Shown: one piece after another, positions 1-51,797 of the stretch | Numbering within the stretch: position 1 is the stretch's first letter | Layout: each line of letters begins with the position of its first letter | Assembly (NCBI GenBank): GCA_012799605.1 | Contig: JAAZKX010000022.1 | Location: forward strand, 1-51,797 | Length of the DNA: 51,797 nucleotides | Direction of reading: 5' to 3' | DNA from: Bacillota bacterium | GTDB taxonomy: Bacteria > Bacillota > DTU030 > DUMP01 | Position numbers and translations under genes: made by a program | Notes under the pieces: generated by a model | Seen by the model: only the letters and a program-made list of their open reading frames with translations | Databases searched by the model: none | Told to the model about the DNA's origin: nothing

Positions 1-86
1 CCCGTTCCCATCTCGAACACGGCCGTTAAGCCCTCCTGCGCCGATGGTACTTGGGGTCTCCCCTGGGAGAGTAGGTCGTTGCCGGA
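1..86 (+). rRNA. rrf: 5S ribosomal RNA, 3' part
   Basis: The first 86 bases are the 3' two thirds of a 5S rRNA. The sequence opens in the conserved CCCATCTCGAACACGG stretch (bases 7-22), continues with CCGATGGTACTTGGG and ends GGGAGAGTAGGTCGTTGCCGG. The 5' end lies outside the window. It closes an rRNA operon and is followed by a strong terminator. Confidence 0.95.
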
Positions 87-95
87 TATTAGTTT

Positions 96-126
96 AAGGC
101 CCGCACATGTTTGTGCGGGCCTTTTT
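96..126 (+). terminator. Rho-independent terminator of the rRNA operon
   Basis: An 11-bp perfect stem (AAGGCCCGCAC at 96-106 with GTGCGGGCCTT at 113-123) encloses the loop ATGTTT and runs directly into a T tract. It sits 10 bases after the 5S rRNA. Confidence 0.93.
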
Positions 127-156
127 ATTTACCCGTTGAAGCCGTCAAGCCTTGAT

Positions 157-189
157 CTGACATTTTTTGAGTGCCTGACCGGTTATAAT
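157..189 (+). promoter_or_regulatory. Putative spoIIGA-sigE promoter with long spacer
   Basis: A perfect TATAAT lies at 184-189. The only good -35 match is CTGACA at 157-162, giving a 21-bp spacer instead of 17. In B. subtilis the spoIIG promoter is known for a 22-bp spacer and activation by Spo0A~P, so the odd spacing fits the gene. I see only a weak partial 0A-box match (GTCAAG, 144-149), so Spo0A control is inference. Confidence 0.5.
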
Positions 190-256
190 ATTGATGTGAT
201 AATTGCGGGTGAAGCTGCATAGACATGATAAGGTAGAACCAGCCGGAGGTGAAAAG

Positions 257-1171
257 GTGCGTTACGTCTACCTTGATGTTCTCACTGTAGTTAATACAGT
301 TATGAACTTTATTATTTTGCTTCTTACTTCCTGGCTGGCCCAGGTCCCAATCCGGATTGCCCGACTGATTTTGGGGGCTTTGTTGGGTGCAGGTTATGCA
401 ATTGGCCTTGTTTTTTATCCGGGCAGTTGGCTCGCTGGCTGGCCGGCTAAAGTTGCAGCATCGCTGCTCATTTTATTTGCTTCTTACTTTCCTTTATCCG
501 GTCTTCGTTTTGTCCGTGTGGCAGGCTATTTTTATTTGATTTCTTTCACTCTTGGTGGTGCAGCCTTAGCAGTTTTTTATTTTAATCGAAATATAGTTTT
601 ACCTCCGGCCGAGCCCTGGCCAGGCATATCTTGGTGGGCTTTGCTCGCTGGCCTGGCAGTAGCAGTTCCTTTAAGCCGTTTGAGCTGGCTTTATCTTAAG
701 CGCCGCCGCTGGCAACAGGACCTTAAAACAACTTTAATTATAACCTGGCAGCAAAAACGAGTGGAAATTCCGGGTATTTTAGACAGTGGCAATTTGTTGG
801 TAGACCCATTAACTGGTGGGCCGGTTGTTGTGGTTGAAGCCCAGGCATTAAAAGGAGTTGTTCCGGAGAAAGCTATTCGACTGGTAGAGGGTGGGGTGAG
901 GGGAAAACTGGATCTGGATAGTTTGGAAGAAATTTTGACCTCGGAACCTAGTGCTGCTCGGTTTAGGGTGATACCTTTTGACTCCTTAGGCCACGAGAAC
1001 GCCTTGTTGCTTGCTTTTAGGCCTGATCAGGTGCAAGTAAAATATCAAGAACAGATAGTACCTGTACCACAGGCTGTAGTAGGACTTTCCTCCAAGGTTT
1101 TGTCATCGGAAGGGGGCTGGCAGGCCCTGGTCAATCCGGAGGTATTAGTGCCTTATCTGGATGAAGTGTAA
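257..1171 (+). CDS. spoIIGA: Sporulation sigma-E factor-processing peptidase SpoIIGA
   Basis: This membrane-embedded aspartic protease (304 aa) removes the pro-sequence of sigma-E in the mother cell after signalling from the forespore. About five hydrophobic segments fill residues 1-135. A cytoplasmic domain follows with the catalytic motif [11 protein letters not shown], Asp at about residue 176, which corresponds to the D-T/S-G site of the family. I chose the GTG at 257 because GGAGGTGA lies just upstream and the protein then begins like B. subtilis SpoIIGA (YLDV near the N terminus). A frame open from 203 has no SD. The substrate gene sigE follows 17 bases later. Confidence 0.95.
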
Positions 1172-1188
1172 CTAAGGAGAGGTTGAGC

Positions 1189-1914
1189 ATGAAGCTGTAC
1201 TGCTGTGGTTTGATTGTGCGTCTGGCAATAATAAGGGTGTTGGAGTTTGTAGGCTATAGGCGCCGCGCTGTTTGGTATGTAGGATCCAGTGAAGCTTTGC
1301 CGCCTCCTCTTAGCCGGACGGAAGAGGTATATTTATTGGATCGACTGCAAGGCGGCGATAAGGCTGTACGCAGCCTATTGATCGAACATAATTTGCGGCT
1401 GGTCGTTTATATCGCGCGAAAATTTGAAAACACCGGTGTCGGAATTGAAGATTTGGTTTCTATTGGCAGTATAGGACTGATAAAAGCTGTTAATACTTTT
1501 AATCCGGCAAAAAAAATTAAACTGGCTACTTATGCATCCCGTTGTGTAGAAAATGAAATTTTAATGTTTTTACGTCGGAACAATAAACTTCGGGTTGAGG
1601 TGTCTTTTGACGAGCCATTAAATATTGACTGGGATGGAAACGAGCTCTTATTATCGGATATTTTAGGTACTGATAGGGATATCATTTCCCGCCGCGTGGA
1701 AGAAGATGTGGAGAAAAAATTGTTACATCAAGCTTTAAACCGTTTGGCCCCTAGGGAAAGGCTTATCGTAGAGCAGCGTTTTGGTTTAAGTGGTGAACCG
1801 AAAAAAACACAAAAAGAAGTAGCTGATTTGCTGGGAATTTCGCAATCATATATATCACGGTTAGAAAAAAGGATTTTAAAGCGGCTTCGTCGTGAAATTA
1901 AGCGGCTGGAATAA
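1189..1914 (+). CDS. sigE: RNA polymerase sporulation sigma factor, pro-sigma-E
   Basis: This is the mother-cell sigma factor, made as an inactive precursor (241 aa). The first ~29 residues form a hydrophobic pro-sequence, followed by [11 protein letters not shown], which matches the start of mature sigma-E. Region 2 ([32 protein letters not shown]) and the region 4 helix-turn-helix ([18 protein letters not shown]) are nearly identical to the Bacillus protein. ATG at 1189 has AAGGAGAGG six bases upstream. The TTG at 1183 is too close to that SD. It is probably co-transcribed with spoIIGA, its processing protease. Confidence 0.97.
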
Positions 1915-1920
1915 CATAGA

Positions 1921-1949
1921 GCATAAAACTTCTCCCTGGTGGCAATACT
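1921..1949 (+). promoter_or_regulatory. Sigma-F/sigma-G type promoter of sigG
   Basis: In the 65-base gap after sigE, GCATA (1921-1925) is followed after 15 bases by GGCAATACT (1941-1949). This matches the forespore consensus GYATA, ~15 bp, GGnnAnAnT. In B. subtilis sigG (spoIIIG) is transcribed from a sigma-F promoter and then by sigma-G itself. The same layout precedes gpr in this window. Confidence 0.75.
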
Positions 1950-1979
1950 GAGACTAGGTTACCTTCCGGGAGGGGTTTT

Positions 1980-2771
1980 ATGCTTATTAATAAAGTCGAA
2001 ATTTGCGGCGTCAATACAGCCAAGCTCCCGGTGTTATCCAACGCCAAGATGCGCGAACTGTTTCGTGCTTTTGTGGCTGGGGATGTCTCGGCCCGGGAAA
2101 AACTGATCGGCGGGAATTTGAGGCTGGTGCTGAGCGTTATCCAGCGCTTTAACAACCGGGGCGAAAATGTCGATGATTTATTTCAGGTAGGCTGTATCGG
2201 ACTGATGAAGGCTATTGATAATTTTGATTTGGGCCATAATGTAAAATTTTCAACTTATGCTGTGCCCATGATAGTAGGTGAAATAAGGCGTTATCTGCGT
2301 GATAATAATGCTATTCGTGTCAGCCGGTCACTACGCGATACAGCCTATAAGGCTTTGCAGGCACGTGATACCCTAATTACTCGCCATAGCCGCGAGCCAT
2401 CTATCGGCGAAATTGCAGCTGAACTTAAACTTCCCCGCGAAGAAGTAGTATTTGCAATGGACGCTATTCAGGAACCGCTGTCACTATTTGAACCAGTATA
2501 CCACGACGGTGGTGATCCAATTTTTGTTATGGACCAGGTTAAGGATGAAAAGGAGTTAGACAGCACCTGGGCGGAGGAGTTGGCAGTGCGGGAAGCTTTG
2601 CATAAACTCAACGACCGCGAACGTCACATCTTAAACTTGCGTTTCTTTCATAGCAAAACCCAAATGGAAGTTGCGAAGGAAATTGGCATTTCACAGGCAC
2701 AAGTTTCTCGCTTAGAAAAAGCCGCCTTGGAAAGGCTGAAGCGGCATCTAAGTTCTTCAGGAGGAGGCTGA
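1980..2771 (+). CDS. sigG: RNA polymerase sporulation sigma factor, sigma-G
   Basis: Sigma-G is the late forespore sigma factor, controlling spore-protection and germination genes. The 263-aa protein starts NKVEICGVNTAKLPVL after three residues, a signature of sigma-G. It contains region 2 (NLRLVLSVIQRFNNRG, VDDLFQVGCIGLMKAIDNF), region 3, and a region 4 helix-turn-helix (GISQAQVSRLEKAALERL). ATG at 1980 has GGGAGGGG upstream. It has its own forespore-type promoter and overlaps no neighbour. Confidence 0.97.
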   Translation: MLINKVEICGVNTAKLPVLSNAKMRELFRAFVAGDVSAREKLIGGNLRLVLSVIQRFNNRGENVDDLFQVGCIGLMKAIDNFDLGHNVKFSTYAVPMIVGEIRRYLRDNNAIRVSRSLRDTAYKALQARDTLITRHSREPSIGEIAAELKLPREEVVFAMDAIQEPLSLFEPVYHDGGDPIFVMDQVKDEKELDSTWAEELAVREALHKLNDRERHILNLRFFHSKTQMEVAKEIGISQAQVSRLEKAALERLKRHLSSSGGG

Positions 2772-2776
2772 TAAAA

Positions 2777-2929
2777 ATGCGCCGGTTTTTGGTTATAGCT
2801 ATAGCTGCCACAATCTTGTCCGGATATTTCTTCGCCCGGTACGAACAAGATGCGGTAAAAGCTTTTAATCACAGTAACCTTTTCCCTTATGAAGCAACAA
2901 CCGGTTACCAATTAAAGCCACAAGTTTAG
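2777..2929 (+). CDS. Small hypothetical membrane or secreted peptide (50 aa)
   Basis: I do not recognise this protein. It has 50 codons, an ATG with GAGGAGG nine bases upstream (inside the end of sigG), and starts 5 bases after sigG. Residues 1-20 (MRRFLVIAIAATILSGYFFA) form one hydrophobic helix preceded by two arginines, so it is a single-pass membrane protein or an uncleaved signal. The remaining 30 residues are polar with several aromatics and no cysteine. Its position implies forespore co-transcription with sigG. Real translation is likely given the SD, but function is unknown. Confidence 0.55.
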   Translation: MRRFLVIAIAATILSGYFFARYEQDAVKAFNHSNLFPYEATTGYQLKPQV

Positions 2930-2962
2930 CATGTGGACAGGCTCAACCCGCATATATTTTAA

Positions 2963-3238
2963 GTGATGGGGGTGAGCATTATTTTAGTTCGGACTTCAGA
3001 TCTTTACAGCCGCGAAGTTATCAATATCCACGATGGCCGCAAACTGGGACTGGTGGTGGATGTGGATATTGATTTGGACAACGGTAGGCTAAACGCAATC
3101 GTGGTCCCAGGACTGAAAGGGATGTTTAGTATTTTTGGTCGTAACGAAGACGTGGTAATACCCTGGGAAAAAATTAAGCGAATCGGCTACGATGTGATTT
3201 TGGTCGAACAGCCTCCGCCACCTCCGTTAACATCATAA
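2963..3238 (+). CDS. ylmC: YlmC/YmxH family sporulation protein (PRC-barrel)
   Basis: This is a small PRC-barrel protein of the YlmC/YmxH family, found in endospore formers and often next to sigG. The core is TSDLYSREVINIHDGRKLG followed by VDVDIDLDNGRLNAIVVPG and VVIPWEKIKRIGYDVILV. The start is uncertain. The only canonical in-frame starts (GTG 2963, ATG 2966) have no SD, while a strong GGGGGTGA (2968-2975) lies after them and points to ATT at 2981 or its neighbours. Family members begin close to that point. Molecular function of the family is not established. Confidence 0.85.
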   Translation: MMGVSIILVRTSDLYSREVINIHDGRKLGLVVDVDIDLDNGRLNAIVVPGLKGMFSIFGRNEDVVIPWEKIKRIGYDVILVEQPPPPPLTS

Positions 3239-3253
3239 AATAGGTAGGCCACC

Positions 3254-3306
3254 AGGCTCTTGCTGCTTACCTCAGGTGGTAAGTAGGGGAGCTTTATTAT
3301 TATTTT
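3254..3306 (+). terminator. Probable rho-independent terminator after ylmC
   Basis: A two-part stem is visible: AGGCTC (3254-3259) pairs with GAGCTT (3289-3294), and inside it CTGCTTACC (3263-3271) pairs with GGTAAGTAG (3278-3286) around the loop TCAGGT. A T-rich tail (TTATTATTATTTT) follows. It would end the sigG-ylmC transcript just before the next promoter. Confidence 0.6.
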
Positions 3307-3308
3307 GT

Positions 3309-3337
3309 TTGATTGCAGGGCGGCAGGCGACTATAAT
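3309..3337 (+). promoter_or_regulatory. Sigma-A type promoter of the pgeF-divIVA cluster
   Basis: TTGATT (3309-3314), a 17-bp spacer and a perfect TATAAT (3332-3337) lie 43 bases before the chosen pgeF start. The position, directly after a terminator, fits the head of the ylm cluster. Confidence 0.75.
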
Positions 3338-3379
3338 GTAGATAATAATTTTTACAACGCCATAGAGGGGATGGCTAGG

Positions 3380-4183
3380 ATGAGTTTTAGTTGGCATCAT
3401 TACCACCAGATGATATATTTAACGGCAGATTTGTTAACCGCCGCTGGAGTAGTAAAACATGCGTTTAGTACCAGACATGGTCAGCGGAAGGGCAAGGTTA
3501 CAACCAATTTTGATCTAGGGCTTAAAAACGCTGATCCGGTTTCAGCCAGCGAGATGAGGCAACAATTTCTTGCTGCGGTCGGGATTGATCTGGTAAACCT
3601 TGTGGCCGGCCAGCAAAGTCACGGTACTCGGGTTCAGGTGGTAACGACGGCACCGCGCGGCGCTTATTCCTGGGAAAACGGCTTCCCGGCTACCGATGCC
3701 TTGATTACAGCACAGCCTAATATAGCTTTATCCGTCTATACAGCCGATTGTGTACCGTTGCTATTTCTTGACCCGGTGCGAAAATGTATCGGGGCTGCTC
3801 ATGCCGGCTGGCGCGGCTCGATAGAAGGCATTGCGGTAGCAACTTTGGCTGCACTTCGAAAAAATTTTGGCTCACGCCCGGAACATATATTAGTCGCAAT
3901 CGGCCCCGCCATCGGGCCTTGTTGCTATGAAGTAGATCAACGGGTGCTACTACCCTTGAGCGAACATATACCTTTTTGGCGCGAGCTGATATATCCTTCA
4001 CGCCCCGGTCACTACAGGCTAGACTTATGGACACTAAACCAGCGCTTGTTGACATCTGCAGGGGTAAAAAAAGACCATATCGCTATAGCCAAGCTGTGCA
4101 CTTTCCACAGAAACCAGGATTTTTTTTCCTACCGTGCCGAACATAGTCGAGCCGGAAGTTTAATGGCGGTTATTTCGCTCTAA
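3380..4183 (+). CDS. pgeF: Peptidoglycan editing factor PgeF / YlmD (laccase-domain protein)
   Basis: This is a member of the DUF152/Cu-oxidase_4 (YfiH/YlmD) family. Members have been shown to act as purine nucleoside phosphorylases/adenosine deaminases, and E. coli YfiH edits peptidoglycan precursors. Family landmarks are visible: HAFSTRHG, QQSHG, TDALIT, SVYTADCVPLL, AAHAGWRG, GPAIGPCCYEV and CTFHRNQDFFSYR, supplying the His/Cys metal ligands. ATG at 3380 is chosen because GAGGGG lies nine bases upstream and a sigma-A -10 at 3332-3337 puts +1 near 3345. The frame is open from 3305, before that +1. First gene of the division-linked ylm cluster. Confidence 0.92.
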   Translation: MSFSWHHYHQMIYLTADLLTAAGVVKHAFSTRHGQRKGKVTTNFDLGLKNADPVSASEMRQQFLAAVGIDLVNLVAGQQSHGTRVQVVTTAPRGAYSWENGFPATDALITAQPNIALSVYTADCVPLLFLDPVRKCIGAAHAGWRGSIEGIAVATLAALRKNFGSRPEHILVAIGPAIGPCCYEVDQRVLLPLSEHIPFWRELIYPSRPGHYRLDLWTLNQRLLTSAGVKKDHIAIAKLCTFHRNQDFFSYRAEHSRAGSLMAVISL

Positions 4184-4254
4184 TTACCGGGAGGTAATTT
4201 ATGGTAATTGGTAGAACTTAAAAGGCAATCTCACGAAAAGAGGTGGCCTTATTT

Positions 4255-5457
4255 ATGCGTATCCCAAGGGCTAAAAGGCGTTTGCCCGGGGTAATAACCA
4301 TCTTTATGGCTGTATTTGGTTTGGTGATCGCGCTAAATGCTGTTCATATCGTAGGAAGTTCTCTGTTTAAAGATACCGTGCAGCGAGTTGTAGTAAGCGA
4401 AGGCATTATAGCGGCTGAACTTGCTGGTGAAGCGCTGTTTTTACGGCGGGAGCTGGTATTGTTAGCTCCCCAGACAGGGTTTTGGCATCCCAAGGTGGCG
4501 GCTGGGCAGAAAGTAGCAGTGGGGACTGATATTGGAGAAGTGTTGGACATTGAGCTATTAGGCCAAGCCCAACAGCTTAGGCAGCAGGCCAGGGATGAAC
4601 TGCAGGCCCGTGAGAGCAGGCTCATGTCTGAACGGCAACGCCTGGATCAGGCTTTGAGCGAAGTATATGAGCATATCCAAATGGTACTGACGAGGTTAAA
4701 AAACAGCTCAGCCCCAGCCCAAAGTGCCTGGGTGCGCAGTCAAAATGAGAAACTACAGGCTTTATTGAAGGAACGAGGACGTTTGCTGGCAGAAAAGGAG
4801 TGCCTGGCTCAAATAATAGCTACGAGAAATGATTATCGTCAACTGGATGCTGAAGCCACTGAGTTGGCCACGAAAGCTACAACTTCCATAATCGCGCCCA
4901 TGGCTGGGCGATTCGAAGATAGTCTGGATGGTTATGAAGGTTTGTTTGACCCTTTGGAATATAAAGCTGCGTTGCATGAGTTAGTTCCCATCGGCTCGGA
5001 AACTGCGGTTTCGGCCGGAGAGTATGCCAGTGAAGGCTGTGTTATCGGGAAAATTGTCCAGGAAGAACCGACTTTTGTCCGCCTCCGGTTGCCGGATGGG
5101 ATTCGTCCACTAGCTCCAGGGCATCTAGTGCATATTCAAATTCCGGGGACAGCGCTTAACCTACAGGCGAAAGTTATGGCCTCGGCCAAAGATATAGCGG
5201 TGCTCGAACTGGCAGCGGCTCCGGCGGAACTATCTTCTGTTCGAAAAACAGAAGTTAATATAACCTACCGGACTGTTCAAGGAATTATTGTACCTAAAGA
5301 AAGCCTTATTTATCAACAAGATCAAGCAGGGGTTTATTGCCGGGGACCAGATGGATGGTTCTTTACGCCGGTGGAAATTCTGGCTGTTGATCAAAGACAA
5401 GCTGTTGTGTCCGGACTTAAACCGGGGGCGGAAATTGCTGTTGGATTACGGCGGTAA
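4255..5457 (+). CDS. HlyD-like membrane-fusion (efflux adaptor) protein
   Basis: A 400-aa protein with one N-terminal membrane helix (about residues 9-31, VITIFMAVFGLVIALNAVHI). It continues with a lipoyl/barrel-sandwich half motif (LVLLAPQTGFWHPKVAAGQKV), a long Gln/Glu/Arg-rich coiled coil (about 105-190), the second half of the barrel and a C-terminal beta domain. This order is that of HlyD/MFP adaptors. No ABC or RND partner is adjacent. It sits between pgeF and yggS in the division cluster, a place where clostridial genomes often carry such a gene. ATG 4255 has GAGGTGG eight bases upstream; GTG 4243 overlaps that SD. Substrate unknown. Confidence 0.75.
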   Translation: MRIPRAKRRLPGVITIFMAVFGLVIALNAVHIVGSSLFKDTVQRVVVSEGIIAAELAGEALFLRRELVLLAPQTGFWHPKVAAGQKVAVGTDIGEVLDIELLGQAQQLRQQARDELQARESRLMSERQRLDQALSEVYEHIQMVLTRLKNSSAPAQSAWVRSQNEKLQALLKERGRLLAEKECLAQIIATRNDYRQLDAEATELATKATTSIIAPMAGRFEDSLDGYEGLFDPLEYKAALHELVPIGSETAVSAGEYASEGCVIGKIVQEEPTFVRLRLPDGIRPLAPGHLVHIQIPGTALNLQAKVMASAKDIAVLELAAAPAELSSVRKTEVNITYRTVQGIIVPKESLIYQQDQAGVYCRGPDGWFFTPVEILAVDQRQAVVSGLKPGAEIAVGLRR

Positions 5458-5465
5458 AGGAATTT

Positions 5466-5588
5466 ATGCCCGAGTTTTTTTGGATTTTGGCAGGGAAATT
5501 TTGGATAGTGTCGAATATCATAGGAAAAGGAAAAAATATTTTAGCTAAAGGAGACATGACCACATGCCCTCGATTGAGGACAATATAG
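5466..5588 (+). CDS. Possible small ORF (40 aa) overlapping yggS
   Basis: An ATG at 5466 with AAAGGAA just upstream opens a 40-codon frame that overlaps the first 25 bases of yggS in another frame. The N-terminal half is hydrophobic and aromatic (MPEFFWILAGKFWIVSNIIG). It could be a short membrane peptide or translational coupling into yggS. Nothing identifies it, and it may be chance. Confidence 0.2.
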   Translation: MPEFFWILAGKFWIVSNIIGKGKNILAKGDMTTCPRLRTI

Positions 5589-6262
5589 CTTTACTACGAG
5601 ATAAAATCGAAGCAGCAGCAGTGCGAAGCGGACGCAGGCTTGAAGATATTCGTATTATCGCTGTCACTAAAACGGTGCCGGCGGACAAGATCGACGCTGC
5701 AGTAGCAGCTGGATTAGAACATATTGGAGAAAGCAGGGTTCAGGAAGCTGCAAGCAAAAAAGAAATTGTTGCTCCCGGGCCTATGTGGCACCTTATTGGC
5801 CATTTGCAGCGTAACAAGGCTAAACATGCAATACGGTTATTCGATTTCATCCATTCAGTAGACAGTTGGCGTCTGGCTCGCGCTTTGCAAAGACGAGCCG
5901 AAGAAGCTGATCTAACTGTAAACTGCTTGGTGCAGGTCAATATTTCCGGCGAAAAAACTAAATACGGTGTTTCACCCGATCAACTGGTATCATTGTTAAA
6001 GAAAATATCTTCCTTGTCACGGCTTAACGTTCACGGGCTTATGACCATAGCCCCTTATGCGGAGGATCCGGAAGAGGTGCGGCCAATATTTCGCCAGTTG
6101 CGCCAATTGGCTGAAAGGGTGGATAAGTTGGCCCTACCCAGGATTTGTATGCAGGAATTATCTATGGGTATGAGTGGCGATTTTGAGCCAGCAATAGAAG
6201 AAGGGGCCACTATGGTTCGAATAGGTTCCGCAATTTTTAAAACTGGATTGGACGTCAATTAA
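5564..6262 (+). CDS. yggS: YggS/YlmE family pyridoxal phosphate homeostasis protein
   Basis: This 232-aa PLP-binding protein (PLPBP family, YlmE in Bacillus) helps regulate free PLP and amino-acid pools. The PLP lysine is Lys36 in IIAVTKTVPADKI. Further family motifs are GESRVQEAASK, WHLIGHLQRNKAK, NISGEKTKYG, GLMTIAPY and the C-terminal LSMGMSGDFEPAIEEG, which binds the phosphate. ATG at 5564 has AAAGGAGA nine bases upstream. The position before sepF is the standard Gram-positive order. Confidence 0.95.
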   Translation: MPSIEDNIALLRDKIEAAAVRSGRRLEDIRIIAVTKTVPADKIDAAVAAGLEHIGESRVQEAASKKEIVAPGPMWHLIGHLQRNKAKHAIRLFDFIHSVDSWRLARALQRRAEEADLTVNCLVQVNISGEKTKYGVSPDQLVSLLKKISSLSRLNVHGLMTIAPYAEDPEEVRPIFRQLRQLAERVDKLALPRICMQELSMGMSGDFEPAIEEGATMVRIGSAIFKTGLDVN

Positions 6263-6288
6263 CCAGTATGAGTAAGGAGGTTGTACCG

Positions 6289-6738
6289 ATGGCAGGTTCT
6301 CTGGTGGGTAAAATTCTTAACCTGATGGGGTTTGAGGAAATGGTGGTGGAAGATGTAGCCGAAGGTGAGGATTTAAGTAGCCGGCATCAGGTAGCAGCCA
6401 GTTCAGGCTTTGGTCGCCCTAAGGTTGTAAGTCTTCCCAGCGCCCCGGGAGCCGGGGGAAAAGTGGTAGTTAACCAACCGAAAAATTTTGATGAAGCCCG
6501 CAACATTACTGACCATTTAAAGGCCCGGCGGACTGTTGTCGTGAATTTGGAAGGAGCAGAGGAACATGTTGCTCAGCGCATCGTGGACTTCGTTAGCGGG
6601 GCGGTTTATGCCTTAAATGGAACTATGGAGCGGGTAGGCAGCGGTATTTTTCTCTTCGCCCCCAGCAATGTAGCGATTATGGCCCCGCATTCGCTTCAGT
6701 CAGACAATGATGAACCCTGGTCATGGCTAGGGTCATAG
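6289..6738 (+). CDS. sepF: Cell division protein SepF
   Basis: SepF binds FtsZ and the membrane and helps tether and shape the septal ring. The protein is 149 aa. The N-terminal amphipathic helix (MAGSLVGKILNLMGFEE) is the membrane anchor. The C-terminal core contains NQPKNFDEARNITDHLKARR and VDFVSGAVYALNGTMERVGS, typical of the SepF beta domain that forms rings and binds the FtsZ C terminus. I chose ATG 6289 because AAGGAGG ends eight bases upstream; an ATG at 6268 lacks an SD. Confidence 0.95.
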   Translation: MAGSLVGKILNLMGFEEMVVEDVAEGEDLSSRHQVAASSGFGRPKVVSLPSAPGAGGKVVVNQPKNFDEARNITDHLKARRTVVVNLEGAEEHVAQRIVDFVSGAVYALNGTMERVGSGIFLFAPSNVAIMAPHSLQSDNDEPWSWLGS

Positions 6739-6765
6739 ACGTTAAAAACGCCTAAGGAGGGTAAT

Positions 6766-7242
6766 ATGCTTACTCCGCTAGATATTCAGAACAAGGAATT
6801 TCGCCGCCGGCTGCGCGGTTATTGCGAGAATGAAGTGGACGAGTTTTTGGATCAGGTGCTAGAAAGCTATGAAACGCTGTATCGACAAAATGCAAATCTA
6901 AAAGATGAAGTTTTTCGTTTAAATGAGGAAGTGAACCGGTACCGTAAGCTGGAAGAGACATTGCAAGACACGCTTGTATTAGCCCAAAAGGCCGCCGATG
7001 AAACACGTGCCAACGCTCAAAAAGAAGCTGATCTTATCCGGGCTCAAGCCAAAGCTGATGCCGAAGGTTTGGAACAGAAGGCCCAGCGCCGTTTGGCTGA
7101 ACTAACTATGGAGTTAGCAGACCTTCAAGGTAAAGTGGAAGAGTATAAGGCTCGAACCCGAGCTCTGTTTAAAGGAGCTATGGCCTTATTGGAAACAAAA
7201 GACCTCAATACCAAGGAGGTCACGCCCAATGCCGACGAATAG
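6766..7242 (+). CDS. divIVA: Septum site-determining / polar protein DivIVA
   Basis: DivIVA is a coiled-coil protein that gathers at negatively curved membrane (septa, poles) and places division or chromosome-anchoring factors. The conserved N terminus (LTPLDIQNKEFRRRLRGY, then NEVDEFLDQV) is the lipid-binding domain. Residues about 33-150 form an extended coiled coil rich in Ala, Glu, Gln and Arg. 158 aa is in the normal range. AAGGAGGG precedes the ATG. Its last 14 bases overlap the next gene, suggesting translational coupling. Confidence 0.95.
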   Translation: MLTPLDIQNKEFRRRLRGYCENEVDEFLDQVLESYETLYRQNANLKDEVFRLNEEVNRYRKLEETLQDTLVLAQKAADETRANAQKEADLIRAQAKADAEGLEQKAQRRLAELTMELADLQGKVEEYKARTRALFKGAMALLETKDLNTKEVTPNADE

Positions 7243-7657
7243 GCTGCTACCGGCCATGACTAGAGGTGTTCAAAATGCGGTGAAGGTTTTATGGATGTTG
7301 ACCAAGATTATCATTCCTACCACCATAATCGTGACCTTGATGGATTTGTTCGGAATACTGGATCATCTTGCCTTATTTTTTTCACCTTTTATGTCCTGGT
7401 TTGCTTTACCCGGCGAAGCGGCAGTACCGTTGGTAGCGGGGAATATTTCCGGACTTTATGCTGGTGTAGGTGCTATGGCCTTGTTGCCCTTAGCCCGTAA
7501 GCAAAAATTCATTCTGGCTACTATGCTCCTTTTGTCCCATTCTTTACCCCAAGAAGGGGCTATTGTGGCCCAAGCGGAGGGGAAGGCGGTTACTGTAACG
7601 ATAATTCGCCTGGCAATGGCAGCAATAACGGGATTGCTGCTTAACCTTATATTGTAA
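7229..7657 (+). CDS. Nucleoside-recognition (gate) domain membrane protein, first of pair
   Basis: A 142-aa hydrophobic protein of the nucleoside recognition/Gate family, related to SpmA and SpmB of spore maturation but shorter. About four membrane segments are visible. The conserved middle (LPGEAAVPLVAGNISGLYAG) is the family's signature. The start at 7229 lies inside divIVA with AAGGAGG nine bases upstream. The partner gene that follows belongs to the same family, so the two probably form a heteromer. Transported or sensed substrate unknown; a role in sporulation is inference. Confidence 0.75.
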   Translation: MPTNRLLPAMTRGVQNAVKVLWMLTKIIIPTTIIVTLMDLFGILDHLALFFSPFMSWFALPGEAAVPLVAGNISGLYAGVGAMALLPLARKQKFILATMLLLSHSLPQEGAIVAQAEGKAVTVTIIRLAMAAITGLLLNLIL

Positions 7658-7685
7658 AAATTAACCTTACGGTGGGGGAGAGAGA

Positions 7686-8138
7686 TTGTTTGCGGTTGAG
7701 GTTTTAAAGACTGGTTTTGTTGCTGGTCTTAGATCTGTTTTAAGTATTGCTCTCGTGCTGTTTCCTTTGTTGATTGCGCTAGAATTAGCGACAGAATTTG
7801 GTTGGCTTGAAAAAGCAGCGGAGCAAATGGCCCGATTCTGCCAGCCGCTGGGACTGCCTTCTCAGGCAGCTTTACCCCTAGTTGCTGGCTTACTCATCGG
7901 TTTTACCTACAGTGCCGGTGTTATTTTGGCTTCGGTAAAAGAGGGAGACTGGAGTGAATGGGAGTTAACCCAGCTATGGATTTTTTTGGGACTAACCCAT
8001 GCTTTGATTGAAGATACGGCTATTTTTGCTGCCATGGGGTTACCGGTTCTGGCTTTGTTGGCGGTTCGGCTAGTTCCGACCATTATTATTATACTGGGCC
8101 TGAACCATTTATTCGTATGGCGAAAGGACAGGCAGTGA
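7686..8138 (+). CDS. Nucleoside-recognition (gate) domain membrane protein, second of pair
   Basis: A 150-aa membrane protein similar in layout to its upstream neighbour: four or so hydrophobic helices and a central SQAALPLVAGLLIGFTYSAG matching the Gate signature. It also has FLGLTHALIEDTAIFAAMG, a stretch found in this family. The start is TTG 7686 with GGGGGAGAG a few bases before. The two tandem half-size genes replace the longer SpmA/SpmB type arrangement. It lies last before the ileS T-box promoter. Confidence 0.72.
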   Translation: MFAVEVLKTGFVAGLRSVLSIALVLFPLLIALELATEFGWLEKAAEQMARFCQPLGLPSQAALPLVAGLLIGFTYSAGVILASVKEGDWSEWELTQLWIFLGLTHALIEDTAIFAAMGLPVLALLAVRLVPTIIIILGLNHLFVWRKDRQ

Positions 8139-8176
8139 TACCTGCCCGGGACCTGTACCGAGGCAGGGGGAATTAT

Positions 8177-8205
8177 TTGACTTTAGAAACCATAATGGAT
8201 ATAAT
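8177..8205 (+). promoter_or_regulatory. Sigma-A promoter of ileS
   Basis: TTGACT (8177-8182), a 17-bp spacer and TATAAT (8200-8205). It stands just before the T-box leader, so transcription should begin near 8212. Confidence 0.88.
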
Positions 8206-8211
8206 ATCTGT

Positions 8212-8436
8212 AATCGTGACAAGGTGATGAGTGGGCGAGTAGGTTTGGCTTGACGGTCAGCGAGCCGGGTTTGGTGGGAGCCGGTGCGTCAGACAAAGCC
8301 GAAAATCACCCAGGAGCCGGGTTCTGAAACAGCAATTGGAGTAGGAGTACCCCGCGGGCCACGGTTATGGCCACACGTTACACATTTAATTGGGTGGTTA
8401 TACGGGTAATTTCCGTCCTAATGGGCGGTTTTTTTA
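8212..8436 (+). promoter_or_regulatory. T-box leader controlling ileS (tRNA-Ile sensing)
   Basis: About 225 bases between the promoter and ileS form a T-box riboswitch, filling the 322-base gap before the gene. The T-box core is GGGTGGT (8392-8398); its TGGT bulge (8395-8398) is complementary to ACCA at the end of an uncharged tRNA whose discriminator is A. The antiterminator can pair ACGG (8402-8405) with CCGT (8413-8416). The 3' side of Stem I holds ATC at 8305-8307 in GAAAATCACC, a plausible isoleucine specifier codon, with an AGTA element on the 5' side (8240s). Uncharged tRNA-Ile should permit readthrough. Confidence 0.88.
8413..8436 (+). terminator. T-box terminator hairpin of ileS
   Basis: CCGTCC (8413-8418) pairs with GGGCGG (8423-8428) across the loop TAAT and is followed by seven T. 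It shares CCGT with the competing antiterminator, the usual T-box switch. Confidence 0.88.
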
Positions 8437-8460
8437 TTTTAGCAGGGAGGTGCTGCAGGT

Positions 8461-11250
8461 ATGGATTATTCCAAAACTTTAAACCTGCCTCGAACTAAAT
8501 TTCCTATGCGGGCTAATCTGCCCAAACGTGAACCCGAAATCTTAAAGCACTGGGAGCAGCTTGATATTAATGAGCTGGCGCGCAAGAAAGCTGCCGGCCG
8601 GCCCAAGTTTATCTTGCACGATGGGCCACCTTATGCTAACGGCAATATCCACCTGGGCACGGCCCTCAACAAGGTACTAAAGGATATTGTAAATAAATAC
8701 AAGTATATGCGCGGCTACGACACCCCCTATGTTCCTGGCTGGGATACTCATGGCATGCCGATTGAGCATGCTGCGATTAAAAAATTGTGCTTGGATCGGA
8801 CTGAGATTACGCCGCTGGAACTAAGACGCCGTTGTCAAGAGTATGCGCTTCATTTTGTCAACGTACAAAGGGAGGAATTCAAACGGCTTGGAGTGCGCGG
8901 CGATTGGGAAAATCCTTATTTAACCCTCAAGCCCGAATTTGAGGCCAAGCAGCTGGAAGTGTTCGGTGCTATGGTTGCCAAAGGCTATATTCATAAAGGC
9001 CTAAAGCCGGTATATTGGTGTACTACCTGTGAAACCGCCCTGGCGGAGGCTGAAGTAGAGTATCAAGAATCCAAATCAGATTCATTGTATGCGAAATTCC
9101 CGCTTAAATCTGATCCTAAAGGAAAACTTACTGATCTGGCTCCGGCCGAAAAAATCAGTTTTGCTATTTGGACTACCACTACCTGGACTTTGCCGGCAAA
9201 CTTGGCCATTTGCTTAAACCCTCGGTTCGAGTACGTTTTGTTGGAATCTGAGGGAGAGTATCTAGTGTTGGCCCAAGATTTGGTCGCTGAGGTTATGAGT
9301 GCGACTGAGCGCGAGCAGGGGAAAATTTTAGGTACGTTCAGTGGGGAAGAACTGGAAGGGATCGAATGCTGGCATCCATTTATGGAGCGCCCCTCGGTAG
9401 TTATTTTAGGCGAGCATGTAACTTTGGACGCTGGTACTGGCTGCGTGCATACTGCTCCGGGACATGGGCTCGAGGACTTTGAAATTGGGCGCAAGTATGA
9501 TCTGCCCATTTTGAATCCGGTAGATGGCAAAGGGGTTTTCACGGCTGAAGCCGGTAAGTTCGAAGGACTATCGGTAACAGAAGCCACAGGGCCGATTGTA
9601 GCTGAGTTGGAAGCACGTGGTGCCCTGCTTTATTTCAGCACTACAACCCACCAGTATCCTCATTGTTGGCGCTGCAAAGAACCGATTCTTTTCTTGGCTA
9701 CAAAACAGTGGTTTGCCTCAGTGGAGGATTTTCGCGAGCAGGCCTTACAAGCTGTTCGGGATGTAAAATGGTATCCGGCTTGGGGCGAAGACCGGATGTC
9801 GGCCATGGTGAGCGAGCGACCGGATTGGTGTATCTCAAGACAGCGGGTATGGGGTGTTCCAATTCCTATATTTTATTGCGAACAGTGTGGACATGAACTT
9901 ATTACTCCGGAGTCGATCACCGCTGTACGCGATTTATTTGCCCGAGAAGGATCCAATGCTTGGTATCGGTATGAAGCTAAAGAAATTTTGCCTCCGGATT
10001 CACGCTGCGCCCGCTGTGGCTGCACATCTTTTCGCAAAGGAACTGACACTATGGATGTCTGGTATGATTCCGGTTCCAGCCATCATGCTGTGTTAACCAC
10101 CAGGCCGGAGCTGGAATGGCCCTGTGATCTTTATTTAGAGGGCAGTGATCAGCACCGGGGCTGGTTCCAATCCTCCCTGCTCACATCAGTAGCCATGAAC
10201 GGCAAAGCCCCTTATCGCTCAGTGCTAACCCACGGCTATGTTGTCGATGGGCAAGGCCGGAAAATGTCCAAGTCAGTTGGTAACGTAATTTATCCGCAAG
10301 AGATCATCGATGAGTTCGGGGCTGATGTGCTGAGGCTATGGGTGGCGTCGTCAGATTTTAAAGGGGATGTGCGGGTATCGAGGAACATTTTACTGCAGCT
10401 ATCCGAGGTCTACCGCAAGATTAGAAATACAATCCGCTTTTTGTTAGGGAATCTAGCTGATTTTGATCCGGAAAAGGACAAGGTACCCTATAATGAGCTA
10501 ACCGAATTGGACCGGTGGGCGTTGATGGCTTTAACCCGCCTGATAAAACAGGTAACTGACGCTTATGAAGGGTACGAATATCATCATCTTTATCACGCCC
10601 TTCATAACTTCTGCGCGTTGGACATGAGCGCATTTTACCTCGATGTACTAAAAGACCGCCTTTACTGTAACCCGGCGGCTGATCCCCAGCGCCGGTCAGC
10701 CCAGACAGTTATGTATGAAATACTAACAACATTGGTTCGTTTGATGGCCCCGGTATTGACATTTACGACAGAGGAAATCTGGGGCTATATTCCGGGGGCC
10801 AAAGAAGAAAGTGTGCAGTTGGCGGCCTGGCCTGAGGCTAAGCAGGAATACATGGATGAAGAACTGGAACAACGTTGGAACCGGCTGCTGATGGTGCGTT
10901 CAGATGTAGCGAAAGTGCTTGAACTGGCCCGGAAAAATGGCCTGATCGGGACCTCTCTTATGGCCCGGCTGGATCTATGGTTGCCGGAGAAGCCTAGCTC
11001 AATGCCTGAATTGCTCAGTAACTACAGTGATTTTTTACCGGAGTTATTTATTGTTTCCCAGGTAAAATTGCACAAGCCAGGCGAAGCTCCAGCGCCGGAA
11101 GCACAAGAACTCACTAATTATGCCGGGGCCTATTGCTTGGTAACATTAGCTGCTGGGGACAAATGTGAACGATGCTGGATGTATAATCAAGACACCCAGG
11201 ATAGTGTCTGTCCGCGCTGCCGGGCTGTGTTAGCTGCAAGCGGTCAATAA
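8461..11250 (+). CDS. ileS: Isoleucine--tRNA ligase
   Basis: IleS charges tRNA-Ile and edits misactivated valine. The 929-aa class I synthetase has the HIGH-type motif as PYANGNIHLG (about residues 57-66) and KMSKS at 601-605. The CP1 editing domain lies between (about 200-400, with TTTTWTLPANLA and the GTGCVHTAPGHG loop). A C-terminal zinc knuckle is made by Cys902/Cys905 and the later CPRC. Length and zinc finger fit the bacterial short (IleS1-type) enzyme. GGGAGGT precedes the ATG. Regulated by the upstream T-box and followed by a terminator. Confidence 0.98.
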   Translation: MDYSKTLNLPRTKFPMRANLPKREPEILKHWEQLDINELARKKAAGRPKFILHDGPPYANGNIHLGTALNKVLKDIVNKYKYMRGYDTPYVPGWDTHGMPIEHAAIKKLCLDRTEITPLELRRRCQEYALHFVNVQREEFKRLGVRGDWENPYLTLKPEFEAKQLEVFGAMVAKGYIHKGLKPVYWCTTCETALAEAEVEYQESKSDSLYAKFPLKSDPKGKLTDLAPAEKISFAIWTTTTWTLPANLAICLNPRFEYVLLESEGEYLVLAQDLVAEVMSATEREQGKILGTFSGEELEGIECWHPFMERPSVVILGEHVTLDAGTGCVHTAPGHGLEDFEIGRKYDLPILNPVDGKGVFTAEAGKFEGLSVTEATGPIVAELEARGALLYFSTTTHQYPHCWRCKEPILFLATKQWFASVEDFREQALQAVRDVKWYPAWGEDRMSAMVSERPDWCISRQRVWGVPIPIFYCEQCGHELITPESITAVRDLFAREGSNAWYRYEAKEILPPDSRCARCGCTSFRKGTDTMDVWYDSGSSHHAVLTTRPELEWPCDLYLEGSDQHRGWFQSSLLTSVAMNGKAPYRSVLTHGYVVDGQGRKMSKSVGNVIYPQEIIDEFGADVLRLWVASSDFKGDVRVSRNILLQLSEVYRKIRNTIRFLLGNLADFDPEKDKVPYNELTELDRWALMALTRLIKQVTDAYEGYEYHHLYHALHNFCALDMSAFYLDVLKDRLYCNPAADPQRRSAQTVMYEILTTLVRLMAPVLTFTTEEIWGYIPGAKEESVQLAAWPEAKQEYMDEELEQRWNRLLMVRSDVAKVLELARKNGLIGTSLMARLDLWLPEKPSSMPELLSNYSDFLPELFIVSQVKLHKPGEAPAPEAQELTNYAGAYCLVTLAAGDKCERCWMYNQDTQDSVCPRCRAVLAASGQ

Positions 11251-11267
11251 ATTGTTTTTAAACTAAG

Positions 11268-11298
11268 GGGCAGGAGCTCAATCGGGCTCCTGCCCTTT
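11268..11298 (+). terminator. Terminator after ileS
   Basis: GGGCAGGAGC (11268-11277) pairs perfectly with GCTCCTGCCC (11286-11295) and leads into TTTGATAT. The T run is short but the 10-bp GC-rich stem is strong. The 11299-11433 gap that follows holds no gene I can support. Confidence 0.75.
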
Positions 11299-11433
11299 GA
11301 TATAGAGCCGGTTAACCAGGGGCAGGTAATGGCTAAGGCTGATGTTGCCAGGGCTCAAGTTCGGGAGGAAAAGAATTAATAGCCGCCATAGAGCTGTCTC
11401 AGTTCGGGCATTCTATCTTATGAGGTGAGAGAA

Positions 11434-11727
11434 ATGGAGTTCGATCAAAGTGGGGCTGAACCTATTAAAAAACAAATAGACCGCTTGGCTCACATTTTAG
11501 ATAAAGCCCGCTTGGCTGAATATGTGGATTTACAAACTGATACCCGGCGGTTTCTATATTTAAATTTCGCAGCAGGTATGGCCCGCGGTTTTGGTACCGC
11601 GGTAGGTTTCACTATGGTAGGAACCCTAGTGATTTATCTTTTACGTAAAATGGTAAGCATCCCTGTTTTGGGAACCTTTATCGCCCAGATAGTAGACATT
11701 GTTACACTACAGTTGGGGAGGCATTGA
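11434..11727 (+). CDS. DUF5665 family small membrane protein
   Basis: A 97-aa protein with a polar N-terminal half (KKQIDRLAHILDKARLAEYV, then TRRFLYLNFAAGMARGFGTA) and a hydrophobic C-terminal half with two short membrane segments (GFTMVGTLVIYLL and PVLGTFIAQIVDIV). This pattern is that of the DUF5665 family of Firmicutes, whose function is unknown. ATG 11434 has GAGGTGA five bases upstream. Its stop shares bases with the start region of the DksA-type gene, so the two are probably translated together. Confidence 0.65.
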   Translation: MEFDQSGAEPIKKQIDRLAHILDKARLAEYVDLQTDTRRFLYLNFAAGMARGFGTAVGFTMVGTLVIYLLRKMVSIPVLGTFIAQIVDIVTLQLGRH

Positions 11728-12260
11728 TGATGCAAAATAGAAAAGTAAAAGCACGGCTGCAAGCTGAAAAAAGACGGCTGAAGCATCTTAGCACCAAAAT
11801 TAAGCAGGAAGGGTTGAGCCAAGGCCAAGGCGACTCCTTAGGGGAATTGTCTCTTTATGACAATCATCCGGCAGATGTCGGGACGGAAACTTTTGAGCGG
11901 GGTAAGGACATCGGATTATGGGACAATATTCAGCGACTGGAAACCCAGGTAGACCGGGCTTTGAAAAAATTGGGATCCGGGACTTACGGGATTTGTGAGC
12001 ATTGCGGGCAAAAAATTGATCCAGCCCGGCTTGAAATATTACCTTGGGCTACGTTATGCTATCATTGTGGGAAGGAAGAAGGAAAAACACGGCCGGACAG
12101 CCAACGCCCAGTGGAGGAAGATGTGCTGGCCCAGCCGTTTTCCCGCACTTTTCGGGCTGACATCGATGACTCGGGCTTTGACCGGGAAGATGCTTGGGAA
12201 GCTGTAGCCCGTTATGGAACGTCTTCCCGTTCCGATGATGAAAATGAATGGGATAGCTAA
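11727..12260 (+). CDS. TraR/DksA family C4 zinc-finger protein (YteA-like)
   Basis: A 177-aa protein with an N-terminal Lys/Arg-rich helical region, the YteA-type stretch LSLYDNHPADVGTETFERGKD read as a short core (about residues 45-65), and a DksA/TraR zinc finger. The zinc ligands are Cys90 and Cys93 (CEHCG) and Cys111 and Cys114 (CYHCG). DksA-type proteins enter the RNA polymerase secondary channel; whether YteA-type proteins do so is not settled. The first ATG (11727) overlaps the upstream stop; ATG 11730 is equally possible given GGGGAGG at 11715-11721. Confidence 0.85.
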   Translation: MMQNRKVKARLQAEKRRLKHLSTKIKQEGLSQGQGDSLGELSLYDNHPADVGTETFERGKDIGLWDNIQRLETQVDRALKKLGSGTYGICEHCGQKIDPARLEILPWATLCYHCGKEEGKTRPDSQRPVEEDVLAQPFSRTFRADIDDSGFDREDAWEAVARYGTSSRSDDENEWDS

Positions 12261-12308
12261 GGTATCGACCGGCTTGAGCGGGGAGAGGGAAGATTAGGAG
12301 GGGAGTAA

Positions 12309-12752
12309 GTGTCGCCGATGTTTTTTAGGGCTGCAATTGTTGTTGGTTTGGATCAGTTATCGAAGGCTGTGATCCGCCGGTTGCTGGCGCCCGGCCAGAG
12401 CTTGCCCGTATGGCCGCAAATTTTTCACCTTTCTTATGTCCAAAACTCTGGAGCAGCTTTTGGTTTGTTGCGAGGTCAGACTTGGATACTTATAACATTT
12501 ACTGTGGTGGTGGTAGGAGCAATAACGTTTTATGCCGGCCATTTACAGCCCCATGGGTTATTGGGCTGGGCCCTGTCTTTGGTCTTGGGGGGTGCGGTGG
12601 GTAATTTGATAGATCGCCTCCGTCTGGGCTATGTGGTAGATTTTTTTGATTTCCGCATTTGGCCTGTTTTTAATGTTGCTGACATAGCTATTGTAGTTGG
12701 CGTTGGGATTATAATCATTTATTTCTGGCGATCCGGAGGAGATCCGTTTTGA
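12309..12752 (+). CDS. lspA: Lipoprotein signal peptidase (signal peptidase II)
   Basis: LspA cleaves the signal peptide of diacylglyceryl-prolipoproteins in the cytoplasmic membrane. The 147-aa protein shows the conserved boxes: LDQLSKAVIRR, QNSGAAFG, and the two catalytic aspartate boxes GNLIDRLRLGYVVDFFDF and FNVADIAI. Four membrane helices are evident. The start is GTG at 12309 behind AGGAGGGGAG. Its stop overlaps the rluD start by four bases. Confidence 0.95.
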   Translation: MSPMFFRAAIVVGLDQLSKAVIRRLLAPGQSLPVWPQIFHLSYVQNSGAAFGLLRGQTWILITFTVVVVGAITFYAGHLQPHGLLGWALSLVLGGAVGNLIDRLRLGYVVDFFDFRIWPVFNVADIAIVVGVGIIIIYFWRSGGDPF

Positions 12753-13699
12753 CTGCAAGAGAAAAACTTCCCGGCCGTGTGTATCGTTTACGGGTGCGGC
12801 CCAGCCAAAAGGGGCAGCGGCTGGATGTGTTTTTAGCGGCGACATTGGGGCCTGACCTGAGTCGTTCGCAGCTACAGGAACTAATCAAAACCAGCCGAGT
12901 CCGAGTCGATGGCAGGAAGCCTAAAGCTAGCTTGCGGCTTTGTGGACAGGAGAAAATCATCATCGAGATACCGCCACCGCAAAAGAAGTTGAAAATAGTA
13001 CCAGAAGCTAAACCACTTACCGTTATCTACGAAGACGAGTACATTCTGGTGATAAACAAACCGGCTGGCATGGTTGTTCACCCTGCCCCCGGCCATACAC
13101 GGGGTACGTTAGTAAATGTATTGTTGGCTCATTGCGGGGAAGAATTAGCCGGTGTGGGCAATAAACTGCGGCCAGGTATCGTGCACCGGCTTGATAAGGA
13201 TACCTCGGGCTTGATGGTAGTAGCAAAAACCAACACTGCTTATGAACGCCTTACGCTGGCCCTAAAAGAACGGGCTGTAAAACGGAGCTATTTTTGCTTG
13301 GCCCACGGCTCCTTTAAATCGGATTATAACATTGTGAATGCACCTATTGGCCGCCACCCCAAAATGCGACTAAAGATGGCTGTAGTTGCCGATGGGCGGC
13401 CGGCGCGAACATATTTTAAGGTGCTTGAGCGGCTGGCGAACTATAGTTATATCAAAGCCAGCTTGGATACCGGCCGTACCCACCAAATCCGAGTCCATTT
13501 GGCTTCGATCGCTCATCCTGTTGTGGGTGATCCACTCTATGGCCGTCGCCGAGGGAACTTAGGTCTTACCCGCCAATTTCTTCATGCGGCTGAGCTAGGC
13601 TTTGTTCATCCAATTACTAAGGAGCAGCTTGAATTTACCAGTACCTTACCAGCCGATTTGAAAGCGGTGCTGGAACGATTACAGGACAAACAAATATAA
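12749..13699 (+). CDS. rluD: RluA-family 23S rRNA pseudouridine synthase (RluD/YlyB)
   Basis: This 316-aa enzyme has an N-terminal S4 RNA-binding domain (about residues 17-80, QRLDVFLAATLG then LQELIKTSRVRVDG) and a RluA catalytic domain. The catalytic aspartate is Asp149 in HRLDKDTSGLMVVAKT. Other family motifs are NKPAGMVVHPAPGH and TGRTHQIRVHLA. RluD makes pseudouridines in helix 69 of 23S rRNA; assignment to RluD rather than another RluA member rests on the lspA linkage and S4 domain. TTG start at 12749 has GGAGGA eight bases before it. Confidence 0.92.
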   Translation: MTAREKLPGRVYRLRVRPSQKGQRLDVFLAATLGPDLSRSQLQELIKTSRVRVDGRKPKASLRLCGQEKIIIEIPPPQKKLKIVPEAKPLTVIYEDEYILVINKPAGMVVHPAPGHTRGTLVNVLLAHCGEELAGVGNKLRPGIVHRLDKDTSGLMVVAKTNTAYERLTLALKERAVKRSYFCLAHGSFKSDYNIVNAPIGRHPKMRLKMAVVADGRPARTYFKVLERLANYSYIKASLDTGRTHQIRVHLASIAHPVVGDPLYGRRRGNLGLTRQFLHAAELGFVHPITKEQLEFTSTLPADLKAVLERLQDKQI

Positions 13700-13718
13700 A
13701 GCCCGGCCAACAAAAATA

Positions 13719-13748
13719 TTGACCGTGCCTTTACCCCTATGCTAAACT
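13719..13748 (+). promoter_or_regulatory. Putative sigma-A promoter of pyrR
   Basis: TTGACC (13719-13724), an 18-bp spacer and TAAACT (13743-13748). It lies about 100 bases before pyrR, leaving room for the leader hairpins described separately. Confidence 0.6.
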
Positions 13749-13771
13749 AGAGTTAAAAGAAGGCTTTAAAA

Positions 13772-13833
13772 TCGGCCTCGTTGGGCCGGGAAGGAACTGA
13801 ACTAAGGCCTTTCTTGCTCGTAGGGAAGGCCTT
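13772..13833 (+). promoter_or_regulatory. Two-hairpin leader of pyrR, possible PyrR-responsive element
   Basis: Hairpin 1 pairs CGGCC (13773-13777) with GGCCG (13784-13788). Hairpin 2 is an 11-bp stem based on AAGGCCTT (13804-13811 and 13826-13833) with the loop near TGCTCGTA. GAAGGC at 13759-13764 could pair with the 5' arm of hairpin 2, giving an alternative fold. Classical pyr attenuators have a terminator with a T run; none follows here. I do not find a clear PyrR-binding consensus, so the link to PyrR is inference. Confidence 0.4.
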
Positions 13834-13841
13834 GTCACTAG

Positions 13842-14399
<558 letters not shown>

Positions 14400-14430
14400 T
14401 TCTTATTCGGTTTCTCATCGGTTAAAAAAC

Positions 14431-14459
14431 AAGCCCTTAAGGCTGGTCCTTAAGGGCTT
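14431..14459. terminator. Bidirectional terminator between pyrR and rqcH
   Basis: A perfect 12-bp stem (AAGCCCTTAAGG at 14431-14442 with CCTTAAGGGCTT at 14448-14459) has the loop CTGGT. On the minus strand it is followed by a T-rich run (complement of 14423-14430), so it is a strong terminator for rqcH, and it can also end pyrR. The last codons and the stop of rqcH are inside the stem. Confidence 0.9.
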
Positions 14460-16200
14460 TGATAATATTGAGGTCGGGTGTGACGTAAAGAGTACGTTGG
14501 TTTGTATAGGTAACAAAACCGGGACGGGAACCTGCAGGTTTGTTCACATGCTTTCGCTGGGTATAGTCCACCGGTACATTGGACGAAGATCGCGCCCGGC
14601 TATAATAAGCAGCTAGATGAGCTGCTGGTAACAAAACATTTTGTGGCGGCAGCTTGTTATCTGGACAGCGGATAATGACGTGGGAACCGGGGATGTTTTG
14701 AGTATGAAGCCAGACATCATGGCTTTGGGCTGAGTGTAACAGATTTTCGTTTTGGCGATTGTTTTTACCGACCAAAACCGGGTAGCCATCGACAGAAAAA
14801 AATAGCGGTTTGCTGGTCGGGCTTGTTTTGGGTTGTTGCTTCCGAGGTGTTGGCCCTCGCTTGATATAACCCTCCGTTTTAAGTTCTGCTTTTATTTCCT
14901 CCAATTCCGATAACCGGTCAGCTTGTTCCAACGTTAAAAGCACACTTTCTAGATAAGATAAATCCTCGCGGCAACGTTGCTGCTGGCGCTTGGTTGCTAC
15001 CAATGTTTTTTTTGCTTTACGGTAGCGGGCAAAGTAATATTGGGCGTTTTCTACCGGGGTTAAGGCAGGATTTAATGGGATGACAATGCGCGTTTCTGGA
15101 TCAGCCCAGTCTTGTAATTCCACTTCGGTCAGACCGGCATCTTTCAGCTGGTAGGCATAAGCTAAAAGCAGCTCACCAAATTTCCGGTACCGCTCAACTT
15201 CCCCAGCATTATGGATGGTTTCCGAGTGAAGGGCGAGTTTTTTTTGCCCTCGTTTGAGCTGACGGTTTATTTTGGTAAGCAGACTTTGCTGCAAAGCCGT
15301 AAACCGTAGTCTCTTTTCTTGGGCCTGAAAGTAAAAATCCAAAGCGGCACTCATGGTAGGAAAGGTTTTGGTTGGTAGGCCAGAATAGTAGGCTAGGGGC
15401 CAAGGGGCTGCCAATAGCACTTGGCCATCAGTTTGTAAATATACAGTAGGTTCAATTTCGGCCCGGGCGAGTGTTGTTGTCAGCGCAACTACTTCCTGCC
15501 ATAACGGGGCAAGCTGGGCCGGAGTCGCAACTTTAAGGTTAATAGTGGGCTGAAGACCAGAACGGACAATAAGTTCTCGGGCCCAAAGTGGACTGAGCCC
15601 CGCGATAGTGGCTAATAGGCCTGAGGTCAAGTTGCGGCCCCGTCGTTTTAATTCGGAGTAGAACTGTAGTTCTGTCAGTGTAGATAGCTGCAACTTATTC
15701 TGAGGGGGTGGGCTCTTATATGGTAGCCCGGGCAGAACCTGACGGTAACGGCTAATATCAGCAGTGATTGGTTTAATGGCTGCTAAAATGAGATTTTGCC
15801 TTTGGTTGACCACAATAATATTACTGTGCCGGCCCATTGTTTCAGCAATAAGAAGCAGCGGCTCTTTCTCGCCTAATTGATCACGTGGAGTAAATTGCAA
15901 CTGTATGATGCGCTCACTCTCAGGGTGGATAATATGTTTTAACCGGGCGCCTTCTAAGTGGCGGCGCAAGTAAAGGCAAAATCCCGGTGGCCGGCTGGGG
16001 CTTACCGGCGAAGCAGTTGTTATATGAATGCGTGCCCGTTCCGGGTGGGCGGAGATCAGTAATCGACTACTGCCATTTGAGCCGCGCAGGGTAAGAATGA
16101 GTTCTAACCGTGTTGGCTGCTGAATACGCGATACCCTGGCCCCAATTAAGCCTTTTAATTCAGGCATTACTGTCGTCAAAGTGATGGAATCGAAAGCCAT
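14437..16200 (-). CDS. rqcH: Ribosome quality control protein RqcH (NFACT / FbpA family)
   Basis: RqcH binds stalled 50S subunits with peptidyl-tRNA and recruits tRNA-Ala to add alanine tails that mark the nascent chain for degradation. The 587-aa protein has the NFACT-N domain (MAFDSITLTTVMPELKGLIG, GCRLLISAHPERARIHIT-like region), central helix-hairpin-helix (LLATIAGLSPLWARELI), a long coiled coil (about 330-440) and the NFACT-R domain (DGYPVLVGKNNRQNE, HDVWLHTQNIPGSHVII). I start at ATG 16200, where AAGGATGA precedes; upstream in-frame codons lack homology. Older names call it fibronectin-binding protein. Confidence 0.92.
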   Translation of the reverse strand: MAFDSITLTTVMPELKGLIGARVSRIQQPTRLELILTLRGSNGSSRLLISAHPERARIHITTASPVSPSRPPGFCLYLRRHLEGARLKHIIHPESERIIQLQFTPRDQLGEKEPLLLIAETMGRHSNIIVVNQRQNLILAAIKPITADISRYRQVLPGLPYKSPPPQNKLQLSTLTELQFYSELKRRGRNLTSGLLATIAGLSPLWARELIVRSGLQPTINLKVATPAQLAPLWQEVVALTTTLARAEIEPTVYLQTDGQVLLAAPWPLAYYSGLPTKTFPTMSAALDFYFQAQEKRLRFTALQQSLLTKINRQLKRGQKKLALHSETIHNAGEVERYRKFGELLLAYAYQLKDAGLTEVELQDWADPETRIVIPLNPALTPVENAQYYFARYRKAKKTLVATKRQQQRCREDLSYLESVLLTLEQADRLSELEEIKAELKTEGYIKRGPTPRKQQPKTSPTSKPLFFSVDGYPVLVGKNNRQNENLLHSAQSHDVWLHTQNIPGSHVIIRCPDNKLPPQNVLLPAAHLAAYYSRARSSSNVPVDYTQRKHVNKPAGSRPGFVTYTNQRTLYVTPDLNIIKALKDQP

Positions 16201-16222
16201 AATTATCATCCTTTGCTTATCT

Positions 16223-16251
16223 AGTATAACTTTGTCCTCACGGGAGGTCAA
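16223..16251 (-). promoter_or_regulatory. Sigma-A promoter of rqcH
   Basis: Reading the minus strand, TTGACC (complement of 16246-16251), 17 bp, TATACT (complement of 16223-16228). It lies 23 bases before the chosen rqcH ATG. Confidence 0.85.
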
Positions 16252-16351
16252 TTAAGGGTTGGGCATGTTGGCATGTTTTTCCCGGTCTGGGCATAGGGAT
16301 TCTTTAGTATTCCAGTTCTTGCTGTTCAGATCGAAAAAGGAGGCTAAATTA

Positions 16352-19012
16352 TTGCGACCATGGCATGCTCAGCCCTTGGATGAACTGATAAAGAAGCTAA
16401 AGACTAGTGCTACAACCGGTTTAGATCCGGTCCAGGCAAAAGCCCGGTTAGTTAATTTTGGACCTAATGCTATTCCGTCCCGGGGGGCAAAAACTGCTTT
16501 TGAAGTGCTTCGAGACCAATTTCATGATTTTATGGTTCAAGTACTATTGGTAGCTGCAGTTTTGTCCGCCTTGCTAATGGAATGGAGCGATGCCTTAGCT
16601 ATTATTGCTATTGTAATATTAAACGCCGGGTTAGGATTTATCCAAGAGTATCGAACCGAACGTTCATTGGCCGCCTTGGGCCAGTTGTCCACACCCCAGG
16701 CCCGGGTTCGCCGTGGAGCTATAACTGCCAAACGTCCTGCCAATGAAATTGTACCTGGCGACCTGATCATTTTAACGGCTGGAGATAAGGTTCCGGCGGA
16801 TGCACGGTTGGTACAATCCTGGAATTTTCAATGTGATGAATCCTCCCTTACCGGGGAATCGACCCCGGTAAGCAAGGAAGTCTCTGTTTTGCCTACCCAG
16901 ACGGGGCTAGCCGAGCGTTGTAATATGGTATTTGCTGCTTCTTTAGTTACCAGGGGGAAGGCTGAGGCTATAGTTGTGGCTACCGGGACGAAAACCGAGA
17001 CAGGTCAAATAGCACGACTTTTGGGCCGCCGCAAGGAAGAGCAAACCCCGCTCCAGCAGCGCTTACATCAGCTCGGCCAAGTGCTGGTGGCAGTTTGTTT
17101 AGCTGTATGCCTAGTTGTAGTTATTTTGGGGTTAAAACGTAAAGGGCCGACCTTAGAGCTCATTATGGCCGGAATCAGTTTGGCAGTAGCTGCAATTCCG
17201 GAGGGACTTCCGGCAGTAGTTACCCTATCCTTGGCTGTGGGTGTGCAGCGAATGGCCAAGCGACAGGCTATAATCCGTGTATTGCCGGCGGTAGAAACCT
17301 TGGGCTGCGCTTCGGTGATCTGTGCCGACAAGACCGGGACCCTGACTGAAAATAAAATGACGGTAAGGGAAATTTCAGCCCAAGATCACCGGCTCTTGCT
17401 TTGTCTGGCTGCTTTATGCAACAACGCTTCTTTGACGAAACAAAACATACAACCAGCTTTAGAGCAGCAGCCTCAGTCCAGCCCGGGAGAAAAAGTTTGG
17501 GTGGCTGAAGGCGATCCGACGGAGGCGGCATTGGTTGTAAAAGCAGCCGAAGCAGGATTGGTACGCGGTTTTTTGGAGCAAAAATATCCGCGCCTGGGGG
17601 AAATACCGTTTGATTCTGAACGCAAGTGTATGAGCACGTTGCATCAGTTTGATGCTGGTGTTCGGCTGGTGGTAAAAGGAGCGCCCGACATCGTCCTGGC
17701 CCGCTGTTGTTCGGTTTATAATGGCCCTAAAAGCATCCAGCCCATAGGCCAGGAAACGAGGGAAAATTGGCTGAAAAAAAATGAGCAGATGGCTAGCCGT
17801 GCTCTTCGGGTATTAGCCGTCGCTTACCGGGATTTGCGAGATGGATTTGGCGGCCATCTCAGCCCCAAACTGGAGAACAATCTAACCTTGGTCGGTTTGG
17901 TGGGACTAAATGATCCCCCTCGCCAAGGCGTAAAGGAAGCCATTTATCGTTGCCAGCAGGCCGGAATACGTACTATAATGATTACCGGCGATCACCGGGC
18001 TACCGCCGTTGCGGTAGCCAAAGAACTGGGTTTGGCTTGGCAAGATGGGGTTGCCACCGGCACAGATTTGGACGGTTGGAGCCAAGCGCAGTTGGAAGAT
18101 AAGGTCCGAGCAATAAGTATCTATGCCCGGGTAAGCCCGCGCCATAAATTCCGCATTGTCCGGGCGCTTAGACGGCGGGCTGAGGTTGTGGCTATGACCG
18201 GGGACGGTATCAACGATGCGCCAGCAATGAAAGAAGCAGATATCGGTATCGCCATGGGGCGTACAGGCACTGATGTAGCCCGTGAAACAGCTGATATGGT
18301 GATAGAAGATGACAATTTTACCACTATCGTTGCTGCGGTAGAAGAGGGGCGTGTGATTTACGATAATATTAGGAAGTTCATTCGGTATCTTTTATCGAGC
18401 AATACCGGCGAGGTGGTGACCATGCTGGTAGCAGCACTGCTTGGGCTTCCGCTACCGCTGCTTCCTATTCAAATTCTCTGGGTTAATTTGCTTACCGATG
18501 GTTTGCCAGCGTTAGCCCTAGGTTTTGATCCACCGGCTAAAAATATTATGGAGCGGCAGCCACGAAAAAAGACGGAGAGCATTTTTTCCCGAGGGCTGAG
18601 CCGAAAAATAATCGTTCGCGGATTGACCATGGGTTTGTTCACAGTGGCGGTGTTTATCCTCGGCCTCATGAGCGGCGATTTACTGTTAGCGCGAACCATG
18701 GCTTTTACTGTACTGGTGATGCATCAGCTTTTTCATGTACTAGAATGTAGGAGCGAGAGCCACTCGGTTTTCGCCGTGGGTTTATTGGGCAACCCCTACT
18801 TGTTATTGGCAGTGGCGCTATCTTTTGGATTACAATTGGCGGTTTTGTACCAGCCGGTCTTGCGGCAGGTTTTCGCTACTGTTCCGTTGACGATAGAAGA
18901 ATGGGGACTTATAGTATTAGTGGCGGGCTTTAATCTACTGGTACAGGGTCTGTTTTGGGCCTTTCAATGGACAGAAAGACGCCCCCTTGATATAATGGGT
19001 AATAATACTTAA
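16352..19012 (+). CDS. Calcium-type cation-transporting P-type ATPase (YloB-like)
   Basis: This 886-aa P2A-type ATPase probably exports Ca2+. Visible motifs are TGES (167-170) in the actuator domain, IPEGLPAVVT in M4, the phosphorylated Asp326 in DKTGTLTENKMTV, and TGDGINDAP at about 615-623. M6 reads ILWVNLLTDGLPALALGFDP, matching the SERCA calcium site residues Asn, Thr and Asp. The N-terminal HAQPLDELIKKLKTS is the cation ATPase N domain. I start at TTG 16352 because AAAGGAGG ends eight bases earlier; the open frame from 16259 has no SD or homology. B. subtilis YloB is expressed in sporulation. Confidence 0.93.
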   Translation: MRPWHAQPLDELIKKLKTSATTGLDPVQAKARLVNFGPNAIPSRGAKTAFEVLRDQFHDFMVQVLLVAAVLSALLMEWSDALAIIAIVILNAGLGFIQEYRTERSLAALGQLSTPQARVRRGAITAKRPANEIVPGDLIILTAGDKVPADARLVQSWNFQCDESSLTGESTPVSKEVSVLPTQTGLAERCNMVFAASLVTRGKAEAIVVATGTKTETGQIARLLGRRKEEQTPLQQRLHQLGQVLVAVCLAVCLVVVILGLKRKGPTLELIMAGISLAVAAIPEGLPAVVTLSLAVGVQRMAKRQAIIRVLPAVETLGCASVICADKTGTLTENKMTVREISAQDHRLLLCLAALCNNASLTKQNIQPALEQQPQSSPGEKVWVAEGDPTEAALVVKAAEAGLVRGFLEQKYPRLGEIPFDSERKCMSTLHQFDAGVRLVVKGAPDIVLARCCSVYNGPKSIQPIGQETRENWLKKNEQMASRALRVLAVAYRDLRDGFGGHLSPKLENNLTLVGLVGLNDPPRQGVKEAIYRCQQAGIRTIMITGDHRATAVAVAKELGLAWQDGVATGTDLDGWSQAQLEDKVRAISIYARVSPRHKFRIVRALRRRAEVVAMTGDGINDAPAMKEADIGIAMGRTGTDVARETADMVIEDDNFTTIVAAVEEGRVIYDNIRKFIRYLLSSNTGEVVTMLVAALLGLPLPLLPIQILWVNLLTDGLPALALGFDPPAKNIMERQPRKKTESIFSRGLSRKIIVRGLTMGLFTVAVFILGLMSGDLLLARTMAFTVLVMHQLFHVLECRSESHSVFAVGLLGNPYLLLAVALSFGLQLAVLYQPVLRQVFATVPLTIEEWGLIVLVAGFNLLVQGLFWAFQWTERRPLDIMGNNT

Positions 19013-19027
19013 AGGTAGGTATAGGGC

Positions 19028-19867
19028 ATGAATTTTGCCAAATTCCATGGTTTAGGAAACGATTTTGTGCTTATGGAAGCTCTGCCAACCACTGATGAAC
19101 AAGAGCTAAGGCAGTTGGCACGCCGGATTTGCGACCGCAATTTTGGTGTCGGTGCCGATGGACTGATCTTTATCCTACCTGGATCTAAGGCGCCTCTTAG
19201 GATGCGAATTTTGAACGCTGACGGCACTGAGGCTGAAATGTGCGGGAACGGGATTCGTTGCTTCGCCAAATATGCCCATGAACGCAATCTAATCGATACG
19301 GATGAATTTGAAGTTGAGACCTTAGCCGGAATTATTCGTCCTCGGCTATTTTTAGCTGATGGACAAGTAGCTGAAGTATGTGTAGACATGGGCCGCCCCC
19401 GTCTTCAGGCTGCTGACATACCTGTGGTCGGATTTGGCTCCGGGCCGGTGATAAATGCCGAGCTTGTGGTAGCCGGGGCAACGGTCAAGTTCACTGCTGT
19501 ATCCATGGGTAACCCTCATGCAGTAATAATAGTCGATGATCTAGATAGCCTGCCTTGGCAGGAACTAGGACCTAAAATCGAAATGCACCCTGCTTTTCCA
19601 CGCAAAACCAACGTGCACTTTGTCCAGCTGCTCAAGCCCGATCAACTGCTAGTTAAAGTTTGGGAGCGTGGAGCAGGCCCCACCTTGGCTTGCGGGACTG
19701 GTGCTTGCGCCGTGCTGGTTGCTTCTGTTCTAACCGGGACGGCGAAACGCGAGGCCCAAGTCGAGCTTCCCGGCGGTAAGCTACGGGTCCGGTGGGATGA
19801 GGATGATCATATTTACATGACTGGACCGGCTGTCCATGTTTTCGATGGTGTATTTCATCTTGCTTAG
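19028..19867 (+). CDS. dapF: Diaminopimelate epimerase
   Basis: DapF converts LL- to meso-diaminopimelate for lysine and peptidoglycan. The 279-aa protein begins FAKFHGLGNDFVLM after two residues and carries both catalytic cysteines: Cys72 in MCGNGIRCFAKY and Cys222 in ACGTGACAV. PHAVIIVDDL and NVHFVQ are also conserved. It lies directly upstream of dapL, whose product LL-diaminopimelate is its substrate, so the two make a short pathway unit. Confidence 0.97.
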   Translation: MNFAKFHGLGNDFVLMEALPTTDEQELRQLARRICDRNFGVGADGLIFILPGSKAPLRMRILNADGTEAEMCGNGIRCFAKYAHERNLIDTDEFEVETLAGIIRPRLFLADGQVAEVCVDMGRPRLQAADIPVVGFGSGPVINAELVVAGATVKFTAVSMGNPHAVIIVDDLDSLPWQELGPKIEMHPAFPRKTNVHFVQLLKPDQLLVKVWERGAGPTLACGTGACAVLVASVLTGTAKREAQVELPGGKLRVRWDEDDHIYMTGPAVHVFDGVFHLA

Positions 19868-19903
19868 GTGGCCCAAAAAATTATACAAACAAGGAGGATA
19901 CAT

Positions 19904-21082
19904 ATGGTTAAACGTGCGCAGCGCATTTCCGCTATTCCGCCCTATTTATTTGCGGAGATTGACAAATTAAAAGCTAAAGCTCGGGCCGAGGGTGTTGACG
20001 TTATTGATCTTGGCATCGGTGATCCGGATCAACCGACTCCTTCCCATATAATCGAGGCTTTGACGGAGGCAGCAGCTGACTCTACTACCCATCGCTATCC
20101 GCCTTATGAGGGTTTGTCAGAGTTTAAACAAGCGGTGGCTGATTGGTATCAAAAACGTTATGGAGTGGAGCTGGACCCGCAAACAGAAGTGATGGCTCTT
20201 ATCGGCTCCAAAGAGGGGATAGCCCACATTTGCTGGGCCTATGTAGACCCGGGAGACACAACTTTAGTACCCGATCCAGCCTATCCGGTCTACCGTACTG
20301 GTACCTTACTGGCTGGGGGGAAGCCTCATATATTGCCGCTAACGGCAGAGGGGAACTTTTTGCCGGATTATGAGCAAGTACCGCCGCAGATAGCCCGGAA
20401 GGCTAAATTATTGTTTATCAATTACCCCAATAATCCTACCGCGGCAGCGGCTACCCCGGAATTTTTTGCCCAAACGGTAGATTTTGCTCGGCAGCATAAT
20501 ATAGTTGTCTGCCATGATTTTGCTTATTGCGAGACCACGTTTGACGGATACCGGGCTCCTAGTTTCTTAGCTACGCCAGGGGCAAAAGACGTAGGTATTG
20601 AATTTAATTCATTGTCTAAGCCATATAACATGACTGGATGGCGGTTGGGTTTTGCCGTCGGCAATAAAAACGTACTCGAAGCCTTGTCTATAATCAAGAC
20701 TAATATCGACTCCGGCGTATTTAACGCGGTTCAGCACGCTGGTATTAAAGCGCTGACCGGTCCTCAAAACTGTATCGACGATATGAACCGTATTTACAGC
20801 GGCCGTCGTGACGTTATAATCGAGGGCCTAAACAGCCTGGGCTGGAACCTAAAACCTACTAAAGGCACCTTTTATGTCTGGGCACCGGTGCCGGAGGGAT
20901 ATACATCAGAGGGATTTGCCGCTTTATTGCTGCAACAGGCTGGCATTAATGTGGCACCCGGCAATGGCTATGGTAAATATGGCGAGGGATTTTTCCGTAT
21001 AGCTCTTACCTGTAGCGAAGAACGCTTAAAAGAAGCTATAGAGCGGATGAGAAAACAGGGGATTTTGTTTGCAAAGGCGTGA
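19904..21082 (+). CDS. dapL: LL-diaminopimelate aminotransferase
   Basis: DapL converts tetrahydrodipicolinate directly to LL-diaminopimelate with glutamate as amino donor, bypassing the succinyl/acetyl routes. The 392-aa fold-type I PLP enzyme has the Schiff-base Lys239 in [19 protein letters not shown], plus [12 protein letters not shown] and [14 protein letters not shown]. The N terminus ([24 protein letters not shown]) resembles the clostridial DapL2 type. ATG 19904 has AAGGAGG seven bases before it; the GTG at 19868 that touches dapF's end lacks an SD. The dapF neighbour supports this over a generic aminotransferase. Confidence 0.92.
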
Positions 21083-21086
21083 TGAT

Positions 21087-21959
21087 ATGCGCAGCATGAC
21101 TGGTTTTGGCCGCGGGTTGGCCCGGGCTGGGGCCAGAACATTTTCGGTAGAAATTCGCACCCTAAACCATCGTTTTGGCGAATATATATTGCATTTACCT
21201 CGCCAATTGGGTCCGTTAGAAGAACGTATACGGCACCGGTTGGCGGCCGAATTAGCCCGTGGCCGGGTAGAGGTGTGGGTCAGCGTGCGCGGCGAAAGCT
21301 GGCCTCAAGAGGTCAGAGTGGACCGCAAGCTAGCCCGGGCGTATTTTAGAGCGATCCGGGATCTGAGTGACAAGTTAGACTTGGACTTTGATCTGACACC
21401 GACTGCAATTTTGGACTTACCGGAAGTTGTCTGCCTCGAAGATCAGGAGCTCGATTTGGAGATGCTGTGGCCGGCTTGCGCAGAAGCCTTAGATGCCGCG
21501 CTAAAAGATGTGCTGGCCATGCGCTGCCGGGAAGGAGCTGCTCTTAAAAAGGATCTTCTAAATCAAATAGAAACACTGGAAGAGTTCAGTTCGCAAATCC
21601 AAATTAAAGCAGCGACTGTTCCCCGTGATTATCAGAATAGACTTCGGGAACGATTGGCTACACTAGACGCAGAAGGCCTGATCGATGAAACGCGTTTAGC
21701 GCAAGAGGTCCTTTATTTGGCCGAACGCGCCGATATCAATGAAGAAATAGTGCGCCTGGTCAGCCACATGGAACAATTGAAATCCACTCTCGAACAGGAC
21801 GAGCCGGTGGGAAGAAAGTTGGAGTTTATATTACAAGAGGCCAACCGAGAGATAAACACTATTGGTGCTAAGGCTCAGAATATGGATATCAGTGCTTTGG
21901 TAGTGCAGTGTAAAGCCACGCTTGAAAAAATGCGCGAGCAAGCCCAAAACGTGGAGTAG
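21087..21959 (+). CDS. yicC: YicC family protein (YloC)
   Basis: YicC is a conserved bacterial protein linked to stationary-phase survival and, in E. coli, reported as an endoribonuclease acting on small RNAs. This 290-aa copy starts MRSMTGFGRG, the family's typical N terminus, and ends with the DUF1732 C-terminal helix DEPVGRKLEFILQEANRE followed by NTIGAKA. I chose ATG 21087, four bases after dapL; TTG 21069 adds residues not in the family. Placed before remA and gmk as in Bacillus (yloC-remA-gmk). Confidence 0.93.
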   Translation: MRSMTGFGRGLARAGARTFSVEIRTLNHRFGEYILHLPRQLGPLEERIRHRLAAELARGRVEVWVSVRGESWPQEVRVDRKLARAYFRAIRDLSDKLDLDFDLTPTAILDLPEVVCLEDQELDLEMLWPACAEALDAALKDVLAMRCREGAALKKDLLNQIETLEEFSSQIQIKAATVPRDYQNRLRERLATLDAEGLIDETRLAQEVLYLAERADINEEIVRLVSHMEQLKSTLEQDEPVGRKLEFILQEANREINTIGAKAQNMDISALVVQCKATLEKMREQAQNVE

Positions 21960-21993
21960 GGATTGGCTCCTGCCCTGAAGGAGGGATTTGTTG

Positions 21994-22272
21994 ATGGCCA
22001 TTAAGCTAATTAATATCGGATTTGGCAATATTGTATCGGCCAACCGAATTGTGGCTATTGTTAGCCCGGATTCAGCGCCAATTAAACGCATTATACAAGA
22101 AGCCCGGGACCGAGGCATGCTCATCGATGCTACTTATGGGCGGCGGACAAGGGCGGTAGTTATTATGGACAGCGACCACGTGATTTTATCTGCCGTGCAG
22201 CCGGAAACCGTAGCGAACCGCCTGGGCGGGCGGGTGCCAGCGAGCGACAACAGTGATCATGACAAGGGGTGA
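21994..22272 (+). CDS. remA: Extracellular matrix regulator RemA (DUF370)
   Basis: RemA is a DNA-binding protein that in B. subtilis activates matrix and osmoprotection operons. The 92-aa protein is almost the same as Bacillus Rem[40 protein letters not shown] and [21 protein letters not shown] 21994 has AAGGAGGG eight bases upstream. TTG codons at 21988 and 21991 also lie in frame but are worse. In a clostridium its targets may differ. Confidence 0.95.
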
Positions 22273-22277
22273 GACTC

Positions 22278-22886
22278 GTGCACCCAGGTTTGCTATTAAT
22301 AGTGTCAGGACCGTCAGGCTGCGGCAAGGGAACAGTTTGTGATCTACTGCGCAAGCGCAATCCAAACTTGGCTTATTCCATTTCTGCCACCACGAGAAGG
22401 GCCCGACCAGGAGAGCGGGATGGAATTGATTACCTTTTTTTGACTCCCGATGATTTTCAGCATCAGGTGGAGCAGGATGGGTTTTTAGAGTGGGCCCGGG
22501 TGTTCGGTCATTTTTATGGGACACCGCGAGCTTGGGTGGAAGAATGCCTAGAAACCGGGAAGGATGTGCTACTGGAAATAGACCCCCAGGGGGCATTACA
22601 GGTGAAAGCCGGTTATCCCGCTGGGATTTTACTTTTTCTTCTTCCACCTAGTTTGTCTGAATTGGAAAACCGGATTAACCGGCGCGGCACGGAAAGCGCT
22701 GAAGAAAAGGCACAGCGCTTGAAGGCGGCCGAGCGAGAAATCGCCCAAATACGTTATTATGATTATTTGGTGGTCAACGATAAGGTGGAGCAGGCGGTGT
22801 TAACAATAGAAGCCATTTTACAAGCTGAACGAAGTCGTGTTGACCGATATAGTAAACAAAAACTGAAGGCCATGCTGGAGGGATAA
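22278..22886 (+). CDS. gmk: Guanylate kinase
   Basis: Gmk phosphorylates GMP to GDP with ATP. The 202-aa protein has the P-loop SGPSGCGKGT (residues 10-19), the GMP-binding SATTRRARPGERDGIDY and GTPRAWVEECLETGKDVLLEID read as consecutive family blocks. Start GTG 22278 has AAGGGG eight bases upstream and gives the typical short N terminus; GTG 22269 overlaps the remA stop. It is followed after four bases by rpoZ, the common order. Confidence 0.97.
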   Translation: MHPGLLLIVSGPSGCGKGTVCDLLRKRNPNLAYSISATTRRARPGERDGIDYLFLTPDDFQHQVEQDGFLEWARVFGHFYGTPRAWVEECLETGKDVLLEIDPQGALQVKAGYPAGILLFLLPPSLSELENRINRRGTESAEEKAQRLKAAEREIAQIRYYDYLVVNDKVEQAVLTIEAILQAERSRVDRYSKQKLKAMLEG

Positions 22887-22890
22887 AGTT

Positions 22891-23097
22891 ATGAAAGGAC
22901 CTAGCCTGGCTAAATTACGCCAGCGCATACCAAACAAATATATGTTGGTGGCAGCTGCATCAAAACGTGCCCGCCAGCTAATGGGAGGATCGGCTCCCCG
23001 TTTGGATAACGTGCGTGGTAAGCCAGTAAGCATAGCTTTGCAGGAAATAGCAAGCGGGGTCATTGTTCCGGAAATACCGGAAAATGACCGTGAATAA
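22891..23097 (+). CDS. rpoZ: DNA-directed RNA polymerase subunit omega
   Basis: Omega assists assembly and stability of RNA polymerase. The 68-aa protein has KYMLVAAASKRARQLMGG and KPVSIALQEIASGVI, the two conserved helices that clamp the beta' C terminus. It is short, as usual in Firmicutes. Tight spacing to gmk and coaBC indicates one transcript. Confidence 0.95.
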   Translation: MKGPSLAKLRQRIPNKYMLVAAASKRARQLMGGSAPRLDNVRGKPVSIALQEIASGVIVPEIPENDRE

Positions 23098-23108
23098 GGT
23101 GAGTTTGA

Positions 23109-24329
23109 ATGAGTAAAAAAACCGTAATCCTGGGAATTACGGGCGGAATAGCTGCCTATAAAGCAGCTCACGTAGCTAGTTCATTGGTTCAGTCCGGGCA
23201 TACAGTTAAAGTGATAATGACCGAAGCGGCTACCCGTTTTATTGCCCCGCTTACTTTTCAGACCCTCAGCAATCAGCCGGTAGCGATCGATATGTTCGAT
23301 ACGCCAAAAAGGTTTGATCCGGCCCATATCGCTTATGCTCAAGCAGCTGACTTGATTGTTATAGCCCCTGCTACGGCAAATATGATCGCCAAATTGGCCC
23401 TGGGCTTGGCTGACGATATGATCAGCGCAACTGTGCTAGCCAGCCGGGCTCCGGTCTTGATCGCCCCGGCCATGAATGCCAATATGTATGCGAATCCAGT
23501 TGTACAGCAGAATTTAAGCCTGCTTAAACAGCGGGGTGTAAGCATCATTGAACCGGAAACAGGATTTTTAGCTTGCGGCGCCAAAGGACAAGGCCGCTTA
23601 GCAGCGCCGGAACGCATAATTTCGGCAATCAATAAACTATTAGCCCCTGGACTTGATCTTGCCGGCTGGAAGGTGCTGATAACGGCCGGCCCTACCCGGG
23701 AACCGCTGGATCCGGTCCGGTTTTTGTCCAACCGCTCGACCGGGCGCATGGGGTATGCCTTAGCGGCGGTAGCCGCCCAAAGTGGTGCTCAAGTAACTTT
23801 AGTAAGCGGCCCTACGTCTTTACTAGTACCGCCGGGGGTAGAACGTATTTCGGTAGCTACAGCGGAAGATATGTACCGGGCAACGAAAGAGCATTTTCCC
23901 CAAGCCTCGGCTCTTGTTATGGCAGCGGCAGTAGCGGACTTTCGCCCCAAGGCCTACAGCCCCGGCAAGATAAAAAAGAAGGACGGTGGCGAGTTGGTTT
24001 TGGAACTTGAGCGGACGGTGGACATCTTGAGCTCTGTGGCCCAGATCAAACAACCGCATCAACTAACGATTGGTTTTGCGGCTGAAAGCGCCCACCTTAT
24101 TAGCCGAGCCCGTGAAAAGCTAAATCAAAAACAGCTTGATTTTATTGTAGCCAATGATATTACCCGTACTGATGCGGGTTTTGAAGCCCCGACCAATGAA
24201 GTGACCATACTGTGGCCGGATGGTAGAACAGAACAACTGCCTTTGGCTACCAAAGAAAAAATTGCGATTTGGATTTGGGAACGGGCTAAAAAAAGGCGGG
24301 AGGAGCTGTTAGCTAGGCTGGAGAAATAA
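23109..24329 (+). CDS. coaBC: Bifunctional phosphopantothenoylcysteine decarboxylase / phosphopantothenate--cysteine ligase
   Basis: CoaBC performs two coenzyme A steps: ligation of cysteine to phosphopantothenate and decarboxylation to phosphopantetheine. The 406-aa fusion starts with the CoaC flavoprotein half (GITGGIAAYKAA, catalytic His in DPAHIAYAQAADL, PAMNANMY, CGAKGQGRL). The CoaB half begins near residue 187 (GWKVLITAGPTREPLDPVRF and NRSTGRMGYALA) and includes NDITRTDAGF. AAGGTGA precedes ATG 23109. Confidence 0.96.
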   Translation: MSKKTVILGITGGIAAYKAAHVASSLVQSGHTVKVIMTEAATRFIAPLTFQTLSNQPVAIDMFDTPKRFDPAHIAYAQAADLIVIAPATANMIAKLALGLADDMISATVLASRAPVLIAPAMNANMYANPVVQQNLSLLKQRGVSIIEPETGFLACGAKGQGRLAAPERIISAINKLLAPGLDLAGWKVLITAGPTREPLDPVRFLSNRSTGRMGYALAAVAAQSGAQVTLVSGPTSLLVPPGVERISVATAEDMYRATKEHFPQASALVMAAAVADFRPKAYSPGKIKKKDGGELVLELERTVDILSSVAQIKQPHQLTIGFAAESAHLISRAREKLNQKQLDFIVANDITRTDAGFEAPTNEVTILWPDGRTEQLPLATKEKIAIWIWERAKKRREELLARLEK

Positions 24330-24355
24330 CATTCCGGGGAGGGAGAACCACCAAC

Positions 24356-26581
24356 ATGGCCAAGCTAGCGGCGGTACTGGTTGATCTGATTACATCGGCA
24401 ACGAATAAGACCTTTACTTATAGCATTCCCAACACCATGAAGGACCAAGCCGTATACGGCTGTAAAGTTCAAATACCTTTTGGCCCACGCACTCTCACAG
24501 GCTATATTGTTCCGGAAAAACCGGAGCCAAGAGAAGAAGTACGCCCCATTTCTGCGATTTTAACCAATAGCTTGTTTACCAGGGAAGCTTGGGAACTGGC
24601 CCGCTTTGTGGCTGACAAGTATTTGTGCCACCTTGTGGAAGCCTTGTATTTGGTCCTTCCACCGGGTATAAATAGAGGCTTATCCGTAGATCGACGGGTA
24701 AGGTATGTCGACTTACTGCTGGCGGAACAGGAAGCCCAAAATTTGGCCTCCCAACTTGCCAACAGGGCACCGGCGCAGGTGCGTATCTTATTTACCCTGT
24801 TGCAGCAACGACCGTTAACGCGCCAGCACCTTTTAAAACAGGCTCCTGCTGCTGCCAGCAGCCTGCAGGCGCTAATAGACCGCGGTGCAGTTACAACCTG
24901 GATCGAAACAGAGCCTTTATTAATGGAATCCAAACCAGTGGAAACAATAAAAGAACAGCCACCTTTACTTACCGAAGATCAGTCCCGGGCCTTACAGCCT
25001 GTTTTGAAAGCCTTAAGTTCGTATCGCCATGAACGATTTCTTCTCCACGGTGTGACCGGCAGCGGTAAAACCGAAGTATATCTTCAGGTTTTGGCTGCAG
25101 CACTTAGACAGGGACGAGGCGGAATAGTACTGGTTCCGGAAATTGCCTTAACACCGCAGATGCGGGAACGATTTGTCCGCCGCTTTGGTTCTAAAGTAGC
25201 TGTTTTGCACAGTGGGCTCAGGGATCGGGAGCGCTACAATGAATGGCTACGTATCGAGCAAGGACAGGCACGGATCGTACTGGGGGCACGGTCGGCTATA
25301 TATGCTCCTTTAAAGTCAATTGGTGTTATCGTCCTCGATGAAGAACATGAAACAGCATACAAGCAGGAGGAAAGCCCCCGTTATCATGCCCGCGAGGTGG
25401 CGCTTTGGCGGGCCAGCAAACAAGGGGCTGTGGTTATTTTAGGCAGTGCAACCCCGGCGGTTGATACTTACTATCGAGCTCAAAAAGGCGATTATAGGCT
25501 GCTCACTTTGCCCAGAAGGATTGCCCATCGTCCTTTACCTCAAGTTAAGATCGTAGATATGCGGGCTGAACTTTTGGCCGGCAACAGAAGTATTTTTAGC
25601 CGACTTCTTCAGGTCGAACTAAAAAAAACGCTGGTCGCCGGGCGGCAGGCAATATTGTTCCTTAACCGTCGCGGTTACAGCACCTTCGTTCTCTGTCGCC
25701 GCTGCGGCTTAGTAGCTAAATGTCCCCATTGTGATCTGGCCCTGACGCTTCATAAAGTGGGCCGGCGGTTAATTTGCCACTATTGTGGCTACAATGAACC
25801 CCAGTATCATACCTGCCCTGATTGCGGAAGTAACCATCATATACGTGATTTTGGCTGCGGCACCCAACGTGTCGTTGCGGAAGCGAACCGCTTATGGCCT
25901 CAGGCCCGGATCCTTAGATTAGATGCTGATACCAGTGCCCGCGTTGGTGCTACCGACAAAATCATCACCTCGTTTTCCCGGGGGGAAGCCGATATCTTGG
26001 TCGGTACCCAGATGGTAACCAAAGGGTTGGATATTGCCCGCGTCACATTAGTGGGTATCATAAGCGCTGATTTAACTTTAAATCTTCCTGACCCTTATGC
26101 GGCCGAACGCACCTTCCAGCTGTTGGAGCAGGTAGCTGGACGTACAGGACGCGGCGAGGTTCCAGGTCAAGCTGTGTTGCAGACATACACTCCCGATCAT
26201 TTTAGTATCAAGGCAGCCAAACAGCATAATTACCAAGCTTTTTATCAGCAAGAGCTGGAGCGACGCCGCCGCTATTTATACCCGCCCTTTACCAGGATAA
26301 TTTTGGTGCGGGCATTGGCGGCGGCGGAAAAAACAGCCGCGTCTATTTTGAACCAGCTGCTTGCCCTATTACCCACTGAAGAAGCAACAAGAATAGAGGG
26401 ACCTGCCCCATGCCCATTTTTGAAAGTGGGGGATAAGTTCAGATGGCAACTTATAATTAAAGGCGCTAACCTGAAAAAAATAAAAAATCAACTGGCTGCA
26501 GCCCTTCCGCAGGTGGCCGCAGCTAGTCAGCGGGTGGGGGCGCGGGTGACAGTGGATATAGACCCGCTGTTTTATTTGTAG
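24356..26581 (+). CDS. priA: Primosomal protein N' (replication restart helicase PriA)
   Basis: PriA recognises stalled forks and reloads the replisome. The 741-aa protein has the N-terminal DNA-binding domain, a Walker A at about residue 231 (GVTGSGKTEVYL), DEEH at about 327-330, a zinc-binding region with eight cysteines (CRRCGLVAKCPHC and CHYCGY followed by CPDCGS), and the helicase C half (GTQMVTKGLDIARVTLVGII, QVAGRTGRGEVPG). Length is normal. Its stop is 16 bases before def, part of the priA-def-fmt-rsmB cluster common in bacteria. Confidence 0.97.
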   Translation: MAKLAAVLVDLITSATNKTFTYSIPNTMKDQAVYGCKVQIPFGPRTLTGYIVPEKPEPREEVRPISAILTNSLFTREAWELARFVADKYLCHLVEALYLVLPPGINRGLSVDRRVRYVDLLLAEQEAQNLASQLANRAPAQVRILFTLLQQRPLTRQHLLKQAPAAASSLQALIDRGAVTTWIETEPLLMESKPVETIKEQPPLLTEDQSRALQPVLKALSSYRHERFLLHGVTGSGKTEVYLQVLAAALRQGRGGIVLVPEIALTPQMRERFVRRFGSKVAVLHSGLRDRERYNEWLRIEQGQARIVLGARSAIYAPLKSIGVIVLDEEHETAYKQEESPRYHAREVALWRASKQGAVVILGSATPAVDTYYRAQKGDYRLLTLPRRIAHRPLPQVKIVDMRAELLAGNRSIFSRLLQVELKKTLVAGRQAILFLNRRGYSTFVLCRRCGLVAKCPHCDLALTLHKVGRRLICHYCGYNEPQYHTCPDCGSNHHIRDFGCGTQRVVAEANRLWPQARILRLDADTSARVGATDKIITSFSRGEADILVGTQMVTKGLDIARVTLVGIISADLTLNLPDPYAAERTFQLLEQVAGRTGRGEVPGQAVLQTYTPDHFSIKAAKQHNYQAFYQQELERRRRYLYPPFTRIILVRALAAAEKTAASILNQLLALLPTEEATRIEGPAPCPFLKVGDKFRWQLIIKGANLKKIKNQLAAALPQVAAASQRVGARVTVDIDPLFYL

Positions 26582-26597
26582 TAAAGGAGAGGCTGCA

Positions 26598-27077
26598 ATG
26601 ACTAACATTCGACTTTACGGGGATCCGGTATTAAGACAACGGGCCCAGCCGGTTACCAAATTCAATTCTAATCTGCGGCAATTGTTGCAAGATATGGCCG
26701 GATCCATGTATAATGCTAGTGGTGTCGGATTAGCGGCCCCACAGATAGGCGAACTGCTTAGGGTAGTTATCATTGATATCGGTGAAGGGCTGCTGACGAT
26801 GGTCAATCCGGAGATAATAGCGGCAGAAGGTGAAGACATAGGTGTAGAAGGCTGCCTTAGCCTGCCAGGTATAATAGGCGATGTACCGCGCAGCAGCAAA
26901 ATCACCGTGCGCGCTTTTGATAAAGAAGGTCGCATCCAGCAGATCAGCGGGGAAGGACTTCTGGCCCGGGCGATCCAGCATGAACTGGATCATTTAGACG
27001 GTATTTTATTTATTGACCGGGCGCAAAATATCCGACCTTGCACAAATGAACAAGACAACGGGGAAGATGAAGGATGA
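26598..27077 (+). CDS. def: Peptide deformylase
   Basis: Def removes the formyl group from the N-terminal methionine of new proteins. The 159-aa enzyme has the three metal-site motifs: GVGLAAPQIG (42-51), EGCLSLP with the ligand Cys86, and QHELDHLDG with His128, Glu129 and His132. AAAGGAGAGG lies upstream of the ATG. It pairs with fmt, which adds the formyl group on the initiator tRNA. Confidence 0.97.
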   Translation: MTNIRLYGDPVLRQRAQPVTKFNSNLRQLLQDMAGSMYNASGVGLAAPQIGELLRVVIIDIGEGLLTMVNPEIIAAEGEDIGVEGCLSLPGIIGDVPRSSKITVRAFDKEGRIQQISGEGLLARAIQHELDHLDGILFIDRAQNIRPCTNEQDNGEDEG

Positions 27078-27081
27078 TAAA

Positions 27082-28005
27082 ATGCGAATAGTTTTTATGG
27101 GCACACCCCGATTTGCTGTTCCTACTCTGCAGAAGTTAGGCCCAGCGGTAGTGGGGGTAGTTACCCAACCTGACCGGCCCCGGGGCCGGGGATACCGGCT
27201 TCAGCCATCGGCTGTAAAACAGGCGGCAGCAGCGGCTGGAATCCCACTGCTACAGCCTCAGCAGGTGAATGACCAAACGGCCTTGGCCGAAATTACAAAT
27301 CTGTCACCGGACCTTATTGTTGTGGTGGCCTTTGGCCAAATCCTGTCAGCAAAGCTGTTAGCTTTGCCGCCGCTGGGCTGTATCAATTTGCACGCCTCCT
27401 TGTTGCCGCGTTGGCGCGGCGCCGCCCCCATCGAGCGGGCTATTATGAACGGCGATGCTGTTACCGGCGTTACGACTATGTATATGAGCACCGGACTGGA
27501 CACCGGGGATATAATTATGCAAGAAAAGGAAGAAATCAGACCTGATGATACGGCCGGTACTTTAGCTGTGCGGCTGGCACAAAAGGGAGCGCACCTGGTC
27601 CAAGATACAGTCAAAGCAATCGCTACCGGGACGGCGCCACGCCATCCGCAGGACGATGCTTTGGCCAGCTGGGCACCGCCGCTTGGCAAAAAAGACGAGA
27701 TTTTAAATTGGCGGCTGCCGGCCCGGCAAATAGCAGACCAAATACGGGCCCTAAATCCGGCACCGGGGGCAGTTACCTTTGTGGCCGAAAAACGGCTAAA
27801 AATTTGGCAGGCCAGGGTCATCGATGGCGGTTTATCTGGAGAGCCTGGGCAAGTATTGGAAATACGAACCGACGGTCTTGTAATAGCTTGTGGAGCCCAA
27901 GATGCGGTGCTAATTCACGAGGTTCAGCCTGCGGGCAAGCGGTCAATGCCGGCCCGAGCCTATGCCTGCGGTTATCATGTAAGGCCGGGTGATGTTTGGG
28001 GCTAA
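27082..28005 (+). CDS. fmt: Methionyl-tRNA formyltransferase
   Basis: Fmt formylates Met-tRNAfMet using 10-formyl-THF. The 307-aa protein begins MRIVFMGTPRFAVPTL and carries the catalytic loop LHASLLPRWRGAAPIERAI and DTGDII, followed by the C-terminal tRNA-binding OB domain. ATG 27082 has AAGGATGA just upstream and gives the family N terminus; the frame is open further back inside def without homology. Confidence 0.96.
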   Translation: MRIVFMGTPRFAVPTLQKLGPAVVGVVTQPDRPRGRGYRLQPSAVKQAAAAAGIPLLQPQQVNDQTALAEITNLSPDLIVVVAFGQILSAKLLALPPLGCINLHASLLPRWRGAAPIERAIMNGDAVTGVTTMYMSTGLDTGDIIMQEKEEIRPDDTAGTLAVRLAQKGAHLVQDTVKAIATGTAPRHPQDDALASWAPPLGKKDEILNWRLPARQIADQIRALNPAPGAVTFVAEKRLKIWQARVIDGGLSGEPGQVLEIRTDGLVIACGAQDAVLIHEVQPAGKRSMPARAYACGYHVRPGDVWG

Positions 28006-28019
28006 AGGGGGAACTTTCG

Positions 28020-28790
28020 GTGGCCAAGAAGAGACTGATTTTGGGGTTAGCCCTTTGTTTTTTGGTTTTGCTAGGTGCTTTGGCCGGCAGGCTGTGGTAT
28101 GTTTCTTTTTATGGCTTGGACAAATTGTCACGGTACATTTTTTTTTGCTTGGGTCTGACTTTTTTTCTGTTTGTACTTGTAGCTTTACTGGGTGTAGCTG
28201 GTGTGGTTCTGGTAATTTTATGCCATCGCCCGATTCCGGTTTTTGATGCCCCGATCAATATTCTTATTACCAAGTTGCTACCATTATCCATGTATGCGGG
28301 GCGCTTATTCCGTGTAGCCAAACAGAAATTAGAACGATCATTTATTGAAATTAACAATACCTTAGTTCGGGCCCGAAAAATTAAGGTTCCACCCGAACGG
28401 CTGCTTATCCTGGCCCCGCATTGTTTACAATATTCAGGCTGCGGGCTCAAAGTCACAGCTGATGTCAACAACTGCCGTTCCTGCGGCCAGTGCCAGATTA
28501 AGGACTTACTTTTGTTGGCCCGGGAGCTGAATGTGCAGCTTGCTGTTGTTACCGGCGGGACATTGGCCCGTAAGAAAGTACTAGAACTTAAACCGCAAGC
28601 TATCGTGGCCGTGGCTTGTGAACGGGATTTATCCAGCGGGCTACAAGATGTTTACCCACTGCCTGCTTTTGGCATATTGAACGAACGCCCCCATGGGCCC
28701 TGCGTGGATACTAAGGTAAGTTTGGAGCGCTTACGGGCTGCTGTACTTAGTTTTATCGAACCGGAGGCTGAAACCGCGGGGGTGAATTGA
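28020..28790 (+). CDS. DUF116 domain-containing membrane protein
   Basis: A 256-aa protein of the DUF116 family. Two hydrophobic segments (about 7-22 and 36-62) anchor it in the membrane. The C-terminal domain is cytoplasmic and cysteine-rich: APHCLQYSGCGLKVT, NNCRSCGQCQIKDL, AVACERDL and HGPCVDTK. The Cys pattern suggests bound metal or an iron-sulfur cluster, which is inference. GTG 28020 has AAAGGGGGA eight bases before it. DUF116 genes commonly sit between fmt and rsmB in Clostridia, but the function is unknown. Confidence 0.8.
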   Translation: MAKKRLILGLALCFLVLLGALAGRLWYVSFYGLDKLSRYIFFCLGLTFFLFVLVALLGVAGVVLVILCHRPIPVFDAPINILITKLLPLSMYAGRLFRVAKQKLERSFIEINNTLVRARKIKVPPERLLILAPHCLQYSGCGLKVTADVNNCRSCGQCQIKDLLLLARELNVQLAVVTGGTLARKKVLELKPQAIVAVACERDLSSGLQDVYPLPAFGILNERPHGPCVDTKVSLERLRAAVLSFIEPEAETAGVN

Positions 28791-29453
28791 TTGCTCTTAA
28801 TTATGATTTTGTTAGCGCTGTTTTTCCCTTGGGTACTGTTCCCGCTGCTATTGATTTTTCTTTTTAATTTGTTGCTGATCCCTTTTGGTTTTACCATCCG
28901 ATCAATGTTGAACCTGCTGATGGTCCCGGGGCAATTAGTGCGTGTGGCTTTTAATCGCAACCTCAGAAGGAACCATGCGCTTGAGCATGCTACTATAAAC
29001 GTTATCGAAGAAAGGTTTGGGCCCCAGCAGCTATCCGGATATGCGGCTGAAGATGGGTTTTATATACTAGGGGTGGTGGATCCTGCTATGATAGACGCGG
29101 CGGCCCGAGCAGGGCATGGTCGCTTATTAGCCGGAGAGCGGGAATTAGCAATTCACCGCCGTTGCGGTACTACTATTGCGGCTGCTAATTTAATTTCCTC
29201 AGCAGCTTTTTTGGTCTTGCTTTGGGCTACGCGCCATTTTACCTTTTTGAATGTTATCCTTGCTTTGGCGATAGCCAATTTGACTGGGCCGCTATTGGGT
29301 AAGATCCTACAAAAATATGTTACGACATCATGGGATGTGCGGGACCGGGAAATTGATCGGGTTGAATACAGATGGAGGCAACCAACATTTATTTTTGGTG
29401 GCTTAGGAACGGCTCGCCAGCAGGTTTTTGTTCGGACTACCCGTTTATACTAG
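28791..29453 (+). CDS. DUF6391-type membrane protein with HxxEH motif
   Basis: A 220-aa membrane protein. It has two hydrophobic N-terminal stretches (1-30 and about 33-53), the conserved RRNHALEHATINV (H62, E65, H66), a polar middle, and two further membrane segments near 135-175. HALEH fits the inverted zinc-binding pattern HxxEH, though nothing else proves a protease. A further His-rich stretch is AGERELAIHRRCGT. It starts at TTG 28791 with GGGGGTGA five bases upstream, directly at the end of the DUF116 gene, suggesting a functional pair. Confidence 0.65.
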   Translation: MLLIMILLALFFPWVLFPLLLIFLFNLLLIPFGFTIRSMLNLLMVPGQLVRVAFNRNLRRNHALEHATINVIEERFGPQQLSGYAAEDGFYILGVVDPAMIDAAARAGHGRLLAGERELAIHRRCGTTIAAANLISSAAFLVLLWATRHFTFLNVILALAIANLTGPLLGKILQKYVTTSWDVRDREIDRVEYRWRQPTFIFGGLGTARQQVFVRTTRLY

Positions 29454-29493
29454 TTGTAACTGATAAATTGAACGTTATTGAGGATGATGATCT

Positions 29494-30867
29494 GTGTCAG
29501 CCGATAAAACTGCCCGTGATGTAGCTTTTGAAGTGCTGCTGCGGGTAGATTTGAGCAAATCATATGCTAATTTGCTTTTACCGCCGGCTTTGGCCCAAAG
29601 TGGACTAAATTCTCGTGATCGGGCTTTGGCCACCGAATTAGTATATGGAACAGTACGTACAGTAGGAACTTTAGACTGGGCGCTGCGGGAGCGTAGCAAC
29701 ATAGCCTTAGCTAAACTGGATCCGAAGGTTCGTACGCTCCTTAGACTGGGAGCCTACCAGCTTTTATATACCCGGATACCCCCTGCGGCAGCTTGCTTTG
29801 AAACCGTACAGCAAACAAAAAAAGTTTGCCACCGGGGAAGCGTCCGCTATGTTAACGCTGTACTTCGGCGCTTGGCCCGGGAGCGGCTACAGCTAGAATT
29901 TCCTGATCCGCATAAAGAACCGGTACGCCATCTAGCCCTGAAGCACTTTCATCCAGAATGGCTAGTTCAAAGATGGCTAGAACGGCTGGGGTTTGAAGAT
30001 ACCCTAGCCCTTTGCCGGGCAAACAATTTAATCCCGCCTCTTTGCTTGCGGGCTAACTTTACCTTAACTACCAGGGAGGAACTCAAGGCGCTGTTTGTAC
30101 AAAAAGGCTACACGCCACGAGTGGCCGAAATTGTGCCTGAAGCACTGTATCTGGAAGGGGCCGGCAGTGTAACTGCCTTGCCGGGTTTTGAGGCCGGATT
30201 ATTTACGGTGCAGGATGAAAGTTCAATGCTGGCCACATATGCTCTTGCGCCGCAGCCCGGAGAGCGATTATTGGACGCTTGTGCCGGCCCAGGTGGTAAA
30301 ACCACCCACTTGGCCGAATTTACTCGAGCTGAGAGCCAGATCTTGGCTGTGGATATACATCCCCATAAGGCCGCTCTTATTCGGGAACAGTCAGCCCGGC
30401 TGGGCCTTGATTGTATCGAGGTTAAGACCGCTGATGCCCGGCGGCTGCCCGCAGATTTCAACCAAAAATTTGATAGGGTATTAGTTGATGCACCTTGTTC
30501 CGGAACTGGGGTACTGCGGCGAAGGCCGGATTTGCGCTGGCGCAAGACCCCTCGGGAGCTGATCCACCTGCCTCAAATGCAATTGGAAATCTTACTGGGG
30601 GCTAGTGAAGCCCTGGCCGCTGGTGGAACCTTAGTGTATAGTACCTGTAGTTTGGAGCCGGAAGAGAATATGGAGGTCGTTACCGCGTTCTTAAACCTCC
30701 GACCGGAATTTAACCCGCTGGATCTTAGGCCCCGGTTAGAACAGCTAATTTACGATCCTACGCTGAAGCATGGTTTTCTTCAGGTATATCCGCATAGACA
30801 TAACATGGATGGGTTTTTTCTAGCGGCCTTGAAAAGGCATTCAGGGAAGGAGCAGGGACGTGACTAA
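29494..30867 (+). CDS. rsmB: 16S rRNA (cytosine(967)-C(5))-methyltransferase RsmB
   Basis: RsmB (Sun/Fmu) methylates C967 of 16S rRNA with SAM. The 457-aa protein has an N-terminal NusB-like RNA-binding domain (ARDVAFEVLLRVD, RDRALATELVYGTVR) and a C-terminal methyltransferase domain with the SAM loop DACAGPGGKT from residue 261. The two catalytic cysteines are Cys335 in DAPCSGTG and Cys385 in YSTCSLEPEEN. GTG 29494 is preceded by GAGGATGA. It overlaps rlmN by eight bases. Confidence 0.96.
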   Translation: MSADKTARDVAFEVLLRVDLSKSYANLLLPPALAQSGLNSRDRALATELVYGTVRTVGTLDWALRERSNIALAKLDPKVRTLLRLGAYQLLYTRIPPAAACFETVQQTKKVCHRGSVRYVNAVLRRLARERLQLEFPDPHKEPVRHLALKHFHPEWLVQRWLERLGFEDTLALCRANNLIPPLCLRANFTLTTREELKALFVQKGYTPRVAEIVPEALYLEGAGSVTALPGFEAGLFTVQDESSMLATYALAPQPGERLLDACAGPGGKTTHLAEFTRAESQILAVDIHPHKAALIREQSARLGLDCIEVKTADARRLPADFNQKFDRVLVDAPCSGTGVLRRRPDLRWRKTPRELIHLPQMQLEILLGASEALAAGGTLVYSTCSLEPEENMEVVTAFLNLRPEFNPLDLRPRLEQLIYDPTLKHGFLQVYPHRHNMDGFFLAALKRHSGKEQGRD

Positions 30868-31909
30868 GCTGAATCTATGGGGGCTTTGCCGCCACGAATT
30901 CCATGATCTAATGCGCTCCTGGGGGCAAGCGGATTACCGAGCCGACCAAATTTTCCAGTGGCTGTATAAACGGCTAGTTTTGTCACCGGCCGAGATGACT
31001 AACCTCCCGGTCCAGCTACGGAAACGCCTGTCCGAGGAGACTTCCTTGAACTACCCTGCTTTAGGACAACGTTATTATTCCCCGGCTGCTAACGCGGTTA
31101 AACTGTTGTTCACATTACCTGACAGACAATCCGTGGAAGGAGTACTGCTTAAATACCGCAGCTGGTTTAGCGCCTGCGTTTCATCCCAGGCTGGCTGCCG
31201 CATGGGTTGTGCGTTTTGCGCCTCGACTATTGGAGGCTTGGACCGCAATCTGACTGTAGCCGAAATAACCGGACAACTGGTGCATTTGGCCCGGGAAGCC
31301 AACCAGCTAGGGGGTGATGTACGAGGCTTGGTCCTGATGGGCATAGGAGAACCTTTGGATAACTACGAAAATGTGCTAAAGTTTTTAAACCTAATCACTG
31401 ACCCCGATGGCTTTGATATCAGTTACCGCCGGATCACTCTTTCTACCTGTGGGTTAGTGCCGGGAATTCTGCGCTTAGCCCGTGAAAAACTGCCTTTGAC
31501 ATTAGCGGTATCTTTACATGCGCCTACCGATGATCTTAGGAATAAACTGGTGCCGGTCAATAAGGCTTACCCGCTGAGCGAGCTGATGGCTGCTTGCCGT
31601 GAGTATACTAAACTTACCGGAAGGCGGCTGACCTTTGAATATGTGTTGCTGGGCCAAGTAAATGATTCGCTTGCCCAAGCCCACCAGTTAGCCGATCTGG
31701 TTGGAAGACTGCCTAGCCATGTTAACTTGATCCCTTTTAATCCGGTAACAGGCAGTAACTTTGATCCTCCCGAGCCCGGGCGGGTAAAAGCTTTCTACGC
31801 TGCACTCCGGGCCTGTGGCATTTCGGCAACTGTTCGCCGCGAACTAGGCCAGGACATAGGGGCCGCTTGCGGGCAGCTGAGGCGGCGGGAACTTGAAAAC
31901 AGGATGTGA
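30860..31909 (+). CDS. rlmN: 23S rRNA (adenine(2503)-C(2))-methyltransferase RlmN
   Basis: RlmN is a radical SAM enzyme that methylates A2503 of 23S rRNA and A37 of some tRNAs. The 349-aa protein has the CxxxCxxC cluster motif (Cys113, Cys117, Cys120 in GCRMGCAFCAS) and the conserved C-terminal catalytic cysteine Cys337 (GAACGQL). GIGEPLDNYENVLKF and LSLHAPTDDLRN-type motifs are present. GTG start 30860 lies inside rsmB behind AAGGAGCAGGGA. Confidence 0.97.
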   Translation: MTKLNLWGLCRHEFHDLMRSWGQADYRADQIFQWLYKRLVLSPAEMTNLPVQLRKRLSEETSLNYPALGQRYYSPAANAVKLLFTLPDRQSVEGVLLKYRSWFSACVSSQAGCRMGCAFCASTIGGLDRNLTVAEITGQLVHLAREANQLGGDVRGLVLMGIGEPLDNYENVLKFLNLITDPDGFDISYRRITLSTCGLVPGILRLAREKLPLTLAVSLHAPTDDLRNKLVPVNKAYPLSELMAACREYTKLTGRRLTFEYVLLGQVNDSLAQAHQLADLVGRLPSHVNLIPFNPVTGSNFDPPEPGRVKAFYAALRACGISATVRRELGQDIGAACGQLRRRELENRM

Positions 31910-31914
31910 CAGTA

Positions 31915-32607
31915 GTGATTGGTTTATGGAGGTCACTAATTAATAAGATTCATCCTGGTAGCCAGCAAAAAAACAGCCTGTCTGATAATATCTGGCTCCA
32001 TTTGGTGGCGTTTGTTGAAGAGTGTGGCAAAAAAACGACTTCACGCCCCAGCTTATATAAGATAACTGTTCCAAGCGAGACCTTGCACCAACTGGGTTCG
32101 CAAGTTGCTGATCTGGAGAAGGATTTGGCAGCCAGACTAACGGCGGAAGCGCGCATTAGAGGCTATCCTGCTGGCGAAGTTAGGCTAAAAATTACCGGCG
32201 GATCTGTTAACAGCATCCAAGTTGGGGTTGCTAGCAGTTTGGAGATAGCCGCAGAAGTGGACAATGAAACTACTGCCGTATACCAGCTTACGAAGCGTTG
32301 CCAACGAGCACCTTTACCACGACGTCAACTGATCGTACTAGCCGGCCCCCAACGAGGAACCATATTCGCCTTGTGGGAACCGAAGATATTAGTCGGGCGC
32401 AGCGAAACAAATCATGTTGTGCTTTATGATGAAGGGGTATCTAGAGTACATCTTAGGCTTGTTTGGGCGGGCAACGAAGATCTGTTGGAAGATCTAGGCA
32501 GTCTCAATGGCACTTGGCTAAATGGGCGTTTAATACGTGAACAAAAGCCGCTCCGGGTTGGAGATAAGATAACACTAGGGTCCACTGTTTTGGAGTACCG
32601 GGGGTGA
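31915..32607 (+). CDS. FHA domain protein with DUF3662 N-terminal domain (FhaA-like)
   Basis: A 230-aa protein resembling actinobacterial FhaA. Residues about 1-120 form the DUF3662 domain, and residues about 140-230 form an FHA phosphothreonine-binding domain (LVGRSETNHVVL, GVSRVHLRL, LEDLGSLNGTWLNG, LRVGDKITLGSTVLEY). FhaA binds phosphorylated partners of PknB and regulates wall synthesis in mycobacteria. The neighbours here (PP2C, SEDS, PBP, PASTA kinase) support the same pathway. GTG 31915 has AGGA ten bases upstream; GTG 31906 overlapping the rlmN stop is an alternative. Confidence 0.85.
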   Translation: MIGLWRSLINKIHPGSQQKNSLSDNIWLHLVAFVEECGKKTTSRPSLYKITVPSETLHQLGSQVADLEKDLAARLTAEARIRGYPAGEVRLKITGGSVNSIQVGVASSLEIAAEVDNETTAVYQLTKRCQRAPLPRRQLIVLAGPQRGTIFALWEPKILVGRSETNHVVLYDEGVSRVHLRLVWAGNEDLLEDLGSLNGTWLNGRLIREQKPLRVGDKITLGSTVLEYRG

Positions 32608-32611
32608 AGCT

Positions 32612-32764
32612 ATGGATATCATTCGGTTGATAGTCCAAATCGTGTTCGTTAGTTTTTTCTATTGGTTTATCTTTTCCGTGGTGCGCGCATTGGAACGTGA
32701 CCTCGGACGCCCGGAAGATAAAGCTGCGGGTGGATATAAAGCCCCGGTTTCGGGGGGTGACTAA
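32612..32764 (+). CDS. Small single-pass membrane protein (50 aa), FhaB-like N-terminal stub
   Basis: An ATG at 32612 with GGGGTGAAG just upstream opens a 50-codon frame ending two bases before the PP2C start. Residues 4-24 (IRLIVQIVFVSFFYWFIFSV) form one membrane helix followed by VVRALERDLG and a polar tail. In related genomes the slot after FhaA often holds FhaB, which has such a helix followed by an FHA domain; here the frame stops before any FHA domain. It could be a shortened FhaB or a small membrane peptide of its own. Translational coupling to its neighbours is likely. Confidence 0.6.
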   Translation: MDIIRLIVQIVFVSFFYWFIFSVVRALERDLGRPEDKAAGGYKAPVSGGD

Positions 32765-32765
32765 A

Positions 32766-33497
32766 GTGTCGCTTGGTTGGGCCCGGACAGATACAGGCAA
32801 AATTAGGCTCGATAATGAGGATGCATTTTGGTTCGGCGGGGAGAAGGATTGGTACCTGGCTCTGGTAGCTGATGGAATGGGCGGACATCAGGCCGGGCAT
32901 ATAGCCAGCCAACTGGCCACCGGTATAATTCGATCGCATGTCAAAGCCCGCTTGAAAAACAAAGCTGCGGCTGCCGGGGTTCTTCAGGAAGCGGTGCAAA
33001 ATGCTAATAGCGAAATATTTGTCCACGCCCAAAACGACCGAGGTTTATCAGGAATGGGCACTACAGTTACAGCCCTGTTTCTCCACGGTGGAATTGCCGA
33101 AATTGCCCATGTTGGGGACAGCCGGGCTTATTTGTTCCGCCAAAAAAAACTGCGACAGTTAACCAATGATCATTCTTTAGTTCAAGAATTAGTCGATGCC
33201 GGATCTATATCACCGGCACAGGCTAGACGGCACCCCCAACGGCACCTATTAACCAGAGTTTTGGGTACGTCTGCTTCCATTTCTGTTGATAAAATATGCT
33301 CACGGATACAACCCGGAGATTTGTTCTTACTTTGTACGGATGGTCTTACCGGTGAGCTAACCGATGATAAGATCGAAACAGTACTCAGATCTTACCGGCC
33401 AGCAACGGCGGTTGAACAGCTGGTCAGGCAAGCCTTAAGGATGGGCGGTCATGATAATATTACTGCCTTGTTAGTACAAGTAGGTGATAAGCTGTGA
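32766..33497 (+). CDS. prpC: PP2C-family Ser/Thr protein phosphatase (Stp/PrpC)
   Basis: This 243-aa metal-dependent phosphatase reverses phosphorylation by the PASTA kinase encoded downstream. Metal-binding motifs are RLDNEDAF (from residue 15), VADGMGGHQAG (Asp36, Gly37), HVGDSRAY, LCTDGLTGEL and GGHDNITALLV. It is soluble. GTG 32766 is preceded by GGGGGGTGA five bases before; a longer open frame from 32697 lies across the small ORF and is rejected. Its end overlaps the SEDS gene by four bases. Confidence 0.94.
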   Translation: MSLGWARTDTGKIRLDNEDAFWFGGEKDWYLALVADGMGGHQAGHIASQLATGIIRSHVKARLKNKAAAAGVLQEAVQNANSEIFVHAQNDRGLSGMGTTVTALFLHGGIAEIAHVGDSRAYLFRQKKLRQLTNDHSLVQELVDAGSISPAQARRHPQRHLLTRVLGTSASISVDKICSRIQPGDLFLLCTDGLTGELTDDKIETVLRSYRPATAVEQLVRQALRMGGHDNITALLVQVGDKL

Positions 33498-34756
33498 CCC
33501 AAAGCCGGCGGCTAGAGGGCTCGTTGCTGTTTAAGGCGTTTATATTAGGCTGGCTTTCATTTTTCCTATCCTGGGTAGCAGCGCCGGTATGGGAACCGCA
33601 GGCTTTGGCTTACCCGGTTGTGGTCTCAGCAGCGCTGCTTGCGGTCCACCTTTGCTTAAAAAAAGTGGGATCGGTTGCTGATCAATTGCTCCTGCCTTTG
33701 ACTGCTGTGCCGCTTTTTTTAAGTGTAGCCATCTTGTACCGTCTAGAAAGGTCGAAGGCGTTTTGGCAGGTAATTTGGATCCTTTTGGGCTTAGCAGTGC
33801 TGCTCGTGTTTCAATTCATTCCCAATATAAGAAAATGGCGCTCTTATTGGGCTTTGCTGCTGCTGTTGGGCCTGGTTTGGCTAGCAAGTACCCTTATCTG
33901 GGGAGTAGAAGTACACGGCTCTAAAGTATGGCTCGAGCTCGGACCGGTGAGGCTACAACCGAGCGAACCGGCAAAAATTTTATTTGCCCTGGCTCTGGCA
34001 GGATATTTAAGCAACCGGAAAGAGTTGCTTTATGTTCGCTATTGGCGCTTGGGGAGGCTTAAACTTCCCCACCTCGTGTATATTGGACCCTTGGTTGTAG
34101 TGCTTATTCTTACTTTATTGCTGACGGTAATCCAACGCGATTTAGGTACAGGACTGCTTTTGTTTGGGGTTTTTATCTGTGAGTTATATGTGGCGGCCCC
34201 GCGCTGGGACTATTTGGCCCTAGGGTTAGGCTTTTTAGGTGCTAGCAGCATAATTGGCTACCGCTTGTTCCATCATGTGCGGGTTCGATTTGACATTTGG
34301 CTCTCGCCCTGGGAATATGCTCATGGCCAGGGCTATCAGCTAGTACAGTCCTTATTAGCAACCAGCGCCGGAGGTCTTTTTGGGGCTGGTTTAGGGCGCG
34401 GATGGCCACAGTTAATTCCGGCCGTTGCGACCGATCTTACTTTTGTGGCTTGGTCCGAAGAGACCGGGTTAGCCGGTGCGATTGCCCTGATCCTAGTTTA
34501 TATGTTGCTTATAGAGCGGGGGCTCAAAGCAGCCGCAAGTAGCGATGATGACTTCTTATGTTTGGCTGGGGTGGGAATATCAAGTTTGTTTGCGCTCCAA
34601 TCTATAGTCATCATCGGCGGCGCGCTCCGCCTGCTTCCTTTGACGGGCGTAACATTGCCGCTGTTTAACTACGGCGGTAGTTCGTTAGTCAGCTCGCTCG
34701 CTGCTATTGGCTTTTTATTACGTTTATCGGATGAGGGAAGACCTGATGCGGGCTAA
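33494..34756 (+). CDS. SEDS family peptidoglycan glycosyltransferase (FtsW/RodA/SpoVE type)
   Basis: A 420-aa polytopic membrane protein that polymerises glycan strands from lipid II with its partner class B PBP. About ten helices are visible. Family motifs are GSKVWLELGPVRLQPSEPAK (the conserved loop before helix 4), VIQRDLGTGLLLF, WDYLALG and FNYGGSSLVSSLAAIG. The PBP gene overlaps its 3' end, so this is a cognate SEDS-PBP pair, in the place of RodA-PbpA in the actinobacterial PknB operon. I do not assign ftsW or rodA. Confidence 0.92.
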   Translation: MTQSRRLEGSLLFKAFILGWLSFFLSWVAAPVWEPQALAYPVVVSAALLAVHLCLKKVGSVADQLLLPLTAVPLFLSVAILYRLERSKAFWQVIWILLGLAVLLVFQFIPNIRKWRSYWALLLLLGLVWLASTLIWGVEVHGSKVWLELGPVRLQPSEPAKILFALALAGYLSNRKELLYVRYWRLGRLKLPHLVYIGPLVVVLILTLLLTVIQRDLGTGLLLFGVFICELYVAAPRWDYLALGLGFLGASSIIGYRLFHHVRVRFDIWLSPWEYAHGQGYQLVQSLLATSAGGLFGAGLGRGWPQLIPAVATDLTFVAWSEETGLAGAIALILVYMLLIERGLKAAASSDDDFLCLAGVGISSLFALQSIVIIGGALRLLPLTGVTLPLFNYGGSSLVSSLAAIGFLLRLSDEGRPDAG

Positions 34757-36110
34757 TATACGGAAAGTGGCGCGGTTTTTTGTCGCTGGCTTTGTCGTTA
34801 TTATCTTAATCTTAACCAACCTTACCGTGATCAAACGGGAAAGGCTGATGGCTTCACCATATAACAAACATCGCCTTTCTGGCTGGGATACCCAAAGCCA
34901 CCGGGGAGGAATTTATGATTACCGTGGCGAAGTTTTAGCGGTCACCGATAATAAAAGCAGGCGGCGTCATTATCCCCGTGGTAAAACAATGGCCCCAGTA
35001 CTTGGCTATTTGGACCCAAATATCGGTGCGGCGGGCTTGGAGGCCCGCTATAGTGCGGAACTTGGCGGGTGGCCCTCATTTTGGGCAGCATTAGGGTTCG
35101 GCTTACCGCTGACACCGGTGGGCGAAGATTTGATTCTTACTGTCAATGCTAACTTGCAGCAGCTGGCTATGGATTGTTTGGCGGGTTATCACGGGGCGGC
35201 GGTAGTGCTGGATCCTCGCACGGGGGCAGTATTGGCATTGGCCAGCCAACCTTCGTTTGATCCCGAGCATATTGCCCAGGAATGGGGGAATGTTTATCAA
35301 GATGCAGCTTCCCCCCTGTTAAACCGGGCAGTGCAAGGATTATATCCGCCGGGCTCAATCCTAAAACTGCTGACAATGGCTTCAGCCTTGTCTCAAAAGC
35401 CCGATTTGGCTACAAGGCTGTATAATTGTTCTGGGACAGCATACGGCATACGTTGTTCCGAACCTCATGGTGAACTTGATTTAGTTACGGCTTTAGCAGT
35501 TTCTTGCAACACGGTATTTGCAGAGCTCGGGGTAGAATTAGGCAATGGCATTTTGGCCCAACAGGCTAAACGGATCTGGTTTAACCGCAGCATACCTTTT
35601 GAACTCCCACTAGCGGTAAGTTTATTCTCTTCCGGTCAGGCTGACGATAATGAAACTGCCCAACGTGCTATTGGCCAGGGACAGATAGTGGTTACACCTA
35701 TGCAAATGGCTTTGCTCACTGCAGCTATTGCCGGGGAAGGGGTCATTTGGCAGCCTTATTTGGTCCAGGAGCGGCATTTGGCCGGGAGGGTTTTCGTCCA
35801 GACCAAACCTAGAAAACTGGCCAGTTTTATTTCACCAGCCGTGGCAACCGCCCTGACTGAGGCCATGATTGAGGTAAGCGAACGCGGAACCGGAACTGGA
35901 ATGTTTTTGCCCGGAGTTAAAGTAGCCGGCAAGACCGGCACAGCCGAAAACCCCCACGGAGCCCCTCATGCTTGGTATGTAGGTTTTGCTCCGGCCGATA
36001 ACCCCCGGGTTGTAGTGACTGTATTGGTGGAAAACGCAGGTAGCGGTGCAGCAGCGGCGTTACCTTTAGCGAGGCAATTGTTAGGACTGGCATTAGAAGA
36101 GGTGAGCTAA
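34746..36110 (+). CDS. Class B penicillin-binding protein (PbpA-like transpeptidase)
   Basis: A 454-aa membrane-anchored transpeptidase that cross-links peptidoglycan. One N-terminal helix (about residues 10-27) is followed by a short pedestal (HRGGIYDYRGEVLA) and the transpeptidase domain. The catalytic motifs are Ser204-x-x-Lys207 (SILK), Ser253-Cys-Asn255 (SCN) and Lys396-Thr-Gly398 (KTG). It is short, with a reduced dimerisation domain, like mycobacterial PbpA. ATG 34746 has GAGGGAAG five bases upstream and overlaps the SEDS stop by 11 bases. Confidence 0.92.
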   Translation: MRANIRKVARFFVAGFVVIILILTNLTVIKRERLMASPYNKHRLSGWDTQSHRGGIYDYRGEVLAVTDNKSRRRHYPRGKTMAPVLGYLDPNIGAAGLEARYSAELGGWPSFWAALGFGLPLTPVGEDLILTVNANLQQLAMDCLAGYHGAAVVLDPRTGAVLALASQPSFDPEHIAQEWGNVYQDAASPLLNRAVQGLYPPGSILKLLTMASALSQKPDLATRLYNCSGTAYGIRCSEPHGELDLVTALAVSCNTVFAELGVELGNGILAQQAKRIWFNRSIPFELPLAVSLFSSGQADDNETAQRAIGQGQIVVTPMQMALLTAAIAGEGVIWQPYLVQERHLAGRVFVQTKPRKLASFISPAVATALTEAMIEVSERGTGTGMFLPGVKVAGKTGTAENPHGAPHAWYVGFAPADNPRVVVTVLVENAGSGAAAALPLARQLLGLALEEVS

Positions 36111-37964
36111 GTGTCCCGGATATTGGCTGGTAGGTACCAACTAGCGGAAAAGATCGGCGAAGGCGGCATGGCTGTAGTTTATAAAGCCCGCTGTGCTATT
36201 TTGGATCGCTGGGTGGCGGTTAAAATCTTGCGCGATCAGTATGCTACCAACTTGGAGTTTGTCAAACGTTTCCAGCATGAAGCCAAGGCAGCCGCGCGGT
36301 TGACTCACCCTAATATTGTGTCTATTTATGATGTCGGTGAAGACCAGGGATGCCATTTTATTGTCATGGAATATGTCGAAGGTGAGACCTTAAAAGAATG
36401 TATATCCAACCAGGGGGCACTTGCGCCGCAAAGAGTAGCACAGATAGGCCAACAGGTGGCTGCGGCGTTGGCACATGCTCATTGCCGTGGAATTATCCAC
36501 CGCGACATTAAGCCCCATAATTTATTAATCAGCCCGGGGGGGCAAGTTAAAGTTACCGACTTCGGTATCGCCCGGGCTGCAGCAGCCTCCAGCCTTACCG
36601 AAACCGGGGTAGTGCTGGGATCAGTACACTACTTTTCGCCAGAACAGGCGCAAGGAGGCACCGTTGACGCCCGGTCTGATATTTACGCCCTGGGTGTAGT
36701 CTTATATGAACTTTTGACCGGCAGACCGCCGTTTACGGGAGACTCGCCTATAGCCATTGCCCTGAGCCACTTGGAGTCAGAGCCGGCGGCAATAACTGGG
36801 CATTTCCCCCAGGTACCGGCCGCCCTGGAACAAGTGGTTATGAAGGCTGTAGCCAAAGACCCAGAACAGCGTTATCAAACAGCCGGGGAACTGAATCTGG
36901 CGTTAGCCCAATTTAGCGGCCGATCTGGGGAGGATGTGGAGGCTACCCGGGCACTAACGACAATCCCTGGGCGCCGGCCGGGCAATACACCTAGCCGGCT
37001 GCGGTTTAACCGGCGGTCTACAGTTTGGCTAGTGGCTACCGTGTTACTGTTGGGCATTTTTACCGGTACACTATTGTGGTTCAGGCACTATTTTTTGGTC
37101 CCGGTAGTAGAAGTGCCTTCTGTAGTGGGGATGGCGGCGGAAGACGCCCGCTTAATATTAGAAGAAAAAGGCCTTGGCTATTATGTGTTACGGGAAGTGT
37201 ATAGTGAAGAGGAAGCGGGCACCGTGTTAGAACAAGATCCAAAACCAACCTCGATCAGAAAAAGTGGTGTCGGTGAACAGGTTGGAGTAGTTTTGAGCAA
37301 GGGACGGGAATTGGTTCAAGTGCCAGATATCCGAGGACAAACCCAGGCTAGGGCCGAAACAATACTATCCCAGCACAACCTGGCCCAGGGCACAGTACGG
37401 CACGAATATGATCCGGTTACACCGGTGGACTTGGTCTTGGGTCAGGATCCAGCACCGAAAATTCAAGTGCCGGCAGGATCGAAAGTATCTATAGTGTTAT
37501 CATTAGGGCCGCCGCCGCAGCCGGTGATGGTACCGGATTTGGCCGGGAAAGATTTGGCAGTGGCGCAGAGCGAATTGGCTGCGGCAGGGCTAGAACTGGG
37601 TGAGGTTGGCGAGGAACCGAACAATATTTACAGCCTAGGGAAAGTGGTGCGCTCTGAGCCGCCGCTTGGAACTACGGTTCAGGAGGGAGATACCATCAAT
37701 TTGATTGTTAGCCAGGGTCCGCAGGTTGATTCGGAACTTGTAACCTTTGTTGTGAATATGATTGTTCCGGAAGGGCCAGATTACCAGCAGGTGGAAATTT
37801 GGGTGGTCGATGGTGAAGCTGAGCGGCTTGCTTGGAAGGATCGACTGGCGCCCGGCGACAATATAAACCATTCTTTGAGGACTAAACCCCAAAACAAAAT
37901 AAGAATCAATCTAGATGGACGCCTGTGGAAGGAGTTCCCAGCCAGTGCCGGCAGTGGAGCCTAG
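36111..37964 (+). CDS. prkC: PASTA domain Ser/Thr protein kinase (PrkC/PknB)
   Basis: A 617-aa transmembrane kinase sensing peptidoglycan fragments or lipid II and phosphorylating division and wall proteins. The kinase domain spans about 10-270: GEGGMAVVYKA, Lys38 in VAVKIL, catalytic Asp132 in HRDIKPHN, DFGIARA, and HYFSPEQAQG. A juxtamembrane linker rich in Thr and Arg leads to one helix (about 303-325). Three PASTA repeats follow (about 330-395, 397-463, 466-533), then an unassigned ~80-residue end. GTG start at 36111 follows the PBP stop directly. Bacillus PrkC also triggers spore germination. Confidence 0.95.
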   Translation: MSRILAGRYQLAEKIGEGGMAVVYKARCAILDRWVAVKILRDQYATNLEFVKRFQHEAKAAARLTHPNIVSIYDVGEDQGCHFIVMEYVEGETLKECISNQGALAPQRVAQIGQQVAAALAHAHCRGIIHRDIKPHNLLISPGGQVKVTDFGIARAAAASSLTETGVVLGSVHYFSPEQAQGGTVDARSDIYALGVVLYELLTGRPPFTGDSPIAIALSHLESEPAAITGHFPQVPAALEQVVMKAVAKDPEQRYQTAGELNLALAQFSGRSGEDVEATRALTTIPGRRPGNTPSRLRFNRRSTVWLVATVLLLGIFTGTLLWFRHYFLVPVVEVPSVVGMAAEDARLILEEKGLGYYVLREVYSEEEAGTVLEQDPKPTSIRKSGVGEQVGVVLSKGRELVQVPDIRGQTQARAETILSQHNLAQGTVRHEYDPVTPVDLVLGQDPAPKIQVPAGSKVSIVLSLGPPPQPVMVPDLAGKDLAVAQSELAAAGLELGEVGEEPNNIYSLGKVVRSEPPLGTTVQEGDTINLIVSQGPQVDSELVTFVVNMIVPEGPDYQQVEIWVVDGEAERLAWKDRLAPGDNINHSLRTKPQNKIRINLDGRLWKEFPASAGSGA

Positions 37965-38835
37965 ACAAGGACTTGTTACCCGGGCCCTGGGCGGTTTCTT
38001 TTTTGTTGCTAGCGCCGGGAAAACCTACCGCTGTACAGCCAAAGGTGTTTTAAAGCAGCGGGCGGAAATTATCGTTGGCGACCGGGTGACTTTCATTGAA
38101 ACAGAACCTATGCGAGGGGTTATCGATGATGTGCTGCCACGTCGGACCCGGCTGTTACGTCCTCCGGTGGCCAATGCGACCAAGGCTGTGGTCATATTTG
38201 CCATTAATAAGCCGCCGCCTAATTATATGTTGATAGACCGTATTTTAGTTCAGGCCGAAGCTGCCGGCCTCAACATAATTATATGTTTAAATAAGATCGA
38301 TCTAATTGAACGGGCCGGTCAGGATCAAGAACTGCTGATTCCCTACCGCTCGGCCGGGTATCGCACCTATAGCGTAAGCAGTAAAACCAGGGCTAATTTG
38401 GAGCCTCTAAGGGATGAATTTAAGGATTGTATCAGCGTGCTCGCCGGACAATCAGGGGTGGGCAAGTCCAGCCTGCTGAATGCTTTGGAACCGGGCCTAG
38501 AGTTGGCTACCGGAAAAATAAGCTCACGCACCCTGCGGGGCCGTCATACCACCCGCCGGGTCGAATTGCTATCTTTGGCCACCGGCGGCTTGGTAGCCGA
38601 TACGCCCGGTTTTAGTACGCTGAGCCTTCCGGATGTTGAGCCGGAGGAGTTGGTGTATTTGTTCCCTGAACTGGGGGCCATAGCTCCCTACTGCCGTTTT
38701 GCTGATTGTCGTCATGAGACTGAACCTCACTGTGCTATATTAGCTGCTGTGGGAGCGGGGGAAGTGGCGGCGAGCAGGTTTCAATCATATTTAAGTATGG
38801 CTGCGGAGTTGCGCGAATTAAGGAGGAAGTGGTGA
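37945..38835 (+). CDS. rsgA: Ribosome small subunit-dependent GTPase RsgA
   Basis: RsgA checks late 30S maturation. The 296-aa protein has an N-terminal OB domain and a circularly permuted GTPase: G4 NKIDL comes first, then G1 GQSGVGKSS (about 168-176), and G3 DTPGF. A C-terminal zinc site is made by YCRFADCRHETEPHC. GTG 37945 has GGAAGGAG ten bases upstream and gives the expected start QGLVTRALGGFFFV soon after; ATG 37915 lies further inside prkC. Same order (prpC-prkC-rsgA-rpe-thiN) as Bacillus. Confidence 0.95.
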   Translation: MPAVEPRQGLVTRALGGFFFVASAGKTYRCTAKGVLKQRAEIIVGDRVTFIETEPMRGVIDDVLPRRTRLLRPPVANATKAVVIFAINKPPPNYMLIDRILVQAEAAGLNIIICLNKIDLIERAGQDQELLIPYRSAGYRTYSVSSKTRANLEPLRDEFKDCISVLAGQSGVGKSSLLNALEPGLELATGKISSRTLRGRHTTRRVELLSLATGGLVADTPGFSTLSLPDVEPEELVYLFPELGAIAPYCRFADCRHETEPHCAILAAVGAGEVAASRFQSYLSMAAELRELRRKW

Positions 38836-39494
38836 TGGTAAAGATTGCGCCCTCCCTGTTGTCGGCCGATTTTTCAGCCTTGGGGTCTGAGGCAATCAAG
38901 GCTGAAGAGGCGGGAGCTGACCTGCTACATCTTGATGTTATGGACGGCCATTTTGTGCCTAATATTACCTTTGGGCCTCAGGTAGTTAAGGCTATACGAC
39001 AACAGACTGAACTACCACTGGATGTGCACCTTATGATCGCTGAGCCCGATCGTTATCTGGAAGATTTCGCTGCTGCCGGAGCTGATATCATTTCTGTTCA
39101 CGTCGAAGCTTGCTTGCATCTTCACCGTACAATTTCCCAGATACGCGAGCTGGGTAAAAGCCCGGCCGTAGCTTTGAACCCGGCAACCTCGGTTCACACC
39201 CTGTTTCCGATCCTAGGCTTAATCGATATGGTGCTGCTTATGACCGTAAACCCTGGTTTTGGCGGCCAAAAGTTTATTGTGGAAGTTGTGCCCAAAATAA
39301 AGCAGGTAGCCAAAGAGATAAGACAACGTGGCCTGAATGTAGCAGTGCAGGTGGATGGTGGTATTGATCCGGAAACTGCGGCTATAGCAGTATCAGCCGG
39401 GGCTAATGTGCTGGTAGCCGGGTCAGCGATTTTCGGCTCCCCAAATATCAAAACTGCCATAACGGCTATCAGGCAAGCAGGGACGGTGCTTTAA
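38835..39494 (+). CDS. rpe: Ribulose-phosphate 3-epimerase
   Basis: Rpe interconverts ribulose 5-phosphate and xylulose 5-phosphate in the pentose phosphate pathway. The 219-aa TIM barrel has IAPSLLSADFSALG, the metal ligands in HLDVMDGHFVPNITFG, LDVHLMI, MTVNPGFGGQKF and VDGGIDPETA. ATG 38835 has AGGAGGA seven bases before it and overlaps the rsgA stop by one base; GTG codons at 38829/38832 are too close to the SD. Confidence 0.96.
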   Translation: MVKIAPSLLSADFSALGSEAIKAEEAGADLLHLDVMDGHFVPNITFGPQVVKAIRQQTELPLDVHLMIAEPDRYLEDFAAAGADIISVHVEACLHLHRTISQIRELGKSPAVALNPATSVHTLFPILGLIDMVLLMTVNPGFGGQKFIVEVVPKIKQVAKEIRQRGLNVAVQVDGGIDPETAAIAVSAGANVLVAGSAIFGSPNIKTAITAIRQAGTVL

Positions 39495-39495
39495 C

Positions 39496-40131
39496 ATGGA
39501 AGCGGTCATAGTAGCTGCGGGCGAGCTGGACACCAGCTTCCAGACTTATTTAAATGCAGCTAAACTTATAATCGCCGCCGATGGAGGCGGCGATTATCTG
39601 CTAAAATTAGGTATTGTTCCTAAGGTAGTAATAGGTGACTTCGATTCTATCAGCCCTGAAGCAGTGGCCAAGTTTAAAACAAGCGGCAGCAAGCTAATAC
39701 AGGTTGAGCGAGAAAAAGATGAAACTGATACCGAACTTGCAGTCCAATATGCCCTTCGGTGTGGCGTTCGCGATATTGTTATATTAGGTGCGCTGGGGGG
39801 GCGGCTCGATCACACCTTGGCTAATCTAATTTTGCTGGCCCGACTGGCAAAAGATGGGATAAGGGCCAGAGCCGCTACCCCGTCCTTAACCGTTCATGCA
39901 GTAACCGGCCAGCTGGTAATCAGTGGTAATGCGGGAGAACTGGTGTCTGTTTTCCCTTTCCAAGGACCAGCTAAAGGGGTGACAGAAACAGGGTTTAAGT
40001 ATTCGTTAAAAGATGCTGACTTGGACCCATTTGCTGTGGTTGGTATCAGTAATGAGCTAGCTGGGCCGCAAGGGGTTATTCAGGTAAAGAAGGGTGTACT
40101 TTTGGTTTTTCATTACCATAGTTGTAGGTAG
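39496..40131 (+). CDS. thiN: Thiamine diphosphokinase
   Basis: ThiN makes thiamine diphosphate from thiamine and ATP. The 211-aa protein has ADGGGDYLLKLGIVPKVVIG, GDFDSISPEA, EREKDETDTELAVQYAL and LGALGGRLDHTLANL, the conserved TPK catalytic blocks. The ATG follows the rpe stop by one base. It is the last gene of the long plus-strand train and is followed by terminators. Confidence 0.94.
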   Translation: MEAVIVAAGELDTSFQTYLNAAKLIIAADGGGDYLLKLGIVPKVVIGDFDSISPEAVAKFKTSGSKLIQVEREKDETDTELAVQYALRCGVRDIVILGALGGRLDHTLANLILLARLAKDGIRARAATPSLTVHAVTGQLVISGNAGELVSVFPFQGPAKGVTETGFKYSLKDADLDPFAVVGISNELAGPQGVIQVKKGVLLVFHYHSCR

Positions 40132-40256
40132 CGATAAATTTTATTAATGGGTCGAGGCCACTTGTTTCAAAGTGCCGTAGTCAAATTACAGATAATATAC
40201 CGGCTCTAGCATAAAGTTTGAGCCCAAACAAATCGATATTCGGACCATAAGGGCGA

Positions 40257-40296
40257 AGACGGCCGCTAGTTGTTGCTAGTGGCTGTCTTAATTTTT
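40257..40296 (+). terminator. Terminator at the end of the gmk-thiN gene train
   Basis: A 13-bp stem pairs AGACGGCCGCTAG (40257-40269) with CTAGTGGCTGTCT (40276-40288), counting two G-T pairs, loop TTGTTG, followed by TAATTTTT. The 40132-40256 stretch before it holds two small stem candidates (GGCCACTT/AAGTGCC near 40156-40177; GGCTC/GAGCC at 40202-40224) and no gene I can support. Confidence 0.85.
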
Positions 40297-40297
40297 A

Positions 40298-40323
40298 GGG
40301 GATGCGGTACAACCCCCTTTTTT
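40298..40323 (+). terminator. Possible second, tandem terminator
   Basis: GGGG (40298-40301) can pair with CCCC (40313-40317) and is followed by six T. The stem is short and the loop long, so it may only back up the stronger terminator just before it. Confidence 0.4.
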
Positions 40324-40404
40324 GATTAGGGTCAAAACCAGGTCGGGAAGAATATAATAAAGCAAAGTTAAATCAGGTACAGGGATAGAGGGGGTGTGCC
40401 AGGG

Positions 40405-40566
40405 ATGAGGCGCCGGGCGCGATTTTGGCGGAGAAATTTTGGGGGAATTATTGCTGTCGGTGGGGCCATCATCTTTGCCCTAGCTATCCCGCCATGGGCT
40501 TGGGGAATGTTATTGGGGCTTATGCTGATTGTTGTAGGTAGTTATTTATATGGTCGTTCCATTTGA
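40405..40566 (+). CDS. Small conserved-type membrane protein (53 aa) upstream of spoVM
   Basis: An ATG at 40405 behind GAGGGGGTG opens 53 codons. The N terminus is strongly basic (RRRARFWRRNFGG) and two hydrophobic stretches follow (IIAVGGAIIFALAI and MLLGLMLIVVGSYLYG) around PPWAWG. It is a two-helix or hairpin membrane protein. I do not recognise a named family. A TATAAT lies at 40353-40358 with no clear -35. Placement directly before spoVM suggests a role in or near spore envelope formation, by context only. Confidence 0.65.
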   Translation: MRRRARFWRRNFGGIIAVGGAIIFALAIPPWAWGMLLGLMLIVVGSYLYGRSI

Positions 40567-40612
40567 TTCCGTTGGTCTGGGGACAAAAACTATAGCAATA
40601 GGGGGAAAAGAT

Positions 40613-40696
40613 GTGCGTATTCATGTAGTCAAGTTGCCCAGGATTATCAGCAACATCCTTATCGGATTGCTGCGGACTTTTCGCCGCAGTGAATAG
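40613..40696 (+). CDS. spoVM: Stage V sporulation protein M (SpoVM), 27 aa
   Basis: SpoVM is a tiny amphipathic peptide that marks the convex forespore membrane and recruits SpoIVA for coat and cortex assembly. The frame from GTG 40613 encodes 27 residues: an N terminus with the hallmark KLPR (VVKLPRIISN) and a basic end (LLRTFRRSE), aligning without gaps to B. subtilis SpoVM (IKLPKFLGG, LGSFRKD). AGGGGG lies about eight bases upstream. In Bacillus spoVM also sits between thiN and rpmB, exactly as here. Too short for ordinary ORF calling. Confidence 0.88.
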   Translation: MRIHVVKLPRIISNILIGLLRTFRRSE

Positions 40697-40743
40697 TAAA
40701 ACAAGCCTTTAGGGGGTGAGGCCGAGGAAGGGAGAGAAGAAAG

Positions 40744-40914
40744 GTGGGCGAGAGAGTTCTCTGTCAAACATCTGGGTTTCGTCTGGTTGATTCACAATAC
40801 CGGCGCCTAGTTCTGTACGAAGTCTTGCTGGCCGAGATAAATCAGCTGCTTAGCAAAATAGAAAGCGATGACGTCCAGCAAGTATACTACCGTCTTAAAG
40901 TTACCGGGAAATAA
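40744..40914 (+). CDS. Small hypothetical protein (56 aa) downstream of spoVM
   Basis: A GTG at 40744 preceded by AAGGGAGAG opens 56 codons ending inside a terminator loop. The product is soluble, with a predicted helix (LVLYEVLLAEINQLLSKIE) and a basic, tyrosine-containing end (VYYRLKVTGK). I do not recognise it. The good SD, and a terminator placed exactly at its stop, argue that it is a real last gene of the spoVM unit. Confidence 0.5.
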   Translation: MGERVLCQTSGFRLVDSQYRRLVLYEVLLAEINQLLSKIESDDVQQVYYRLKVTGK

Positions 40915-40927
40915 CGGTAACTTTTTT
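40899..40927 (+). terminator. Terminator of the spoVM micro-gene unit
   Basis: AGTTACCG (40899-40906) pairs perfectly with CGGTAACT (40915-40922), followed by T residues. The loop contains the stop codon of the 56-codon gene. Confidence 0.85.
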
Positions 40928-40949
40928 ATTGGCCCGATCGGTTAAGGTC

Positions 40950-40978
40950 AAAAAAAAAAGCGCATCTGTAGCGCTTTT
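40950..40978 (-). terminator. Terminator of rpmB
   Basis: On the minus strand AAAAGCGC pairs with GCGCTTTT (plus-strand arms 40956-40963 and 40971-40978) and is followed by a run of T (complement of the A run at 40950-40959). It begins at the rpmB stop codon. Confidence 0.88.
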
Positions 40979-41169
40979 CACAGGGCACGTTCGACTTTGC
41001 CGGAACGAAGGCATCTGGTGCATACATAGACCCGCCGGGGGCTTTTTCCGTCGACTAGTATCCGCACCCGCTGCAAATTAGGTTTCCAGGCCCGTTTTGT
41101 TCGAATATGGGAATGGCTTACTTTCATTCCGGTCTGCCGTTTTTTGCCGCATATGGCACAAGCTTTCAT
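40978..41169 (-). CDS. rpmB: 50S ribosomal protein L28
   Basis: L28, 63 aa, begins [20 protein letters not shown] and carries KRAWKPNLQ and [13 protein letters not shown]. The two CxxC pairs form the zinc-ribbon (C+) version of L28. GGAGGT lies eight bases before the ATG on the minus strand. It is transcribed alone, opposite to its neighbours, as in Bacillus. Confidence 0.97.
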
Positions 41170-41208
41170 AATCTATACCTCCAGAAAACATGCTACCGAG
41201 CCTCTTGA

Positions 41209-41237
41209 ATTCTAGCATACCTAGCTTATTCACGCAA
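41209..41237 (-). promoter_or_regulatory. Sigma-A promoter of rpmB
   Basis: On the minus strand: TTGCGT (complement of 41232-41237), 17 bp, TAGAAT (complement of 41209-41214), 40 bases before the rpmB start. Confidence 0.7.
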
Positions 41238-41327
41238 GAAGATTTCGGGGCACTTTTGGTTACCGCTGCAGTAGTTTAATATTTAAACCCAAATACAAAG
41301 GTTTATCCCAGCTGTAGCCTGAAACGC

Positions 41328-41356
41328 TTGTGACCTATAGCCAGAACAGATATACT
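41328..41356 (+). promoter_or_regulatory. Sigma-A promoter of asp23-fakA
   Basis: TTGTGA (41328-41333), 17 bp, TATACT (41351-41356). Transcription should begin near 41363, which places the ATG at 41361 at or before +1 and supports the later GTG start of the asp23 gene. Confidence 0.75.
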
Positions 41357-41399
41357 AATAATGTGGAAAAATAGAACTGGCAGCAAAGGGGGCATATTT

Positions 41400-41771
41400 G
41401 TGCTTAGTGAAAGCCGCACTGAATTGGGCACAATTGCTATTGGCCATGAAGTAGTTGCAACGCTGGCCGGTGCAGCTGCCATGGAAGGCTATGGCTTAGT
41501 TGGCATGGCTTCGCGGCGAATTACCGATGGCTTTGTCGAACTTTTGGGACGTGAAAACTGGGGCCGAGGAGTAGAAGTCAAACTGGATAAAGATAAAGCA
41601 TACATTACCCTCCATATTATTGTCAGCTATGGGGTTCGTATTTCTGAGGTGGCAAGAAACGTAATGGAAAGGGTAAAGTATGCCGTAGAGGAGATTACCG
41701 GCTTGAAGGTGGCCCGAGTTAATGTTTATGTCCAGGGAGTACAAACAGATATGACCCGTTCGGGGGTGTAG
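41400..41771 (+). CDS. yloU: Asp23/Gls24 family envelope stress protein (YloU)
   Basis: A 123-aa Asp23/Gls24-family protein, a family of small membrane-associated stress proteins. Conserved parts are LGTIAIGHEVVATLAGAAA, GLVGMASR and KYAVEEITGLKVARVNVYVQ. I begin at GTG 41400, with AAAGGGGG seven bases upstream; an upstream ATG at 41361 adds 13 residues but coincides with the predicted transcription start. Standard Gram-positive neighbour of fakA/yloV. Confidence 0.92.
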   Translation: MLSESRTELGTIAIGHEVVATLAGAAAMEGYGLVGMASRRITDGFVELLGRENWGRGVEVKLDKDKAYITLHIIVSYGVRISEVARNVMERVKYAVEEITGLKVARVNVYVQGVQTDMTRSGV

Positions 41772-41776
41772 AAGCA

Positions 41777-43387
41777 TTGGCAGCAAAAAAAATTAATGGA
41801 ATAATATTGCGAAAGATGCTCCGCGGAGCAGCAGCGGTTTTAGCAGCAAACAAGGATCAGGTTAATGCGCTCAATGTATTTCCTGTACCTGACGGTGATA
41901 CTGGTACTAATATGTATCTTACTTTGACGGCAGCTGTGCAAGAAGCCGAAGCTGTTTCGAGTCCTTTGTCAGAGGTAGCTTTGGCGGCTTCTACGGGTTC
42001 CCTCATGGGTGCCCGGGGCAACTCAGGAGTGATTTTATCCCAATTTTTCCGCGGGCTAGGTACTGCCTGGGCAGGCCTTGACGAAGCCGGGCCTAAAGAT
42101 CTGGCCCGTGCTTTTGAGGCGGCAGCTACAACAGCCTATAAAGCAGTTATGAAACCAGTGGAAGGTACGATGCTTACTGTAGCTAGATTTGCGGCCGATG
42201 GAGCGCTGGCTTGCGCCCGGCAGGGAAACACGGTGGAAACGGTACTAGCCGCTGCATTAGCTGCTGCCCGGACAGCCCTTGAAAAAACGCCGGATATGCT
42301 ACCCGTACTGCGCGAGGCTGGAGTTGTGGATGCTGGCGGCCAAGGAGTAGTGCACATTCTGGAAGGAGCCTTGGCTAGCCTTAGGGAACAGGATCCGCTG
42401 CTGGTTCAGACTGTGGTTGATAAATCGCCGCTGGCACCAAAAGATGTCTATGATAGCGGTTCTGACCTGGCTTATACTTATTGTACCGAACTAATTGTTA
42501 AAGGTTTTAATTTGTCCGACGAAACAATTAAACAAAAAATAACGCCGCTAGGGGACAGCTTGCTGGTTGTCGGTGGCACCGATGTAATTAAAGTGCATAT
42601 CCATACCAATAATCCCGGGCAGGTATTAGAGGAACTGCTGCCCTTTGGGTCCCTTCATAATATTGAGATTGACAATATGGCAGAACAAAAAAACCAATTT
42701 CAGGCGTCGCCGGCTGTAGCTGAAGAACTCAAACCTCAAGGCGTAGTCACTGTAGCCTTAGGATTGGGCATGAAATCCATCTTTGAAGGGCTAGGTGCCG
42801 ATGTGGTAGTCAGCGGCGGCCAAACCATGAATCCAAGCACTGAGGAACTTCTTGAGGCTATTGCCAAAGTACCGGCGGCCAAAGTGCTAGTGCTGCCTAA
42901 TAATAAAAACATTGTTTTAGCTGCGGAACAAGCCGGGGAAATGGCTGATCGGGAAGTGGAGGTTATTCCCACTACAAGCATGGCCCAAGGGATTGGGGCT
43001 ATGGTTGCTTTTAATCCGGATACAGGCGTCGAAGACAATGTGCAAGCTATGAATTCAGCCGCCAGCAAGGTGACTACGGCTGAAATAACTTATGCGATCA
43101 GAACAACGAAGCTCAATGGACGTGATATTTCAGCTGGCGATATAATGGGTTTGGTTGACGGGGAACTACAAGTAGTAGGAAAGGAGATTGATGATGTAGC
43201 TCTCAAAGTTTTGGACCAGATAGTACGGCCAACCAATGAACTCATTACCCTGTTTAGCGGCGAGGAAATAAATCAAGACGAAGCAGAATCGCTGCTAGCT
43301 GTGATAGAAACCCGGTTCCCACACTGTGACGTGGAGCTGCACCAGGGTGGGCAGCCGTTGTATTATTATCTTATCGCTATAGAGTAG
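41777..43387 (+). CDS. fakA: Fatty acid kinase catalytic subunit FakA (YloV, DAK2 domain)
   Basis: FakA phosphorylates fatty acids held by FakB (DegV-type) proteins so that exogenous or recycled acids enter phospholipids. The 536-aa protein has an N-terminal DAK2 (DhaL) domain with the metal/ATP motifs VFPVPDGDTGTNMYLT and TGSLMGARGNSGVILSQFFRG. A middle segment and a C-terminal DegV-like domain (VVSGGQTMNPSTEELLEAI) follow. The start is TTG 41777 behind GGGGGTG. Its stop lies one base from the gpr stop on the other strand. Confidence 0.94.
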   Translation: MAAKKINGIILRKMLRGAAAVLAANKDQVNALNVFPVPDGDTGTNMYLTLTAAVQEAEAVSSPLSEVALAASTGSLMGARGNSGVILSQFFRGLGTAWAGLDEAGPKDLARAFEAAATTAYKAVMKPVEGTMLTVARFAADGALACARQGNTVETVLAAALAAARTALEKTPDMLPVLREAGVVDAGGQGVVHILEGALASLREQDPLLVQTVVDKSPLAPKDVYDSGSDLAYTYCTELIVKGFNLSDETIKQKITPLGDSLLVVGGTDVIKVHIHTNNPGQVLEELLPFGSLHNIEIDNMAEQKNQFQASPAVAEELKPQGVVTVALGLGMKSIFEGLGADVVVSGGQTMNPSTEELLEAIAKVPAAKVLVLPNNKNIVLAAEQAGEMADREVEVIPTTSMAQGIGAMVAFNPDTGVEDNVQAMNSAASKVTTAEITYAIRTTKLNGRDISAGDIMGLVDGELQVVGKEIDDVALKVLDQIVRPTNELITLFSGEEINQDEAESLLAVIETRFPHCDVELHQGGQPLYYYLIAIE

Positions 43388-43388
43388 G

Positions 43389-44375
43389 TTATTGCAGATA
43401 GTGCTCGCCTGTGCCGGCCTCGATGCCGGGGTGCAAGGCGGCATTGAGTCCCCCGGCTATTATGCGGGCGATATCAGCGATCAGAGCATCGATCTCTTTA
43501 GGGGTAACAAATAAACCCTGCCAGTGAGTAGGTAGCAGTTGCTCCAACATTTCGGCTTGGTTATAGGCTGGCAAAGCGGCTTCTAATTCGGTTGCAGTGG
43601 CAATATTTGAACTCACCAATGCTTGGGAAAAGAGTTCCAAGGCATCACCGGCTAAAGTAGAAGCATGGATGACCGTAGGCACTCCGATAGCAATAATAGG
43701 GACACCCAAGCTATCCTCTGTAAGGCCCAGACGCTTGTTGCCTACGCCAGAACCAGGGTGGATTCCACTATCGGCTAGCTGAACAGTAGTGCTGATGCGG
43801 TGTAAGCTGCGGGAAGCTAAAGCATCTACTGCTATCACCAAATCTGGGTTAATGCGCTGGACAACGCCGCGGACAATCTCTTCGGTTTCCACACCGGTCA
43901 GTCCGAGTACCCCTGGAGCCAGGGCTGCTACTGATCGCAGGCCGCCTCTTAATTCTTGAGGCGCATACTCGAATAAATGCCGCGTTACCATCAAATTGTC
44001 CACCACCCGTGGGCCTAAAGCATCCGGGGTTGCATTCCAATTGCCTAATCCCACAACAAAAATTGTCGCTTCCGGGCCCAAATTCGCCAAGGCAGACACT
44101 TCTTCAGTCAAAACTTGAGCTACTTCGTCATTGATAGCATGCCCACCGCGCCGCATATTTGGTGCTTCGATAGTAATATATGTGCCCGGCGGCTTGCCTA
44201 GTTGCCGGGAACCTTCGGCATGGAAAATTTTAACCTTGGTTACCCGGGTGTTGTCGGTAGACCGTGTGAGTGTTTCCACACCGGGTATTTTTTGAGCAGG
44301 ATCTCGTTCATACAAAATCTCTTGTGCTTCTAAAGCTAAATCAGTCCTGATCGATCGTTTATGAGGGTAAAGCAT
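43389..44375 (-). CDS. gpr: Germination protease GPR (spore endopeptidase)
   Basis: GPR is made in the forespore as an inactive zymogen and cleaves small acid-soluble proteins at germination. The 328-aa protein shares GLGNWNATPDALGPRVVDNL, VTRHLF, APGVLGLTGVET, DALASRSLHRISTTVQL and DSGIHPGSGVGNKR with Bacillus GPR. RTDLALEA starts at residue 10, so the removable N-terminal piece is a few residues shorter than in Bacillus (where it is 15-16). AAGGAG precedes the ATG. A forespore-type promoter lies upstream; the 3' end converges on fakA without a terminator I can see. Confidence 0.96.
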   Translation of the reverse strand: MLYPHKRSIRTDLALEAQEILYERDPAQKIPGVETLTRSTDNTRVTKVKIFHAEGSRQLGKPPGTYITIEAPNMRRGGHAINDEVAQVLTEEVSALANLGPEATIFVVGLGNWNATPDALGPRVVDNLMVTRHLFEYAPQELRGGLRSVAALAPGVLGLTGVETEEIVRGVVQRINPDLVIAVDALASRSLHRISTTVQLADSGIHPGSGVGNKRLGLTEDSLGVPIIAIGVPTVIHASTLAGDALELFSQALVSSNIATATELEAALPAYNQAEMLEQLLPTHWQGLFVTPKEIDALIADIARIIAGGLNAALHPGIEAGTGEHYLQ

Positions 44376-44401
44376 GATACCAACTCCTTCATAAAATGGT
44401 A

Positions 44402-44425
44402 ATGGCGGCCGGGGAGGGCCGCCAT
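44402..44425. repeat. GC-rich perfect hairpin in the gpr 5' leader
   Basis: ATGGCGGCC (44402-44410) is the exact inverse of GGCCGCCAT (44417-44425), loop GGGGAG. It lies in the predicted gpr untranslated leader, 27 bases before the start codon and about 13 before the SD. There is no T run, so it is not a terminator. It could stabilise the mRNA or bind a protein; both are guesses. Confidence 0.6.
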
Positions 44426-44488
44426 CGGGAGAGGAGAAACCGGAGAAAAGAACTTATGGGGGAGAAGTGAAACCTTGCCTCGGTTATC

Positions 44489-44517
44489 ATTATTACCCGT
44501 TCTGGGAAGGGATATAC
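44489..44517 (-). promoter_or_regulatory. Sigma-F/sigma-G type promoter of gpr
   Basis: On the minus strand: GTATA (complement of 44513-44517), 15 bp, GGTAATAAT (complement of 44489-44497). It matches the forespore consensus and has the same spacing as the promoter before sigG. gpr is a forespore gene in B. subtilis, transcribed by sigma-F and sigma-G. Confidence 0.75.
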
Positions 44518-44659
44518 TAAAAACCCTGCTGGCAAAAAGTGGAACAAGATGCGGCCCAGCCGGCTGTTAAAAATTAGGGCCGGCTAGACGATGATAATAA
44601 AAAAGAACTTTTTATTTAACCGGTAACAGGCCTAAAAGCCTATCTCTTACGGCAGCTTG

Positions 44660-44668
44660 TGGTACAAT
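44660..44668 (+). promoter_or_regulatory. Putative extended -10 promoter of rsmD-coaD
   Basis: TGG followed directly by TACAAT (44663-44668) forms an extended -10. No convincing -35 is found at 17 bp. It lies 35 bases before rsmD. Confidence 0.45.
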
Positions 44669-44703
44669 AAGAAAAGCAACCAGATCTGGCAAGGAGTGAC
44701 AAT

Positions 44704-45264
44704 ATGCGGGTGATAGGAGGGGAAAAACGCGGGTTTAAACTTGCTTGCCCGCCTGGAATGCGGGTTCGCCCCACGCCTGAGCGAGTACGGGAAGCAGCGT
44801 TTAATATTCTTGCCCCCCGGATTGTCGGCGCATCTGTTCTTGACCTTATGGCCGGAACTGGCGCTTTAGGTATCGAAGCATTGAGCCGTGGAGCAAAAAA
44901 AGCGGTTTTTGTCGATAACCATAGTCAAAGCATAGAAACCATCAGGCGCAATTTGGCCCGATGTGGCTTGGCCCATTTAGGCACGGTGATTAAAAAAGAC
45001 GCCTTTTCCTTTTTGAAGCAGGGTGCAGGTACCCTGGGACCGTTTGACCTAATTTTTATTGATCCACCTTATGGTTGGAAAAAGCTACCGCAACTATTGC
45101 GGTTGATCAGTACTTCTGATTTTAAGCCAGAATCGTTAGTGGTGGTTGAACAAGCATTCGGGGCTGAGGTGCCCCTGGCCGCAGGGCAACTGCTGCAGTT
45201 CCAGCGCCGCCGCTATGGTAATAGTGAACTGGTTCTTTACCGGTTAAAAAATAAAAACATTTAG
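44704..45264 (+). CDS. rsmD: 16S rRNA (guanine(966)-N(2))-methyltransferase RsmD
   Basis: RsmD methylates G966 of 16S rRNA. The 186-aa protein starts MRVIGGEKRGFKLACPPGM and has RPTPERVREAAFNIL, the SAM loop LDLMAGTGALGIEALSRGA and the catalytic DPPY at residues 120-123. AAGGAG precedes the ATG. rsmD-coaD is the Bacillus ylbH-coaD order. Confidence 0.96.
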   Translation: MRVIGGEKRGFKLACPPGMRVRPTPERVREAAFNILAPRIVGASVLDLMAGTGALGIEALSRGAKKAVFVDNHSQSIETIRRNLARCGLAHLGTVIKKDAFSFLKQGAGTLGPFDLIFIDPPYGWKKLPQLLRLISTSDFKPESLVVVEQAFGAEVPLAAGQLLQFQRRRYGNSELVLYRLKNKNI

Positions 45265-45287
45265 GCCTCGTTTGAAAGGAGATAACA

Positions 45288-45773
45288 ATGTCGACTGCTG
45301 TTTATCCGGGAAGTTTTGACCCTGTTACGAACGGTCACTTAGATATAATACATCGCGCTTCACGTTTATTTGATACTCTTATTGTAGCTGTAGGCCGACA
45401 AGTTTCCAAAGAACCGTTATTTTCCACGATAGAACGGGTGGAAATGTTACGGGCAGTAACAAAAAACTTACCCAACGTAAAGGTAGACAGTTTTGATACT
45501 CTTTTAGCCCACTATGTCCAACAGCAGCAAGCTAATATTGTCATCCGGGGCTTGCGTGCGATATCTGATTTTGATTATGAATTCCAGCTGGCTTTAACTA
45601 TCAAAAAGATGGATGAGAATATTGAAACCATGTTCATGATGACCAATTCGGAGTACAGTTTTCTCAGTTCTAGTATCGTAAAAGAAATAGCCCGCTTTGG
45701 CGGCTGTGTGCAAGGGTTGGTACCGCCTCTGGTAGCCCAACAATTGCGCTATCGATATTTACACGGAAAATAA
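45288..45773 (+). CDS. coaD: Phosphopantetheine adenylyltransferase
   Basis: CoaD transfers AMP from ATP to 4'-phosphopantetheine, the fourth step of coenzyme A synthesis. The 161-aa enzyme has YPGSFDPVTNGH (TNGH at 14-17, the HxGH-type motif), the phosphopantetheine-binding VIRGLRAISDFDYEFQLAL, and the SSSIVKEIARFGG loop. AAAGGAG is upstream. coaBC for the preceding steps is also in this window. Confidence 0.97.
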   Translation: MSTAVYPGSFDPVTNGHLDIIHRASRLFDTLIVAVGRQVSKEPLFSTIERVEMLRAVTKNLPNVKVDSFDTLLAHYVQQQQANIVIRGLRAISDFDYEFQLALTIKKMDENIETMFMMTNSEYSFLSSSIVKEIARFGGCVQGLVPPLVAQQLRYRYLHGK

Positions 45774-45807
45774 GCCGGCTACTGCAACACCGGGGAGGGA
45801 TAGTTGT

Positions 45808-46254
45808 ATGGATATTTTTGACTTACTGGATCAGTTCGAGCATATGTTGGAGCATGCACCCAGAATTCCGTTTTCAGGCCGATTGGCAATCGGTGAAGAT
45901 GAATTGATCGGTTTTGTCGAGCACCTGCGGCAAAGTCTGCCGGACGATATTCATCAGGCACGTTGGCTAACTAAAGAACGGCAGCGGTACCTTGAAGAAG
46001 CAGAGGCTGAAGCCCAAAAAATCACCGACCAAGCCAAAGTGCAGGCCAGCCGGCTGGTAGATGAGCATAAAATAAACGAAGAAGCTAAGCAAAGGGCGCA
46101 GGAACTTCTTAGCGAGGCTAAAAAAGCAGCGGACGACATTAGGGCCGGTGCCAACGAATATGCCGAAGGGGTGCTAGGCCGCCTAGAGGAGTACTTAGCA
46201 GCAGCCCTAAAGAGCATTCATCAGGGACGTGAAGTTTTAAAATCAAGGGATTAA
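45808..46254 (+). CDS. Coiled-coil protein resembling ATP synthase subunit b
   Basis: A 148-aa soluble protein. Residues 1-50 include LLDQFEHMLEHAPRIPFSGR and are family specific. Residues about 55-125 are a long Ala/Glu/Lys coiled coil (ERQRYLEEAEAEAQKITDQA, AKQRAQELLSEAKKAADDIR) like F0 b subunits and DivIVA-type proteins. Clostridial genomes carry this gene next to coaD and ylbJ and annotate it simply as ATPase; no nucleotide motif is present here. It may be a scaffold. GGGGAGGG lies upstream. Confidence 0.6.
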   Translation: MDIFDLLDQFEHMLEHAPRIPFSGRLAIGEDELIGFVEHLRQSLPDDIHQARWLTKERQRYLEEAEAEAQKITDQAKVQASRLVDEHKINEEAKQRAQELLSEAKKAADDIRAGANEYAEGVLGRLEEYLAAALKSIHQGREVLKSRD

Positions 46255-46258
46255 AACT

Positions 46259-47524
46259 CTATCGGCGGGGAAAGAAAAAGGGCCAATTTCTAGGCCGAGG
46301 ATGCGAAAGAATAGAATTTATCAATCCCAAACCCAAAAGCAGTAGCAAAGGATAAAGCCCTAAATGGAGTAGACGCCAACGCCAATAAGATAGTACAGCA
46401 CCTTGGCTCCCGGCTGCAAAAGCCGGTACCACCAGTGGGCCAGCAACGTTGATCAGGCTAGGAATTATGAGGTAGGCCACCAGGCCGGAAAGTAGGGCGT
46501 GCAAAACACGAGCCACGACGTAAGGTAGCATCCGGATGTCTGTTTCATTGACCATAGCTGCGACTTGAAAGTGGACAGAAAGCCCGCTCCAGCCGATTAT
46601 GGCTGCTGCTACGACAATTCGTTCGCCCAAAGGTAGTAAATTGCCAGCAGCATCCACTGCCGAGGCTACATAGTCACTTCCGATGGTTATTTCAAAAAAA
46701 CCGCTGATTAAAGAGGGGGCTAAATTTTCGTTAAGGCCGCATGTAGCTAATATTGTGCCACCAAGACGGCCCAAGTACGAGGTAACCCCCATAACGGCAG
46801 CCATCTGGGTTATAACAGAAAACAAAATAATAAACCCTCCGATAGCGAGCATGGTATTGATAGCTTCCCTGATAGCATCACCTAACAGGCCCCCGAAAGG
46901 GCGCCCGTCTTCTTGGCGCGCTTTATACAAAGCCCGGAAGGCGCGGACCAGCATATTGGTATGTTCAACGCCCAGTTGCGGACTAGTCGGGCTATAAGGG
47001 GCGTAAAACCGCAGGACCAAACCGGTTATAAGAGCAGCTAAGTAATGGGTGATTGTGATAATGTTGCCTACTTCCACCAAACCAAACATGCCTACGCCTA
47101 CGGCTCCGATCATAAACAGAGGATCAGCCGTGTTAGTAAAACTAACCAATCGCTCTGCTTCCGTTTGAGTACATAGATTTTGCTTTCTAAGCCTGGCTGT
47201 GAGGACAGCACCAATAGGGTAACCGGAGGCAAGACCCATAGCTAATACAAACGAGCCGGCTCCGGGCACATTGAATAAAGGCCGCATAAACGGTTCTAGC
47301 AACACCCCCATAAAATGAACCACACCTAGCCCCATTAGAATTTCAGCCCCAATAAAAAAAGGAAGTAAAGCCGGGAAGACAATCTCAAACCATACTTTTA
47401 GGCCATGTCCAGCGGCCTCAAATGCTTTTTCCGGAAACCGGATCATCGCTATTGTCAGCCATATGGCTACAGCGGCTCCCAAATATGTTATCAAATATTT
47501 CTTTGGCCGCTGTGGAAATCGCAT
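46259..47524 (-). CDS. ylbJ: Sporulation integral membrane protein YlbJ
   Basis: YlbJ is a mother-cell membrane protein needed for spore cortex formation in Bacillus and related to nucleoside-recognition (gate) transporters. This 421-aa copy has around ten hydrophobic segments, with AVLTARLRKQNLCTQTEAER, FTNTADPLFMIGAV and GWSGLSVHFQVAAMV typical of the family. AAAGGGG precedes the ATG. In Bacillus coaD-ylbJ-ylbK run in one direction; here ylbJ is inverted and has its own sigma-E type promoter. It converges on the coiled-coil gene with a four-base gap. Confidence 0.93.
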   Translation of the reverse strand: MRFPQRPKKYLITYLGAAVAIWLTIAMIRFPEKAFEAAGHGLKVWFEIVFPALLPFFIGAEILMGLGVVHFMGVLLEPFMRPLFNVPGAGSFVLAMGLASGYPIGAVLTARLRKQNLCTQTEAERLVSFTNTADPLFMIGAVGVGMFGLVEVGNIITITHYLAALITGLVLRFYAPYSPTSPQLGVEHTNMLVRAFRALYKARQEDGRPFGGLLGDAIREAINTMLAIGGFIILFSVITQMAAVMGVTSYLGRLGGTILATCGLNENLAPSLISGFFEITIGSDYVASAVDAAGNLLPLGERIVVAAAIIGWSGLSVHFQVAAMVNETDIRMLPYVVARVLHALLSGLVAYLIIPSLINVAGPLVVPAFAAGSQGAVLSYWRWRLLHLGLYPLLLLLGLGLINSILSHPRPRNWPFFFPRR

Positions 47525-47557
47525 CTAATTGACCCCTTTCAGCCTTCCTTTCTTTTG

Positions 47558-47586
47558 ATTATATGGGGCCCGGAAGAGCAATATGC
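47558..47586 (-). promoter_or_regulatory. Sigma-E type promoter of ylbJ
   Basis: On the minus strand GCATATT (complement of 47580-47586) is an exact match to the sigma-E -35 KMATATT. After 14 bp comes CATATAAT (complement of 47558-47565), seven of eight to CATACAnT. It lies 34 bases before the ylbJ start. ylbJ belongs to the sigma-E regulon in B. subtilis. Confidence 0.8.
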
Positions 47587-47663
47587 TATTTGGGCCGCTA
47601 AGCCGTACTTAAACAGGCCCCTGGCGGGCAAGATGCTATTGCAATAAAGGGGGACAATAGATC

Positions 47664-48437
47664 ATGGATAGGCCAGGCATCGGTATAGCCTTAGGAGCGG
47701 GGGCAGCAAGAGGACTGGCCCATATTGGCGTTCTTCAAGTGCTACAAAAAGAAGGGATTAATATCACCTGCGTGGCCGGCGCCAGCATTGGCGCTTTGAT
47801 TGGGGCTTTATTTTGTGCCGGGATTGAATTGAATCGTTTAGAACAACTAGCATCTTATTTAAAATTAAAACATATAATTGACTTCAGCGTTTTCCCCCGA
47901 AAGGGCGGGGTTATTCAGGGTGAAAAGCTACGCGAAGTATTGAATGTATTTCTTCGCGATATGTCTTTTTCCGATCTTAAACTACCCTATGCGGCTGTAG
48001 CTACGGATCTCACCACCGGTGAAGAGGTTATTTTTCGCCGAGGTTCTGTAGTTACGGCTGTTATGGCCAGTTGCGCGATTCCGGGGGTTTTTGTTCCGAT
48101 AAAGACCGCCGGTCGGCTATTGGTGGATGGTGGACTGGTGGATAGGGTGCCCATCAGGGCCCTTCGCGAACTAGGTGCAACCCGGATGGTTGGAGTAGAT
48201 GTGGGTCCCAATTTGCGCACTGGGCGCTTTCGAAGTGCCGTGGAAGTAACTATGCAAGCATTTGATATTATGCAGGAAGTCATTGTTCGTTTAAAAACTA
48301 CTGAAGCGGATGTACTTATTCGGCCGGATGTAGGCGACTTTTCACTTATCAGGCTAGATAAGGCAAACCAACTCATTGAGCGTGGTCGCGAGGCAGCCAT
48401 AGAGGCGCTGCCACAGATTAAGGAATTGATTCGGTAA
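47664..48437 (+). CDS. ylbK: Patatin-like phospholipase family protein (YlbK / RssA-like)
   Basis: A 257-aa patatin-fold serine hydrolase, probably acting on lipid esters. The oxyanion loop is GAGAARGLAHIG near the N terminus, the nucleophile is Ser41 in GASIGAL (GxSxG), and the catalytic partner is Asp155 in VDGGLVD. AVATDLTTGEEVIF is also typical. AAAGGGGGA is upstream of the ATG. Substrate is unknown. Its place beside ylbJ matches Bacillus. Confidence 0.9.
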   Translation: MDRPGIGIALGAGAARGLAHIGVLQVLQKEGINITCVAGASIGALIGALFCAGIELNRLEQLASYLKLKHIIDFSVFPRKGGVIQGEKLREVLNVFLRDMSFSDLKLPYAAVATDLTTGEEVIFRRGSVVTAVMASCAIPGVFVPIKTAGRLLVDGGLVDRVPIRALRELGATRMVGVDVGPNLRTGRFRSAVEVTMQAFDIMQEVIVRLKTTEADVLIRPDVGDFSLIRLDKANQLIERGREAAIEALPQIKELIR

Positions 48438-48555
48438 GAAAACAAAGAAAGACAGGCAGGACTTTCTAGATTATGGTCGAATATATAGCTTGTTGGTCCG
48501 GTTCAGAGACCGATTGGGAATCCTGCAGCCTATACCTGGTGGGAAGGAGATTTTT

Positions 48556-49425
48556 ATGAGACGGGGATGCCCTATCCTGTTCGTTATAGTTCTTTGCAGT
48601 CTGCTATTGATGAGTTCTGTATCCTCGGCTGCACCGGTAGTGCTGAGGATAGGTGACCGGGGTGAAACAGTTAGGGTATTGCAAGAGCTGTTGAAGGCGC
48701 ACGGGTTATTTGGTTGTGGGCCAGATGGTAATTTTGGCCCTCGTACGGAGGAAGCAGTGCTTATGTTCCAAAAGGAGGCCGGCCTGACGGTAGATGCGTT
48801 AGTTGGGCCCGCTACCTGGGAAGCGCTGCTAGCTAGGCCCTACATAGTGCAAGAAAATGACACCTTTGATAGCTTGGGCCAACGCTTTGGCGTTAAGGCG
48901 GCTGTGTGGCAGGAAACTAATCCTCACATTAATCCTTACGCTCTAGAGGCCGGACTCCTGCTTAAAATACCGTTTTTGCCACTTAGAGCTCCGCAGCAAT
49001 CATCACGGAGCGGCGAGCGACCGGCATCAGTGCAGGGTCAGCTGATAAATTGGTCCGAGGTAAACCGTCAATTTGCGCCCTTTGGACAGGCCAGAGTAAC
49101 CGATGTGGTCACAGGGCTCGCATTTACTGTCCGCCGCCGCGGTGGCAGCAACCATGCCGATATAGAGCCCCTGACGGCAGCTGATACTAAAATACTGCAG
49201 CGTCTTTATCCCAGCTGGAGTTGGGAGCGTCGTGCCGTGACGGTCGATTATGGCCATGGCCCAGTGGCGGCGTCCATAAACGGTTATCCTCACGGGGGTA
49301 GTGAAGTGTGCGGCAATAACTTTCCCGGCCATATTTGCTTACACTTTTTAGGAAGCCGAACGCATGGTACCGGCTCTGTCTGCCCACAGCATCAGGCAAT
49401 GGTTAAAAGAGCAGCCGGCCAATAG
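48556..49425 (+). CDS. Secreted peptidoglycan-binding protein: PG_binding_1, LysM and an unassigned C-terminal domain
   Basis: A 289-aa exported protein. Residues 1-28 are a signal peptide (basic start, then LFVIVLCSLLLMSSVSSAA). A PG_binding_1 domain follows (about 30-90, LRIGDRGETVRVLQELLKAH and GPRTEEAVLMFQKEAGL), then a LysM-like segment (YIVQENDTFDSLGQRFGVKA, about 97-138), a linker, and a C-terminal domain of about 120 residues. That domain has GGSNHADIEPLTAADT, NGYPHGG and FPGHICLHFLGSRTHGTG, rich in invariant-looking His and Cys; I cannot name it, and a wall hydrolase or transpeptidase role is only a guess. ATG 48556 has AAGGAG nearby; the frame open from 48490 lacks one. Confidence 0.8.
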   Translation: MRRGCPILFVIVLCSLLLMSSVSSAAPVVLRIGDRGETVRVLQELLKAHGLFGCGPDGNFGPRTEEAVLMFQKEAGLTVDALVGPATWEALLARPYIVQENDTFDSLGQRFGVKAAVWQETNPHINPYALEAGLLLKIPFLPLRAPQQSSRSGERPASVQGQLINWSEVNRQFAPFGQARVTDVVTGLAFTVRRRGGSNHADIEPLTAADTKILQRLYPSWSWERRAVTVDYGHGPVAASINGYPHGGSEVCGNNFPGHICLHFLGSRTHGTGSVCPQHQAMVKRAAGQ

Positions 49426-49751
49426 GTTAAAAATTAATCGAACAGGCTAACTGAATTTACCGCAGGGCCAATTAGCAACTCTGTGTGCAGCAGGGTAAGG
49501 CTGGCTGCGGTTATTATTTTGCTTATCTAGGGTCAGATTGTTAAGCAGGAAATTAACAGGCGACGTCGAAATGGAAACAGTGTACGTATTAACATAATTT
49601 ATCTGCCGATCTAGCCCGGAAGGTCGGCGCTTATACAGCCTCCCAAACGCAAGTCCTGTCAAGTTAGAGCAGGGCAATTAAAATATGAAAGGAGCATAGC
49701 TGGCTGGGAGGCCGGGCCCCACCGAAGGGGCCTGCTTAGCCAGAAATTCGG
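49426..49751 (+). other. Intergenic region and structured leader before pta (326 bases)
   Basis: After the terminator at 49459-49520 no ORF is supported. Stem A pairs GCCGATC (49605-49611) with GGTCGGC (49622-49628). Stem B pairs GTCCTG (49653-49658) with CAGGGC (49670-49675). An SD (AAAGGAG, 49688-49694) is followed by stem C (49700-49743). This looks like a long mRNA leader, but it matches no riboswitch I can recognise, and I find no convincing promoter in it. Confidence 0.5.
49459..49520 (+). terminator. Probable terminator after the secreted protein gene
   Basis: ACCGCAG (49459-49465) pairs with CTGCGGT (49505-49511), with further pairing of GCCA and TGGC inside, and the tail is TATTATTTT. 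The loop region is long, so the fold is less certain than the other terminators. Confidence 0.55.
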
Positions 49752-49754
49752 ATG
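49688..49754 (+). promoter_or_regulatory. pta ribosome binding site separated from ATG by a hairpin
   Basis: AAAGGAG at 49688-49694 is the only SD near pta, but the ATG is at 49752. Between them CTGGCT (49700-49705) pairs with AGCCAG (49738-49743), and inside it GGCCCC pairs with GGGGCC around ACCGAA. If this hairpin forms, the effective SD-to-ATG distance falls to about 13 bases. A stop in the pta frame at 49737-49739 rules out an upstream start. Confidence 0.55.
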
Positions 49755-50738
49755 GACTTAATCGAACGGATTCGCCAAAAAGCTTCCCAGGTTGAAAAAA
49801 CCATTGTTCTTCCCGAAGGTAGGGATGAACGGGTGGTAAAAGCTGCCGTTATAGCCAAGGAACAAGGGTTGGCCCGGCCAATAGTTCTTGGCAACAGGGC
49901 CCGGGTAGAGAAGTTATTGGGGCAAATCGGTGCTACCGAAGTGGACATCATCGACCCGAAACAGGCAGAACAGGCTGAAAGCTACGCTGCCCAGCTGCAT
50001 GAACTGCGGAAAAAAAGAGGCGTGAGTTTAGAGGATGCGCGCGAGCTGGTAAAAGATCCCATGTATTTTGCCGCCATGATGGTAAAAACAGGGGATGCCG
50101 ACGGATATGTCGGCGGTATCGCCAGCACTACGGCTGATACATTTAGGCCCGCTTTGCAAATAATAAGGACAGCCCCAGGAATTCCATTGGTGTCCAGTGC
50201 ATTTATCATGGTGGTTCCCGATTGTTCACTGGGTGCAGATGGGGTCTTTATCATGGCCGATTGTGCTCTAAACCCGGATCCCAGTGCGGAGCAATTGGCG
50301 GCGATCGCTGTAGCGTCAGCTCGAACAGGCGAGATACTGGCAGGTTTAGAACCGCGGGTAGCCATGCTTTCGTTCTCGACAAAGGGCAGCGCCCAGCATG
50401 AATTGGTGGATAAAGTAGTAGAAGCCACAAAAATAGCTAAAGAAATGGATCCCGATCTAATTTTAGATGGCGAGTTACAGCTGGATGCAGCTATAGTTCC
50501 TAGCGTAGGGGCGAGCAAAGCGCCGGACAGCCCGGTGGCTGGCAAAGCCAATGTATTGGTTTTCCCCGATCTACAATCTGCCAATATCGGGTATAAGTTG
50601 GTCCAGCGATTGGCTAAGGCAGAAGCTATTGGCCCCGTATCCCAGGGCATGGCACTTCCGGTAAACGATATGTCCCGCGGCTCCAGCGTGGAGGAGATTG
50701 TTAATGTGATTGCCATCACCGCCCTGCAAGGTGCTTGA
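49752..50738 (+). CDS. pta: Phosphate acetyltransferase
   Basis: Pta interconverts acetyl-CoA and acetyl phosphate. The 328-aa single-domain enzyme has TIVLPEGRDERVVKAAVIA, DGYVGGIASTTADTFRPALQ, VPDCSLGADGVFIMADCAL, MLSFSTKGSAQHELVDKV and NVLVFPDLQSANIGYKLVQR, all conserved PTA_PTB motifs. No SD is next to its ATG; see the hairpin-separated SD upstream. It is 18 bases before ackA, so the two form the pta-ackA module that makes acetate and ATP. Confidence 0.96.
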   Translation: MDLIERIRQKASQVEKTIVLPEGRDERVVKAAVIAKEQGLARPIVLGNRARVEKLLGQIGATEVDIIDPKQAEQAESYAAQLHELRKKRGVSLEDARELVKDPMYFAAMMVKTGDADGYVGGIASTTADTFRPALQIIRTAPGIPLVSSAFIMVVPDCSLGADGVFIMADCALNPDPSAEQLAAIAVASARTGEILAGLEPRVAMLSFSTKGSAQHELVDKVVEATKIAKEMDPDLILDGELQLDAAIVPSVGASKAPDSPVAGKANVLVFPDLQSANIGYKLVQRLAKAEAIGPVSQGMALPVNDMSRGSSVEEIVNVIAITALQGA

Positions 50739-50756
50739 AGGAAAGGGTGTTTTGAG

Positions 50757-51797
50757 ATGAAAATCCTAGTTATTAATTGCGGCAGCTCTTCGTTAAAATA
50801 TCAACTAATAGATACAGAGCGCGAGCTTGTCATGGCCAAAGGATTAGTGGAGAGGATCGGTATTGAAGGATCGCTGATAACCCATCAAGCTAATGACCGG
50901 CAGATGAAAACAGAAACTGAAATACCTGACCATACGGTTGGAATCAAACTTGTAATGGATGCGTTGCTCAGTCCGGAACACGGAGCCTTATCCAGCCTGG
51001 ATGAAATTTCTGCGGTAGGGCATAGAGTTGTCCATGGCGGCGAAAAGTTCACCGGCTCGGTAATCATCAACCCTGAAGTCATGGAAACCTTACATGCCTG
51101 TGCTGGTTTGGCTCCACTTCATAATCCGGCCAACATTACCGGGATCGAAGCCTGCCAAGCCTTACTACCAGAGGTACCTCAGGTAGCGGTATTTGATACC
51201 GCTTTCCACCAAACTACACCTGCGAAAGCACATATTTACGGTGTGCCTTACGAGTATTATCAAAAGCATGATGTGCGCCGCTATGGCTTTCATGGAACCT
51301 CTCATAAGTATGTTTCCATCCGGGCGGCCAGATTGCTAGACCGTCCATTGGAAAAGATAAAGGTGGTAACCTGCCATTTGGGCAATGGCTGTAGTATTAC
51401 TGCTGTAGATGGCGGCATATCAGTGGATACTTCACTCGGTTTCGGTACAATCTCAGGAGTTATTATGGGAACCCGCCCCGGTGATGTTGATCCGGCCGTG
51501 ATCCCTTACCTTATGGATAAAGAAAACCTTTCCCCCCAGCAGATGAATGATATTCTCTATAAAAAGAGCGGTCTGCATGGTATTTCAGGAGTCTCAGCCG
51601 ATGTGCGCGATATTGAGCAGGCAGCTGCTGACGGCAATGACAGGGCTCAATTGGCCCTGGATATGCTCTGTTATCAGACCCGTAAATATATAGGCGCCTA
51701 TGCTGCTGCCATGGGTGGTCTGGATGCCATTGTGTTTACAGCCGGAATCGGCGAAAACAGCGCCCTTGTCCGGGCGGAGGTTTGCCGGGGACTGGAG
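50757..51797 (+). CDS. ackA: Acetate kinase, 3' end cut by the window
   Basis: AckA forms ATP and acetate from acetyl phosphate. The frame opens at ATG 50757 (GGAAAGG upstream) and runs to the last base, 347 codons, about 87% of the usual ~400. Seen are KILVINCGSSSLKYQ, VGHRVVHGGEKF, DTAFHQT, RRYGFHGTSHKYV, HLGNGCSI, MGTRPGDVDPAVI and FTAGIGENS, the ASKHA family's phosphate, substrate and adenosine motifs. The C-terminal ~50 residues lie outside the window. Confidence 0.97.
   Translation, partial: MKILVINCGSSSLKYQLIDTERELVMAKGLVERIGIEGSLITHQANDRQMKTETEIPDHTVGIKLVMDALLSPEHGALSSLDEISAVGHRVVHGGEKFTGSVIINPEVMETLHACAGLAPLHNPANITGIEACQALLPEVPQVAVFDTAFHQTTPAKAHIYGVPYEYYQKHDVRRYGFHGTSHKYVSIRAARLLDRPLEKIKVVTCHLGNGCSITAVDGGISVDTSLGFGTISGVIMGTRPGDVDPAVIPYLMDKENLSPQQMNDILYKKSGLHGISGVSADVRDIEQAAADGNDRAQLALDMLCYQTRKYIGAYAAAMGGLDAIVFTAGIGENSALVRAEVCRGLE

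Follow-up and report, generated by a model that had tools for sequence, protein, structure and literature searches.

In Bacillus subtilis, contact between SpoVM and SpoIVA involves Ile6 of the former and Gly486 of the latter, which is Asn in C. difficile, and Pro9, the only fully conserved residue of SpoVM, is needed for sensing positive curvature (accessible part of Ribis et al., 2017; PMC5607322). The same source describes the loss of SpoVM as very severe in B. subtilis and mild in C. difficile, where the peptide is largely dispensable. It also reports a transcript of C. difficile in which spoVM follows CD25622, a gene for a product of 50 residues whose function is unknown and which is thought to be limited to the Peptostreptococcaceae; insertions in CD25622 and in spoVM lead to the same modest defect, the former being probably polar on spoVM. 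Within the literature covered, which took in few of the subscription papers, this article was the only one to name CD25622, and we found neither another comparable gene nor a report of a general upstream partner of spoVM. As for the recognition of spoVM itself, Galperin et al. (2012; PMC3533761, accessible part) noted that genome annotation rarely recognizes SpoVM, listed 70 newly translated spoVM frames and asked whether distant versions of the peptide exist in those clostridia in which searches had failed.

The window, that is, the whole stretch of 51,797 nt analyzed here, corresponds to contig C71 of a genome that is 92.5% complete and comprises 89 contigs with a total of 1,568,925 bases. 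Its preliminary description placed in it a 27-codon spoVM with a GTG start, a KLP core and a basic end, in exact thiN–spoVM–rpmB synteny. The frame is present exactly as described, with the GTG at 40,613, the stop codon ending at 40,696 and the translation V/M-RIHVVKLPRIISNILIGLLRTFRRSE; KLP occupies residues 7–9 and the C-terminal part is indeed basic, though the last two residues are S-E. A frame of 27 codons would probably fall under the usual length limits of gene callers. The proposed synteny held for the two neighbors, both of which were confirmed by family models, but not for its exactness: one small conserved gene, designated here as up and down, respectively, lies on each side of spoVM, and the actual gene order is thiN – 40,405–40,566 – spoVM – 40,744–40,914 – rpmB. 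The features of the locus, together with a sigma factor gene located elsewhere in the window, are as follows:

1,231–1,908, plus strand: sigE (393.2 bits, over the family cut-off)
39,496–40,131, plus strand: thiN, thiamine diphosphokinase (TIGR01378, 174.1 bits), the upstream neighbor
40,256–40,289, plus strand: intrinsic terminator 3′ of thiN, 15 pairs and then AATTTTTAGG (z −5.88), which parts thiN from the three small genes
40,327–40,359, plus strand: promoter-like block before up, AGGGTCA ... GAATATAAT
40,405–40,566, plus strand: up, unnamed gene of 53 codons directly 5′ of spoVM, predicted membrane hairpin
40,600–40,605, plus strand: Shine-Dalgarno-like AGGGGG, 7 nt 5′ of the spoVM GTG
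40,613–40,696, plus strand: spoVM, 27 codons, GTG start and TAG stop, reading MRIHVVKLPRIISNILIGLLRTFRRSE
40,744–40,914, plus strand: down, unnamed gene of 56 codons 3′ of spoVM, soluble-looking protein
40,897–40,924, plus strand: intrinsic terminator, 10 pairs and then TTTATT (z −3.03), overlapping the end of down
40,978–41,169, minus strand: rpmB, ribosomal protein L28 (TIGR00009, 73 bits), the convergent downstream neighbor

The wider neighborhood also contains rsgA, rpe, a gene for an Asp23 protein and yloV. Because terminators flank the three small genes, the arrangement suggests that up, spoVM and down form a single unit with spoVM in the middle. The GAATATAAT part of the promoter-like block is invariant in the seven genomes of family f1 that were aligned (7/7). 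A scan of the region preceding the hairpin gene in 54 loci (see below), with 10 shuffles each and with consensus strings that overlap one another, gave mean scores of 10.67 vs. 10.15 in the shuffled sequences for sigma E, 14.96 vs. 14.62 for sigma H, and 8.87 vs. 8.12 for sigma A; this slight enrichment is alike for the three and singles out no sigma type.

Comparisons were made with 101 genomes (the source genome plus 100 relatives), 13 of which, G000 (the source genome) to G012, make up its class. The NCBIfam model SpoVM_broad (NF033436) aligned only to residues 1–16 of the peptide, with 19.1 bits (E = 0.00099) against a cut-off of 31 bits, and the source genome is absent from the rows reported in a whole-genome search with this model; the gene could thus be missed, as had been anticipated. 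SpoVM-type frames located by rpmB in further families score below 31 bits too, so this cut-off serves for naming and does not define SpoVM. At E ≤ 1, SpoVM_broad matched every aligned member of the class (11/11; best E = 5.5e-8), and a second SpoVM model, NF011327, matched seven of these 11. Searches of 177,635 distinct PDB sequences retrieved B. subtilis SpoVM (2mvh) as the sole match at E ≤ 10, both with the peptide alone (E = 0.16, weak by itself) and with the SpoVM profile of the class (E = 0.0093), while the same protein was retrieved at 9e-13 with a broader SpoVM profile (26 rows, one of them the window peptide). Using a length criterion of around 22–30 residues with Pro9, which puts a kink in the helix, we found 27 residues and Pro9 in the window peptide, as well as a predicted amphipathic cationic helix after Pro9. 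Additionally, it has the same net charge as 2mvh_A (+5) and nearly the same helical moment (0.60 vs. 0.59), a value reached by 201 of 10,000 shuffles. The Pfam search of the peptide returned no SpoVM row. Its only row was a coronavirus NS6 family (E = 0.066), which we discarded as a chance match. Judged by sequence and physical properties, the frame at 40,613–40,696 is a genuine, divergent spoVM that lies below the annotation threshold of the NCBI model, and its initial identification stands on the matches of all 11 class members to SpoVM_broad and on 2mvh being the sole PDB match of both peptide and class profile.

Using the peptide as a query, we found matches at E ≤ 0.1 in 13 of the 101 genomes, namely in 12 of the 13 of the class and in G089. 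The class genome with no spoVM match, G005, has no rpmB match either, so the region is not judgeable there; in turn, G007 contains spoVM twice, on the overlapping ends of two contigs, and we read the two copies as one gene. The orthologs keep the same start in 12 of the 13 class genomes, with AGGAGGG, AGGGGGG or a similar Shine-Dalgarno sequence at the equivalent place. Stops or frameshifts in relatives had been named beforehand as grounds for rejecting the frame, and there is no internal stop in any of the 14 matches. The gene rpmB is convergent and on the same contig in all class genomes having spoVM (12/12), and in the window it starts 282 nt past the spoVM stop; the 5′ side of the locus is occupied by thiN in family f1 and by rpe instead in family f2. 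In the class alignment (11 sequences; the twelfth, from G012, lies on the opposite strand of its contig and was read separately), residues M1, R2, V5, P9, L16, G18, and F23 are invariant. Position 6 is Val in the window, Phe in the two g6 genomes and Ile in the remaining eight. Gly13 is replaced by Ser solely in the window genome among the 11 aligned.

The preliminary description also held that the SpoVM/SpoIVA route is probably present in this lineage, and proposed a search for spoIVA. This search was positive: the genome contains a full-length spoIVA (G000:C62) scoring 748.6 bits against a cut-off of 459.9, and the gene was found in 89 of the 101 genomes. The seventh residue from the C-terminus of SpoIVA, which matches Gly486, is Gly in the 11 complete class sequences (11/11), including that of G000, which ends in GGLICIIL; the family model spans 492 positions, and the reading leaves out G007 as well as G012, whose sequence breaks off before this residue. 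Residue 6 of SpoVM, which in B. subtilis has to be Ile for SpoIVA binding, is Val in the window peptide, a conservative change that may or may not preserve the contact. SipL-type domains occur in 10 of the 13 class genomes, among them G000. Since spoIVA with the C-terminal Gly, sipL-type genes and sigE are all in the genome, the machinery for the SpoVM/SpoIVA route is present, and the proposal was borne out. Next to sigE there is a second sporulation-type sigma gene (1,231–2,750 for both, plus strand), which is consistent with the spoIIG/sigG arrangement. Because C. difficile largely manages without SpoVM, the presence of the peptide does not prove that it is needed.

At its cut-off, NF033436 detected SpoVM in just five of the 101 genomes though 89 have spoIVA, which shows that most of the divergent SpoVMs escape it. 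Its use as a genome-wide detector at E ≤ 0.1 (31/101 genomes) was rejected, because many of the low-scoring rows are chance matches (fragments within long frames or off any start), and SpoVM counts were for this reason taken from synteny. A pattern rule (P9, K/R2 and a Shine-Dalgarno sequence) applied around rpmB outside the class was passed by 22 of 86 loci on the right strand vs. five of 86 on the opposite strand, several of the 22 being clearly chance; at the same 86 loci, the SpoVM profile, which shares several sequences with them and is not independent, gave 15 matches at E ≤ 1.9e-8 plus a weak one. Shorter SpoVM-like frames of 21–22 residues (e.g., MRVYFIKLPGFVKNILRKVLKQ) were seen away from rpmB in several families (L037, L041, L053, L054, and similar loci). 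Synteny with rpmB finds distant versions of SpoVM, which bears on the question posed in the accessible part of Galperin et al. (2012; PMC3533761), and the window spoVM is one more frame of the kind listed there. For spoVM itself the value of this addition is modest, as it extends the SpoVM/SpoIVA coat base to one lineage in which the gene had not been annotated.

The genes flanking spoVM are conserved as well. Gene up is found in 10 of the 13 class genomes (pN/pS 0.27, 21 pairs), and down is intact in nine and broken in G011 (pN/pS 0.16, 15 pairs), with strong conservation in family f1 and part of f2; both are absent from the two g6 genomes, and G005 lacks the region. In G011 (L002, 1640–1793), down is split over two frames, from either decay or a sequence error. 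The two g6 genomes (G010 and G009; L009 and L011) have a spoVM with Phe6 and neither flanking gene, and might thereby offer a comparison provided by nature for judging what the hairpin gene does. Outside the class, down had no strong match in 299 genomes of the phylum, and its window copy had no Pfam match at E ≤ 0.1. No Pfam or NCBIfam family reached its cut-off with up, the weak rows being mostly generic membrane stretches. AlphaFold2, run on a 30-row profile of the hairpin family (A4), predicted two helices, 2–27 and 30–52, joined at Pro29-Pro30 (mean pLDDT 86.5, pTM 0.45), and a fold search with this model gave no matches in PDB or in BFVD (viral structures). The first 12 residues of the hairpin protein carry a charge of +6. 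According to the positive-inside rule, the positively charged end of a membrane protein stays cytosolic, and the N-terminus would therefore lie in the cytosol (that of the mother cell, if made there).

A profile built only with class members (A2, 10 rows) was run on the 299 phylum genomes and matched 48 of them at E ≤ 0.01, including 40 from outside the class with 42 matches. Among these 42, a convergent rpmB lies 40–298 nt downstream in 29, and a frame passing the SpoVM rule occurs within 100 nt in 27, vs. 89 of 4,000 random positions. Counting G139 and G168, which have spoVM with no rpmB nearby, 31 of the 42 matches are beside spoVM or rpmB, and every match at E ≤ 1e-5 is beside rpmB (21/21). 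The 11 matches away from both genes (G014, G028, G080, G084, G087, G145, G159, G202, G221, and one of the two each in G106 and G168) all have E > 1e-5 and are mostly in long frames. The wider profile A4 matched 82 of the 299 genomes and yielded 17 further loci (G202 being a repeat), with spoVM directly downstream in nine and not in eight; this tally covers the retrieved loci, the remaining A4 rows without adjacency falling largely within long frames. Altogether, 54 loci adjacent to spoVM or rpmB span 21 families, comprising f1 and f2 from the class and 19 others; in G006 the gap is 162 nt, beyond the 150-nt limit of this set. Two loci examined, which we take to be Paenibacillus-like from their type of SpoVM sequence, contain spoVM without the hairpin gene. 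Conversely, L178 (G257) has the hairpin gene by rpmB with no SpoVM match in between, and SpoIVA is present in this genome. In family f66 (L075, L221, and L172), the hairpin gene is followed by a frame that resembles spoVM but is extended at its N-terminus (MSKKKEPKIYYIRIPDFIKKFLSSFTKSKK and relatives), and that the SpoVM profile scores only weakly.

There is next to no chance that the frame is merely an open reading frame that happens to resemble SpoVM. Such a reading could appeal to its 27 codons, its GTG start, its failure at NCBI's curated cut-off and the 89 of 4,000 random positions that pass our loose SpoVM rule, but the same start and place are kept in 12 of the 13 class genomes with no stop, the PDB match is to SpoVM alone, and pN/pS is 0.35 in the spoVM frame vs. 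0.98 and 2.66 in the two shifted frames (55 pairs); comparison with relatives has thus already refuted it at the sequence level. We also find it very improbable that the gene encodes a real small amphipathic peptide other than SpoVM, for instance a leader or membrane-active peptide serving both neighbors. Pro9, charge and helical moment all agree with SpoVM, each search gave one SpoVM match in the genome and no second was found, and the peptide occupies the known place of spoVM by rpmB, a proximity stated as conserved in the accessible part of PMC5607322; these points weigh against the low identity to B. subtilis SpoVM (eight of 26 residues in an ungapped comparison with 2mvh_A) and the closeness of two conserved small genes, with which it seemingly forms one unit.

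The nature of up is less settled. It might encode an ordinary envelope hairpin of the LiaI/LiaF type, unrelated to sporulation and merely located between thiN and spoVM, a possibility that we consider real, if on the doubtful side. The kind of hairpin is generic, as six of the seven non-adjacent hairpin-profile matches tested coincide with LiaF-TM or LiaI-LiaF-like regions (E ≤ 0.01; the Pfam gathering score is exceeded in two), and since such membrane hairpins are common, the case for pairing rests more on position. In this respect, the 26-row SpoVM profile matched 91 of the 299 genomes, 81 of them outside the class, and the hairpin gene is directly upstream of spoVM in 37 of these 81 (both at E ≤ 0.01), which we take as the rate, with the caveat that both profiles were partly built from these loci. 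SpoVM starts −4 to 80 nt after the hairpin gene in 52 of the 54 loci, a figure that describes spacing and not an unbiased rate because the loci were chosen for adjacency to spoVM or rpmB. Additionally, spoIVA is present in all 44 genomes outside the class with an adjacent locus, vs. 250 of the 299 overall, although the related genomes are not independent and this co-occurrence is supporting only. The insertion phenotypes of C. difficile, identical for CD25622 and spoVM, would fit a hairpin with no role of its own, but the CD25622 insertion is described as probably polar on spoVM (PMC5607322, accessible part). On balance, we lean slightly toward a functional pair: in many anaerobic spore-formers, spoVM would be the 3′ member of a conserved gene pair rather than a lone gene, and the hairpin of 44–61 residues, encoded directly 5′ of it in 21 families, would cooperate with SpoVM on the outer forespore membrane, CD25622 being its C. 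difficile member.

Taken as a whole, the data are best explained, with a probability of roughly 0.96, by the frame being spoVM, the middle gene of a three-gene unit, with a product that would act in SpoIVA anchoring and with the hairpin as a putative helper. Counting against it are the sub-threshold NCBI score confined to residues 1–16, the weakness of the single-sequence PDB match, a Pfam search that gave no SpoVM row, the substitutions at positions 2 (Arg), 6 (Val) and 13 (Ser), and a promoter-like block that fits no single sigma type. The product is amphipathic and helical, has Pro as its ninth residue and, as in B. subtilis, may lie flat on the outer forespore membrane, on its mother-cell side, recognizing positive curvature, and may hold there the SpoIVA ATPase shell that is the base for the coat; by this analogy we infer mother-cell expression, curvature sensing and SpoIVA binding for the window SpoVM. 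The two-helix hairpin, which may be made together with SpoVM, could help to seat the peptide, or the lipids surrounding it, at the forespore membrane. The window spoVM is itself of a well-known kind, whereas the pairing of spoVM with an unnamed conserved hairpin gene, seen in many spore-former families, is unexpected. We consider that the hairpin gene matters more than spoVM: a conserved partner missing at both Paenibacillus-like loci would provide an explanation, open to testing, of why lineages differ in their need for SpoVM.

The window peptide shares with B. subtilis SpoVM (2mvh; NF033436/NF011327) its length, Met1, Lys7-Leu8-Pro9, Ile15, Leu20, Phe23, Arg24, and the adjacency to rpmB. It differs in having Arg2 for Lys2, Val6 for Ile6 and Ser13-Asn14 for Gly-Gly, as well as in its R-R-S-E end, its GTG start and the two small genes beside it. 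With the CD25622-spoVM pair of C. difficile, the locus has in common a small gene directly 5′ of spoVM (50 codons there, 53 here), the location of spoVM by rpmB and a SipL-type partner (PMC5607322, accessible part); CD25622, which its authors called unique to the Peptostreptococcaceae, is compared here with up by length and position only. The hairpin resembles the LiaI/LiaF-like domains (PF18917 and PF22570) in its two hydrophobic stretches and a short turn, often with Pro and Trp, and the weak cross-matches of its profile fall in LiaI/LiaF-like proteins. However, the 30 aligned hairpin members did not match those models at E ≤ 0.05 and, unlike the LiaI/LiaF-like proteins, they are just 44–61 residues long and are encoded beside spoVM.
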